In this document: in pieces, positions 1-46,152 of the stretch
Layout: every line of letters starts with the position of its first letter
How positions within the stretch are numbered: the first letter of the stretch is position 1
Source of the DNA: a virus
Length of the DNA: 46,152 nt
Virus record (IMG/VR): IMGVR_UViG_3300013128_000004
Location: 1-46,152 of that record
Direction: 5' to 3' (one strand)
The notes under the pieces: model-generated
What the model was told of the DNA's origin: nothing
What the model saw: only the letters and a program-made list of their open reading frames with translations
The model's database searches: none
Translations under genes and position numbers: made by a program

Positions 1-45
1 ATCACTGCTTGGTTTTCACTCCCTTAAATCTGTATCATTTAATTT

Positions 46-63
46 AGATAGGTACTTCTATCT
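46..63. other. small inverted repeat at the left edge
   Basis: AGATAG (46-51) and CTATCT (58-63) form a 6-bp stem with a 6-base loop. It lies just past the end of the minus-strand gene that stops at 85. It could be a weak transcript end for the leftward operon, but no T tract follows on either strand. The rest of 1-84 shows nothing codable. Confidence 0.3.
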
Positions 64-84
64 GTTAGTTTTGATTATATTTTG

Positions 85-291
85 CTAATTTTCTATAAAT
101 TTTTTGTAACTGTTAGATTCCCTCTTACAGCAATCACAGCGCCTTCTCTTATTATAAACGGTACAAGAAAGACCTTCCTCCGTATACGAACAGGACCCAT
201 CTATACGAGGATGATACCCTTCCTTTTTCATCTTCCTAAGTCTCTTATTGACTTCTTTCCAGATTTGTATATCGCTGGTATATACCTTCAT
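85..291 (-). CDS. small cysteine-rich hypothetical protein (68 aa)
   Basis: Basic protein of 68 residues with a C-terminal cysteine cluster (a CDCC motif within a basic stretch, residues ~51-57) and two further cysteines near residues 34 and 43. The spacing suggests metal binding or disulfides, but no family is recognised. Its start overlaps the stop of the upstream NYN gene by four bases (ATGA), the usual coupling in this operon, which is the main reason for preferring it over the overlapping plus-strand frame. Last gene of the leftward operon inside the window. Confidence 0.6.
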   Translation of the reverse strand: MKVYTSDIQIWKEVNKRLRKMKKEGYHPRIDGSCSYTEEGLSCTVYNKRRRCDCCKRESNSYKKFIEN

Positions 292-821
292 GATTGTCTA
301 TTTTCTTCTGGTTTTGTATTACCCGACCTTAAATGGTCATAGAAGAAACTATCATTTAGGAATCGGATAGTATCTACGTAATCACAGAAACGTTTATTGA
401 AACTTGAACCTTTTACAGACCACACTTCTACGTTTTTACCCTGCTCTTTTAAATGCTTGCATAAATCGATGAAATCGCCATCCCCACTCATGAGGACCCA
501 CTTATCGAATTCATTTATGCGCCTCATACAATCTACCGCTATAGCCATATCCTGGTCAGTACCTGTATAGCAGACACTCCCGTCAGGCTTTGTGCCTTTT
601 ACGGCTTTCTTTATTATCAGGTTGTATCCTAAAGTATGTAGGAAGTTTTCAAACTTCTTACTCTCTGCATCAGGAGTCCTGATAATATAGGCGCACATAT
701 CTACTATCTCTGGCTCATTAGCTTTGAAATGCTGAGCCAGCTTCAAGAAGTCAATTCGTTTTTGTAGGTCTTTTGCCGAAAAAAATAGATTTTGAACATC
801 TATTTGGATGTATGTTCTCAT
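288..821 (-). CDS. NYN/PIN-like (LabA/DUF88-type) nuclease domain protein
   Basis: A 177-residue protein that is almost all NYN domain. The first strand ends in the conserved Asp-x-x-Asn (IDVQN, D8/N11). A central T-x-x-D-x-x-A segment (GTDQDMAIAVD, D89/D91) and the SGDGDF block (residues 112-117) supply the other acidic residues expected to bind metal. NYN domains belong to the PIN/FEN nuclease superfamily and usually cut RNA; phage copies are mostly uncharacterised. The gene overlaps its neighbours by four bases on both sides. An RNA-degradation or RNA-processing role is inference. Confidence 0.8.
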   Translation of the reverse strand: MRTYIQIDVQNLFFSAKDLQKRIDFLKLAQHFKANEPEIVDMCAYIIRTPDAESKKFENFLHTLGYNLIIKKAVKGTKPDGSVCYTGTDQDMAIAVDCMRRINEFDKWVLMSGDGDFIDLCKHLKEQGKNVEVWSVKGSSFNKRFCDYVDTIRFLNDSFFYDHLRSGNTKPEENRQS

Positions 822-1441
822 GATTTCTTTTCAATGGTTAAGATATCCTTGTTTAACTCTAACTCAAAATTGTTCTTAGCATATGTTGAAAGAGTGGGGT
901 TGTGTGTGACTACTAATATATCCATTTTTAATTTCTCAGATAACTGCTTCAAAAGCCTACTTACATTCTCCATATAGGTGTTATCCACAGCAGCAAAAGT
1001 CTCATCCATCATAATGAAGTGAGCCTTTTTAAGCTTTATAATGCTCAGTAGTCTAAGAAGGACACTCTCTATGACTTGAACACTGCTTTTAGAATTAGGA
1101 TCAACAGTCATACCGTTATATAGGGTGTTCAGGTAGATATATAACTTCTTTCCTCTTTCCTCAATACTTGATTCAAACTTTATGTCCCTACCTGTATAAA
1201 CGGTATTAAGGCCATAAGTAATGAGCTTATCCATTTTTGTCAGGTCTTCTTGAATAAGCTTATCTGTTAGATGCTTAAGGACCTTTTCTGTTTTTACCAG
1301 GATATCATCCTCAGACTCTAACTCTTTTACTACTTTACTGGTTTTCTCAAATTGATCCTTACGGGCTTGATATAGTCCCTCAAGATATTTGATTCTATCT
1401 AATACTGAATCTACTTGAGTAGTATCCATTACTTCATCCAA
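818..1441 (-). CDS. Rad50/SbcC-like ATPase, C-terminal half (split gene)
   Basis: 207 residues matching the C-terminal lobe of SMC/Rad50-type ATPases. A short coiled coil (~15-75) leads into Walker B with catalytic glutamate (HFIMMDE, 141-147), a D-loop (AAVD, ~150-153) and the H-loop His (VTHNP, ~179-183). No Walker A is present; a matching N-terminal half with Walker A and zinc hook is encoded at 6096-7277, with five other genes between. The ABC signature region reads NSKSSVQ rather than a canonical SGGE-type motif, so it is diverged. The start is either 1441 or the internal ATG at 1429, which forms a TAATG junction with the glycosyltransferase stop. Confidence 0.8.
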   Translation of the reverse strand: MDEVMDTTQVDSVLDRIKYLEGLYQARKDQFEKTSKVVKELESEDDILVKTEKVLKHLTDKLIQEDLTKMDKLITYGLNTVYTGRDIKFESSIEERGKKLYIYLNTLYNGMTVDPNSKSSVQVIESVLLRLLSIIKLKKAHFIMMDETFAAVDNTYMENVSRLLKQLSEKLKMDILVVTHNPTLSTYAKNNFELELNKDILTIEKKS

Positions 1442-2490
1442 TCCAAATAAAGTTCTTCTAATTTTTTTACGAGCTTCTTTTGTTCATAATTTTGCATTGC
1501 TATGTTTTGTGCTCGTTCTCCTACTAACATCCTAAGTTCTGGACATAGAATCATTCTTTTTAGATATTCATAGTATTCTTCTACATTGTTAGCTATATAA
1601 CCGCCATTACTTACAACTTCTATATGACCGTTACATATTCTACTTCTATGGCTGATAACTGGGATACCTTTTATCATTGCTTGTTGAATGGCACTCCCGC
1701 ACATCTCGCCATCAAATCTATAATGAAGGAACAGGTCTAACGAATTGAAAAATCTTTCTACATACCTTTCGTCCATATTAGCAGGAAGAAAGATTATATT
1801 TTCCACCCCTTGAGCTGCTACCTGTACTTCGGGACAAGGATTCATAATCAAATAGTAAAGTTTATCACACAGCCTTTCATTAGAAACTCTCTTGTAAGCC
1901 TCAATAGCGATAGGATCAAAATTCCCAGGTCTTCCTATCCTACCACAAACGATTGCATCCTCAGGGATGTTTAAGGCTTTTCTAAGGTTGTCTTTCTTAT
2001 CAGTAACCATAGGTGCTCTGGTTGGGTTATACATCACCCAATCACAACCACCACGTAGGTCGCTGGCATTCTTTGATATACAGATAATTCTATCAGCTAA
2101 ACCACTACTATCTACACTACCAAAGATATTAGTTTCTATTTGAAGTTTAACTAATCTTTTATCAAAAGGCCATTCATAATAACCTGAACGACCTGTGTGT
2201 AGAATATCTATAGAATTTTCAGAGACTCTATCTTGAAAGTCTGTCCATAAAGGAGTGTATCCTTTATCTGGACCTGTCTTCTCTTTTGACCTTTTGAAAG
2301 ATATTGCGTGATTTGGTTCAAGATAACTTTTCAATTCATCAAGTTTACTGTTTTCCTTACACTCATCCCAATAAAAGGCATAAGGCTCATAGAGGTCCTT
2401 ATTGAGGACCTCTATGATGTTTAGGAAAATCTGAGAAGTCCCAGCATAATCCCAATTATGTACATAATATCCTACTTTTAGTCGATTCAT
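1429..2490 (-). CDS. GT-B fold glycosyltransferase (GT4/GT1-like)
   Basis: 353 residues with the two-domain layout of GT-B glycosyltransferases. The N-terminal part begins with a strand and a Gly/Thr-rich turn (YVHNWDYAGTSQ). A linker carries an ICISKNASD acceptor-side motif, and the C-terminal nucleotide-sugar domain has GRIGRPGNFD, then a Glu-containing donor-binding helix region (FDGEMCGSAIQQAMIKGIPVI). Sugar and acceptor are unknown: phage DNA bases, virion proteins and host surface polymers are all possible. It lies inside a recombination operon, between the two Rad50 halves. Overlaps: 4 bases with the upstream gene and up to 13 with the downstream one. Confidence 0.8.
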   Translation of the reverse strand: MNRLKVGYYVHNWDYAGTSQIFLNIIEVLNKDLYEPYAFYWDECKENSKLDELKSYLEPNHAISFKRSKEKTGPDKGYTPLWTDFQDRVSENSIDILHTGRSGYYEWPFDKRLVKLQIETNIFGSVDSSGLADRIICISKNASDLRGGCDWVMYNPTRAPMVTDKKDNLRKALNIPEDAIVCGRIGRPGNFDPIAIEAYKRVSNERLCDKLYYLIMNPCPEVQVAAQGVENIIFLPANMDERYVERFFNSLDLFLHYRFDGEMCGSAIQQAMIKGIPVISHRSRICNGHIEVVSNGGYIANNVEEYYEYLKRMILCPELRMLVGERAQNIAMQNYEQKKLVKKLEELYLDWMK

Positions 2491-2780
2491 AATCTCTTAT
2501 CTTTAGGAATTCTAGGTATCGGTAACCAATACGTTACATTTACAACTTCTAATGTGGAATCTTGCCATGCTTCCATAAGGTCATTATAATAGCATACCTC
2601 ATAACGGCTACCATAGCTTTTCCCATTACATTTTATAGAACCTAATAACATCTCTCTTTCTGTGATGCACAGATATTTGTTAGAACTGTCTGGTATAAAA
2701 TCTTTTGTGGAAATCCACTTCGCGGTGGATTTCTTTTTCAATTTAGGTATGACAATCCTATCGTCTACATCTACTTTCAT
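2487..2780 (-). CDS. DUF551-like small protein
   Basis: 97 residues. A conserved-looking stretch starts with W-I-S-x-x-D-F-I-P, continues through a beta-rich YLCITE / YEVCYYND segment, and ends with VTYWLPIPRIP. This matches the familiar DUF551 pattern (W-I-P-V-x-x-x-L-P at one end and THWMPLPEPP at the other), common in phages and of unknown function. AGGACATT lies just before the ATG, and the stop overlaps the glycosyltransferase start (ATGA). Assignment is by pattern only. Confidence 0.65.
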   Translation of the reverse strand: MKVDVDDRIVIPKLKKKSTAKWISTKDFIPDSSNKYLCITEREMLLGSIKCNGKSYGSRYEVCYYNDLMEAWQDSTLEVVNVTYWLPIPRIPKDKRL

Positions 2781-2786
2781 AATGTC

Positions 2787-3947
2787 CTACTGTTTCACCA
2801 CTCTTGAATAGCTACCAACACCAACGACCAAGTATTTCTGGTCTTTGAACATTCCTGGTTTGTAGACCTTAAAGAAAGGGGCATCATCATTGATGAACAA
2901 CTTAACTGTCCCTTCAGTATCAAGGGATGACATAATGCTTTTGAAGAGTTTGTATCCAACTATATGAGTCACAGCTTCATCGTTATCATCTGCAACTTTG
3001 GATACTGTTAACTTCTCCATACATTTGAGGTTGCCTATAAGGGATAGCTCAAGCCGGGAGTTGTCGCCTAATCCAGAAAGAGATACCTGCACACCAGTTC
3101 CCGCCAAATTTTTAGAAGTCACTACAAGACGATCTAAGGATTTCAGTATCTTATTTTTCTCTACTTCTATGTGTTTCCCATCAGCTTTTATAAGGTCTGT
3201 CTTTATCTTAGGGGTTTCAATAGAAGACTTTAAGAAGCCAAAGAATATCCCTTTATTCTGACTTTCTACGGCATAGTATTTCTCTGTTTCAATAAATGAT
3301 ACCACCTCATCCTTCATCACATCCAAAATACCATGAAGTACGGGGATTACCATTTTTCTAATCTTCACATTCTTAAACTCTTTGAACATCTTACAGGCTA
3401 AGTAACCCATCTTGTTCATACCGTTAGCACTATAAGCCATGTTCTCATTAATGACTAAGAAATCGTACTTCTTAGATTCCTCAGTCATAGCGGTCAGGTA
3501 ATTAACAGACCACTTAAGCGTATAGGCTAAAAATTCCTTATCAATTGAATACACAGCTATTGGAGCGGTATTCTCAAAACGGAGCATTTTATCTGGGGGA
3601 AAAGACTGCACAGATGTAAAAGATTCATTGTCCTCAGAGGTATATACTTTAAGAACCAAATCTTTGGGGTCCAACTCAAGTAGAATATCTTCATGCTCTA
3701 TCTTCACGAGAAGTTTTTCTAGAGCTTTAGGATCAGCTGTAAAAGAAAGATCTCCGTCCTGATGTTCTACGATGGATATAGTACTAGAAGCTCTCAGGTC
3801 ATTATTTGTAGCGGACACTGTGAGAGTAGAATCTTTTGGAGTAAATAGTAGATGCGCTCTTTCCTCTTGAAGGACGACTTTAGATAGCGCTCTCTTTGCT
3901 ATTGATATAGCATCCTTAAGTTCTTCTTTTTTTACTTTAATCCTCAT
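2787..3947 (-). CDS. dnaN: DNA polymerase III beta-type sliding clamp
   Basis: 386 residues, close to the ~370 of bacterial beta clamps, and unlike phage T4 gp45 (~230). Begins MRIKVKKEELKDAISIAKRAL, the typical first strand and helix of a beta clamp. Three repeated clamp folds of ~125 residues can be traced. The C-terminal stretch (YLVVGVGSYSRVVKQ) sits where the usual P-M-R-L end would be, but lacks it. The protein should encircle DNA and tether the polymerase; the same phage encodes delta', delta and gamma/tau loaders on the plus strand, which strongly supports the call. The RBS GAGGG overlaps the end of the preceding coiled-coil gene. Confidence 0.75.
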   Translation of the reverse strand: MRIKVKKEELKDAISIAKRALSKVVLQEERAHLLFTPKDSTLTVSATNNDLRASSTISIVEHQDGDLSFTADPKALEKLLVKIEHEDILLELDPKDLVLKVYTSEDNESFTSVQSFPPDKMLRFENTAPIAVYSIDKEFLAYTLKWSVNYLTAMTEESKKYDFLVINENMAYSANGMNKMGYLACKMFKEFKNVKIRKMVIPVLHGILDVMKDEVVSFIETEKYYAVESQNKGIFFGFLKSSIETPKIKTDLIKADGKHIEVEKNKILKSLDRLVVTSKNLAGTGVQVSLSGLGDNSRLELSLIGNLKCMEKLTVSKVADDNDEAVTHIVGYKLFKSIMSSLDTEGTVKLFINDDAPFFKVYKPGMFKDQKYLVVGVGSYSRVVKQ

Positions 3948-3948
3948 C

Positions 3949-4215
3949 TTAACCCTCTATTTTGCTAAGCTTTGAAGATACCGCACTTAGTTCGGCCTCA
4001 AAAGCTTCTACCGCCTTTTTAATCTCTTCTTCTTTTTTAGATATGACAGCAGCCAACTCTTTAGGCTCAAACCCCAGGTCTTTGATTTCTTTAACAAGGG
4101 TAGATAGTATCTCTTTTTTACTTTTATACTGCTCTTCTATCCTGATCTTTTTAGTATCATACTCTTTAAGTAACTTCTGTAGTCTCATGAATTTTTCTGC
4201 ATCTTGACTAGCCAT
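3949..4215 (-). CDS. small coiled-coil protein (88 aa)
   Basis: Charged heptad-rich protein, predicted to be almost entirely helical coiled coil (residues ~5-85). No catalytic motif. AGAGG precedes the ATG. Its stop lies next to the clamp start, so the two are probably translated together. It is the first gene after the promoter at 4243-4271. Function unknown. Confidence 0.6.
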   Translation of the reverse strand: MASQDAEKFMRLQKLLKEYDTKKIRIEEQYKSKKEILSTLVKEIKDLGFEPKELAAVISKKEEEIKKAVEAFEAELSAVSSKLSKIEG

Positions 4216-4242
4216 GTTTACCTCTTTCTTCAGGTCTTTGAT

Positions 4243-4271
4243 AATGTACTAAATGGTTATTACTTTTTAAA
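4243..4271 (-). promoter_or_regulatory. phage promoter, TTTAAA-N17-TACATT class
   Basis: On the minus strand TTTAAA (4271-4266) is followed after exactly 17 bp by TACATT (4248-4243). The spacer holds TAACCATTTAG, almost identical to the copy at 20934-20962. The -35 box overlaps the last codons of the Cas4-like gene, and transcription would start near 4236, upstream of the coiled-coil/clamp genes. Confidence 0.65.
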
Positions 4272-5105
4272 GCCTACAGATTGTAATTCACCATTATAAT
4301 CTGGAAGGGCAGATTTTTTTCCACGCTTTTCTTTGTTGGCTTCTTTTTTCTGAGAGTGCTCTTCGCACTGATAACGAAAATCGCACCACTTGCACTGTTT
4401 AGATAACCCTATTTTGGCTTCAAATTTAGTATCGGCTTTGATAGCATTTTTTACTAAAGCCAGTTTATTTTTGAATTTAATGATGGTGTCATATGTAAAA
4501 TCATAATATACAATCTGGCGCATTCTCCAATAAAGGATACCAAGTTGATCCGGCATCTTTTTATAGTGAATCAAATAGACTAATGCGTAGAAATAGAGTT
4601 GGTCAGCATCAATATTTTTACCTATTTCATCGGTGCCTTTTCCATCCAAAATAGTTACTTTTCCCTGGTCATCTTTGTATATGAAGTCTACTTTAGATAC
4701 AAGGGAGTCTCCGCTGTTTTTCAGATTGATAATGATTTTCTTTTCAGATTCACTATGGCGAAAAACGTCATCAAACACTTTGAGGTTCTCCAGGACATCA
4801 GAATAGGCTTGTTCAAAGAGGTCCACGGAAGAGTATTTACACCAAGGCTCATTCCAATCCACATAATTATCCTGAAGGACCTTGTTCCAGATACCTCTTA
4901 GATATCCTTTAACTTCTGTTTCTGTAAGGACTTTTCCACCCTTACTATAAAGATTAGAATAGAGTTCAAAAAACTTCTGAACAGTTATCCCATATAATGC
5001 GAAATACTTACTTGGAGTAACAGCAGGTTTTACTCTATCCCGTTGGTACTTATATTTCTTTGGACACTCCATGTAACTCTTATACTCAGAATACGAAATT
5101 TTCAT
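4260..5105 (-). CDS. PD-(D/E)XK nuclease, Cas4/RecB-like with Fe-S cysteines
   Basis: 281 residues. The N-terminus S-Y-S-E-Y-K-S-Y-x-x-C-P-K-K is the classical start of RecB/Cas4 nucleases. The PD-(D/E)XK core has D140 (SKVDFIY), then D154-x-K156 (ILDGKG), and the QLYFYA helix (~169-174) acts as motif QhxxY. Four cysteines (C14, C238, C241, C247; CKWCDFRYQC) are spaced as in 4Fe-4S-binding members. Likely an exonuclease that processes DNA ends with the Mre11/Rad50 and RecA proteins encoded next to it. ATGA overlap with the Mre11 stop; AAAGGA upstream. Confidence 0.85.
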   Translation of the reverse strand: MKISYSEYKSYMECPKKYKYQRDRVKPAVTPSKYFALYGITVQKFFELYSNLYSKGGKVLTETEVKGYLRGIWNKVLQDNYVDWNEPWCKYSSVDLFEQAYSDVLENLKVFDDVFRHSESEKKIIINLKNSGDSLVSKVDFIYKDDQGKVTILDGKGTDEIGKNIDADQLYFYALVYLIHYKKMPDQLGILYWRMRQIVYYDFTYDTIIKFKNKLALVKNAIKADTKFEAKIGLSKQCKWCDFRYQCEEHSQKKEANKEKRGKKSALPDYNGELQSVGFKK

Positions 5106-6103
5106 TTTATGATTCCTTTGATATAATTGTCAGCTTCATCTATGTAGTCTTTAACTCTTTGGACTACGGCTTTATCTACATTTGCTTTATCTATCTCATC
5201 TTGTATATTATCCTTATCAGTATCTGTATCAGTAGCAACTTCCAACTTAAGAGTATCAACAAACTCTTCAGTAGCCTTGGCTCTTTCTTTCTCAGTTTTC
5301 TTTTCCTCAATGTTAAACACTTCTGTAGCAGGCTTAACACGAAGCTTTACAGTCTGAGTACTAATCTTCTTATCTGGAGATATAGTCACTACACAGATTT
5401 TTGGGTTTCTTCCGATGTCATCCTCAACCAAAGATCCCCGACTTATGGCACCAACATTGATAAAGTGCTGTTCTTTCCCGATTATGTTAAGAACTTCCAC
5501 ACCCTGGTCTATATGGTAGTGCCCCAAGATGAAAATATCATCTCTTAACTGGGATATCTCTTCATAGGAATAGAGCTTTGTTTTAAATAAAGATCCACCC
5601 TTTTTTGTAGCATATAGATGCAGAGCGCAAACGCTCACTGTTCCTTCATCATCCACTATTCTTGGATACGCAGATGTAGATTCTAAATACGGGTCTTCAG
5701 TAAAAGGAAATGAACGAAGTCTTACATTTTTAATCTTTCTTTCTGCCCCAATCTGTATCAATGCTCCGCTTTCGTATATAACATTTAGAGGTTGCTTATC
5801 AAAAGTGATATAGCTGTCATTCTTCAAGTCATGATTACCTTCTATGCAGTATACCGGGGCTGGAAAAGACTTGAAGAGTTTTATGAGGATTCCTGTTAAT
5901 TCATGGGAGTTCTTCATGGGAGCTTTGAGATTAAATAAGTCTCCACCGCAGACAAAGAAATCTACATTTAATTTCTCTCCTACGAGCTTTATTTGATTAA
6001 GCTTTTCCAGGATATCCTGTCGATAGTCACCTAATCGAGCTTGAGGGTTTACATCGCTGATATGTACGTCTGTGAATGTAATAAATTTGGTAGTGTCAGT
6101 CAT
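5102..6103 (-). CDS. sbcD: SbcD/Mre11-like exonuclease (calcineurin-like phosphoesterase)
   Basis: 333 residues from the ATG at 6103, which has GGAGG seven bases upstream; the longer frame from 6124 has no such site. Metallophosphoesterase motifs appear in order: D-V-H (12-14), GGD (53-55), GNHD (89-92) and GHYHID near residue 172. The C-terminal ~90 residues are acidic and helical, likely the region that contacts Rad50. The start overlaps the stop of the Rad50 N-terminal half by eight bases, fitting co-expression of a Mre11-Rad50 pair (T4 gp47/gp46 equivalents) that resects DNA ends. Confidence 0.88.
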   Translation of the reverse strand: MTDTTKFITFTDVHISDVNPQARLGDYRQDILEKLNQIKLVGEKLNVDFFVCGGDLFNLKAPMKNSHELTGILIKLFKSFPAPVYCIEGNHDLKNDSYITFDKQPLNVIYESGALIQIGAERKIKNVRLRSFPFTEDPYLESTSAYPRIVDDEGTVSVCALHLYATKKGGSLFKTKLYSYEEISQLRDDIFILGHYHIDQGVEVLNIIGKEQHFINVGAISRGSLVEDDIGRNPKICVVTISPDKKISTQTVKLRVKPATEVFNIEEKKTEKERAKATEEFVDTLKLEVATDTDTDKDNIQDEIDKANVDKAVVQRVKDYIDEADNYIKGIIK

Positions 6104-7277
6104 TTTTAACCTCCAGACTGGCACCGCATACGGGGCAAGCCTCGAATTTATCTAACTCTTGCTGAGTAGTTTCCATTTCTTTAGTTACAGTTGCTAAAGC
6201 GGTTTTCAAATCGGTAGCTTCTTTAGATGTAACTTGAAGGTCTTGGTAGATTCTTCTCAATGTATCCACTGTGTCAAAATCTATTGTGGGCGTTTTCGGA
6301 AGAATAAAGTCAGCCAGTATCCTCTCCATATTTTCTACTTCTAAATATAAAGAGCAATATCTGTTATTTACTGATTTGAGTTTTTCTACATCATTAATTT
6401 TATCGCTCAGTTCCTGAGACATCTCAGAAGGTATTAGGATATCCTTATAACTTTCCAATCTTTTCATATCTTGAGCGACAACTGTTAGTTGAGAACGAAG
6501 ATTGTTCATCCTACTTAAAGTTATTATAGATTCTTCGATCTCTTTTCCTGATGGTATCTTTATTTGAGATACCTCTGAGAGTCTATTTATTTCTTTTTCT
6601 ACTGTAGAGATAGAAGAATTTATAACTTTCAAATGTTCTATAGTACTCTCTTGAGATTTTATATCATCTCTCTTCTTAACTATTGAACCTTTTTCGGATA
6701 GTATATCTTCAAATCCTACAAATCTATCAAAATCTCTCTTAGCTACTACTAAATCTTCTTTTCGGGTCTTAAGAATATCACGATTCTTTCTCTGGTCCCG
6801 GTTACAGAACTCTAAGGCTTTATACAGCTTATCTAAGCCATACATAGAAATAAGTAAATCCGCTGCTTTGGAGTCCCTTTTGTCCACCAAAAACAGCGGA
6901 TTATACTGTTCACAGTAATGAAGATTTACTTCGTCATCAGCATTGGTAGTGATTACTCCAAACCCAGAGTCTATAATTTGTTGAGGTTGACTATCCTTAC
7001 CTACCTTCTTCTGCTTTATACCATTGATCTCATAGAAGTTGTTACCGCTTTCTTTGTGCCATAACAAATCCATGTTTTCACTTTTTATACGTACCTCACA
7101 AAAAGTTTCACCCCATTTGATGAACTGTTCACCTTTTTGATTGGTTAAAGCAGCATTGATAGCCCTCAATAAAGCGCTCTTACCGATGAAGTTCCTACCT
7201 GTAACAGTACAGAACCCATCAAAAGAAAACTTTATGTGTCCAATAGACTCATAGTTTGTTATCTCTACTTCAATCAT
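6096..7277 (-). CDS. Rad50/SbcC-like ATPase, N-terminal half ending at the zinc hook
   Basis: 393 residues. The N-terminal lobe carries a P-loop (GRNFIGKS, 27-34), followed by ~200 residues of coiled coil. The protein stops just after a C-P-V-C zinc hook (C381/C384). In Rad50/SbcC the chain would continue through a second coil to Walker B; here that lobe is separate at 818-1441. The ORF ends cleanly in an overlap with the Mre11 gene, so this looks like a true gene split rather than a sequencing frameshift. A candidate promoter lies directly upstream (7298-7325). Confidence 0.82.
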   Translation of the reverse strand: MIEVEITNYESIGHIKFSFDGFCTVTGRNFIGKSALLRAINAALTNQKGEQFIKWGETFCEVRIKSENMDLLWHKESGNNFYEINGIKQKKVGKDSQPQQIIDSGFGVITTNADDEVNLHYCEQYNPLFLVDKRDSKAADLLISMYGLDKLYKALEFCNRDQRKNRDILKTRKEDLVVAKRDFDRFVGFEDILSEKGSIVKKRDDIKSQESTIEHLKVINSSISTVEKEINRLSEVSQIKIPSGKEIEESIITLSRMNNLRSQLTVVAQDMKRLESYKDILIPSEMSQELSDKINDVEKLKSVNNRYCSLYLEVENMERILADFILPKTPTIDFDTVDTLRRIYQDLQVTSKEATDLKTALATVTKEMETTQQELDKFEACPVCGASLEVKND

Positions 7278-7297
7278 TATCTTACACTCTATTCATA

Positions 7298-7325
7298 TTT
7301 ATAATGTTTTAGTATGTACTTTAAT
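7298..7325 (-). promoter_or_regulatory. possible promoter before the Rad50 N-terminal gene
   Basis: On the minus strand ATTAAA (7325-7320) lies 16 bp before TATAAA (7303-7298) in the only gap between RecA and Rad50. It lacks the AACCA spacer motif of the main phage promoter class, so it may be a plain host-type promoter or chance in AT-rich DNA. Confidence 0.35.
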
Positions 7326-8643
7326 CGACAGCTTTCTCAGTTTCAATTCCAGATCCCATCATCCCTTGAAGTTCTGCGAGTTCTGCTTTATCATCGTCAC
7401 TGAGTTCCACAATCTTTGTCTTTTTCTCACCCAGATGTTTAGTAAGTTCCTCAAGGGTTTCTTTTTCATCTTCTGTGATGCCCTCACCTTTTTTAAGGAG
7501 TTCATCTCTAAGCTCTATCATATCCTGGAAACTCTGTTTAGGTACCAGATATGGCTTAAGTGCTTCGAGTACATCTGGGTTCTTTTCAAGATGACTAAGA
7601 ACAGCCTGTCTACCTTGGATCTTAAAACTATGTGTTTCGTTTGGATCTTTCCATTCGTAGTACCCAGCGCCACCCTTCTTAATAATATTTCGGTTGATAC
7701 CTAATTCTACCAACGATAGAATATTGTTGATACCTTGACCGAAGGTAATAAAAAGAGGGATTTTTTTGAATGGAAGGTCAAGCTTACTCTTAATGATACG
7801 AGCTTCCACTACCTGATTAACACACTTCTCTTCCTTAGCTCCGGTAATATTGCTGATAGCATCTACCTTTTCTTGCTGCTTTCCTTTGAGTTCGATACGG
7901 ATAGTAGCAAAGAACTTTGGAGCTTTACCGCCTGAGGTAGTCTCATTAGGACCTGGATCATACTGGCTTGATTTGATAACTGTGCGCAGCTGGTTCAGCA
8001 TCAGCAAACAGGTATCATATTTCTCAAGGCGTTTATTCATCCAGTTTAGGAAGGTGCTCATTAAACGAGCGTGCTTACCAATTGCTGTTCCGGCATCTGC
8101 TTCAGCTTCTGAAGTTTCCTTTGGAAGCATAGCAGTAACAGAGTCAATAACAATAAGAGCAGGCTTTAGAGTGAGCAGACCTGTCCCAAGAAGGTTTGTA
8201 CCTTCTTCGAAGCTTTTTGGTGTCATGTGATAAAAAAGAGGGGGATTCAAGTCTATACCGAGATTCTCGATATATTTGAATTGTGTTCTGAGGGAGTGCT
8301 CAAAGTCTGCATAAATGACAGCCCCACCCATCTTCTGGGTTTCTCTCACAGCATGCAGTGCAAGGGTTGTTTTACCACAACCCTCACCACCAAATACCTC
8401 AACCATGTACCCACGGGGATATCCGCCTGGGGCTTCTTGATGAGTTCCGTCACCAATAGCTCTATTTAGAGACCAAGAACCTGTAGGGATAAAGTTTATT
8501 TTCTTTTTGATGTCTCCAAGGGCATCATTTTTCTTGAGAAGCTCTAAAAATGCTATACTTGCTTCTCCCTTTGAGACCTTTTTCGTAGTAGTATTTGTCT
8601 CATTTTCAATCGTCTTCTTCGGTTTCTTTTTGAAGTTCGCCAT
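7321..8643 (-). CDS. recA: RecA/UvsX-like recombinase
   Basis: 440 residues, longer than bacterial RecA (~350). A lysine-rich N-terminus is followed by the core with P-loop GGEGCGKTT (85-93), Walker B LIVIDSV (D167) and a RecA-type LLMLNQLRT segment. After it comes an SGGKAPKFFA region equivalent to loop L2 and the GGxA(I/L)KF motif. It should form filaments on ssDNA and drive strand exchange. The C-terminal ~90 residues are charged and low in complexity. RBS AAGGAG. Its first 38 bases overlap the 3' end of the RuvC-like gene. Confidence 0.93.
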   Translation of the reverse strand: MANFKKKPKKTIENETNTTTKKVSKGEASIAFLELLKKNDALGDIKKKINFIPTGSWSLNRAIGDGTHQEAPGGYPRGYMVEVFGGEGCGKTTLALHAVRETQKMGGAVIYADFEHSLRTQFKYIENLGIDLNPPLFYHMTPKSFEEGTNLLGTGLLTLKPALIVIDSVTAMLPKETSEAEADAGTAIGKHARLMSTFLNWMNKRLEKYDTCLLMLNQLRTVIKSSQYDPGPNETTSGGKAPKFFATIRIELKGKQQEKVDAISNITGAKEEKCVNQVVEARIIKSKLDLPFKKIPLFITFGQGINNILSLVELGINRNIIKKGGAGYYEWKDPNETHSFKIQGRQAVLSHLEKNPDVLEALKPYLVPKQSFQDMIELRDELLKKGEGITEDEKETLEELTKHLGEKKTKIVELSDDDKAELAELQGMMGSGIETEKAVD

Positions 8644-9298
8644 CTTTTACTCTCCTTTTAATCTTTTCAAAATCATAAAATAGCTCATTCTCTCGATATA
8701 TGATTCCAGAGTACTCTGTTACTCCTTTTTTCATACCTCTTGAGAACGTATGCTTTCCAGAAAAAACATCTCTCTCATAATCTCCAAGTTGCTCTTCGGA
8801 GAGTGTTTTATCTATAAACCACTGTTTAAATCTTCTTCCAAAATACCCAGCCCAATAAGCATCAGCTGTATCTTCTGGTAACTTTTTACCTTGAAGATTT
8901 AAAGCAGTCTTAGCTTTGTCTATCATTTGAGGCTTGTGGATTTCATGAACCTTATTATCTGGGAAGACCAGCTTTTTCAGCTGCTGAGGAGGGAAGTATA
9001 CAATATAGATTCCTTCTTCCATATACATACGATGAAGGAATTGATTCAAAGCGAATAGTATTTCAGTACTGAATGCTTCGTAGAAGGGTGCTTCTGCGCC
9101 TATAAACTTTATATTGTACTCTTTGAGCTTACTTCTTACTTGCTCTGTTTGCTTGATTAATCTTTCAAGCAAAATACCATCAGTAGGATCGGTTCTAAGT
9201 AGACCCTTATCTTCTACAATGTTTACTGGCTTATCCAGATCCATTACCACAAAACCCGACTTCTTTAAAGACGGGTCAAGTCCTAAAATATATGACAT
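8606..9298 (-). CDS. RuvC-like RNase H-fold nuclease (Holliday junction resolvase type)
   Basis: 230 residues. The RNase H-fold start ILGLDPSLKKSGF carries D8. GAEAPFYE (E69) and EDTADAYWAG (D143/D146) give the remaining acidic residues, spaced as in RuvC. The C-terminal ~60 residues are an extra basic/acidic tail. The likely role is cutting branched DNA before packaging or during repair, next to RecA. The gene lies directly after an intrinsic terminator (9309-9342), with GAGG between terminator and ATG. Confidence 0.8.
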   Translation of the reverse strand: MSYILGLDPSLKKSGFVVMDLDKPVNIVEDKGLLRTDPTDGILLERLIKQTEQVRSKLKEYNIKFIGAEAPFYEAFSTEILFALNQFLHRMYMEEGIYIVYFPPQQLKKLVFPDNKVHEIHKPQMIDKAKTALNLQGKKLPEDTADAYWAGYFGRRFKQWFIDKTLSEEQLGDYERDVFSGKHTFSRGMKKGVTEYSGIIYRENELFYDFEKIKRRVKDGELQKETEEDD

Positions 9299-9308
9299 AC
9301 TGCCTCAC

Positions 9309-9342
9309 AAAAAGGGTGTGGTGCTTTTGTAACACCACACCC
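9309..9342 (-). terminator. rho-independent terminator after the SSB-like gene
   Basis: On the minus strand a perfect 10-bp stem (GGGTGTGGTG, 9342-9333; CACCACACCC, 9323-9314) has a 9-base loop and is followed by five T residues (9313-9309). It lies between the SSB-like stop (9357) and the RuvC-like start (9298), so it should cut transcription inside the operon, reducing RuvC/RecA expression unless read through. Confidence 0.85.
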
Positions 9343-9356
9343 CTCCACATTAATGG

Positions 9357-10016
9357 TTATACACCTTGGAGAACGTCATCAAGCTGGACGTTTGTGGCAG
9401 CATCCTCTGAACCTGGGGCATCGATCCCAAGACGCTCACGGATTTCTTCCAGTGAGAGGTCTGAAGCGAGACTCTTCTCCATACGGGCGAAGATATCATC
9501 GGCTTCCTTGAGAATCTTTTCCTCAAGTTCCTTCTTTGCACGCCAGTAACTTGAGTTGCAACCATTAACAATGAGGTTCTGATACTCTTCATTGTCACAA
9601 GTCACGTTGATGTCGTGGTCCTTAAGTGAAAATTCCTGGTCAATAGTCATCATCTGCTGAAAAACTTTTTCTCCGAAAACCCACGGAACAATCTCATATC
9701 CTGAAAGCTTATCTTTGAGTTTTCCGGTAGCTTCATCTTTCACCTTGGTGATTTCATAGATCACAAGGACCCCACCGAGTCTCCAACGGGGAACATTACC
9801 CTGGTAACTCTGTGTGCAGCAGATAGCTTTTTCTTGTTTGGTGCTCTTGCAGATAAAGTAACGGTCTTTGAAGTGGACTCTTGCTCCCTTGAAAGGATCA
9901 GTACCTTCCTTGAAAACGATACCACAACGAAGGGTCTTTCCCTGTTTGAACTTGTGCCCTCTGAATGACTGGGGCTTAATGTCGACTCTGTTTAGTCCAA
10001 TGCTCTCTAAAGCCAT
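9357..10016 (-). CDS. possible ssDNA-binding protein (gp32-like)
   Basis: 219 residues. Not firmly recognised. The N-terminal ~130 residues are beta-rich with a C-x-S-T-K-Q-E-K-A-I-C-C cysteine group (~56-67). A W-V-F-G-E-K-V-F-Q-Q-M segment follows, as after the OB core in T4 gp32-like proteins. The C-terminus is acidic (SLASDLSLEE, then DAPGSEDAATN and VQLDDVLQG), as in most SSBs. It is encoded beside RecA, HU-like and RecD2 and is followed by a terminator that would favour high expression. RBS AAGGAG seven bases before ATG. A short stem-loop lies in its leader (10035-10056). The alternative is an unrelated replication protein. Confidence 0.45.
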   Translation of the reverse strand: MALESIGLNRVDIKPQSFRGHKFKQGKTLRCGIVFKEGTDPFKGARVHFKDRYFICKSTKQEKAICCTQSYQGNVPRWRLGGVLVIYEITKVKDEATGKLKDKLSGYEIVPWVFGEKVFQQMMTIDQEFSLKDHDINVTCDNEEYQNLIVNGCNSSYWRAKKELEEKILKEADDIFARMEKSLASDLSLEEIRERLGIDAPGSEDAATNVQLDDVLQGV

Positions 10017-10065
10017 GATCTGTCTCCTTGAATTGAAGTTAGGCGTATCTCTCTACGAGAAACGA

Positions 10066-10386
10066 TTAAAGAAACTGTTCGATAAAATCTCCAGGTCTGT
10101 ATACTATCCTACGAGTATTGATGTCCTTAGTAGTCATAGTTTCTGATTTTTTGTCATAAACTTTTTTCTTTCCTTGGACTTCTTTGACTCGAATAGTACC
10201 AAACCCCGCTAACAAATTGACTTTTTTCTCTCTAAGTATTTTGTAGAAAAGCTCGTGTACCAATTTTTTGTATAGCTTTCTCTTTAGCTCTTTAGTACCA
10301 GCCTTCTTCAGTAATCCAGGGTCTACTTTTTCTGATAGTACTGAGATTACTGTTTGCATGATTGTTTCTTCGACATCCATGTTCAC
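10066..10386 (-). CDS. HU/IHF-like DNA-bending protein
   Basis: 106 residues. The C-terminal ~65 residues fit the HU fold: helix, then NLLAGFGTIRVKE (compare V-x-L-x-G-F-G-T-F-x-V), a beta arm rich in Lys, and RRIVYRPGDFIEQF where HU has P-x-F-K-P-G-K-x-L. The usual arm Asn-Pro is not evident. The start is GTG at 10386, which overlaps the upstream stop as GTGA, or ATG at 10380. Neither has a strong RBS, so translational coupling is likely. Probably shapes or compacts phage DNA. Confidence 0.75.
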   Translation of the reverse strand: MNMDVEETIMQTVISVLSEKVDPGLLKKAGTKELKRKLYKKLVHELFYKILREKKVNLLAGFGTIRVKEVQGKKKVYDKKSETMTTKDINTRRIVYRPGDFIEQFL

Positions 10387-11561
10387 AGGTTTTCTAGTAA
10401 ATCATCCAAGTCTATCCCAGAATCCGATACAGAGGCCGAATCTTCTTTAACTGGTTCTTTCGTACTCTGCGACTTCGTTGGCGCAGTTTTCTCTGAGGCT
10501 TTCTCTTTCTTAGGCTCTGCTACAACTTCCGCCTTCGTCTCCGAAGCATCCGAAGAAGTTTTCACATCTTCCTGAGAAAGGCCACCATCCTCATCAAGAA
10601 CACTCAATATGTCTGAGATGGAATCACCCTTCTCACCAGAATCTTCTTCATCTTCCGTTGCTATTGAAGTAGCAACTGTAGAAGACTCTTCTTCCTCAAC
10701 TTCTACTGCCGTAGAAGCTTTCAGAGTAGAAACTCCTGGTAAGTCGTCTAACCCATCCATGAGCGGTGACATATCTATGTCCTCAGATGGCTCGGATTTT
10801 CCTGATGCGCTCACATCAGAAAGACCCTCAATTTCGATATCTTCCGCAGTGCTTTGTACTTGTCCCAATTTGTTTGTCTCGGGAGCGTTTTCCTCTGCAC
10901 TACTTCCAATAACATCAATGATGTCCGCGTCTATATTATCTGATATTATATCTTCTGGTTTTGTAGACTCTTCAACAGTTTCTACATTATCCAGATCAAT
11001 CTCTTCATCAAGTTTTTCTTCTAATTTACTAAGCTCCCCAAGACTCCTTGCATATTCTTTGATAGTAGGGTCATCTGTAGGGAGTATGTTCAGCTTCAAT
11101 ATCTGAAGCTCAGTAAGTCTTGCTTGGGTTTTGATATCTGAGTTACGGGCGCGAAGAAGCTGTATATGAGTTCTAATCGTGGCTAAAACATTCTGAAAAT
11201 CTGCCACATCATTCTCAAGCTCTGATATTCTCTGGTTATTATCCTCATACATCTCATCAACAGCGGCTTCTCTTTCTTTAGCTGTTGTATACTTTTTTCT
11301 TATAGCTTCATTATTTACCAAAGCTTTCCTTTTTAGGATTTCAAGCTCTGCTTTCTCTATACTTAGATTCCTTTTAGCTACCGTGAGCGCTCTGGACTGG
11401 TTTATATATACCATCTGTACTTCGCTCATCTTTTTAGCACATTCCGTAAGTTTTCTATTGATATATGACGGAGAAGGATTGTCCAAATCTTCCAGCTGTA
11501 CATCTAATTTCAATAACTTATCGTATATGTCTGAGAAGTTCACTTTTGTAGTCTCTGCCAT
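10383..11561 (-). CDS. coiled-coil protein with long acidic tail; possible recombination mediator
   Basis: 392 residues in two parts. Residues 1-~165 are helical coiled coil. Residues ~180-392 are very acidic, Ser/Thr-rich and low in complexity, ending in a hydrophobic/acidic motif (GIDLDDLLENL). No family is recognised with certainty. Position between RecD2 and HU/SSB/RecA, and a helix pattern with REAAVDEMYEDNNQ, recall UvsY-like mediators; that is inference from context. RBS AAGGA; its own promoter is at 11617-11645. Confidence 0.6.
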   Translation of the reverse strand: MAETTKVNFSDIYDKLLKLDVQLEDLDNPSPSYINRKLTECAKKMSEVQMVYINQSRALTVAKRNLSIEKAELEILKRKALVNNEAIRKKYTTAKEREAAVDEMYEDNNQRISELENDVADFQNVLATIRTHIQLLRARNSDIKTQARLTELQILKLNILPTDDPTIKEYARSLGELSKLEEKLDEEIDLDNVETVEESTKPEDIISDNIDADIIDVIGSSAEENAPETNKLGQVQSTAEDIEIEGLSDVSASGKSEPSEDIDMSPLMDGLDDLPGVSTLKASTAVEVEEEESSTVATSIATEDEEDSGEKGDSISDILSVLDEDGGLSQEDVKTSSDASETKAEVVAEPKKEKASEKTAPTKSQSTKEPVKEDSASVSDSGIDLDDLLENL

Positions 11562-11616
11562 AATATCACATCCTTAATCTCAAGTAAAAGAGGTTTGAAA
11601 TATCTCTATTCGAGTT

Positions 11617-11645
11617 AATGTAATAAATTGTTCTGCGTTTTTAAA
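11617..11645 (-). promoter_or_regulatory. phage promoter, TTTAAA-N17-TACATT class
   Basis: On the minus strand TTTAAA (11645-11640), 17 bp with GAACAATTTAT, then TACATT (11622-11617). It lies in the 94-bp gap before the coiled-coil/HU/SSB genes, about 50 bp upstream of the ATG. Confidence 0.6.
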
Positions 11646-11655
11646 GTAACTATGA

Positions 11656-12030
11656 TTATTTTTTTAGCCTTGTCATTTCAAAGGGAGGCTTCACTCTTTC
11701 GTTGAAGCTATTAAGGAACTGCACAGTTTCCTCATCGTCTATATCTCCCCAGAAAAAGATAGTTCGTATCTTAGTGGGGATAAGAAGACGTAGTTCGTCT
11801 ATGTGCGGGAAATAAGATAGAAAGATAGAATTCGGGCTACCATCAAGATGCTGAAGTGCCATCAGTACCGGATACTGATAGTAATCTTCAAGTATAGCCA
11901 GATTATAACCTATGGATATTAACTGTTCGCTGTCTCCAATGACAATAGCTGCTTTAGGTTCTCTACATTCTGATAAGCTTCTGCATTGGAGTACAAGGTC
12001 CGCAAAGAGGTTCCTTCTTTTTTCATCCAT
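11656..12030 (-). CDS. deaminase-fold protein lacking catalytic motifs
   Basis: 124 residues. The first 45 residues read like dCMP/cytidine deaminases (S-L-S-E-C-R-x-P-K-A-A-I-V-I ... LISIGYN, 39-43). Where the family has the zinc ligand and catalytic glutamate (H/C-A-E) this protein has LMALQHL (56-62). Where it has P-C-x-x-C it has FPHIDEL (74-80). The predicted sheet order is kept. It is therefore probably a non-catalytic deaminase-fold protein, perhaps nucleotide-binding or regulatory. It starts inside the recD2 gene in another frame (112-base overlap) with AGAGGA seven bases before the ATG. Confidence 0.55.
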   Translation of the reverse strand: MDEKRRNLFADLVLQCRSLSECREPKAAIVIGDSEQLISIGYNLAILEDYYQYPVLMALQHLDGSPNSIFLSYFPHIDELRLLIPTKIRTIFFWGDIDDEETVQFLNSFNERVKPPFEMTRLKK

Positions 12031-14207
12031 TGATTGATCCTCTGCCCAAAAAGGGTGTTTCTTTTCTGTATTCGATCATTTTCTATAGCATCTATTAAGG
12101 CTGACCCTTGACCTATCACAAATACTTTCTTTTTTGCTCTAGTTATAGCTGTGTACAAAAGATTGCGCTGTAATATTTTACTACCATGTGCTTTTACTAT
12201 AGGTAGAATAACTAAAGGATACTCTTGTCCTTGACTTTTGTGACAACTTATACTGTACGCTAACTTTAACATATCATCAGCTATTTTAATTGGTATGTCT
12301 ACTCTTCTACGTGACCCGTTAAAATCATCTATCTCTATCACTGCTTCTGTGCTAGTAATATTAGCTACTTTACCTATATCCCCGTTATATACATCAAGGT
12401 CATAGTTATTCTTTTTTATAATTACACGATCACCTCTTCGAATAGTCCCACTTAAGAGGTGCAGTTCTTTTTCGGAACCTGGGGGATTCAAAACGGCCTG
12501 CAAAGCCGTATTAAGTGAGTCTACACTTAAAGGTCCAGAATTCCTCGGGGTGATAATCTGGAAAAGAGTAGGCTGATCTTTAGTCTTATTCATCTCTTTA
12601 ATATTTTTTGCAAAATCTACAATGGTCTTTTCTATCCTATCTAAATTAGAATCTCTAATAAACCATATATCTGAGCCTTTTTCACTTTTGAAGAGGCTAA
12701 GGTCTGTATCTCCATCTCTTATTTTTTTTGCGGCTTTAATAATATCTGACTGCTCCTCCTGACGAAAAATCTGAGTAAGCCTTACTGTATGTATGCTTCC
12801 GCATTCTATAAGCTCTCGCAAAACGCTCCCAGGGCCTACAGAAGGTAACTGGTCGTTATCTCCTACAAAAACAAGTTTTGTGTGGGAATAAAGTGAGGAG
12901 ATTAACCGATAAAAAACTTCTTGGTCTACCATTGATATTTCATCTAGAATTATAACTTGGGTAGAGTATTTGTTTAAAGCATTATAGGACCACTCTTCCC
13001 CTTTATATCCTAATCTTCTATGAATAGTATAAGCTTCAGTCCCTGTGGTGCTTGCTAATTTTTTTGCTGAGATACCAGTTGGGGTGAGTAGCTCAAAAGA
13101 AATATTCTTTTGCTTCATAATCTCAACAAAAGCTTTAGTGGTCTGAGTTTTTCCCGTCCCCGGTCCTCCCGTTAGGATGGTAATTTTATTGTTTACAAAA
13201 GAAAATATAGCATCCTTCTGCTCAGCACTTAAGTTTATTTTATTACTAAGCTCATACTTTCTTATAAATTCTTCCGCATCAAATCCTGTGAAGTTACAGA
13301 TATCTTTACTCTCTAATATCTTATTTATTAATCTGGCGCTTTCATTCTCATAAAAAAAGGAACTTAGCTCATAATATCTATCCCCATCTTGATAGATAAA
13401 TCCGTCTTGTATGAGCTTTGCCAGATGAGTCTCTATGTCCTCAAATTTTACACTGGTAGGACTAAAAGGTTGTTGGGTTAGTTTGTTATATTCGTTGAAT
13501 ATGGCAATAAGTTCTGCACCATTTAAGAAAAGATGCCCTGATTGTAGACATCCTTTTAAAGTATAAAGTATGAAATAGCGATATCTTAGAGGATCTTGAG
13601 GAGACATCCCAAGTTTATTAGCAAGGAAGTCGCAGGTACTGAAACCAAACCCCTCAAAGCTTAATAGGAAGGGATTCTGCTTTATAACCATTTCAGCATT
13701 GTAACTGTACCGGGAGACTATCTTATTAATCTTGTAGGGGGATAGACCCAAAGAGTGTAAAAAAATCTTTACGTCTTTGAGTTCTTTGTTTTCTTTCCAA
13801 GCTTCAACGAGACTTTTTACAATGGACTCTCCAATACCATCTAACTCCAGAAGCTTCTCTGGCTCATGGTATATAATATGATCGAGATCTTTACCTTCAA
13901 AGTGTTCGGCTATTTGATAAGCGCGTTCAGGTCCTATCCATTTGGCAATAGACTGCAAAAAGAGGACAAGGCCATTTTTTGATTTATCGTGAGAGAACGC
14001 AAAAGACTGAGCACGAAAACTGGTTCCATACTTAGGATGACTTTTATAATCACCGTGAGCTTCAACAACGGCCCCCATAAGTAGATTGGGGACTTCTGCC
14101 TGGACTGTAATGCAAGATTTATCCTTTTGTCGGATCGTAAAAATCTTGAAGTTACTGTTTGGGTCCTGGAACTTTATATGTTCTACTTTTCCTATAACTG
14201 TTTCCAT
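11919..14207 (-). CDS. recD2: RecD2-like SF1B DNA helicase
   Basis: 762 residues. An N-terminal OB/HhH part includes the hairpin LDGIGESIV (~122-130) typical of RecD2. The SF1B motor has motif I GGPGTGKTQ (~347-355), motif II ILDEISMVD, motif III FVGDNDQLPSVGPG, motif IV-type RLTQIFRQ, motif V/VI SCHKSQGQEYP and LLYTAITRAKKKV. It should move 5'-3' on ssDNA. The last ~37 residues run past the normal family end and are encoded over the deaminase-fold gene, so they are probably unstructured. Its start forms a TAATG junction with the upstream membrane-protein gene. Confidence 0.92.
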   Translation of the reverse strand: METVIGKVEHIKFQDPNSNFKIFTIRQKDKSCITVQAEVPNLLMGAVVEAHGDYKSHPKYGTSFRAQSFAFSHDKSKNGLVLFLQSIAKWIGPERAYQIAEHFEGKDLDHIIYHEPEKLLELDGIGESIVKSLVEAWKENKELKDVKIFLHSLGLSPYKINKIVSRYSYNAEMVIKQNPFLLSFEGFGFSTCDFLANKLGMSPQDPLRYRYFILYTLKGCLQSGHLFLNGAELIAIFNEYNKLTQQPFSPTSVKFEDIETHLAKLIQDGFIYQDGDRYYELSSFFYENESARLINKILESKDICNFTGFDAEEFIRKYELSNKINLSAEQKDAIFSFVNNKITILTGGPGTGKTQTTKAFVEIMKQKNISFELLTPTGISAKKLASTTGTEAYTIHRRLGYKGEEWSYNALNKYSTQVIILDEISMVDQEVFYRLISSLYSHTKLVFVGDNDQLPSVGPGSVLRELIECGSIHTVRLTQIFRQEEQSDIIKAAKKIRDGDTDLSLFKSEKGSDIWFIRDSNLDRIEKTIVDFAKNIKEMNKTKDQPTLFQIITPRNSGPLSVDSLNTALQAVLNPPGSEKELHLLSGTIRRGDRVIIKKNNYDLDVYNGDIGKVANITSTEAVIEIDDFNGSRRRVDIPIKIADDMLKLAYSISCHKSQGQEYPLVILPIVKAHGSKILQRNLLYTAITRAKKKVFVIGQGSALIDAIENDRIQKRNTLFGQRINQWMKKEGTSLRTLYSNAEAYQNVENLKQLLSLETANS

Positions 14208-14434
14208 TAAGTACTCTTCTTCTTGAATAAAAGGTCTAGTCCTGATTTAGCCATCAAGACTAATAGGGCTATCAGAAACAAGCATGCGAAACCTACAAGA
14301 ATACCTGCTGCAGAACTAACTACAGTATAAATAATAGACTGTATAAGACTCCCAGTTGGGGAGAACATAAACAGAAGTATTGATACTATAAAGATAGGTA
14401 GCAGTAGTGAAAGCGACGGAATGATCTTTTTCAT
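14207..14434 (-). CDS. small two-helix membrane protein
   Basis: 75 residues from ATG 14434 (AAAGGA four bases upstream); a longer GTG start at 14464 is possible, but its RBS would touch the start codon. Two hydrophobic helices (~6-26 and ~34-60) are joined by a short polar turn (SPTGS), with a basic C-terminal tail (KKKS). It should sit in the host inner membrane. Function unknown. Its stop overlaps the recD2 start. Confidence 0.65.
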   Translation of the reverse strand: MKKIIPSLSLLLPIFIVSILLFMFSPTGSLIQSIIYTVVSSAAGILVGFACLFLIALLVLMAKSGLDLLFKKKST

Positions 14435-14502
14435 TATGTCCTTTATAAAGGAATACCCATACACTCCTTAAAGAAATGCATGGGTTCCTGGATTTCTAAA
14501 GA

Positions 14503-15114
14503 TTAAACAATATACTTACGGTCTACTTTGACGATGATATATTCCCCATCCTTGTAGGTAGAGAACTTCATACCATCTGAGAAAGCCCGTCCAGCATTAA
14601 CTTCGAGAACAACAACCTCGTCATCCTCACGAGTTGCAAATTTCTTGGCAAAATCCTTTGCCATTTCAGTAGTCTCATAGAGTTTGATGTACTTCTTTGT
14701 ATGACTCTTGAGGCCGCTATCCCTCATACGCTCTGCAAGGTTCTTCAGAGTTCCGAAATAGAGAGTTTGGGGAGGTTGGACGTACTTAACGATTTTGTAC
14801 TTGATAAGGTCTTCGCCGTTAATGAGAATTTTCTGATCTCGGTCTTTGAAGTAGAGTTCTATAACATGATTTCGGTTGATGTAGGAAAGTTCTGAAAAGC
14901 GCCACTTCAGAAAAGCTACGATGTCATCTACCTTGGCAAATCCATCAGCATCCAAGTCAATCTGGAAATCACCTATCTTAATACTCCCTGCATTCTTTTC
15001 TGCAGCTTCCCGGAGCAAATCAATCACTGTTAGAAGTGCTCTCTTAAAGTCATTTACGTTCTTGTAGAACGTTGCTGGTGATTTCTTAAGGGTTTTCCGC
15101 ACAGGTGTAAACAT
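14503..15114 (-). CDS. Tpt1/KptA-like ART-fold protein (RNA 2'-phosphotransferase family, diverged)
   Basis: 203 residues from ATG 15114, with AAAGGGG seven bases upstream; the upstream ATG at 15132 has no RBS. The N-terminal half has the winged-helix-like segment LDADGFAKVDDIVAFL, matching Tpt1 L-x-x-D-x-x-G-W-A-x-V-D-x-L. The C-terminal ART part has PPQTLYFGT (usual L-Y-H-G-T), GLKSHTKKYIKLYET, an Ala-rich helix, then TREDDEVVVLEVNAG and DGMKF. Family members use NAD+ to remove RNA 2'-phosphates. The N-terminal Arg-His pair and the His of YHGT are absent, so activity may have changed, e.g. to ADP-ribosyl transfer or none. Confidence 0.5.
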   Translation of the reverse strand: MFTPVRKTLKKSPATFYKNVNDFKRALLTVIDLLREAAEKNAGSIKIGDFQIDLDADGFAKVDDIVAFLKWRFSELSYINRNHVIELYFKDRDQKILINGEDLIKYKIVKYVQPPQTLYFGTLKNLAERMRDSGLKSHTKKYIKLYETTEMAKDFAKKFATREDDEVVVLEVNAGRAFSDGMKFSTYKDGEYIIVKVDRKYIV

Positions 15115-15142
15115 ATCAATACCCCTTTCCATGTGTTATTTA

Positions 15143-15538
15143 CTAAGATTCTTGTTGTTTACGTATATCGGCTTGTTTGGTCTTATCATCTTCTGAATCG
15201 TTTTTCAAAACCTCCTCTCGTGCAATTAACCCATCAATTATGTAATTCAGGATATCATTAACGGACTTAACCTCACCTACCAAATGTTCTAAGAGCTTAA
15301 ATAGAGGATTCTCTTTATTCTCTAACAATTCCTTGATGTTTCTTTTATCAGCATTCATAATCGAATACAAAAGACCCATAACCTGCTCAGTAACTTTTGT
15401 ATTGAAATGAACCTTCTTATGAATAAAGACTTTCAAATCCCTAGAGATTCCCTCTAAAGAAAAAGTTACTGCTGCAGTCTTTAATCTCTCTTCATTGAAC
15501 TTCTCGAATTTTCTTTTAATATTTTCTGGTTCAGTCAT
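15143..15538 (-). CDS. hypothetical helical protein (131 aa)
   Basis: Charged, mainly alpha-helical protein without a recognised family. A helical pair around residues 45-75 (VTEQVMGLLYSIMNADKRN) and 80-105 is followed by an acidic/polar C-terminal tail. It is the first gene of the leftward operon, 44 bases downstream of the promoter at 15582-15610. RBS AAGGA seven bases before ATG. As the promoter-proximal gene it is expected early, but its role is unknown. Confidence 0.65.
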   Translation of the reverse strand: MTEPENIKRKFEKFNEERLKTAAVTFSLEGISRDLKVFIHKKVHFNTKVTEQVMGLLYSIMNADKRNIKELLENKENPLFKLLEHLVGEVKSVNDILNYIIDGLIAREEVLKNDSEDDKTKQADIRKQQES

Positions 15539-15581
15539 AGTAGTCCTTACGCTGTTAAGAGCTTTTCAGGTTCATGAGAAG

Positions 15582-15610
15582 AATATACTAATTGGTTCAA
15601 GTGTTTTAAA
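15582..15610 (-). promoter_or_regulatory. leftward phage promoter, TTTAAA-N17-TATATT class
   Basis: On the minus strand TTTAAA (15610-15605), a 17-bp spacer containing TTGAACCAATTAG, then TATATT (15587-15582). Eighteen of 22 bases from TGAACC onward match the rightward copy at 15845-15873, so the two operons share a divergent promoter pair. It drives the minus-strand replication/recombination genes. Confidence 0.75.
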
Positions 15611-15844
15611 GCTGACTGTAAGGAAAATAGGACAAGAGTTTGATATCTACTTTTTTATAAAGAATCGTTTTCATATTATAATTAAATAAAGATCTAAGAG
15701 TTTACTTCCTACGGAAGGAAACAGTAATAACCAAAAAGAACCCTATCAATCCTATTACTTGGATTGAGCTTGAAAGACAGAATTATTTAAAGAATTCTAA
15801 ATATATTCATAATCTCGTACTGAAAAAAACTTTATGCCAAGAAC
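15611..15844. other. non-coding control region between divergent promoters
   Basis: Very AT-rich stretch with no credible gene. It contains an AT run (15650-15690), a CTTCC-TAC-GGAAG hairpin (15706-15718), repeat copy 1 (15718-15767), and an AGAATT/AATTCT inverted repeat (15779-15798). The location between two divergent promoters is compatible with an operator or replication-origin region; nothing decides between them. Confidence 0.5.
15718..15767 (+). repeat. 50-bp hairpin/pseudoknot repeat, copy 1
   Basis: Matches copy 2 (16557-16606) at 47 of 50 positions. It contains a 7-bp stem TCAATCC (15746-15752) / GGATTGA (15761-15767) with loop TATTACTT. Loop bases ATTACT (15754-15759) are complementary to AGTAAT (15723-15728) upstream, so an H-type pseudoknot could form if transcribed. 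Two of the three differences fall outside the stem and one in the loop, so the stem and the pairing segment are unchanged. Weaker similarity continues ~20 bases upstream. Confidence 0.85.
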
Positions 15845-15873
15845 TTTAAAAAACCTGAACCAACAAGTATATT
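15845..15873 (+). promoter_or_regulatory. rightward phage promoter, TTTAAA-N17-TATATT class
   Basis: TTTAAA (15845-15850), a 17-bp spacer with TGAACCAACAAG, then TATATT (15868-15873). The start site would be near 15880, 24 bases before the next ATG. It is the mirror partner of the leftward promoter at 15582-15610 and probably drives the rightward early operon including the clamp-loader genes. Confidence 0.75.
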
Positions 15874-15903
15874 CTTTCAAGAACAGATTAGGAGGGATCA
15901 ATT

Positions 15904-16290
15904 ATGGACAGAATCATTACTATAGTTTCACCTGATAAGATTACTCCATCTATGTTCATAGACTTTTATGAGAAACTCTATGGAGATAACAAGATAGTCT
16001 TAGTTAGGGATATAAACTTTCTCTATTCTAAGCCTGTCCAGGAAATGATGTTTGTAGACGCTCTTAAAGAAGCTAAGGAAAAAGGTCTGAGTCTTATTGT
16101 GAAGTACACCGTTAAACCAAACACAGACCTGTCTAAGTACATGATTCCTATGTGTTTTCTTGATGATTCCGATCTCGTTATTAAGTTCGATATGTACTCG
16201 ACAAAACCAGAAGTTATCAAAGATCGTCAGGAGTCCACGGCTCTACTTGAAAAGTGGGAGGCAAATATTGCCTCCCTGAACCGAACGTAA
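15904..16290 (+). CDS. hypothetical alpha/beta protein (128 aa)
   Basis: First gene of the rightward operon, with a very strong RBS (AGGAGGGATCAATT before ATG). Alternating strands and helices: an N-terminal IITIVSPDKIT, a hydrophobic strand KIVLVRDINFLY, a helix VQEMMFVDALKEAKEKG, a strand LSLIVKYTV, and DDSDLVIKFDMY. The pattern is like a P-loop-less RecA/AAA-type core, but no P-loop or other motif is present. It sits between the two 50-bp repeat copies and just before the structured non-coding stretch. Function unknown; a regulator of the early region is possible. Confidence 0.65.
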   Translation: MDRIITIVSPDKITPSMFIDFYEKLYGDNKIVLVRDINFLYSKPVQEMMFVDALKEAKEKGLSLIVKYTVKPNTDLSKYMIPMCFLDDSDLVIKFDMYSTKPEVIKDRQESTALLEKWEANIASLNRT

Positions 16291-16294
16291 ATAA

Positions 16295-16530
16295 TATACT
16301 TACGGGAACCCCCGTATGAAAGCCCCTCCGGGCGAAACGTATACGGGGAATTTTGACAGGGATTTAGGAAACCTGTTTCGTACATCAGTCTACTACTTGA
16401 AAGAGTAGGGAGATGTAGTATGACCAGAAGCCTTGAAAGGCCGATGGAGAACAGCTTATAGCGACTCTCGCTGAAATCGTAGCGTCAGAGGCTAAAGCCT
16501 TTCAGTACATAAGTCATTGATTTGACTGTG
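16295..16530 (+). ncRNA. candidate structured RNA / leader rich in hairpins
   Basis: No ORF runs through this stretch, but many complementary segments lie in order. TACGGG/CCCGTA (16301-16316) competes with an 8-bp CCCCGTAT/ATACGGGG pairing (16310-16348) enclosing GCCC/GGGC. Next come ACAGG/CCTGT (16356-16376), a two-part stem TACATC/GATGTA plus CTACT/AGTAG (16381-16417), GCCT/AGGC (16430-16441), AGCGA/TCGCT (16460-16472), AGGC/GCCT (16489-16500) and AGTCA/TGACT (16512-16527). The local GC content is above its surroundings. It could be a stand-alone RNA or the regulated leader of the delta' gene. No match to tRNA, tmRNA, RNase P or a group I intron was found by eye. Confidence 0.5.
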
Positions 16531-16556
16531 TATTGACCGACTAAATCTTTACAAAA

Positions 16557-16606
16557 GAAACAGTAATAACGAAAAAGAAGCCTATCAATCCCATTACTTG
16601 GATTGA
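16557..16606 (+). repeat. 50-bp hairpin/pseudoknot repeat, copy 2
   Basis: Second copy of the element at 15718-15767 (47/50 identical). Stem TCAATCC (16585-16591) / GGATTGA (16600-16606), loop CATTACTT, with loop ATTACT (16593-16598) complementary to AGTAAT (16562-16567). It lies in the expected leader of the delta' mRNA, ~60 bases before the start codon. The two copies bracket the 128-codon gene and the candidate RNA. Confidence 0.85.
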
Positions 16607-16610
16607 AGAA

Positions 16611-16644
16611 GTGAACTCCCGCGAGTAGGCGGGGCACAGGTTCT
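16611..16644 (+). other. GC-rich stem-loop before the delta' gene
   Basis: GAAC (16613-16616) and GTTC (16640-16643) flank an inner CCCGC/GCGGG stem around a GAGTAG loop. No T tract follows, so it is not a standard terminator. Being 25 bases before a TTG start codon, it may influence translation. Confidence 0.4.
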
Positions 16645-16668
16645 TAAAACGCAGTCGAAGGGAATCCT

Positions 16669-17676
16669 TTGTTCTTCACAAAGATTAAAGGACATATAGA
16701 GGTATTGTCTCAGCTAAAAGAATGGCTATTAAATGAATCATTCTCTGGGGTATATCTTTTACGTGGACCTAAAGGTGTGGGAAAGTACAGTACTGCAAGA
16801 GCACTCTCAAAGTACATACTATGCAACGGTCTAAAGGATGATAGTTGTCGATGTGACCAATGTAGACAGTTCCCGGACCACCCAGATTATTTGGAGATTG
16901 GTACTAATGAAGATGAAGAGATAAAAGTAGCGGATATAGATAGGGTTGATGAGTTTGTGACACTTCTACCCTTTAAAAGTAAGTACAGAGTTGTTTTGAT
17001 CGATAATGCAGATAATCTAAATCTTCAGGCAGGCAACAAACTGCTCAAGATTTTGGAAGACTCAAAGCCTCATACCTTATTTTTTCTTGTTTCTTCATTC
17101 CCTGAGAAGCTACTTCCTACCGTTCAATCCCGGACATGCCCAATAGAGTTCAAGGCGCTGCAGTCGGAAGATGTGCTTGAAATCCTAAAAGCTCAAGGAA
17201 TGGAATCAAGTAAGATAGAAGCTTTGAGAGGCGCTATCCCTTTTCTTACTCAGAGTGTCCTAAAAAATGCTCTTAAGTATTATGAGTATGTGAAAGAACT
17301 CCCTGGATTCTTAGCTAGCTTTTCCACAAAGACAGAAGATGAGATTTTGTCTTATGTGAGTTCAGTAAATGAAAAAGAAGAACTTTTCTATTTTATAGAG
17401 GTTCTATTGGTATATACCAATGATATTTTGAAAATAAAGTATGATGGTTCTGATTCAGTTATTTTCAAGAGTCATTACGAGGCTTTGGTAAAAATCTCTC
17501 TGGATTGGACTGATGATATTTGTGTGGCTTTAACTGAGAAGTTAAGAAAAGTCATCATAGATAATAACAAGAATTTATACATAAAGCTATACCCAAGAGT
17601 GCGGGTATCTATTAGTTGGGTATACATGATATTAAAGACAGAGATAGAGAAAAGGAAAAAGAAAAATGGATTCTAA
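16669..17676 (+). CDS. holB: DNA polymerase III delta' subunit-like clamp-loader ATPase
   Basis: 335 residues, starting at a TTG codon with GAAGGGA six bases upstream; no ATG start is better placed. AAA+ core: P-loop GPKGVGKYS (33-41), a four-cysteine zinc module (C52, C60, C62, C65), IDNAD in place of Walker B DEAH, and SRT (154-156) at the arginine-finger position (usually SRC). The C-terminal part is all helical, as in delta'. Together with delta and gamma/tau it should load the phage-encoded beta clamp. It overlaps the delta gene by 11 bases. Confidence 0.85.
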   Translation: MFFTKIKGHIEVLSQLKEWLLNESFSGVYLLRGPKGVGKYSTARALSKYILCNGLKDDSCRCDQCRQFPDHPDYLEIGTNEDEEIKVADIDRVDEFVTLLPFKSKYRVVLIDNADNLNLQAGNKLLKILEDSKPHTLFFLVSSFPEKLLPTVQSRTCPIEFKALQSEDVLEILKAQGMESSKIEALRGAIPFLTQSVLKNALKYYEYVKELPGFLASFSTKTEDEILSYVSSVNEKEELFYFIEVLLVYTNDILKIKYDGSDSVIFKSHYEALVKISLDWTDDICVALTEKLRKVIIDNNKNLYIKLYPRVRVSISWVYMILKTEIEKRKKKNGF

Positions 17677-18574
17677 ATTCCTTTTACAGAATAAAGAACC
17701 TTTTTTGGTTAAAAGCTACATAGAACAAATCAGGAAACAGTTCCAGGATTTTGAAGTAGTATATACGGTAGAACCTGGAGACTTCATAGATAATGTACAC
17801 AGGGGCACCCTTTTTGGAGAGGGTAGTAGGATTATAGTTTTGAATCCGCTTACTGAGGAAGCGTTAGAACCCATATACTCTGTAATGAATCTGGAATCCC
17901 CAGATGTTTTTATACTGGTAGATGATGGGGGTCTTTCCAAAAATAAGTTTTATACTAAGGTTAAGGCGCTTTGTAAAGTCATAAAAGTGGAAAAATTAGA
18001 AGATAGAGAAGTCGAGCCTTGGACGGACAAGTATCTTCGAAATAGAGGACTCACCTGCGACCCAGATGTATCTACCATTATAGCTTCAAGAAAAGGTAAT
18101 AACCTTTATGCGATAGCTTATGAGATTAGAAAGCTGGAGTTTGCTTGTTCTGATAAAAAAGTTTCAAAGCAGAAGTGTCTTGAATTAGTCTCTTTTTCTG
18201 GGGAGGCTAAATTTTTTGATTTTTGTAACTATTTTTTCAGGAAGCGGGTGAAAGAGACTCTCTTAGAGTTAGATAGAGTATCTGAAGAATCCTATATAGG
18301 TTTGGTGCATTTTTTGTTATCTTATATAGATAAGTTGTATAAGATAGCGATATATAAAGAACAAAAAATGGCCGATGAGGATATCTGTAATATTCTGGAC
18401 CTCAACAGATACATCTACAAGAGCAAATATCTGGTAGCTTTGGCAGCGTTTGGTAAAGTAAGGTTATTAAAGGTTACAGACCTTTTGAATGATTTGGACT
18501 TGAGACTAAGGCTATGTAAGTTTGATAAAAAGTATTTGATGACTAACTTTATTGTTAAATGTATGAAGGTTTAA
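17666..18574 (+). CDS. holA: DNA polymerase III delta subunit-like clamp opener
   Basis: 302 residues. The N-terminal part begins with FLVKSYIEQIRK (family Y-L-x-x-x-x-I) and reaches NVHRGTLFGEGSRIIVLN (43-60). RGTLF there corresponds to the hydrophobic Leu-Phe wedge that delta subunits insert into the beta clamp. No P-loop, as expected for delta. The C-terminal half is helical (~190-300). Directly coupled to the delta' gene, which supports the call more than sequence alone. Confidence 0.72.
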   Translation: MDSKFLLQNKEPFLVKSYIEQIRKQFQDFEVVYTVEPGDFIDNVHRGTLFGEGSRIIVLNPLTEEALEPIYSVMNLESPDVFILVDDGGLSKNKFYTKVKALCKVIKVEKLEDREVEPWTDKYLRNRGLTCDPDVSTIIASRKGNNLYAIAYEIRKLEFACSDKKVSKQKCLELVSFSGEAKFFDFCNYFFRKRVKETLLELDRVSEESYIGLVHFLLSYIDKLYKIAIYKEQKMADEDICNILDLNRYIYKSKYLVALAAFGKVRLLKVTDLLNDLDLRLRLCKFDKKYLMTNFIVKCMKV

Positions 18575-18598
18575 TAAGTTTTATAGGAGATAGACATT

Positions 18599-18826
18599 AT
18601 GGAATTTATGATTTATCAAAAGAAATGTAATAAATGTGGTTGGTTTGTAGAAGGGCTTAAAAAATCTGTAGAGTCATCAGTAATCACAGGTAAGTGGGTA
18701 GAAAGGCATAATAATAGGTGTTCTGGAAAAATTATATCGAATTATACTGATGAATCTATTGAGGAGAGTAAAAATAAAAAATCATACAAAAAAGGTTATA
18801 TTTCTGGTAACACGAGGTCGCGGTAA
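18599..18826 (+). CDS. small zinc-finger-like protein (75 aa)
   Basis: Basic 75-residue protein. A C-N-K-C pair (residues ~10-13) and a later H-N-N-R-C (~37-41) give a C-x2-C...H-x3-C zinc site. The C-terminus is Lys/Ser-rich. RBS AGGAG before ATG. First of a run of small metal-binding proteins between the clamp-loader and primase genes. Function unknown. Confidence 0.6.
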   Translation: MEFMIYQKKCNKCGWFVEGLKKSVESSVITGKWVERHNNRCSGKIISNYTDESIEESKNKKSYKKGYISGNTRSR

Positions 18827-18827
18827 T

Positions 18828-19028
18828 ATGTGTAAGTGGAATCCAATGAATCCTTTTAATTTAGACGGATGTGATGAAACTAAAACTCGAATAGAGATAA
18901 GAAAAGATGTAGAGACTGTAGCGGGAACTTTTGATATGGAAGACACTATATGTGTTGGGTGTGGAGCTAAGTCCAGTAAATGCATTATCCCTGAGCCTAA
19001 AGTGAAGAGAAAAAGTTGTAAAAAATGA
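18828..19028 (+). CDS. small cysteine-rich protein (66 aa)
   Basis: 66 residues from the ATG at 18828, two bases after the previous stop; the longer open frame from 18750 would overlap the previous gene by 77 bases. Cysteines at ~2, 15, 42, 45, 52 and 64 include a C-V-G-C pair, suggesting zinc binding. GAGG lies about a dozen bases upstream. The stop overlaps the next start (ATGA). Function unknown. Confidence 0.5.
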   Translation: MCKWNPMNPFNLDGCDETKTRIEIRKDVETVAGTFDMEDTICVGCGAKSSKCIIPEPKVKRKSCKK

Positions 19029-19303
19029 ATAAAGACGATAATACCATAGCATCCTTATATGTTTTAGGATTTGCAGTAGTGCTAATTTTCTTTATACACT
19101 TTTTAACTAATAAAAAGAAGAAAAGTCACCCTGGTCATATACCTCTATCAAATAATGGGCTTTATGATATAGGGTGTAATCATTGTCACTGGCAAAATAC
19201 AATAAATGGAGCGGAGCTTAAAGAAGATCTGAAAAGAACGGGATATTTTTGTTGTGGTTGTGATAATCCTATATACATAAGAAAAGCAGAAAAAGATGAT
19301 TGA
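19025..19303 (+). CDS. membrane-anchored zinc-ribbon protein (92 aa)
   Basis: One N-terminal transmembrane helix (~10-28), followed by a lysine-rich stop-transfer segment and a cytoplasmic zinc ribbon with C-N-H-C (~51-54) and C-C-G-C (~76-79). The likely topology puts the ribbon inside the cell. No family recognised. Overlaps its upstream neighbour by four bases and its downstream neighbour by eight. Confidence 0.6.
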   Translation: MNKDDNTIASLYVLGFAVVLIFFIHFLTNKKKKSHPGHIPLSNNGLYDIGCNHCHWQNTINGAELKEDLKRTGYFCCGCDNPIYIRKAEKDD

Positions 19304-19607
19304 TCGCGGTGTTGTAATAGAAATAGATATCGATAAAGAGAGGCTTCGAGAGATCGTTTCTGAAGCGCTTAGAATGATATACGAGTACCTTGGTGGGGAG
19401 TATACTTTAACGCGAGAAGAAGTCCTGGCAGAATTAGAGAGCTATATAGGCATAGACCGAATTTCTACTGAGTTCTTTCTTCATATAGGAAGTAAGTCTA
19501 TACCAGACATGAAGATGCGCGTAGACCCACGGAGAAGAAAAGTTTTTCTGAAATCGAGTTTCAAGAAAAAAGTAGCCAAACTTAACCATTTTGTGAAATT
19601 ATTATGA
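19296..19607 (+). CDS. hypothetical protein (103 aa)
   Basis: No recognised domain. An acidic N-terminal strand (VVIEIDIDKERL) is followed by helices and a very basic C-terminal third (DPRRRKVFLKSSFKKKVAK), which might bind nucleic acid. Coupled to both neighbours by short overlaps (8 and 4 bases). Confidence 0.55.
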   Translation: MIDRGVVIEIDIDKERLREIVSEALRMIYEYLGGEYTLTREEVLAELESYIGIDRISTEFFLHIGSKSIPDMKMRVDPRRRKVFLKSSFKKKVAKLNHFVKLL

Positions 19608-20086
19608 GAGTAGAACCTTTGTTCATACGCTATGCTAACGGAATGGCCAACACCGAAGCGGTTGTTAGGAGCTATCTATCGATAGCTGAGGATGAGAATT
19701 CAAAAAAGATAGCTGCAGAAGTTATCACTAAGTTGCCTGACCTAACTATGTTTAGGAAGGACTTCAGGAGTTGTTTAGACGATTTGATAGACAATGGTAT
19801 TAATAATCATTTCATAAATTATGTGAATAGTTACATGAAGCCTTCATTAGAGGAGTATGTAGAAGGAAGTAATGCTTCAAGGACAGGAGAAAAGAGAAAG
19901 GTAGTTATAAAAGCAGAAGATGCACCCTGGATAGAAGCTATGATATGCTACAACATGTCATTATACATAAGAGTATATGGTATCACGGATATAAAACATT
20001 GCCCAAATTGTGGTAATTTTTTTAGTCACAAAGGGAAGTACGCTAAATACTGTAGTGATATATGTAAGGAAAATTCAGGAAAATGA
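19604..20086 (+). CDS. hypothetical protein with C-terminal zinc finger (160 aa)
   Basis: Helical N-terminal ~115 residues, then a zinc finger C-P-N-C-x9-...Y-C-S-D-I-C (~131-153) resembling the C-terminal treble-clef-like fingers of CGNR-type regulators. The conserved CGNR sequence itself is not present. It may bind nucleic acid. ATGA overlaps on both sides keep it in the same translation chain. Confidence 0.6.
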   Translation: MRVEPLFIRYANGMANTEAVVRSYLSIAEDENSKKIAAEVITKLPDLTMFRKDFRSCLDDLIDNGINNHFINYVNSYMKPSLEEYVEGSNASRTGEKRKVVIKAEDAPWIEAMICYNMSLYIRVYGITDIKHCPNCGNFFSHKGKYAKYCSDICKENSGK

Positions 20087-20604
20087 GTATAGCACTCTTA
20101 GCTTTTGGGTTACAGAAATCCTATTTGCACCCTCAAGGGAGTAGATATTTGGGAGCTAAGGCTGAGATTTATAAGGTTAGGATACTTGATTATTTTAGGT
20201 CTTTAAATCGTAATGATATTAAAGTATACTTAATAAGAGAGGTCCATCAGGTCGATGATAAGTTTTACAGTAGAACAAAGACTCATTCAGTAGCAGGTAC
20301 TAAAGACGTAGAAATACCAGAGGAATATAAACCCTACGCCCATTTTATAGTAAATACAAACAGATATAATGCTTTTTACAAAACAGCTCTGGATTCAGAG
20401 CTGTATAAGATCAAACCGGAAAAGGTGTGCTTATTGGGATTCGAGACCCATACTAATGTTCTTTTTACTGCTGAGGAACTAAGGAATAGGGACTACAATG
20501 TCACTCTTATAGAACCTTTAGTGACAGCGGAGGACGATTACCTACACTCAATAGCACTTACTATGATGGTGGATTTTCTATCTGTGGACATCAAACAGGA
20601 GTAA
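20083..20604 (+). CDS. isochorismatase-like cysteine hydrolase fold, catalytic residues lost
   Basis: 173 residues with the Rossmann-like order of the isochorismatase/nicotinamidase family: IALLAFGLQKSY at the N-terminus, RYNAFYKTALDSEL in the middle, then VCLLGFETHTNVLFTAEEL. The family triad is Asp-Lys-Cys. Here the Asp position reads Gly (~9), the Lys position Thr (~92) and the Cys position Asn (125, in HTNV where V-C-V is usual). It is therefore likely non-catalytic, perhaps a ligand sensor or protein partner. Encoded in the small-protein run before the primase core. Confidence 0.6.
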   Translation: MSIALLAFGLQKSYLHPQGSRYLGAKAEIYKVRILDYFRSLNRNDIKVYLIREVHQVDDKFYSRTKTHSVAGTKDVEIPEEYKPYAHFIVNTNRYNAFYKTALDSELYKIKPEKVCLLGFETHTNVLFTAEELRNRDYNVTLIEPLVTAEDDYLHSIALTMMVDFLSVDIKQE

Positions 20605-20607
20605 ACT

Positions 20608-20928
20608 ATGGTAGAGCTATATGAAATAAGGTTAAAATGTCCGTACTGTAAGACAGAGACTGCATTGGTTGTTCATGAGAATAATCCAGTCATGTTTGAG
20701 TGTCCGGGGTGTGATAAGAATGTTGTGATTCAGAATAACATTGTTTATACTATCCCCAGGAAGTTTTTTAATAAAATAGCCAAGAAGTACAAGACCGTTC
20801 AATGTGGAGAAGTCATAGGATACAAGCCTAATGGTAACGAGGTTATAAGCCAAAAAGAGATAGATGACCTACATAAGGAGCTATCAGTAATCTCGACGGT
20901 TGATGACTTTATCAAGAAGTTAAAATAG
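20608..20928 (+). CDS. zinc-ribbon protein (106 aa)
   Basis: Rubredoxin-like ribbon at the N-terminus: C-P-Y-C (~11-14) and C-P-G-C (~32-35) on two beta hairpins. The C-terminal part is helical. AGGAG precedes the ATG. Function unknown; such ribbons are common in transcription- or replication-associated phage proteins. Confidence 0.6.
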   Translation: MVELYEIRLKCPYCKTETALVVHENNPVMFECPGCDKNVVIQNNIVYTIPRKFFNKIAKKYKTVQCGEVIGYKPNGNEVISQKEIDDLHKELSVISTVDDFIKKLK

Positions 20929-20933
20929 TTCAC

Positions 20934-20962
20934 TTTAAAAAACCTTAACCATTTCGTACATT
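20934..20962 (+). promoter_or_regulatory. phage promoter, TTTAAA-N17-TACATT class, directly before an ATG
   Basis: TTTAAA (20934-20939), 17 bp containing TTAACCATTTCG, TACATT (20957-20962). Only six bases separate the -10 box from the ATG at 20969, so the transcript would begin at or next to the start codon. Confidence 0.65.
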
Positions 20963-20968
20963 ATCTAT

Positions 20969-21397
20969 ATGGAAGATAAAGACTTGGACGGAAAACTGGT
21001 TTATTTGACCCTTTTCTACGAAAAGTGGATACGGGAAGTCCACCCGGAATTCAACATACCTATGGTCAATCGCTTGGCTAAGGTTATTAAGGTCATAGAC
21101 TGGGACACAGATGAAGGACGACTCATCCTCAATGAGAGGAAGAGGAATGGTAAGTGGGACAAACTTAAATCTGAGGACTATAGGTTTGTTCTTAATATCT
21201 ACTACCAAGAATTAGCGCAAACCAGGAAAAATATAGCTATAGCAGAGATGGTGCCTAGGTACTACCCAGACAGCAAGAACGAATTATTTAGGATTCTGCC
21301 AGAGAGTATGATAACTGGATTACTAAAAAAAGAACAGAATGCGTTCAAGGTAGTAAAAAAGAATGTATCTAAACAACTTAGTTCTAAGAGCAAATAA
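20969..21397 (+). CDS. hypothetical protein (142 aa), possibly leaderless
   Basis: Helical, basic protein of unknown family. Tryptophans at ~20, 50 and 63 flank a central DWDTDEGRLILNERKR segment; the C-terminus is Lys/Ser-rich. No Shine-Dalgarno sequence precedes the ATG, and the promoter -10 box lies six bases upstream, so translation is probably leaderless. Its 3' end overlaps the primase-core gene by 35 bases, which suggests a link to primer synthesis. Confidence 0.6.
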   Translation: MEDKDLDGKLVYLTLFYEKWIREVHPEFNIPMVNRLAKVIKVIDWDTDEGRLILNERKRNGKWDKLKSEDYRFVLNIYYQELAQTRKNIAIAEMVPRYYPDSKNELFRILPESMITGLLKKEQNAFKVVKKNVSKQLSSKSK

Positions 21398-22055
21398 GTA
21401 TATATTTCAATATCCTGAAGCATTAAATTATTTAGAAGGCAGAGGGATAACTCAAGAAGATATACTTAGATATTCTTTAGGATTCACAAAGTACGTAAGT
21501 TTGCCGGATGATGGTTCAGAGGACTTTCAATTTTTGGCGAAGAAAACAGCAGGATTTCAGATGCTTCAGGGAAAGCTTATTATACCCTGTAAGAATCTGT
21601 TAGGTCATGTAAATGGTCTTGTAGTTAGAGATATCTACAAGAAAGAATATAGACAATACTTTTTAGACGAGGCAAAGAAACTAGGAACTTTTTTTGGACT
21701 CTACGAAGCTTTTCCTGAAATACTTCGTACCAGAAAAGTTTTTATCCATGAGGCAGCACTGGATAGTATTTCTTTCGCCAAGGCGTTTCCTAATAGTGTC
21801 TCAGTATTAACTTCATTTATGAATGAGGTTCAATACGAGACTCTTACTATGTTAGCAGATAAGATTATTATGGTCTTTGATGAAGATAGCGCAGGTAATA
21901 TCGGGAGAGATCAAGTTTACGATCTTTACGGACGTAAACATTTGTCAGATATCTCCATCGGGTATAATGATTCTAACGCTATTCTCAAACGTTTAGGACC
22001 AGAATCTTTTAAGAAATACGTCTGGAACAGAGTTCCAATTTTACTAAGAGAATAG
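21363..22055 (+). CDS. DnaG-type TOPRIM primase core without zinc domain
   Basis: 230 residues. ALNYLEGRGITQEDI matches the start of the DnaG RNA-polymerase domain, followed by LIIPCKNLLGHVNGLVVRD and a TOPRIM fold with the catalytic glutamate E130 (FIHEAALD) and D-x-D (FDEDSAG, D173/D175). The N-terminal zinc-binding domain (~100 residues) and the C-terminal helicase-binding domain of DnaG are missing. Template recognition may be supplied by one of the small zinc-ribbon proteins upstream (inference). The start lies inside the preceding gene with a weak A-rich RBS. Confidence 0.78.
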   Translation: MYLNNLVLRANKYIFQYPEALNYLEGRGITQEDILRYSLGFTKYVSLPDDGSEDFQFLAKKTAGFQMLQGKLIIPCKNLLGHVNGLVVRDIYKKEYRQYFLDEAKKLGTFFGLYEAFPEILRTRKVFIHEAALDSISFAKAFPNSVSVLTSFMNEVQYETLTMLADKIIMVFDEDSAGNIGRDQVYDLYGRKHLSDISIGYNDSNAILKRLGPESFKKYVWNRVPILLRE

Positions 22056-22080
22056 ACATTAAAAGATTATTAGGAGCAAT

Positions 22081-23430
22081 ATGTTTTCAACAAAGTATCG
22101 CCCACAGGATTTCAAAAGTGTCTTAGGTTTAGATGTACAAAAGGAAATTCTACAGAACATACTAAGAAAGCAGGAGTATGATCCCGCTTATTTGTTTTCT
22201 GGGGATTGGTCTACAGGAAAAACAACCCTTGCTAGAATATTTGCCAGAAGTATTTTTTGTCAAAACCGCAAGGAAGACATGTCCCCCTGTAATGAGTGCT
22301 TCTCTTGTCGTGAGTTTCTTGCAGAGCGTCATCCTGGATATATAGAGATAGATGCTGCTAATAATGGTACCAAAGATAAGATAAAAGAAATTCGTGATAG
22401 TCTATCATATGATACAGTTTCAGGGAGATTAGTAATCCTTTATGATGAAGCACACAATATAAGTAAAGAAGGAAAAGACGCATGGCTTAAGGAGTTAGAG
22501 AAAGAATATGAAAATGTACATCTCATATTCTGCACCACAGAGATAGATAAAATGCCAGATTCCCTCAGGTCCCGCTGCATGCAGTTCACGATAAACCACC
22601 CCACTGAAGCACACATCAAAGATAAACTCAGATTTATTAGCCTCCAAAATAATCTTAATGTAGAAGATGATGCCCTCAGTGCCATAGTACAGGGTGTTGG
22701 GTGTCATTATAGGGATGCTGAGAATAAACTTCGTCAGATTTCTTTCCTTGGGGATATTTCTCTTGAAAATACAAAGAAAGTTGTTAATATCTACAATGAA
22801 GAAGTTTCTAAGATGCTTATAGCCTTATCTGTGGATATTAATGAAGTTATGGCTATAGCAGACTTTTTAGTATCGAGAATGACGATAAAAGAGATATACA
22901 ATAACATTATTAGGATGCTTATTGATAGTCTCAGACTAATTAATGGTTTGGTTACTGAGAGTTCAACTTATAATGCTATCCTTACTAATGTAGCTAAACA
23001 ATATGGTGAGTCTTTATATGAGGTTATAGACTTCATACTCTCTAAGAACAGATTCAACGACTTATCTTTGTTCCAATCAGACCTTCTTCTAATACATTAC
23101 AAGTATCTTAGGTCACAGTTTGACCCTAAGGTTGCGGTTGTCTCTCCTGGGCAGTCTAATGTTCCTGTTGCTGATTCATCAGAGAAGCAAAAAGGAAATA
23201 AGATGGAAGACTTAAAAACAGTAAGTTCACCCTGGGAAAGAGCAGAGATCATTCGTAATTTGAAGAAAGAAAAGAAGGATGCGGGGGATAGTCGCGTACC
23301 AGAAGTAGTTTCTTCTGAGTGGGGACTTCACGTTGATAAATTTGGGGTAGGGTCTATTCTGAAGAAGGAAATTACCCCAGAACAGTTCGGAAAAAAAGTA
23401 AGGGGACAATTGGATGAGAACAAAATCTAA
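22081..23430 (+). CDS. dnaX: DNA polymerase III gamma/tau-like clamp-loader ATPase
   Basis: 449 residues. Starts with KYRPQDFKSVLGL, the DnaX signature. P-loop GDWSTGKTT (41-49), zinc cysteines 60, 70, 73 and 76, DEAH Walker B (122-125) and SRC arginine finger (164-166). Then come the AAA+ lid and a helical collar to ~345, and a ~100-residue charged tail, shorter than a full tau. It should form the motor of the loader with delta and delta' for the phage clamp. RBS AGGAGCAAT. Confidence 0.92.
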   Translation: MFSTKYRPQDFKSVLGLDVQKEILQNILRKQEYDPAYLFSGDWSTGKTTLARIFARSIFCQNRKEDMSPCNECFSCREFLAERHPGYIEIDAANNGTKDKIKEIRDSLSYDTVSGRLVILYDEAHNISKEGKDAWLKELEKEYENVHLIFCTTEIDKMPDSLRSRCMQFTINHPTEAHIKDKLRFISLQNNLNVEDDALSAIVQGVGCHYRDAENKLRQISFLGDISLENTKKVVNIYNEEVSKMLIALSVDINEVMAIADFLVSRMTIKEIYNNIIRMLIDSLRLINGLVTESSTYNAILTNVAKQYGESLYEVIDFILSKNRFNDLSLFQSDLLLIHYKYLRSQFDPKVAVVSPGQSNVPVADSSEKQKGNKMEDLKTVSSPWERAEIIRNLKKEKKDAGDSRVPEVVSSEWGLHVDKFGVGSILKKEITPEQFGKKVRGQLDENKI

Positions 23431-24088
23431 AGAGAAGAATAATACGCTTCCAAAAAAGAAGAGTAAAAAGACAGTATCTAATACAGACAAAAAAGTAGAA
23501 TCTAAGCCTAAGAATGCTAAAAAGATTAAGAGAGTCAATACCTCTATTCAAAATACTGATCTGACTTTTAAGTACAAAGGCGATGGTAGATGGGCTATAT
23601 TTCAATTAAAAGAAGAATGTGATATAGCAGAGAATTATGAAGCTATTGAACAGGAGTTAAAGAGTACTTTTGGTGAAGAGATAGAATATTTTATTCCAGT
23701 ATACAGGGAAAAAATAGATAGAAGCTCGGTAGGACTAACGCTTTTTGATGGTTATATCTTCATCCGATTTAATAGCAGCCAAGAATGTGTATGTAATCCT
23801 GGAGAGTATCGATATCTTGAAGGACCTTTGATGAAAGGCGGAAAGATTAGTTATGCCCGTGATAAAGAAATAAATATTCTTCGATCTAATCTATATAAAA
23901 AACTACAAAAACGATTCCCCCGTAGAGGACAGACTATAATTCCCAAATCGGGAACATTCAAGAATCTGGAGGGAAAAGTTGTAGGAATAGATCGAAAAAA
24001 TAGAGTAGTTCGTGTGCTTTTTAAACAGAGTTCCAGGGAAGTATGTGCTGACATTAATGTGATAAATTTAGATTTTGAAGAGAACTAA
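23414..24088 (+). CDS. NusG-like transcription elongation/antitermination factor
   Basis: 224 residues. A lysine-rich, disordered N-terminus (1-~45) is followed by an NGN domain: RWAIFQLK (60-66), a helix, YFIPVYREK, then LFDGYIFIRF where NusG has F-P-G-Y-V-x-V. The C-terminal KOW domain (~172-220) reads GQTIIPKSGTFKNLEGKVVGIDRKNR. Such proteins bind RNA polymerase and change pausing or termination; specialised paralogues (RfaH, LoaP) act on chosen operons. It overlaps dnaX by 17 bases. Its target may be the hairpin-rich leader near 16300-16600, which is inference. Confidence 0.8.
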   Translation: MRTKSKEKNNTLPKKKSKKTVSNTDKKVESKPKNAKKIKRVNTSIQNTDLTFKYKGDGRWAIFQLKEECDIAENYEAIEQELKSTFGEEIEYFIPVYREKIDRSSVGLTLFDGYIFIRFNSSQECVCNPGEYRYLEGPLMKGGKISYARDKEINILRSNLYKKLQKRFPRRGQTIIPKSGTFKNLEGKVVGIDRKNRVVRVLFKQSSREVCADINVINLDFEEN

Positions 24089-24092
24089 AATG

Positions 24093-24119
24093 AGGATCAT
24101 GTTTTTGTCAGATGATCCT
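24093..24119 (+). other. stem-loop before the FEN exonuclease gene
   Basis: Perfect 8-bp stem AGGATCAT (24093-24100) / ATGATCCT (24112-24119) with an 11-base loop rich in T. It sits between the NusG-like stop and the RBS (GGAGATAATAT) of the exonuclease gene. There is no T tract after it, so a translational or mRNA-processing role is more likely than termination. Confidence 0.55.
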
Positions 24120-24131
24120 TGGAGATAATAT

Positions 24132-25076
24132 ATGAAAAATTTCTTCATCATAGACGGTCATAATTTAGCTTTTCGTGCTCATAATTCTCATTTTGAGTTG
24201 AGGAAAGCAAATGGGGACCCGTCAGGTATGTTTTACGGATTTATACGTATGCTTGTATCCTTGAAGAAAAAATATAGGGGATACAAATTCGTAGTCACTT
24301 GGGATAACAGGGCGGATAAAAAGTTTGAAATCCAACCTGATTATAAGGCTGGAAGAGCTTCATTGCCATCAATCGTGTACAAAGAAATGGACGATTTGAA
24401 AGAGTTCCTAAAAGCTTGCGGAGTTGAGCAGTATGAAAAAAAAGGAGAAGAGGCTGACGACATTATAGCATCCCTCGCAGAGAAGTTTAAGACTCAACAG
24501 GAGGGTGGAGTACATATCCTCATCTATTCTAATGATAAGGATATGTTGCAATTAGTTGAAGATGGGGCAGTTACTGTATTCAAGCCTAAAGTAGGTCAGA
24601 CACCAGAAAAGTTTTTTGACGAAGAAGCCGTAAAAGAAGAATTTGGTGTTCTGCCTAAGAGACTAGCTGAATTCAGGTCCTATGATGGTGATACCAGTGA
24701 TAATATCCCTGGTATACCAAGAGTAAGAAGAAAAGTTATAGCCAATTTACTTAATAAGGTAGATTCTATACAGTTCCTGGCTAAACAAGCAGCAGAAAGT
24801 ACAGAGCTATCTGATAAAGAGAGAGAAGCTATACAGGAGTTCCATCCGAGAGCTATGCAGAACTATAGTATTGTTAAGCTCAGAAAGGATATATCCAATA
24901 TCCAGGTAACGGAGGCTACATACTCTAAGGAAAAGTTAGAGGCATTCTTCCAAGACTATGAAATAAAATCTATAAAACCAGATGAAGTAATCGAACTTTT
25001 TCAGTCAAGTTTAAATGTTCGATACACCGAAGCGAGACCCTCATACAAACTTGAGACCTTTTCTCTCTTCGATTAA
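24132..25076 (+). CDS. 5'-3' exonuclease / flap endonuclease (T5 D15, Pol I N-domain type)
   Basis: 314 residues. FEN metal ligands appear in order: FIIDGHN (D8), a WDNRADKKFE segment, GEEADDIIAS (acidic cluster ~115-120), SNDKDML, and SYDGDTSDNIPGI with the helix-hairpin-helix (~190-225). No polymerase domain follows, so it is a stand-alone enzyme for removing RNA primers or flaps. The extreme C-terminus LETFSLFD resembles a beta-clamp-binding peptide. It follows a stem-loop and a good RBS. Confidence 0.92.
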   Translation: MKNFFIIDGHNLAFRAHNSHFELRKANGDPSGMFYGFIRMLVSLKKKYRGYKFVVTWDNRADKKFEIQPDYKAGRASLPSIVYKEMDDLKEFLKACGVEQYEKKGEEADDIIASLAEKFKTQQEGGVHILIYSNDKDMLQLVEDGAVTVFKPKVGQTPEKFFDEEAVKEEFGVLPKRLAEFRSYDGDTSDNIPGIPRVRRKVIANLLNKVDSIQFLAKQAAESTELSDKEREAIQEFHPRAMQNYSIVKLRKDISNIQVTEATYSKEKLEAFFQDYEIKSIKPDEVIELFQSSLNVRYTEARPSYKLETFSLFD

Positions 25077-25098
25077 CAGTTTGGTAGGAGGATAGTAG

Positions 25099-25722
25099 AT
25101 GACTCATTTGGTAAAAAATATGGACCCGTTTGAAATACAAAGTCGTTTTTCCACGGAAAACTTTTCTTTTTATTCCTTTAAGGAAAGTACTTTTTGTCTG
25201 GATGATTTTGAGCCTTTTATACAGAAGCTGCCGAAGCGTGAAATCGATCTTATCGACATGTACTATAAGAGACAGAAGAAGCAAAAAGAAATAGCTGAGT
25301 TCTTTAACGTTACTCAGGGAGCCATTTCTCATCGTTTATCTCGTGCCAGAAAAAGATTAGCTTTTCTTAGGGATATGCCAAAGGTATCTGGGGACTTGCG
25401 TGTTCAGCTATCACGTCATTTTACAGACTTTGAATGTGATATCATAGTTCTTATGGTAGAGACTACATGCCAATCCAGGACTGCAGAGCTTTTGAATGAT
25501 AAGTATGAACTTACAGAGAAAGACAAAATGACTCAGGTTAAGGTCCGGCATAAATTTGATCGTTCTATAGATAGAATGAAAAGGTTAAAGAGAAAATATC
25601 CAGAATTAAAAATAATGTACGAACTATCTAAGTACATAAAAAAGAATTTGTATATGCTTCATGAAGTCGTATTACCCCATTTTGATAAGGGGTATAAGGT
25701 AGAATATGATGGGGTATACTGA
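25099..25722 (+). CDS. sigma-like protein with tandem region-4-type HTH motifs
   Basis: 207 residues. Residues ~44-90 (LPKREIDLIDMYY ... QKEIAEFFNVTQGAISHRLSRARKRL) are a clear sigma-70 region 4 HTH. Residues ~108-165 repeat the pattern: FTDFECDIIVLMVETT, then SRTAELLN, an inserted loop, and TQVKVRHKFDRSIDRMKRL. No region 2 is seen, so it may be a late-gene activator or a partial sigma factor. It lies just before the first virion promoter motif (25763-25778). Strong RBS AGGAGGATAGTAG. Confidence 0.7.
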   Translation: MTHLVKNMDPFEIQSRFSTENFSFYSFKESTFCLDDFEPFIQKLPKREIDLIDMYYKRQKKQKEIAEFFNVTQGAISHRLSRARKRLAFLRDMPKVSGDLRVQLSRHFTDFECDIIVLMVETTCQSRTAELLNDKYELTEKDKMTQVKVRHKFDRSIDRMKRLKRKYPELKIMYELSKYIKKNLYMLHEVVLPHFDKGYKVEYDGVY

Positions 25723-25762
25723 TTTAACCGTTATTTAAGGCCCATAAGAAAAGTTTAGAACT

Positions 25763-25778
25763 AATAATCTTTTAATAT
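25763..25778 (+). promoter_or_regulatory. late promoter motif AATAATCTTTTAATAT
   Basis: 16-base motif shared, with one variable base, with 39361-39376 and 42833-42848, each 40-75 bases before a virion gene. This copy precedes the first gene of the virion operon by 72 bases and follows the sigma-like gene. Confidence 0.65.
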
Positions 25779-25798
25779 AAGTCCTCCATTAGAATTCG

Positions 25799-25827
25799 AA
25801 TAAGCCCAGTAAAATTTGGAGCTTATT
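25799..25827 (+). other. inverted repeat in the late leader
   Basis: AATAAGC and GCTTATT form a 7-bp stem around a 15-base loop, between the late promoter motif and the G-rich RBS (GGTGGGGGG). No adjacent T tract within the stem tail, although TTTTTTT follows about 17 bases later, just before the ATG. Possibly a leader structure or a weak terminator for the upstream operon. Confidence 0.35.
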
Positions 25828-25849
25828 AATTCTGGTGGGGGGTTTTTTT

Positions 25850-26290
25850 ATGTCTATAAGTTGTATTCAATTGAGACTCAGGAAGATAGCCAAGAAGCTA
25901 TTAGAGGCTGAATACGACTACGTTAACATCCCTATATATCAACAGTTTACGGATCAATCTGATGTAGAGAATAAGGACACCACACGCGGTGGGCCACCTG
26001 CAATGAATAATGAGCCTGAGCAAGAAAACGAAGAAGGAAGGCTCAAAAGGAAGCAGGATATCAGAAGACAGGGACCTCGCCCTGGAGTAAGGGACCCACT
26101 ATTACTTAATCGTGAAGATACGGGAAATCCTAATAATCCTGATTCTGTTTCTCCATTGGAGAATCTGCAGGGAGAAAAAACAAGACAACCAGATAGAAGT
26201 CCTTTCAAGAACTATGATGAAGAAGATTTGCAAAAGGACACAATAGGTTTTAATCCAGATGAAGACCATGTGACAAAGGATAACTTATGA
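25850..26290 (+). CDS. hypothetical virion-block protein (146 aa)
   Basis: Start set at ATG 25850, seven bases after a G-rich RBS; the frame opens earlier at a GTG inside that RBS. A basic N-terminal helix (RLRKIAKKLLEAEY) leads to a long polar, Pro/Asn/Gln-rich and charged segment with no predicted fold. The N-terminal helix resembles those of other proteins in this block and might be a head-targeting peptide (inference). First gene after the late promoter. Confidence 0.55.
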   Translation: MSISCIQLRLRKIAKKLLEAEYDYVNIPIYQQFTDQSDVENKDTTRGGPPAMNNEPEQENEEGRLKRKQDIRRQGPRPGVRDPLLLNREDTGNPNNPDSVSPLENLQGEKTRQPDRSPFKNYDEEDLQKDTIGFNPDEDHVTKDNL

Positions 26291-26628
26291 GAGCGTCATT
26301 CGAAGAACTAGTAAAAAAGGTTAATGAGAAATTTTCTGCTGTTCAACAGTATGAGAAAACAATCAGCGACAAGCTCTATTCTGATTTGAAAGAGAACGTA
26401 AAATCTGCTTCTGTAGCTGAGAAAGCAATAGAAGAGGGTATAGATTCTTTTTTTGATCCAAATAGAATAAAGGTAGCCAGTCTATCCGACCTTTTTGCTT
26501 TTGATAGAATAGGGAATAATACCCTTGTACATAAAGCCCAAAAAGATTTATGGGCAATTGAGTCTGATGATGAGGGTGTGCATATCTCTCGTTTGTTTGA
26601 CAATAAAGGGGAACCTTTGAAGGTATAA
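26287..26628 (+). CDS. hypothetical virion-block protein (113 aa)
   Basis: Helical N-terminal ~60 residues (FEELVKKVNEKFSAVQQYE), then a beta-rich C-terminal segment (LWAIESDDEGVHISRLFD). No family recognised. ATGA overlap with the upstream gene. Confidence 0.55.
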   Translation: MRASFEELVKKVNEKFSAVQQYEKTISDKLYSDLKENVKSASVAEKAIEEGIDSFFDPNRIKVASLSDLFAFDRIGNNTLVHKAQKDLWAIESDDEGVHISRLFDNKGEPLKV

Positions 26629-26629
26629 G

Positions 26630-26908
26630 ATGGTTGAACACGGAGAGTTTTTAAAATCCCTTTTTACTGATAGGAACAGTGCTGTAAAAGAGTTCCTTAA
26701 TCAGCCTCCTACACCTTTGGATGATGGTGGTAAGGAAGCAGATCAGAAGATTATGGATAGTATAACAGTAGATTCTATAATGAAAAGTTATGCTATGAAG
26801 GGTGCTGGTGAGGCACAACAAGGAACTCCAGGTTTTATGAGTCCTATGAGTGAGGACTACTGGTACTATAAAAATAAGGGATACCTTAAGAAATTAGGAT
26901 TAGAATAG
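26630..26908 (+). CDS. hypothetical virion-block protein (92 aa)
   Basis: Acidic/polar protein with a Met/Gly/Pro-rich middle (GFMSPMSEDYWYYKNKGYLKK) and no recognisable domain. It starts one base after the previous stop; AAGG lies upstream. Confidence 0.5.
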   Translation: MVEHGEFLKSLFTDRNSAVKEFLNQPPTPLDDGGKEADQKIMDSITVDSIMKSYAMKGAGEAQQGTPGFMSPMSEDYWYYKNKGYLKKLGLE

Positions 26909-26925
26909 AATATCGGAGGTTAACT

Positions 26926-27555
26926 ATGGGAGATAGAGTTCGTTTGACGCAAAAAATAGCTGCAGCAGCTAAAAAAGACAAAGAAAAAGATAAAAACATA
27001 AGTGATAATGGTCGTATGACCGATGGTTTTGAATACGACAAATCAAAAGCTAAAGTGCTACAGAGAGTCCTTCATAATTTGAATGTCTCCCTTGGAACAC
27101 TGATTGGTGCCATGAAAGAGTTGGCAATGCTAAGAGGATCTGACATCACCCCGGACGGTAAATTAGGTGGTAGAGGATTTGTGATGGAATTCAGAGAAAT
27201 TAAAGGACTTATGAATGACTCTATTAAGAATCTCTCTGATATTACAGACTCGATTGGAGATGAACTTACTAATCCTAAATGGGACCTCAAAGAAAAAGAA
27301 ATCAAAGAAATAAAGAAAGAAAAGGAAGAGGTAGAAGAAGCTGTAGAAGAAGCTACTGAACCTCCTACTGATACAAATAAAGAAGAGACTACTGAAGAAC
27401 CTGAAGGAAAAGAAGCAGATATAGATCCAAAAGATGTAAAAGATTCAAATTATGTTCAATCAATGAAAAGATATCAGAGGGTACTTGAGGCAGGAAAAAC
27501 CGATGAGGTCGCCAGTGTCCTTCGTAAAAGAATTCAAGCCAACCTTTTAAGATAG
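26926..27555 (+). CDS. hypothetical helical protein with acidic linker (209 aa)
   Basis: Lysine-rich N-terminus, a helical core (~45-130, NLNVSLGTLIGAMKELAML), a Glu/Lys repeat linker (~130-175), and a C-terminal helix VQSMKRYQRVLEAGKTDEVA. No family. Good RBS (GGAGG). Likely a minor virion or assembly protein by position only. Confidence 0.55.
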   Translation: MGDRVRLTQKIAAAAKKDKEKDKNISDNGRMTDGFEYDKSKAKVLQRVLHNLNVSLGTLIGAMKELAMLRGSDITPDGKLGGRGFVMEFREIKGLMNDSIKNLSDITDSIGDELTNPKWDLKEKEIKEIKKEKEEVEEAVEEATEPPTDTNKEETTEEPEGKEADIDPKDVKDSNYVQSMKRYQRVLEAGKTDEVASVLRKRIQANLLR

Positions 27556-27565
27556 GAGAGATAAC

Positions 27566-29485
27566 ATGAGTCTCGGAGATATTTCAAACTTCATGTCTGA
27601 AGAAAAAGAAGCTGCTAAGCTTCCAGATTTGGATTGGTTAGCTCTTGACATAAAAGATAAGGACAACTATCCTACACCTAATAATGTTGAGAGTATCCCA
27701 CAGCTTGTGCAGCAGTGGTCTCATAATGATGTGCATACTGCTGAACTCATTCCTAATCAGATATCGGTAGCTCCGATGACTGAGAAGAAAGCCTCATCTG
27801 GAGAAATTCAGAGTGTCATAGACACGGCTAAGAAGGAAATGATGAAAGGTCTTGTAGGCAAAGGCTTAGTTGAAAGACTGTCCAGCCTTTATCAGAAGGA
27901 TCTTTTAGTAGCTGCTAAGGATGAATTGTCCAAGGTAGCCCAAGAGCAGGGATTGCTGGGTAATGTGTATATCGATTTGTCACCATTTGAATCTTGTGCT
28001 GAGGCTTCTAAGGTTCTCGGTCATAACAGGATCAGGATGGCTAAGTATGTCGTAGGACAGCCTAAGAGACACGTATGCGCTTCTCATACTGCTGGGACAT
28101 GCAAAGAGCTACGCAAAAAAGTAGTAGCTTCTATGGATTATAACCAGGATTTGATGGATGAGTATACCACTCATCTTAGGATTGCTGGAATCATATCTCC
28201 AGAGGCAAAGCTCGCTTCTAAAGAAGACCTTAGAATGGCTATTGTTGCCAGTAAGAAGAGCAAAAATAAAGATGTAGAAGAAAAAGAACCAAACGACCAG
28301 CCTACTCTTCTTGATGAAACAATCAAGGAAGCTTTTGAGAAAGAGCTAAATAGGTCAGTTGTGGATATTCAGGCCACCCAGCAACCTTCAGGATTTGAGA
28401 GAATTCGTCCAGTTCTCGCATTCATTCAAGATGAAATGCTTAAGGGAAGAATGGGTGATGCTCTTAAAGATAGTATCAAGAAAAAGGTAGCAACAGAACT
28501 CATTAATGAGTATCAGGAACAGATCAAGAAGCTGGCATCACTCCAAGGTTTACTTGGTAATGTGTATGCCGATGTTTCTTTCTATAAGTCTCCTGAGGAT
28601 GCTATTCATGCTATTAAAACCGCTACTACAAATCCAACATATATCATGCAGTCCCGTAGTAAGGGTGAATTTGATAACACTTTGGAAAAAGTAGCAAAGG
28701 CTACTGGTTGTCAGATCCTACCGAGAGATGGAAAGATTAGTAAGAAGATAGCTCTCAGCTATATTGATGATTTGAACTTTTCAGGAAGAATCTCATCAGA
28801 TGTTGCTGGCGGCTTAAGAGGAAAAGTAGAAGCTAGCGATAACACTCTCGGAGTTATTAAAGAAGCTTTTCTCCAGACATTAAGTTATGTAAAACCTCAG
28901 AAAGAGGGTGGAGTAAAGGCTTATTTCGCATCTTTGAATAATACAAAGTATGGTACAAAAGACAAGCTAAAGACAGCTGTCTATAAGTCACTTGAAGCTG
29001 GATATAATGTTGATAAAGTAAGAGAGAAGCTCTCCGAAAAAGTTAACACTATTGAGGCTGAAGGGATGATTAGGGATGTTCTTGCTTCACTAAAAGAAGT
29101 GAATGCTGATGTTCTTTCTAATTGTAAGAACGATAAGTATAAACTTGCAAGTGATGCTTGTATAAAGAAAACTGCAAAGTGCAAAGACTGTGTTCTTGCT
29201 GCAGACCACACTTGTACAAAACAAAGAGCGAAGTTCTCAGACGCTTTAGAGCTTGAGAAACCTTCTGTACAGATTGATCCAAAGACTCATAAAGTTCTTC
29301 TTGCTGACAATCCTGATACTGTACGTCTAGACATGAATCAGGAATATGACATGACTGATTCTTTCGGTTCGGGAATGAATATCTCCTTAGAAAAGATGAG
29401 ACCGGAAGCTAATAAGGAATCAAGTATAGATATGGACATTAGCTTCAATAGTGAGGGATTAGACGATAATCTTGGAAAAGTTTAA
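27566..29485 (+). CDS. large structural-block protein with internal repeat (639 aa)
   Basis: No family recognised. Two related modules: a ~55-residue helical stretch ending in QGLLGNVYIDLSPF (~residues 129-142) and a second ending in QGLLGNVYADVSFY (~327-340). Cysteine clusters C-A-S-H-T-A-G-T-C (~172-180) and C-K-D-C...H-T-C (~542-553) may bind metal. The C-terminal ~80 residues are Asp/Asn/Met-rich and polar. Encoded just before the terminase genes, so a head- or neck-associated role is plausible. RBS TAGGAGAGATAAC. Confidence 0.6.
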   Translation: MSLGDISNFMSEEKEAAKLPDLDWLALDIKDKDNYPTPNNVESIPQLVQQWSHNDVHTAELIPNQISVAPMTEKKASSGEIQSVIDTAKKEMMKGLVGKGLVERLSSLYQKDLLVAAKDELSKVAQEQGLLGNVYIDLSPFESCAEASKVLGHNRIRMAKYVVGQPKRHVCASHTAGTCKELRKKVVASMDYNQDLMDEYTTHLRIAGIISPEAKLASKEDLRMAIVASKKSKNKDVEEKEPNDQPTLLDETIKEAFEKELNRSVVDIQATQQPSGFERIRPVLAFIQDEMLKGRMGDALKDSIKKKVATELINEYQEQIKKLASLQGLLGNVYADVSFYKSPEDAIHAIKTATTNPTYIMQSRSKGEFDNTLEKVAKATGCQILPRDGKISKKIALSYIDDLNFSGRISSDVAGGLRGKVEASDNTLGVIKEAFLQTLSYVKPQKEGGVKAYFASLNNTKYGTKDKLKTAVYKSLEAGYNVDKVREKLSEKVNTIEAEGMIRDVLASLKEVNADVLSNCKNDKYKLASDACIKKTAKCKDCVLAADHTCTKQRAKFSDALELEKPSVQIDPKTHKVLLADNPDTVRLDMNQEYDMTDSFGSGMNISLEKMRPEANKESSIDMDISFNSEGLDDNLGKV

Positions 29486-29517
29486 TAACAGACATAATAT
29501 ATAATATAGGAGATAGT

Positions 29518-30165
29518 ATGTCCGACGATTCGATAGAGTTAGACGTTAATGAGATTCTACAGGGACCTTTAGACACTGTGGAGCCTCCTTTTAGTGGTGT
29601 TAAGTTAGAATCACAAACGGAGGCTTTGAAGATCTTTGAAAAAGTAGAACCGCCCATAGTTGAGGTAAGTGACCCCAACAAATTACTTAGTGTAAATTTG
29701 GTAAATACCTCTATTCAGAAGATTATAGAAGACCCTACTAAAAATGATAGATTAGTAGAATCTATAAAGAATGATGACCCAGGTATTACCATACTTAACA
29801 ATATCATGATAGAATTAGCTGAAGAGATAGCCTATATGAAGGCTTGGAGAAATAATAACTTCCAGATTGATAAGGATATAACTTCAGAGGTTACTGAAAA
29901 AAGAGTAAAAGCACTTAATAATCTTACGATGGCGGTGATAGAAAAAGTAAAGATAATGAATTTAGGTAGTAAAGGAAAATTGGATTTCTATAGCGAAAAC
30001 TTTTCCAAGGTATTTGAATATTTTTTGAAAGTTGTTCAAGATACTTTTCAAAAAGTAGGAATACCTGAGCAGTACAGAAATATCTTCTTATCCGAGCTAG
30101 CGAAGCAGTTAGACGGATTCGAGAAGACAGCAGAAAAAATATACAACGGTAAGAAGAAGACATGA
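29518..30165 (+). CDS. possible small terminase subunit
   Basis: 215 residues. The N-terminal ~65 residues are acidic and low in structure. The rest is helical (EEIAYMKAWRNNNFQIDKDI; KRVKALNNLTMAVIEKVKIMN; FEYFLKVVQDTFQKVGI), compatible with the helical oligomerisation core of small terminases. No clear HTH. Placement directly before the large terminase with an ATGA overlap is the main evidence. RBS TAGGAGATAGT. An alternative is a terminase-associated structural protein. Confidence 0.45.
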   Translation: MSDDSIELDVNEILQGPLDTVEPPFSGVKLESQTEALKIFEKVEPPIVEVSDPNKLLSVNLVNTSIQKIIEDPTKNDRLVESIKNDDPGITILNNIMIELAEEIAYMKAWRNNNFQIDKDITSEVTEKRVKALNNLTMAVIEKVKIMNLGSKGKLDFYSENFSKVFEYFLKVVQDTFQKVGIPEQYRNIFLSELAKQLDGFEKTAEKIYNGKKKT

Positions 30166-32042
30166 GTATAGCTGAAGTTTGTGCAAATATGATGTCTAAG
30201 GACGGTCTGGATCTTGATAAGATTCTGCATAAGAATATTATCGAGTTTGTGACTGCTCCTTGGGGATTGGGACTCGGGACTCTTCCCGGTGTTCCTTCGC
30301 TATACCCATCTCAACGCTTTATACTAAAAGTATACTATGGGTTACCGTTAGATAGAAGTAGTAACAGAGATATAATAATAAAGGACCAATTCAATGAACA
30401 GGAACTTTATAGATTCAATGAATATGAATATTTTAAGTTCCTGTATGAGCAGGGCAGATTAAATAAGGCAGAAGAAGGAGTACCTTATACTGATTTGAAT
30501 TTAGTTATAGGACGTAGAGGTGGTAAAACCATGCTCACATCCTGTATAATAGCATATGAGACTTATAAGCTTCTAAATATATACTGCCCTCAAGAGTACT
30601 ATGGAATAATGCCTGAGTCTGAGATTAGAATAACCTGTGTTGCTACAAGCAAAGAGACAGCTTCTGAACTGTTTAATGCAGTTACAGGTCATATTGAGAG
30701 GTCTGAATTTTTTAGAAGGTACAGGAACAAGCCAACGCAACAGAGAATGTTCCTTAGGACCCAAAGAGACATAGATAAATACGGAGCTTCCAAGAGGGCC
30801 TCTCTTCAAATACATGTTGCTCCTTGTAGTGCTAAAGGTCTCCGTGGACATAACAATATCATAGTAGCTTTGGATGAAATGGCCTTTTTCTTTGAAGATG
30901 AGATGAAAAAGGGAAAGATTGTTGCAAAGAGTAGTGATAGAAATGATAGGGCTATCTACACAGCTGTTACACCATCTGTTGCTAAGTTCAAAGGAAAAGA
31001 TGGTAAGCCCCACGGAAAAATTATAGCAATATCATCACCTAATACAAAATCAGGAAAGTTTTTTGAACTATACGAAAGCGCATTCAACCCAGAGAATACC
31101 AAATCTTTGATGATTCAAGCCCCAACATGGGAACTTGATAGTAACCTTTCTTCTGAGTTCTTAAAGAATGCGTACATATCTAACAGAACCACATACTATG
31201 TGGAATATGGCGCTCAATTCAGTGACCAAGTAAAAGCTTGGATAGAAGATGCTGCCATATTAAGACAAAATATTATTCCGGGTCTAAAGTATAGAGAGAG
31301 GTCTTCTCTTAGAGTCCCACATTATGTTGGAGTGGACGTAGGATTAAAGGGTGACGGAACAGCAGTCTGTGTTTGTCATTATGTTTCAGAATTAGTAGAT
31401 GGTGCCAGAGAAGAATTTTTAGAAGTTGATTGTTGTGATATTCGGTATGCAGAATTAGAAAAGAAAGCTAATTTCACCCCACAAAATATAGCTGATTGGT
31501 TAATAGAGTATACAAAAAAGTTTAATATAGTTAAGGGTTTATTGGACCAGTATTATGGAATGGGTATTATACCTTTATTAGAAGAAAAGGGTGTAAAACA
31601 GTACGAATATAGGATATTCACTGAAGGTTTAAACTCTATAATCTATCAAAATCTTCTTACTCATTTTATTTCCTCGGTAATAAGGTTACCAGAGGAGGAA
31701 AGAATAATAGATGGTAGGGTGGATAAGGATTCAGATTTAGTAAAAGAGCTATTAACACTACAAGCGACACAAAGAAGTAAATATATAGTTAGCGTAGAAG
31801 CTCCAGATAGGTCGGGGGCACACGACGATATGAGCGATGCTTTAGCTCGTGCTGTGTTTGTTGCTACTGAATTCAAGAGAAAAGGATACGGTGTAAAATT
31901 GATTTCAGGAAGTAATTCTGGAGCCAGAGCATTTAAAGTATTAAGAAGTATTGAAATGAGAAAAGCAGAACTATTGAGACCTGCTCGTGGAAGAGTTTCT
32001 ACAGGTAGGAGAAACTTCTCACCTGTGATGAGAGCTTATTAA
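30162..32042 (+). CDS. terL: terminase large subunit (ATPase + nuclease)
   Basis: 626 residues. ATPase: P-loop variant VIGRRGGKTML (~115-124) and Walker B NIIVALDEMAFF (~227-237). RNase H-fold nuclease: VGVDVGLKGDG (first Asp, ~393), GLLDQYYGMGI (second acidic group) and RSGAHDDMSDALARAV (third). These drive DNA translocation and cutting during packaging at the portal. The C-terminal ~50 residues are basic, as in many large terminases. It is translationally coupled to the previous gene. Confidence 0.93.
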   Translation: MSIAEVCANMMSKDGLDLDKILHKNIIEFVTAPWGLGLGTLPGVPSLYPSQRFILKVYYGLPLDRSSNRDIIIKDQFNEQELYRFNEYEYFKFLYEQGRLNKAEEGVPYTDLNLVIGRRGGKTMLTSCIIAYETYKLLNIYCPQEYYGIMPESEIRITCVATSKETASELFNAVTGHIERSEFFRRYRNKPTQQRMFLRTQRDIDKYGASKRASLQIHVAPCSAKGLRGHNNIIVALDEMAFFFEDEMKKGKIVAKSSDRNDRAIYTAVTPSVAKFKGKDGKPHGKIIAISSPNTKSGKFFELYESAFNPENTKSLMIQAPTWELDSNLSSEFLKNAYISNRTTYYVEYGAQFSDQVKAWIEDAAILRQNIIPGLKYRERSSLRVPHYVGVDVGLKGDGTAVCVCHYVSELVDGAREEFLEVDCCDIRYAELEKKANFTPQNIADWLIEYTKKFNIVKGLLDQYYGMGIIPLLEEKGVKQYEYRIFTEGLNSIIYQNLLTHFISSVIRLPEEERIIDGRVDKDSDLVKELLTLQATQRSKYIVSVEAPDRSGAHDDMSDALARAVFVATEFKRKGYGVKLISGSNSGARAFKVLRSIEMRKAELLRPARGRVSTGRRNFSPVMRAY

Positions 32043-32056
32043 GACAGGAAAAAACT

Positions 32057-35000
32057 ATGGGAAGCAAGCCTTTTAAGGATCAGTTTTATTCAAATATAAT
32101 CGTCTATGACGAACGTAAGAGATATTATTATCTCTGGCAGCGCATGAACAAACCTCTCTTAGATGATGAGGTGAGAAATATGCAGCTAAGCCTTGTAGAC
32201 CAAATGAGAAGGTCTGTACAAGGATTAGCTGGTGATGTTGCTGTTCCTATTGCTCCGTATGCAAGAAGCCAGGACCCTGTAAATCCAGATTCAACTATTC
32301 TAAGATATTTCAGAGTAACTCAAAAAGGCCCATCAGGTACAGCAAATGATTTTACAGTTATTGGTGGTTCAGGAATAGACGATCCAGCAGTGATGTTTGT
32401 AAAAGGATTTTATGTATTTCTGACTGGTGATATCGATTACACAGACCAGAATGATTCTGGAACTTTGGTTGACCCTGCTTTTACTGAGACTCCTATTCCT
32501 GATTTGAGCACCCCTACTTCAGATAGAGTAGACGTTGTATACGTAGATTTTAGTTTTGGTGAAGTGTCTCCTACTCTGGGAGCTAATGCAAGTGAGTATA
32601 CTGATACTAACCTTAGAAATCCTATAGTAGGAACAGAGACAGGTAATAGACTAAGAGCTATTTTTGATATCAGAGTATGGGAAGATTATCCTAATAAAGA
32701 AGCAGATGGAAGTGCGAGAACTTCATCCTTGTCTGCTCCTTATTTCAGACAGAATATTTTCACTAACAGCGACTTCCTAGGGTCAATTGATTTGACCGAC
32801 CCTGAAGCTAATCCTATCTACAAGCAACATTTCTTAGTGCCTATAGCAGTTCTAAATCGTCAGGCTGGAATAGCCTCGATTACACAGGATCAAATTATTG
32901 ATTTGTTAGACCTCTATGATAAGAGAGTGCTATCAACAGATGAAGTGTCCTATCGTATACATCATGGTGGATATGGAGAAACTGCTGTATATGAGCTATC
33001 ATTAGCCCCAGAGTTTGTACCACGCTTTCCTAATGCTGTAATAGATGAATCTGCTTTTGCAACAGGGCTAAATCAAGGATTTAATACCGAAGCTTTCAAT
33101 ACCGATTCTGTAACTCCGCGTGTTGTACAGAATGAGGGAAGATTCAATATGGGTGCTCTTCTCATTGGGGGAGAGACAGGGCCTGTTACGTACCCTATTT
33201 CCGCATTAACAGGTGCTGAACAGTTACATCGTGGAGAGTTGCTGGCTAATGAATTATCAACCAAATCATTAGCTGTAGGATTTGATAGAGGTGTAACAGG
33301 AGCTAGAGAATACGTAGATAGAGTAAGTGTCGAAATGCAGGGAGTAACAGCTACTGCAGTAGGTATTAGAGTACAGAACTCTACAGGTGAAACCGGAACT
33401 TTGAATGCTCTTTTAAGAGGACAGTCTTTAGGTGACACTGGTAATTATGTTTCTGTAGACTATCTAGGAAGAATGGGTATTAATACCACTGAACCTGGAT
33501 GGTCCGGCCCTAATATGATATGGAACGATACTGATTCTTCTAACATTGTTTTTGATGTAGATGACTCAGGAAAAGTAAGAGCAAATCTCTTCATCGATGG
33601 AAAATTATTTGTTCTAGGTTATGTATACGGACCTTCATGGCAAGTGCCTCCTTATGTCTCTCCAGAAACTCCTGCTATCTTTGGATTTACAGGACTTGTA
33701 AACAACTATAATGGAGCAATACCTACATACCACAAGGGAATAACAGGAAGAGCCGCTTTCTATATTCGTCCAGGTATGGCAGTTGTAGGTGATACTGGAA
33801 TACCAGGATACACAGGTACTTTCGGTTTTTATGAATGTTTTGATGGTAACGGAGACCGAGTATTCACCATTGGAAGTTTGGGAGATGATTTTGACAGAGT
33901 TGTTAAGACTCTTTATGGTACAGGTCAGAGAGTTTTATTCTATACCAGCTATAGCTTTAAGTACCTACCAGATGGATATGATGAAATAAGTACCGGGGAC
34001 ATTGTAAGTATACAAGGTTTTGATTTTGAGGGTACTCCTATAATGGATAGTATGACAGTTACTGCCACTGTAGGAATAACAGGAGCTTATGAAGTTAGTC
34101 AGTGGATACAGGGTCTTTTTGCTAATACTAAAGTTATAGTACAGCTTGATCCTTATGATGAGGATCGTCCAATAACTACAAGATACGGTAATGATGGAAA
34201 ACTCATTATATCAGACTTAGAAGATAACTCATTGCTTGAGATAACATCATTTACGGTAGATAGAGCACTTCTTGATCCGATAGAGATTCCACTCGTTAAA
34301 TCTAAATGGTATGGATCAGGTTTATATGGTGGAGACCTCCTAAATTTGAAGTTTGCTAAGTTGGATTTAGGAGAAGCAGCGGATGCTTGGTTATTCAATG
34401 GCGATGTTTTCTTCAATGGGAATGGGTATCTAAATAGAGTAACATTTAGTCCTAATGTAATATTTAGAGATGACGTGTTTGTGTACGGAAACTTTATTGC
34501 AGATACTACTACTTTCAATGGAGCTAAAATTAATGCTCTCACCGTAAATATCTCATTAAAGGTTGATGGTAGAGCAGCTATACATGACCATTTGGTAGTG
34601 GGGTATCCATTAGATCAAGCATTTAATGCTTTCTGTGGAGATGTAATTAATTATAACAAATTAGCTGTTTTAGTTAATGGGGATGTTAGAGCGAACGGAT
34701 TCTACGCTTTACCAGAAGAGAATGTTGATCCAAAAGAGTTTGGAACTTTAGCCGTTAGGACAAGGTATTACAAAACAAAGCTGTCATTAGAAATAAACGG
34801 TACTTATGGATCATCTTCTAATCCTTTAGGGTGGCATTTAATTGATAACAGACCGGGAGTTGTTATCGATGGTGATAGCAGTCTAAATACGATTGTTATA
34901 GATTATAGTAATGGTAGAGGAACTTTTGGAAATGTTCTGCTAAACGTTAAAGGTGATATAGTAGCAGATAATTCAATTCTTACTAAGCACCTTTCAGTAG

Positions 35001-36148
35001 GTACAGCTCTAACTGAAGCTAATACGGATTATTCTATATATGTTGAAGGTGACAGTGTATTCAAGGGTACTGTTACTGTAGATAATCTTAAGTTCTCTGG
35101 TGCTCAGTCAGCATCAGGGAGTGAGATAACAACACCTGCAAATGTAATAGTATACCAGATAGGTAAAGAATACATAATACCTCCTGTTGGAGACATACTT
35201 AGAACTAAGAAGCTATCTCATTCTAATAAAACTATTCTAAATAATGCGGGTAAGCTTGGTGGTGTGTTACTAGATGTAGGAGATGATCCTGAGGTACCTC
35301 CTACAACATGGACTCCTAACCCGGATGAGGCCAGATTTGCACATGATACACTTTCATATGCTAATGCTCAATATGTAGGTACATCTAATCAAATTATAAC
35401 GACTACAGATATAAATAAAAAAAGTGACCCAAAATTATGGAGAAGATATACAGACTGTATTCTTTTGGCTAATTTAGGGACATTGAGAATACAATGGGTA
35501 GGATATGCGGTTATGGCTAATGGAGGAGACGATTTTGTTATCTCTAATAGTGATTCTGATCGAAACCCTAATAATGTTGTACAATCTTATGAATTTGAAA
35601 GTCCTTATTTTATGAATAGGTCAGGCGGTTCAACTATTAATTGGATGCCTGGAAAAAGATTCGGAGATGAAAACCTAATAGCTCATGTACAGGTAGACCT
35701 TGTAGGTACTCATCCAGGTCAGTTCTGTGGATCTGCAGGTAAAATCTACGTACCAGATATATACAGTACAAACTCTCCTGTGTCCATTTATGTACCTATG
35801 GATAGCTGGGAAAGATTCTGTGTAAATGAGAATATCTTATCAGGTACTACAGCAGGATATAGTTATTTGTTGTACTATAAGCATGAGAAAGCTATAAATA
35901 ATTTTACACGGATAACATTAGCTAGAAAAACGGGTGATACTAATAGTCCTTATGGACCAGCATATGAAACATGGTATATAGGTATTATGCCAAGGATTAA
36001 TAATCAGAAGAGAATAAGTTACGCAAATAGTAATACTGATAAATTATTTATTGGAGAATGGGACCTTGACCTGATTATGTATCCAGAAGCAATTGGAAGA
36101 TGTTCAAATATGATTGGTCAAATGTACGTGTCTTACATGCAGGGGTAA
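32057..36148 (+). CDS. large fibre-like virion protein (1363 aa)
   Basis: N-terminal ~300 residues contain YYYLWQRMNKPLLDDEVRNMQ, similar in style to N-termini of phage baseplate/fibre proteins (Lys/Pro-L-L-D-x-E-x-N-x-x-Q). The middle (~520-1110) has repeated short beta units of the type V-x-G-D-x-x-x-x-G (GDVFFNGNG, LVNGDVRANG, NVKGDIVADN, YVEGDSVFKG), typical of trimeric fibre shafts. The C-terminal ~180 residues look globular (NRSGGSTINWMPG, YIGIMPRI) and may be a receptor-binding tip. Unusual position between terminase and portal. RBS AGGA. Confidence 0.6.
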   Translation: MGSKPFKDQFYSNIIVYDERKRYYYLWQRMNKPLLDDEVRNMQLSLVDQMRRSVQGLAGDVAVPIAPYARSQDPVNPDSTILRYFRVTQKGPSGTANDFTVIGGSGIDDPAVMFVKGFYVFLTGDIDYTDQNDSGTLVDPAFTETPIPDLSTPTSDRVDVVYVDFSFGEVSPTLGANASEYTDTNLRNPIVGTETGNRLRAIFDIRVWEDYPNKEADGSARTSSLSAPYFRQNIFTNSDFLGSIDLTDPEANPIYKQHFLVPIAVLNRQAGIASITQDQIIDLLDLYDKRVLSTDEVSYRIHHGGYGETAVYELSLAPEFVPRFPNAVIDESAFATGLNQGFNTEAFNTDSVTPRVVQNEGRFNMGALLIGGETGPVTYPISALTGAEQLHRGELLANELSTKSLAVGFDRGVTGAREYVDRVSVEMQGVTATAVGIRVQNSTGETGTLNALLRGQSLGDTGNYVSVDYLGRMGINTTEPGWSGPNMIWNDTDSSNIVFDVDDSGKVRANLFIDGKLFVLGYVYGPSWQVPPYVSPETPAIFGFTGLVNNYNGAIPTYHKGITGRAAFYIRPGMAVVGDTGIPGYTGTFGFYECFDGNGDRVFTIGSLGDDFDRVVKTLYGTGQRVLFYTSYSFKYLPDGYDEISTGDIVSIQGFDFEGTPIMDSMTVTATVGITGAYEVSQWIQGLFANTKVIVQLDPYDEDRPITTRYGNDGKLIISDLEDNSLLEITSFTVDRALLDPIEIPLVKSKWYGSGLYGGDLLNLKFAKLDLGEAADAWLFNGDVFFNGNGYLNRVTFSPNVIFRDDVFVYGNFIADTTTFNGAKINALTVNISLKVDGRAAIHDHLVVGYPLDQAFNAFCGDVINYNKLAVLVNGDVRANGFYALPEENVDPKEFGTLAVRTRYYKTKLSLEINGTYGSSSNPLGWHLIDNRPGVVIDGDSSLNTIVIDYSNGRGTFGNVLLNVKGDIVADNSILTKHLSVGTALTEANTDYSIYVEGDSVFKGTVTVDNLKFSGAQSASGSEITTPANVIVYQIGKEYIIPPVGDILRTKKLSHSNKTILNNAGKLGGVLLDVGDDPEVPPTTWTPNPDEARFAHDTLSYANAQYVGTSNQIITTTDINKKSDPKLWRRYTDCILLANLGTLRIQWVGYAVMANGGDDFVISNSDSDRNPNNVVQSYEFESPYFMNRSGGSTINWMPGKRFGDENLIAHVQVDLVGTHPGQFCGSAGKIYVPDIYSTNSPVSIYVPMDSWERFCVNENILSGTTAGYSYLLYYKHEKAINNFTRITLARKTGDTNSPYGPAYETWYIGIMPRINNQKRISYANSNTDKLFIGEWDLDLIMYPEAIGRCSNMIGQMYVSYMQG

Positions 36149-36151
36149 AAT

Positions 36152-36340
36152 ATGCCTGGAGAATTAGGTGGAGAAGACGATCTTTCAATGAATGTAGGTC
36201 ACTATGACAGACGTTATGATGATACTGGCGAGTGGATGCAGGATGTAAACAGACCATATGATGATTCTGAGACAAAGCAGAAAGAAAGAATATTAAATAA
36301 GATGAAATCCAGATTATATCGTAGGAAGGACAGAGAATGA
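36152..36340 (+). CDS. small acidic/basic protein (62 aa)
   Basis: Acidic N-terminal half (GEDD, DRRYDDTGEW) and basic C-terminal helix (RILNKMKSRLYRRKD). AGGGG six bases before ATG. Located between the fibre-like and portal genes; ATGA overlap with the next gene. Function unknown. Confidence 0.5.
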   Translation: MPGELGGEDDLSMNVGHYDRRYDDTGEWMQDVNRPYDDSETKQKERILNKMKSRLYRRKDRE

Positions 36341-36759
36341 GTGAAGTAAATAAGATGATATCAGATGTTTCTTCACTATCTAAAAAGATAGCGAAAGACC
36401 TTGATACTCTTTCTAGTGTCTACCATAGGCTTTTTGATGACATCAATCACAGATTCAAAGAAGAGCTTTTAAGACAAAACGGAAAGATTAACGGTCTTGA
36501 AGATTTTTACTCTTTAGTTATCCTTCTAAAAGGGGACAAAACAAAAGTAAGAAACGCTCTCTTAATTTTAGGTGGATTAAAAGATATATCTCAGTTTAAT
36601 GTTTCTGAAGAAGCTTTAGAAGAAGAACGAGATAGGAAAGCTGAAGCAGAAGAAATGATGAATATTCTGGAACAAGTTTCCGAACAAGAAGATGTTAGAG
36701 AAATAGAATTTCCAGAAGAAACTATAGATGAGATATTAGAAGAAACAGATGATAAATAG
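36337..36759 (+). CDS. helical coiled-coil protein (140 aa)
   Basis: Helical from residue ~1 to 60 (VSSLSKKIAKDLDTLSSVYHRL), then a very acidic C-terminal third (EEALEEERDRKAEAEE ... DEILEETDD). No family recognised. Immediately upstream of the portal; a portal chaperone or head-completion role is only positional guesswork. Confidence 0.55.
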   Translation: MSEVNKMISDVSSLSKKIAKDLDTLSSVYHRLFDDINHRFKEELLRQNGKINGLEDFYSLVILLKGDKTKVRNALLILGGLKDISQFNVSEEALEEERDRKAEAEEMMNILEQVSEQEDVREIEFPEETIDEILEETDDK

Positions 36760-36770
36760 GAGATAAAAAT

Positions 36771-38687
36771 ATGGCAACGAATAAACAGGGTACAGTAAAA
36801 ACTAGAGTTGTTAAAGGTTCAAGGGATGATATAACTGTGCAAGAGACACATACTATTAAACCGTCTACACGTTTGACGGAAAAAGAAGTCAAAGCTCGTC
36901 AGCTGAAAAAATATGCTACTACCACTTTTGGTTTTGGAGCAAGAAATGCTTTTTCGGGTGGCGATATTAGTATGAGTTCCCAGGGAAACTTTTACTCACC
37001 ACAACTGTCTACAGACTTTTTAGAAAAACCCCAAAACCTTAGAGAGCGTAGAGCGTGGTATCGTCAGTTCTATAACGGTAATGAGTTCGTAGGTGCCGCA
37101 ATCGACCTCCACTCATCATTACCACTTTCTAAGATACGACTTGAAAAACCTAAGTGTGAAAATGAGAAAATGGGAGAATATATCTACACATTTTTTGAAG
37201 ATATGTGTAATGATATAAACCTTTTTAAAGTACTAAGAGAGATGAGTCACGAGTACTGGCTTATGGGTAATGCGTTCATTTTTGCAGAGGACCATGACCC
37301 CTATAATGTAGATGACGATGAGAAAGAAAAAGTAAAAGAAGAAGGTAAGGGAAGAGCTTTAATGCTCTACGATAAGTTCAAGATAAGAGATAAGGACCCA
37401 AACTATAAAGGGTGGAGAAAGCTTATTGTACTCCCTCCTGACCAAGTTCGTATAAAGAAGATGCCTCTTACGGATGATTCTCTTGTAGAGTTCATGCCAG
37501 ACCCTGATACCAAGAAGATGATTACTGGGCAACCTGATAGGATTTATGGTCAGCCTCAGGGTATTAATGAGCAATTTGAAAGACTAAGAAGTAAGCTACC
37601 TGAAAGCCTTATGGGAAAGCTGGAAGAGGGTGGAAGTATCCCTATGGATACAGACCCGTTCACAGGTTCTTTCGTGTTTCATCTGGCAAGAAAAAAGAGT
37701 CAATATGAGACTCTCGGTGTCTCTATTCTCGAAAGATGTATAAACACTTTACTACTTCAGGATAAACTGCGTCAGGCACAGACTTCTATTGCCAGCAGAC
37801 ATATGACCCCTATCCGTATAGTGTGGGGAGAAGAGCTTAGTGAAGACCAGACAAATGAATTAAGAGAACAGGTTGATATGGCTCTTGTGGACCCGGACTT
37901 CTCAATCATAGCTAACTATCAGGTTAATTGGGAAGAAATGGGAAGCGGAGGGCGTTTGCTTGAGCTTTCATCTGAATATGAACATATTGAGAATTCTCTT
38001 TTTGCAGGATTGAATGTGACCAGAGAGATGCTTACTGGAGAAGGAACATATTCAGGTAATAAGATAACTCTTCATATCATGAATAACATCTATTTGAATT
38101 TCAGAGATGACTTACAGGAATATGTTGAGAATTATCTATTCAAGCCTATAGCGTATAGAAAAGGTTTTATCGAAAAAGATGAGTTTGGTAGAGAAAAACT
38201 TATATATCCTAGACTAACATTTACAAGATTAGCTATCAAGGATAACGATGCTTACTTCGATCAGTTGTTCCAGTTGTATCAGAAGGGTTCAGTATCTATC
38301 GATGTAATACTTGATATCTTTAATATTGATCCTATAGCAACAAGAAAGAAACTGGAATCTGACCTATTTACAGTTAACGATCCAACATTCAATACATTCT
38401 TACAAGCTTTGTACAATGCAGCGGGGAGTGATTTTACTACTAAGTATGATATTAACGGTGCTATTGCTAAGTATCTGAATGTTCCTGAACTTCCTCCCGC
38501 AGCGCAAGGCGAGGGTGGAGGTGGGGGATTAGGCGGGTTAGGCGGTGCTGGTGCAGGAGATAGTAGATTTGCTTCTACGCTTAATAAGAGCCAAAAAGAT
38601 GCATTGTCTAACTTAATGAAGTTGGCTCTTCAGAATCCAGATAAACTGGATAAGTTAGCCCAAATCTTCAAAAAGAAGCAACCATAG
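36771..38687 (+). CDS. portal protein
   Basis: 638 residues. A typical portal start of the clip/wing region: RERRAWYRQFYNGNEFVGAAIDL, then EYWLMGNAFIF, IVLPPDQVRI, FHLARKKSQYETLGVSILERC and the stem-helix stretch LLLQDKLRQAQTSIASRH. Then GLNVTREMLTGEGTYSGN, characteristic of portals that follow with the tunnel loop, and IFNIDP near the end. A Gly-rich linker (GEGGGGGLGG) precedes a final helix. It forms the dodecameric DNA gate at the capsid vertex. RBS AGGAG. Confidence 0.85.
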   Translation: MATNKQGTVKTRVVKGSRDDITVQETHTIKPSTRLTEKEVKARQLKKYATTTFGFGARNAFSGGDISMSSQGNFYSPQLSTDFLEKPQNLRERRAWYRQFYNGNEFVGAAIDLHSSLPLSKIRLEKPKCENEKMGEYIYTFFEDMCNDINLFKVLREMSHEYWLMGNAFIFAEDHDPYNVDDDEKEKVKEEGKGRALMLYDKFKIRDKDPNYKGWRKLIVLPPDQVRIKKMPLTDDSLVEFMPDPDTKKMITGQPDRIYGQPQGINEQFERLRSKLPESLMGKLEEGGSIPMDTDPFTGSFVFHLARKKSQYETLGVSILERCINTLLLQDKLRQAQTSIASRHMTPIRIVWGEELSEDQTNELREQVDMALVDPDFSIIANYQVNWEEMGSGGRLLELSSEYEHIENSLFAGLNVTREMLTGEGTYSGNKITLHIMNNIYLNFRDDLQEYVENYLFKPIAYRKGFIEKDEFGREKLIYPRLTFTRLAIKDNDAYFDQLFQLYQKGSVSIDVILDIFNIDPIATRKKLESDLFTVNDPTFNTFLQALYNAAGSDFTTKYDINGAIAKYLNVPELPPAAQGEGGGGGLGGLGGAGAGDSRFASTLNKSQKDALSNLMKLALQNPDKLDKLAQIFKKKQP

Positions 38688-38688
38688 T

Positions 38689-39072
38689 ATGAGATCAATA
38701 ATCTCTAAATATCTTAGGAGTATAGTGGCTGGTATTGAAGTTACCGAAGAGAGACATGGATTTAAAGATAATCCTGTACTCAAAGAGGTTAAACCACGTC
38801 CTCCAGAAGAGCAAATAGAACTTCAGGAGATGGATTCTGGTAAAAAGACTAAACAAGTCTTACCTGAGGATAGAAAAGTAGAAAGAGAAAAAGTAGTAAC
38901 TAAGACTCCAGACATGAAGCCTTCCAGAAAGCAACCTACTACAGGAGAGTGGGAGTATTCAGAAAAGATGAGACAGTATCAGGAAGAAAATAGGGCTAAC
39001 GGTAATGGTACTTATTTGAAGAAGAAAATAAATCCTGAAACGGATAAGAGATTTAAGAATAAAGGAGAATAG
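38689..39072 (+). CDS. hypothetical charged virion-block protein (127 aa)
   Basis: A short basic N-terminal helix (SIISKYLRSIVAGIEV) is followed by a long disordered Lys/Glu/Pro segment. Similar N-terminal helices occur in other proteins of the block (see 25850-26290). Starts one base after the portal stop with no clear RBS, suggesting coupling. Confidence 0.5.
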   Translation: MRSIISKYLRSIVAGIEVTEERHGFKDNPVLKEVKPRPPEEQIELQEMDSGKKTKQVLPEDRKVEREKVVTKTPDMKPSRKQPTTGEWEYSEKMRQYQEENRANGNGTYLKKKINPETDKRFKNKGE

Positions 39073-39074
39073 AT

Positions 39075-39365
39075 ATGGCTAAGGTTCCTAAAGAACTTGA
39101 GAAGCAGATAGAAACTATGGACAAAATTATATCGGCTTTGAACGACTTAGTTGATGATAATAAGATATCAATGGAGTACTATGGGAAAGATTTCCAGGAA
39201 CCCATTGTGGAATTAAGAAAAATGGGACTTGAACTTAGAGATAAGTTACAGGTCTTCAAAGGAAACATGGAATATGCTATTGGTGAGCAATATAACACTA
39301 GTAGCAGATTTGCTTCGGCCCGAAGTGTTATTGATAGGTTCCTATCAAAGAGTTATACAGAATAA
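39075..39365 (+). CDS. small helical protein (96 aa)
   Basis: Helical hairpin-like protein: KELEKQIETMDKIISALNDLV and VELRKMGLELRDKLQVFKGN, then a Ser/Arg C-terminal tail ending RFLSKSYTE. AAAGGAG before ATG. No family. Its stop codon overlaps the late promoter motif at 39361-39376. Confidence 0.55.
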   Translation: MAKVPKELEKQIETMDKIISALNDLVDDNKISMEYYGKDFQEPIVELRKMGLELRDKLQVFKGNMEYAIGEQYNTSSRFASARSVIDRFLSKSYTE

Positions 39366-39376
39366 TCTATTAATAT
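39361..39376 (+). promoter_or_regulatory. late promoter motif AATAATCTATTAATAT
   Basis: Identical in 16 of 16 bases to the motif at 42833-42848 and differing by one base from 25763-25778. It lies 42 bases before the ATG of the scaffold-like gene at 39418, in the only gap of this part of the operon. Confidence 0.65.
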
Positions 39377-39417
39377 ACTAAAATAAATGACTGAGGCACA
39401 TCCGAGAGGATCTGATA

Positions 39418-40665
39418 ATGGCTAATAATGATAAAGAAAAAAAGCAGGACAAAAAAGAAGAGAAGAAAGACAAGCCCAAGACGGACAATAAAGTTAAAGA
39501 CGACTTGAAGGCTAAGGCTAATAATCTTCTTTTGAAGCACCCAGAGATATTGAATAATGCTAGGCATCTATTCAGAAATGAAAATGGTACGACTATAATT
39601 CAAGAGGTAGTACCAAGAGGAGATGCTAAGCCCAGTGATATTCAAGTTCAAGGTGACCTTCAAGATATGGACTTAAGAGGGTTAGCTGTATATGCTAAGG
39701 CACTTCTTAATGACAATCTGTTAAAATATGATAAGAAAGTAGCCTTTGAAGATGCCCTATGGAGTGCTATTAAGACCAAAGATAATGGTAAGTATCAGGG
39801 AAAAGTCAATGCCAGTACATTTGATTTGATACTGAGCTACTTGGACGGTATGAAGACTGCCAAAGACCTGGGAAAAAAGCCACAGCAAGATGAAAAAAAA
39901 GACGTTCCTGTGGAAGTAAAACCTGCCGAAGAGAAACTGGGTAAGAAACCAGAAGATAAGTCTGAAGAAACAGAACCTAAAAAGGTTGTTCAGGTTACAG
40001 AGGTCACCAGAAAAATTATGACCCCCGGACAAGAACAAGCTCTTAAAGGTGAGACTCCTAAAGGGGAGAAACCGGAGCATGTTTCGGAAACTGATAAGAG
40101 AAAATATCAGCAGTTTCAAGAGCAGAAAGAAAATCAGGACCAGGATGATAAGTCCAAATCAGATAAAGAAGCCAATAATGGGAGGAACGATATGGAAAAA
40201 GAACTAGTTCTGAAGACTATAGAAGTTATGGAAAATCAGATTTCTGAACTTAAAAAGAGTTTAGAAGTAAAGCCAGAAGAAAAGAAGGATGAAAAGGATG
40301 AGAAACCTGTAGAAGCCTCAACGGGTGTTAAACAGATTCTTGATTCTTTAGACAAGATTGCTGGACAGCTTGAAGAGACACAGCAGCTTGAGCTTCTTAA
40401 AGTGGCTTATAGCATTGATGCTATAGCAGATGTTATCGAAGGAAAGAGAACTGCAGCGACTCTTGAATCTGACCTTGATGAAGAGTACATGAAGAAGTAC
40501 TTCAAAGGTGGATTAAGAGAAGGAGATGCTGATGAGAAGGCTTATATGGGAGAGTTTAACTCAGACCTAACCACTCAGGTAGAGCAAGCTCAAGAGCAGC
40601 TTGTAAAAGGTAAGAGCGGGATCAAATTAGCATCTGATAGACCGTATGTAATTCTCAAGGACTAA
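39418..40665 (+). CDS. scaffold-like charged protein with nested internal start (415 aa)
   Basis: Very lysine/glutamate-rich protein. N-terminal ~25 residues highly charged; ordered-looking stretch ~35-145; disordered Pro/Lys/Glu linker to ~255; and a C-terminal 157-residue helical part. An in-frame ATG at 40192 has a strong GGGAGGA just upstream, so the C-terminal part is probably also made alone. The charge, coiled-coil content and position between portal and capsid genes fit a capsid scaffold or assembly core protein, but no family was recognised. Confidence 0.55.
   Translation: MANNDKEKKQDKKEEKKDKPKTDNKVKDDLKAKANNLLLKHPEILNNARHLFRNENGTTIIQEVVPRGDAKPSDIQVQGDLQDMDLRGLAVYAKALLNDNLLKYDKKVAFEDALWSAIKTKDNGKYQGKVNASTFDLILSYLDGMKTAKDLGKKPQQDEKKDVPVEVKPAEEKLGKKPEDKSEETEPKKVVQVTEVTRKIMTPGQEQALKGETPKGEKPEHVSETDKRKYQQFQEQKENQDQDDKSKSDKEANNGRNDMEKELVLKTIEVMENQISELKKSLEVKPEEKKDEKDEKPVEASTGVKQILDSLDKIAGQLEETQQLELLKVAYSIDAIADVIEGKRTAATLESDLDEEYMKKYFKGGLREGDADEKAYMGEFNSDLTTQVEQAQEQLVKGKSGIKLASDRPYVILKD
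40192..40665 (+). CDS. nested C-terminal product of the scaffold-like gene (157 aa)
   Basis: Same frame as the 415-residue gene. The ATG at 40192 follows GGGAGGAACGAT, one of the best RBS sequences in the block. The product starts MEKELVLKTIEVMENQISEL and is a coiled-coil domain plus an acidic C-terminal segment. Nested in-frame scaffold genes are established in other phages (lambda C/Nu3), which is why it is listed; expression is not shown. Confidence 0.5.
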   Translation: MEKELVLKTIEVMENQISELKKSLEVKPEEKKDEKDEKPVEASTGVKQILDSLDKIAGQLEETQQLELLKVAYSIDAIADVIEGKRTAATLESDLDEEYMKKYFKGGLREGDADEKAYMGEFNSDLTTQVEQAQEQLVKGKSGIKLASDRPYVILKD

Positions 40666-40685
40666 GGTTCCGAAAGGACACTAAT

Positions 40686-41258
40686 ATGCCAGGATTGTTT
40701 CCTAACCCATCTGCGGCTCCTGAGAATTTTCATGTCGGGGAAGCAGTTAGATATTTCATAAATGAGCGGGAAATATCACCCTATGTAGGTAGGGTGACAG
40801 CTATCTGTCCGGGTATCCAAAAGGTCTGGGTTGAATGGCCTGTTGGAGGAAACACTCAGATGGACCCAGAATTTCTCGTTAAGGTACCCATATTCCAGGG
40901 AATACCTACAGTAGAGGAAGATACTGGATATTCTAGCTTTGATAAAGATAGATCAAACAAAGAGTATGGTACTATAAAGCAAGAAAAAGCTGTAAGGCTT
41001 GCTCACAAGATTATTAAAGAAAAAATTAGTGCTGAAGAAAGTAAAAGCAAAGTAGAAGAGTTAGCATCAAAGATTGCAAGCTCTTTTGCGAATAATGTAA
41101 TAGGAACACTTTCTTCAGATGTATTAGAGTGTAAAGATCAGAATCTTAGCGATATAGAAGCATATCAAAAGATATATCCTAAGTACGCAAGTACTTGTTC
41201 TGATCACATTATTAGGTATGCAATCGAAAACATATACGCTTCAACTGACGGAGAGTAA
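40686..41258 (+). CDS. hypothetical protein with SH3/KOW-like N-terminal domain (190 aa)
   Basis: Residues ~15-70 form a small beta barrel pattern (FHVGEAVRYF ... YVGRVTAICPG ... KVWVEWPVGG ... DPEFLVKVP) like SH3/KOW domains. The remainder is helical with two cysteines near the C-terminus. Good RBS (AAAGGACACTAAT). Position in the head gene cluster suggests a head- or assembly-associated role. Confidence 0.55.
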   Translation: MPGLFPNPSAAPENFHVGEAVRYFINEREISPYVGRVTAICPGIQKVWVEWPVGGNTQMDPEFLVKVPIFQGIPTVEEDTGYSSFDKDRSNKEYGTIKQEKAVRLAHKIIKEKISAEESKSKVEELASKIASSFANNVIGTLSSDVLECKDQNLSDIEAYQKIYPKYASTCSDHIIRYAIENIYASTDGE

Positions 41259-41261
41259 AAT

Positions 41262-42824
41262 ATGGCAATGAGAAAAGAAGGTTATGCTTCTATAGCGGAG
41301 CTTGCCATAGACCCGTTCAAATGGGTTGAAAAGAAAGCATCTCCTTCGCGTGTAAAAGTTGCGAAAGACCTTGTTGCTCAGTATGACCCAGGTAAGTGGC
41401 TTTTGAGTCATGCCACTATTATTGCTTCAGTAGACGTAGATATTGCTGATCAAAATAATCCAAAAGGTAATTATTGGATTAAACCTGAATATTCAATGTT
41501 TGTGAACAATAACGGGGACTCTTGGGAAAGAGAACTTCTCAAGAAATGTTATCAAACGTTTGTAGGGTCTGATAACTATGTAGAACACGTACAGATACCA
41601 GAATTGTCTAAAGGAAAAATAGTTGATGTGGCACTAAGAGAGATACCTTTTATGAAAGGGTCTGACGGAAAAGACCTCACAACTCTTTATGTAGATATCT
41701 TAATTGCTACAAATAAAAAACATACAGACTTGATAGACAAAATTAAGACTGGCGACTACAATGCTATGAGTATGGGATGTTTAATAGAATATTCCCAGTG
41801 TTCACAGTGTGGTAGAATAGCTAAAGATGAATCAGAAGCTTGTGAGCATGTTAGATATTTTAAGAAAAATTATTTCTATGATCCAAATGGGGTCAAAAGA
41901 ATTATAGCTGAGTTATGCGGTAGAGCAGAAGATCCGGGAAGTTGCAAATTTATAGAAGCTAGTTGGGTGAAAAAGCCAGCTTTTGAAGGCGCTGTTCTTA
42001 GGAATATCGTAGAACCATCAGCAGGTTTTGATAGTAAGTTCCAAATCGCTTTAGGTATGCCCTCATATATTGCTAAGCCTGGAGATATTCTCAGAGCCGC
42101 TTCTGATACGGCAGCAAACCTCGTTAAGGAAATTGAAGGTCAAGACAAAAAAGAAGATACAGCCCCTGCTGATGATGCTGGTTTTCCAGAAGCTCCAGCA
42201 GAAAAAGATACGCCTGTAGAAGAAGATACAGGAGAGGGTGTCCCACTCGGAGATTTAGCAGGTGCTCCTGCAGACACAACACCTGAAGGTGCCCCTGCAG
42301 AAGGACAGCCTGAAATACCAGTACCTGAAGGTGACGCTTCTGTAAAAGAAGTAAAAGATTTATTAAAGAGGCAGATACTTAATGAGATTAGGGATGAATT
42401 GTATAAGAAGAATCCTGGAGGTATAGCAGGTCCAGAGGAAAGACCTTTAGGATTAGAAAATGATACAAACGATTCATTAGTTAAAGAAGCTTCTTATGGT
42501 AAGATTGTTAAGGCTGCTAAAGAAACAGGAAATGATAGATTAGTTAATGGTCTACTCATAATGTCTAATCTAAAGGATTGGAATAGACTTAAAAGATATG
42601 GGTATACAAAGAATGATGTAGTAGGTATGCTTCACTTCATAGATAAGACCGCTTCAACTAAGCCGCTAAGTAGAGATATTATAAAGTCTTTATCTGTAAC
42701 GAAAGAGGGATCTGATTTGAAATCTTTTTTTACAGAGATTATAGTAGAGACAGGAAGAAAACTTAGTAGTACAGAAGCCCTTAAGCTTGCTAGTTGGAAG
42801 AAGATTTTAGATAAGGTAAAATAG
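41262..42824 (+). CDS. prohead-protease-like domain with zinc site, fused to scaffold-like tail (520 aa)
   Basis: Residues ~45-260 resemble phage prohead proteases of the herpes-assemblin type: LLSHATIIASVDVD, EHVQIPELSKGKIVDVALREIP, TLYVDILIATNKKH, then IKTGDYNAMSMGC with the candidate catalytic Ser. An inserted zinc site follows (C-S-Q-C-G ... E-A-C-E-H, ~183-198). Residues ~285-365 are an acidic Pro/Ala/Glu linker and the C-terminus is helical. A protease-scaffold fusion is plausible, but catalytic His and Ser are not proven. GGAG precedes the ATG. Confidence 0.45.
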   Translation: MAMRKEGYASIAELAIDPFKWVEKKASPSRVKVAKDLVAQYDPGKWLLSHATIIASVDVDIADQNNPKGNYWIKPEYSMFVNNNGDSWERELLKKCYQTFVGSDNYVEHVQIPELSKGKIVDVALREIPFMKGSDGKDLTTLYVDILIATNKKHTDLIDKIKTGDYNAMSMGCLIEYSQCSQCGRIAKDESEACEHVRYFKKNYFYDPNGVKRIIAELCGRAEDPGSCKFIEASWVKKPAFEGAVLRNIVEPSAGFDSKFQIALGMPSYIAKPGDILRAASDTAANLVKEIEGQDKKEDTAPADDAGFPEAPAEKDTPVEEDTGEGVPLGDLAGAPADTTPEGAPAEGQPEIPVPEGDASVKEVKDLLKRQILNEIRDELYKKNPGGIAGPEERPLGLENDTNDSLVKEASYGKIVKAAKETGNDRLVNGLLIMSNLKDWNRLKRYGYTKNDVVGMLHFIDKTASTKPLSRDIIKSLSVTKEGSDLKSFFTEIIVETGRKLSSTEALKLASWKKILDKVK

Positions 42825-42832
42825 GCATTTGT

Positions 42833-42848
42833 AATAATCTATTAATAT
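42833..42848 (+). promoter_or_regulatory. late promoter motif AATAATCTATTAATAT
   Basis: Third copy of the virion-gene motif, 68 bases before the ATG at 42916. Same 16 bases as 39361-39376. It marks the start of the decoration/capsid transcription unit. Confidence 0.65.
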
Positions 42849-42915
42849 CGATAAAATAGTGAGTTTGAATATAGAACTTTTCTCTATATCTTATTGTCAA
42901 ATAGGAGGATATCAG

Positions 42916-43983
42916 ATGGCTAGAGAACGTTTAACACAAAAGACTGCTGAAACACTTCTTTCCAAGCCGGGAACATCCGTTGAGGAGAAGGATTCAGGGA
43001 TACCACATGATCCGTACACAATGAACAATCCTGAACATGAGAAGAATGATCCTAGCAAGGATGAATACGTCATCGGTGATCCTTCAAAGTTTGGTGAAGA
43101 TGTGAACAAAGATAATCTTTGGAAGAAAGATGATGCTTCTCGTGATCCTAAAACTAATCATCCTTCTAAAGGTGAAACCGCTAAGTCTGCAGCAGAAGCT
43201 GTAAAACAGGCTAAGCAGCTTGAAGAGAAAGCTGTGAAGTGTATTATCGCTTCTCAGAGAATTCTCCCAGGCGCATCTGATTCTATCGTTGAAGAACAGG
43301 CTACTGATCTTATGTATCTCCCACTCCAGGCTGTTAATGCAATGCTTACCCGTCAGGAAAAGCTTGCTATGATGATTGGTGAAGCTGCTGAAGAAGCTGC
43401 TAAACCTGCTGAAGAGAAAAAGGAAGAGAAAGACGAAGAAGAGGGTGAAAAAGAAGCTGGAAAGAAAGGCGAGATGCCTGCTGGCTTTGCAGCTATGATG
43501 GAAGCCAAGAAAGAAAAGGCTGAAGGTAAGAAGCCTGAAGGTGAAGAAGAGAAGGAAGAGAAAGAAGCTAAGAAGGAAGAGAAAGACCCGATGAAGGAAA
43601 TGGAAGAGAAGCTTGCTGCCATGACTGCTGAGTTTGAAAAAATGAAGGCAGAAAAAGGTAAAGGCAAAGCTGAGGAGAAGGCTGAGGGTGAAGAAGCCTG
43701 CATGAAAGAAGCTGGGCAGAATGATCCTAAGAACTTCTATGGTAAGGGTCTATCAGAAAAAGAACAGACAGGTGGTGAGAAGGGTAAAGCTAAAGAAGTC
43801 GAAGCTGGTGACAGTTTGATTGATGATATCTTTAATAGCGTTATGGCTTCTGACGAGAAAAAGGGTGCAAAGACCCTTACAGGTCTTGTAAAGAAAGAAG
43901 CTTCTGATGGTAGTGGTCTTAACGGAGTAAATCTCTGGGGAGCACCTCCTGACATCAGCGCACACTTTGATACAAGATCGTAA
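42916..43983 (+). CDS. Lys/Glu-rich scaffold-like head protein (355 aa)
   Basis: Start set at ATG 42916 with AGGAGGATATCAG; the frame is open from 42859, but there is no RBS there. The N-terminal ~95 residues are polar, a helical segment (~100-170, VKCIIASQRILPGASDS) follows, then ~110 residues dominated by Lys, Glu and Ala, and a C-terminal part with DSLIDDIFNSVMAS and WGAPPDISAHF. No known family; composition and position right before the decoration and capsid genes suggest a scaffold or internal head protein. Confidence 0.55.
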   Translation: MARERLTQKTAETLLSKPGTSVEEKDSGIPHDPYTMNNPEHEKNDPSKDEYVIGDPSKFGEDVNKDNLWKKDDASRDPKTNHPSKGETAKSAAEAVKQAKQLEEKAVKCIIASQRILPGASDSIVEEQATDLMYLPLQAVNAMLTRQEKLAMMIGEAAEEAAKPAEEKKEEKDEEEGEKEAGKKGEMPAGFAAMMEAKKEKAEGKKPEGEEEKEEKEAKKEEKDPMKEMEEKLAAMTAEFEKMKAEKGKGKAEEKAEGEEACMKEAGQNDPKNFYGKGLSEKEQTGGEKGKAKEVEAGDSLIDDIFNSVMASDEKKGAKTLTGLVKKEASDGSGLNGVNLWGAPPDISAHFDTRS

Positions 43984-44049
43984 ATAAAGAATTCCCGCCT
44001 TCGTTGTGAAGGATTGGATGTTACACAATACAGTTAATGGAGGTTTACA

Positions 44050-44628
44050 ATGGCTATCGGAGAAATGAGTGGAATAGTTCAGGATAAGAGTTTTAATATC
44101 CTGTACAGAGTGACTCTAAACACTCTTGGTAATCTGACCGCTACAGGTCTTACTCAGGACAACACAGGAACTACAGGTAACACTGCTCAGAAGGCAGCTA
44201 ATACTCGTCTTTCCAGTGACACTCCTAAGGGTATCCTTGGTGGTTCAGTAGTTGCAGTTGATTCAACAGGTGGAAGTGGGTATATCGTTGCTGCTAGCGG
44301 TGCAAACCGTGTAGTTGGTGTTGCTGAGAACAATGCAGTTGGTTATCCGTATGAAAGCTCCAGTGGCGTTGCTTCTGGTAAGCTCCCATACCTCTGTGGT
44401 TCAGGCTCTGTGTTTGCAACTGATCTCTATGAGACCAGAAATGCAGCCGATGCCGCAGACCTTGCTTATGCAGCTGGTGACGCTCTTTATGCTTCTGCTA
44501 ACGGTCTCTTGACCAAGCAGACCCCTACAGCAGCTTCTATCAGCAATCCACTTGATGAGATTGTTGGTATTCTTCTTGTTACTCCATCTGCAAGCGATCC
44601 ATTTATGGTCGTTCAGATGAGGATCTAA
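44050..44628 (+). CDS. capsid decoration/stabilisation-like protein (192 aa)
   Basis: Ala/Gly/Ser-rich beta protein: VVGVAENNAVGYPYESSSG, LPYLCGSGSVFATDLYET, AGDALYASANGLLT, IVGILLVTPSASDPFMVVQMRI. This is the style of small head-decoration proteins (DUF2190/gpD-like) encoded directly before major capsid genes. RBS GGAGGTTTACA. A GTAA-loop hairpin follows its stop. Confidence 0.7.
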   Translation: MAIGEMSGIVQDKSFNILYRVTLNTLGNLTATGLTQDNTGTTGNTAQKAANTRLSSDTPKGILGGSVVAVDSTGGSGYIVAASGANRVVGVAENNAVGYPYESSSGVASGKLPYLCGSGSVFATDLYETRNAADAADLAYAAGDALYASANGLLTKQTPTAASISNPLDEIVGILLVTPSASDPFMVVQMRI

Positions 44629-44647
44629 GTAGGAAAGTGTTTTTCAA

Positions 44648-44669
44648 GGGGCCTAAGTAATTAGGCCCC
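44648..44669 (+). terminator. GC-rich hairpin after the decoration gene, terminator-like
   Basis: Perfect 9-bp stem GGGGCCTAA / TTAGGCCCC with GTAA tetraloop. Followed by ATATTAAAC, i.e. without a T run, so termination may be partial, or it may stabilise the upstream mRNA 3' end. Same loop as the strong terminator after the capsid gene. Confidence 0.5.
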
Positions 44670-44822
44670 ATATTAAACGAGATGAATATTTGTGTAGGAT
44701 GACTAAAATACAGCAACTGAAAAGTATAGCTGAGTAGAGTCTCCTTACAAAATTCAATATAGGTCGCATCTAGCAAGTGCTAGAATAGCGTAAATTTCAA
44801 AGTCCTTTTTAGGAGGTTTTTC
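44670..44822 (+). promoter_or_regulatory. leader of the major capsid gene
   Basis: 153 bases without an ORF. Contains AATTCAATATAGGTC (44751-44765), loosely like the 3' half of the late motif at 25763, and a CTAGC-AAGT-GCTAG stem-loop (44771-44784). It ends in a strong RBS (AGGAGGTTTTTC). Probably the promoter and leader of the capsid gene; the exact promoter is not certain. Confidence 0.4.
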
Positions 44823-45704
44823 ATGGAACAGCAGATCACTAATGAACTGAAACAGCAGATCATTGGCGAGTACATCAAGACCGCTGGTGGCCGTGCAAAG
44901 CTTGCCGCTTCAATGGTTCAGCCCCTACGTCTTCGTAGAGACTATACTTCCGTAGCGCGTAAGGCTTTCTTGGTCGAACAGCTCCCTGACGGTGCTCTCC
45001 CGATTTATGACAAAGATCCGAACGTAACGGCTTTCGTAGTTGGCGAAGAAGGTGAAAACATTCTTGCTATCACACGTCCGCGCCGTGTTATTTTCCCGTT
45101 GTTCGAGATCGCATCTAACCCTGAGATTCCTTTGACTCAGATCAAGGAAAGACGTTTTGATTTGATCGAACGTTCTCAGGACCTTGCCAAAGCTCAGATT
45201 CAGGCTGCAGAAGACGGCAGAGCTTTTGATGTTATGGACGCTGTTGCAAGCAACGGTTTCGATAACCTCGGTGCTGCTTATGTCAATGCTCCTGTTAATG
45301 CTATGGCTCCTCTCACACCGTCTGACCTCATCGATGCTTTCGCACGCATTGAGACTCACGACCTTCGCGTTGCAAGAGTTTTCTGTAATGCTCTTGATTT
45401 CGCTGATATTCGTAAGTGGGGACGTGACGTTCTTGACATCGAGACACAGGCTACATTGCTCAAGACTGGCCTAGTGGCAACAGTTTGGGGCGCACAGATC
45501 ATCGTTACTCGTAAAGTAGCCCCAGGTTACATTTACGTTTGCGCTGATCCTGAGTTCTTTGGTCGTATGCCAGTTCGTACAGAACTAACCGTTCTGTCAG
45601 CAGACGATCCTAAGGCTCGTCGTATCGGATTCTCAGTATTTGAGAACCTCGGTATCGGTGCCCACAACCCGTTGGCAATCACCAGAGTACGTATCGCTCG
45701 TTAA
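44823..45704 (+). CDS. HK97-fold major capsid protein
   Basis: 293 residues. N-terminal helix NELKQQIIGEYIKTAGGRAKLA, an E-loop-like FLVEQLPDGALPIYD, spine helix and P-domain (LIERSQDLAKAQIQAAEDGRAFD), A-domain (FCNALDFADIRKWGRDVLDI), and a C-terminal beta stretch (PGYIYVCADPEFFGRMPVRTEL; IGFSVFENLGIGAHNP). Higher GC and strong RBS fit a very highly expressed gene. A perfect intrinsic terminator follows. No long N-terminal delta domain, in keeping with separate scaffold-like proteins upstream. Confidence 0.85.
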   Translation: MEQQITNELKQQIIGEYIKTAGGRAKLAASMVQPLRLRRDYTSVARKAFLVEQLPDGALPIYDKDPNVTAFVVGEEGENILAITRPRRVIFPLFEIASNPEIPLTQIKERRFDLIERSQDLAKAQIQAAEDGRAFDVMDAVASNGFDNLGAAYVNAPVNAMAPLTPSDLIDAFARIETHDLRVARVFCNALDFADIRKWGRDVLDIETQATLLKTGLVATVWGAQIIVTRKVAPGYIYVCADPEFFGRMPVRTELTVLSADDPKARRIGFSVFENLGIGAHNPLAITRVRIAR

Positions 45705-45730
45705 TCCCCGGATTAACTGGGTTGGAAATT

Positions 45731-45763
45731 AAGATAGGTGGGGTAACCCACCTATCTTTTTTT
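45731..45763 (+). terminator. strong rho-independent terminator after the capsid gene
   Basis: Perfect 12-bp stem AAGATAGGTGGG (45731-45742) / CCCACCTATCTT (45747-45758), GTAA tetraloop, then a further TTTTT (45759-45763). Should end the capsid transcript, isolating the next gene, which has its own promoter. Confidence 0.93.
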
Positions 45764-45773
45764 ATGTCTTCAC

Positions 45774-45802
45774 TTTAAACTCCTTGTGCCAAATATTACA
45801 TT
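45774..45802 (+). promoter_or_regulatory. phage promoter, TTTAAA-N17-TACATT class
   Basis: TTTAAA (45774-45779), 17 bp containing TGTGCCAAATAT, TACATT (45797-45802). Sixth copy of the class and the only one in the virion block, right after the capsid terminator. Confidence 0.6.
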
Positions 45803-45854
45803 ATCTTGGTAAGTTATTATACACATCTAATTTCATATTCAAAGGAGTTTTGTG

Positions 45855-46055
45855 ATGGCTACAGAAAAGAAGCCTCTGTCAAAGACCGCTCGTATTCAGT
45901 TGGTTCGTGAAGCAAAGAAATTGGTCGGCACAATGAACAAGACCAATATGGCTAATGCTATTCGTGCTCTTAATGCTGTTGTTACGTTGGTAGATGCTCG
46001 TTCTATCGTGAATGAAGCAGTTACCGCAGTTCAGTCAAAGACTACTAAGAACTGA
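45855..46055 (+). CDS. small basic helical protein after the capsid gene (66 aa)
   Basis: Start at ATG 45855 with AAAGGAG seven bases upstream (a GTG directly before is also in frame). Helical: RIQLVREAKKLVGTMNKTNMANAIRALNAVV. Basic N-terminus. It has its own promoter and so may be expressed separately from the capsid gene. The stop codon lies at the edge of the putative IS200/IS605 end, so the original C-terminus may have been longer or different. Confidence 0.6.
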   Translation: MATEKKPLSKTARIQLVREAKKLVGTMNKTNMANAIRALNAVVTLVDARSIVNEAVTAVQSKTTKN

Positions 46056-46152
46056 CGTACTCCCACGACTAAAGTCGTGGGGTTCTTGTGTCCCTTGCCT
46101 TATCATGCTGCTACGCGGCTCGATAGGGCACATTCACATTGCGGGGCATCAG
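46056..46152 (-). mobile_element. right end of an IS200/IS605-type (TnpB) element with omega-RNA-like sequence, partial
   Basis: On the minus strand the sequence ends in AACCCCACGAC-TTTA-GTCGTGGGAGTACGTCA, whose perfect 8-bp hairpin (46062-46081) and flanks resemble the right ends of IS605-family elements. Further in, GTGCCCTATC (46133-46124) can pair imperfectly with GATAAGGCAAGGGACAC (46105-46089), a fold like the TnpB guide-RNA scaffold. The transposase/TnpB gene would be beyond 46152 on the minus strand. The element boundary is not exact. Confidence 0.5.

Follow-up and report, generated by a model that had tools for sequence, protein, structure and literature searches.

Paired intergenic sequences at a replication-gene locus of huge phages: a possible RNA-guided origin acting in trans

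Bacteria and phages normally rely on initiator proteins to recognise their replication origins, or on a transcript synthesised in place to open them. Guide RNAs of OMEGA (TnpB) and Cas12 systems have a structured scaffold at the 5′ end and a guide at the 3′ end, and are directed at DNA targets. Among the described systems closest to the locus reported here, RNA II of ColE1 is a structured non-coding RNA whose persistent RNA–DNA hybrid opens the origin and can prime; it acts in cis, 550 bp downstream of its promoter (PMC5043065). The T4 origins, which have few sequence features in common, include oriF and oriG, where an R-loop forms in an AT-rich unwinding element of a phage with a RecA-type recombinase and the RNA is a local transcript from the origin promoter (PMC3016281). 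In vitro, T4 replisomes start from RNA annealed within the unwinding element, without a promoter (PMC3016281). In Tetrahymena, the 26T RNA helps recognise the origin as part of the origin recognition complex (ORC), as mentioned in PMC4412123; this eukaryotic RNA is a ribosomal RNA fragment bound to ORC, with no dedicated guide gene beside the origin. Constitutive stable DNA replication in Escherichia coli starts from R-loops formed by transcript invasion (PMC4412123).

The phage locus described here carries two copies of one noncoding sequence, and we propose that the second copy may be the guide of a structured RNA that pairs with the first. Such an RNA would resemble RNA II in that its hybrid opens an origin. 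Unlike RNA II, however, it would act on a second DNA copy situated 0.8–1.1 kb upstream of the RNA gene itself, with guide and copy diverging together; in six of six genomes the matching RNA region lies 785–1101 bp downstream of copy 1, which does not correspond to the cis arrangement of ColE1. An AT-rich element adjoins the proposed hybrid as it does in T4-type origins, although T4 has neither a scaffold RNA nor a second copy of the sequence. The order of scaffold and guide and the presumed DNA target recall OMEGA and Cas12 RNAs, but here the target would be an intergenic site of the phage itself, the match spans 32–64 nt, and no effector gene was found in the records searched (see below). The Tetrahymena system is alike in that an RNA contributes to origin recognition, and constitutive stable DNA replication in that R-loops start replication, the latter having no dedicated guide RNA or paired site. 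Our literature search found no described equivalent of the paired-site architecture.

Paired copies and their layout in six genomes

The window, i.e. the whole stretch of DNA analysed, is an entire IMG/VR record of 46,152 bases and represents a piece of a huge-phage genome. Its terminase leads to contigs of up to 470 kb (28–70% identity), and its portal is similar to the portals of an uncultured 485-kb phage, Tunturi_5 and Bacillus phage G. Two gene arms of a replication and recombination cluster diverge at the repeat, which is accompanied by the following features:

15143–15538, − strand: gene of a 131-aa protein, the divergent, leftward neighbour (open reading frame; homologues at the corresponding position in G001, G008 and probably in G002)
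15579–15611, − strand: leftward promoter-like element (GAACCAAT-TAGTATATT), inverted partner of 15844–15876 (motif scan)
15638–15698, no strand assigned: AT-rich stretch, about 83% AT, putative unwinding element
15700–15722, + strand: DNA hairpin GTTTaCTTCC-TAC-GGAAGgAAAC at the left edge of copy 1 (DNA fold)
15718–15767, + strand: copy 1, presumed target of the RNA in the DNA (94% identity to copy 2)
15844–15876, + strand: rightward promoter-like element (GAACCAACAAGTATATT), inverted repeat (motif scan)
15904–16290, + strand: gene of a 128-aa protein, conserved marker of the locus (alignments of relatives)
16291–16556, + strand: structured intergenic stretch, presumed RNA scaffold (z −5.4; GC 44% against 38% for the window)
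16502–16536, + strand: pre-guide hairpin, 20 nt upstream of copy 2 (pairing probability about 0.9; z −4.1)
16557–16606, + strand: copy 2, presumed guide within the RNA (identity to copy 1)
16613–16643, + strand: hairpin after copy 2 (minimum free energy fold)
16669–17676, + strand: clamp-loader delta′ gene (Pfam DNA_pol3_delta2, E 4e-35)

The 50-bp direct repeat reported in the original prediction was confirmed: 47 of 50 positions match, the differences being C>G, C>G and T>C, and, extended to 53 nt, the repeat still matches at 92%. The repeat is far above chance. There is no third copy in the window, where copies 1 and 2 are the sole such pair, and about 1.5 Mb of related phage DNA yielded one other pair outside the locus (29 nt, terminator-like) when both copies had to be noncoding, at least 28 nt long, at least 85% identical and 300–2500 bp apart.

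The window shares its layout with five other genomes of very different huge phages (G001, G008, G004, G002 and G021). The order is AT-rich stretch, DNA hairpin, copy 1, gene of an approximately 125-aa protein, noncoding stretch of 260–420 nt, copy 2 and clamp-loader gene, with two short genes between copy 2 and delta′ in G002. G001, G008 and G004 were reached via homologues of delta′, and G002 via alignment of the 128-aa protein. G021 (contig L193, 182,677 bp, 65% GC) was retrieved after the pattern had been formulated and is a test in which the pattern could have failed; it fits, with 33 of 33 positions identical between copies 837 bp apart, and just two copies in the whole record. The copies measure 50 nt in the window (94% identity), 35 nt in G001 (91%), 32 nt in G008 (97%), 41 nt in G004 (100%) and 64 nt in G002 (100%), so that the six genomes span 32–64 nt, 91–100% identity and distances of 785–1101 bp.

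Local alignment of copy 1 with copy 2 of the same genome scores 29–64, against shuffled maxima of 11–25, and between genomes the guides show no more resemblance than shuffled sequences do (15 pairs, p 0.05–0.99). As the guides are alike within but not between genomes, each pair changes together, and this identity without a shared sequence points to base pairing between the copies: sites recognised by a single protein family should retain a shared core, whereas pairing segments would behave as seen here. We regard the paired-site architecture, which can be read directly from the sequences, as solid. In the window, G001 and G008 together the copies differ at seven positions, four of them with T in copy 1 and C in copy 2, a bias that would fit cytosine deamination on a displaced + strand, seven differences being too few to judge. 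The stretches read of distant relatives and partial contigs (L093–L107, L150–L189) contained no such repeat. Used as queries against viral contigs, neither the exact element nor single proteins gave a match, whereas terminase and alignment queries did lead to relatives; a scan of genome contigs returned distant clamp-loader genes only.

The element had been predicted to form a conserved hairpin and pseudoknot. Both window copies do contain the 7-bp stem TCAATCC/GGATTGA and the complementarity AGTAAT/ATTACT, and the copy itself folds at −8.2 kcal/mol; they give no covariation evidence, however, because none of their differences falls in a paired position. A pseudoknot with all six loop pairs would leave 1 nt to cross a 6-bp stem and is sterically doubtful. 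Conservation was contradicted by the five relatives, which lack the pairing and whose copies are unstructured (0 to −0.6 kcal/mol, against −8.2 in the window). Judged by these comparisons, the conserved features are the identity of copies within a genome and the surrounding architecture, not the pseudoknot. The suggested NusG-like recruitment likewise gained no specific support. The prediction was right in holding that the duplicated element looks functional and that a DNA role (origin or operator) or an RNA role is worth considering; probably it has both, copy 1 acting as DNA and copy 2 as RNA.

Features at copy 1 and copy 2

In five genomes, AT makes up 82–90% of the 60 nt left of copy 1; the G021 locus has 35% AT, against 52–67% in the sequence beside copy 1 (67% in the nearest 30 nt). 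All six genomes have a short, perfect or near-perfect DNA hairpin that overlaps or abuts copy 1 on its left side; it is confined to this copy, with folding energies of −3.8 to −12.4 kcal/mol against 0 to −1.9 kcal/mol at copy 2 (window −6.5 against −1.9, G021 −12.4 against −1.6). Three of the six copy-1 hairpins carry C(GNA)G triloops on the + strand (GAA, GTA and GTA), an unusually stable loop type in DNA. These triloop hairpins are located at about 590–620 in L043, about 535–560 in L044 and about 318–340 (reverse) in L045; the window hairpin has GTA on the − strand.

Copy 1 had also been placed between divergent promoters; in our motif scan, divergent promoter-like motifs flank it in three genomes (the window, G001 and G008). 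The two window elements form a 33-nt inverted repeat (88%). The motif, GAACC-N6-TATATT with a AAGTATATT core and short spacing, has similar counterparts in the relatives and may be read by a phage sigma-like factor (25099–25722). Relative to copy 1, the rightward motif is downstream in these three and upstream in G004, where copy 1 could therefore be transcribed. Further sites of the motif in the window are at 14517, 16301 and 39380, all on the − strand. An 18-nt repeat (94%) at 16288–16305 and 14504–14521 contains a leftward promoter-like motif; its copy at 16288–16305 lies at the 5′ boundary of the scaffold and would yield an antisense transcript over the 128-aa gene and copy 1. No leftward motif was found at this boundary in the relatives.

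Copy 2 belongs to the 378 noncoding nucleotides that separate the 128-aa gene from delta′; the computed fold of this stretch is far better than that of its shuffles (z −5.9). The whole-scaffold z value is −5.4 in the window, −2.4 in G004, −1.3 in G008, −0.8 in G001 and near zero in G002 and G021, so that a convincing fold of the entire scaffold is seen in the window alone, with a moderate one in G004 and a weak one or none elsewhere. Given this weak folding outside the window, we infer, rather than take as proven, that the noncoding stretch specifies an RNA. A full secondary structure common to the scaffolds could not be aligned, and the MAFFT alignment of the scaffolds was uninformative; by eye, the scaffolds of G001 and G004 appear to have a P1/P2/pseudoknot topology in common. 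Scaffold GC content is raised to 42–48% compared with 27–38% in the surroundings in the five AT-rich phages. A local stem-loop stands 13–26 nt before the guide, with a Fisher combined p of 8e-6 over six genomes and individual z values of −4.1, −3.4, −2.1, −3.7, −1.5 and, in the GC-rich genome, −0.15; taken alone, it is not significant in G002 and G021. All six guides consist of 44–66% A, including that of the 65% GC genome G021, where the guide has 52% A and the locus 16%. In the observed sense, the RNA:DNA hybrid is calculated to be 2.8–8.1 kcal/mol more stable than the duplex DNA in six of six genomes. Covariance models of Rfam 15 gave no match at the gathering score in the window and the relatives other than G021.

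A possible trans-acting origin and competing readings

The leftward arm encodes a beta clamp-like protein, a nuclease, phosphoesterase and SMC-like proteins, RecA, RuvC and RecD2, together with an RNA 2′-phosphotransferase and the 131-aa protein. The rightward arm comprises the 128-aa protein, delta′, delta, a primase-like protein, DnaX, a NusG-like protein, a 5′–3′ exonuclease and the sigma-like factor. In G001, the locus is the main divergence point of gene orientation. Because a replication-gene cluster, divergent transcription and an unwinding element meet at this locus, its location suggests a replication origin. GC skew switches at the locus; GC3 skew hardly does, which indicates that the switch mainly tracks gene direction, and as such it is no proof of an origin. 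No gene of the RNase HI family was found, which counts against the origin model.

We infer transcription of an RNA, its pairing with DNA in trans and a start of replication, and arrange these in a hypothetical sequence of events in which (i) the locus probably encodes a structured RNA extending from about 16291 to at least 16606; (ii) copy 2, forming the 3′ part of this RNA, would supply a 50-nt guide with the sequence of the + strand of copy 1; (iii) in trans, this guide would base-pair with the − strand of copy 1, displacing the + strand and giving an R-loop; (iv) the AT-rich unwinding element adjoining the R-loop would open, and the DNA hairpin on the displaced strand, which overlaps the left edge of the hybrid, would help keep the R-loop open; (v) the open R-loop, and the RNA 3′ end after processing, would start DNA replication. 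The origin would be recognised via RNA–DNA base pairing and not by a sequence-specific initiator protein. Pairing of the RNA in cis would also be possible, since copy 2 is itself DNA of the same sequence. In vitro, purine-rich RNA forms R-loops in trans on supercoiled DNA (PMC3770058).

We consider it fairly probable that a guide-like RNA pairs with the DNA of copy 1, and an RNA–DNA guide relation is the most likely reason for the paired-site architecture. The best-supported function is a trans-acting R-loop replication origin, and we put the probability of this full model at roughly 0.45. Slightly more tentative is the most far-reaching reading, in which the phage encodes a scaffold RNA whose long 3′ guide would select the phage's own replication origin and open it in trans by RNA–DNA pairing, guide and origin drifting together so that each lineage holds a private, mutually incompatible origin code. 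If true, an origin designated through base pairing by a separate RNA would represent a different principle of origin recognition. The origin would be programmable, and a joint change of guide and site should keep or move it; the model would also suggest how homologous huge phages keep incompatible replicons. Sequence pairs that match within but not between genomes would offer a search route for such systems. Even if replication is not the function, a module pairing RNA with its own DNA in phages of 27% to 65% GC would be unexpected.

Leftward transcription across copy 1 would make the RNA a perfect antisense over 32–64 nt, and the RNA might then regulate the leftward transcript in trans and thereby control the leftward replication and recombination genes. 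The leftward promoter-like motif at 16301 in the window would favour such a regulator, which we nevertheless hold to be unlikely. That motif is not found at the same place in the other genomes, and the leftward motifs nearest the leftward gene sit left of copy 1 in the window, G001 and G008, so that the leftward message would lack copy 1; moreover, RNA–RNA pairing leaves the DNA hairpin and the AT-rich stretch at copy 1 unexplained. An RNA-guided protein effector, Cas12/TnpB-like or new, could instead bind copy 1 and regulate the divergent promoters, in keeping with the promoter-like motifs on both sides of copy 1 and with a scaffold followed by a guide, as in TnpB and Cas12 guide RNAs. It appears rather improbable: TnpB/Cas12f (PF07282) was absent from five records (two large, the others fragments) in searches with positive controls, the guides exceed 20 nt and match over their whole length, and the neighbouring 128-aa protein has no nuclease family match.

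Readings that dispense with a pairing RNA have to account for the same pattern. Were the copies protein-binding DNA sites (operators or iterons), one initiator could bind both, and paired direct repeats of the iteron type are common near origins. Homologous neighbours should then keep a common core, yet the guides of different genomes stand at shuffle level; together with an identity over 32–64 nt that tolerates hardly any change and a hairpin at copy 1 only, this makes protein sites quite improbable in our view. Gene conversion, recombination over the 0.8-kb interval or reverse transcription might also keep the copies alike by copying rather than by selection for pairing, given that repeats often evolve in concert and that the interval might conceivably act as a recombination cassette. 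Against such copying, which we rate as very unlikely, stand the sharp boundaries, the constant position and polarity in six genomes, the hairpin and AT stretch that remain at one copy only, and the absence of reverse transcriptase (PF00078), the gene required of retrons, DGRs and other reverse-transcriptase systems, from five records, some of them fragments, with positive controls.

The marker protein and further observations

The 128-aa protein is the best candidate for a partner of the proposed RNA. Its counterparts in the relatives are 24–43% identical to it, and a clear homologue is absent in Phage G, Tunturi_5 and LR745208. AlphaFold confidently predicts an alpha/beta fold (pLDDT 86) like P-loop/RecA cores, without a Walker A motif; comparison of the predicted fold returned weak similarity to a generic P-loop/RecA-like core only (Z about 9), and Pfam and PHROG gave no family match. 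On the predicted structure, a degenerate clamp-loader-like domain is neither supported nor excluded.

The TTG start of delta′ and the structured stretch upstream of it had suggested a group I intron. This candidate was rejected: in the alignment the TTG start coincides with the ATG or GTG starts of the relatives at the same residue, RF00028 gave no match at E ≤ 10 in the window and none in the relatives, and the delta′ reading frame is uninterrupted.

The RNA 2′-phosphotransferase adjoining the locus in this huge phage (14503–15132, − strand) belongs to the Tpt1/KptA family (Pfam E 1e-10). Repeats of other kinds were observed in related contigs: long collagen-like coding repeats occupy 12370–19944 of L105, a related phage contig, and a 32-nt repeat, ATATTCCCCGCGTATGCGGGGCTGGGCCGATA, which resembles a type I CRISPR repeat, occurs twice in L126, 409 bp apart at 19415 and 19824 (about 339.4 kb in G002).
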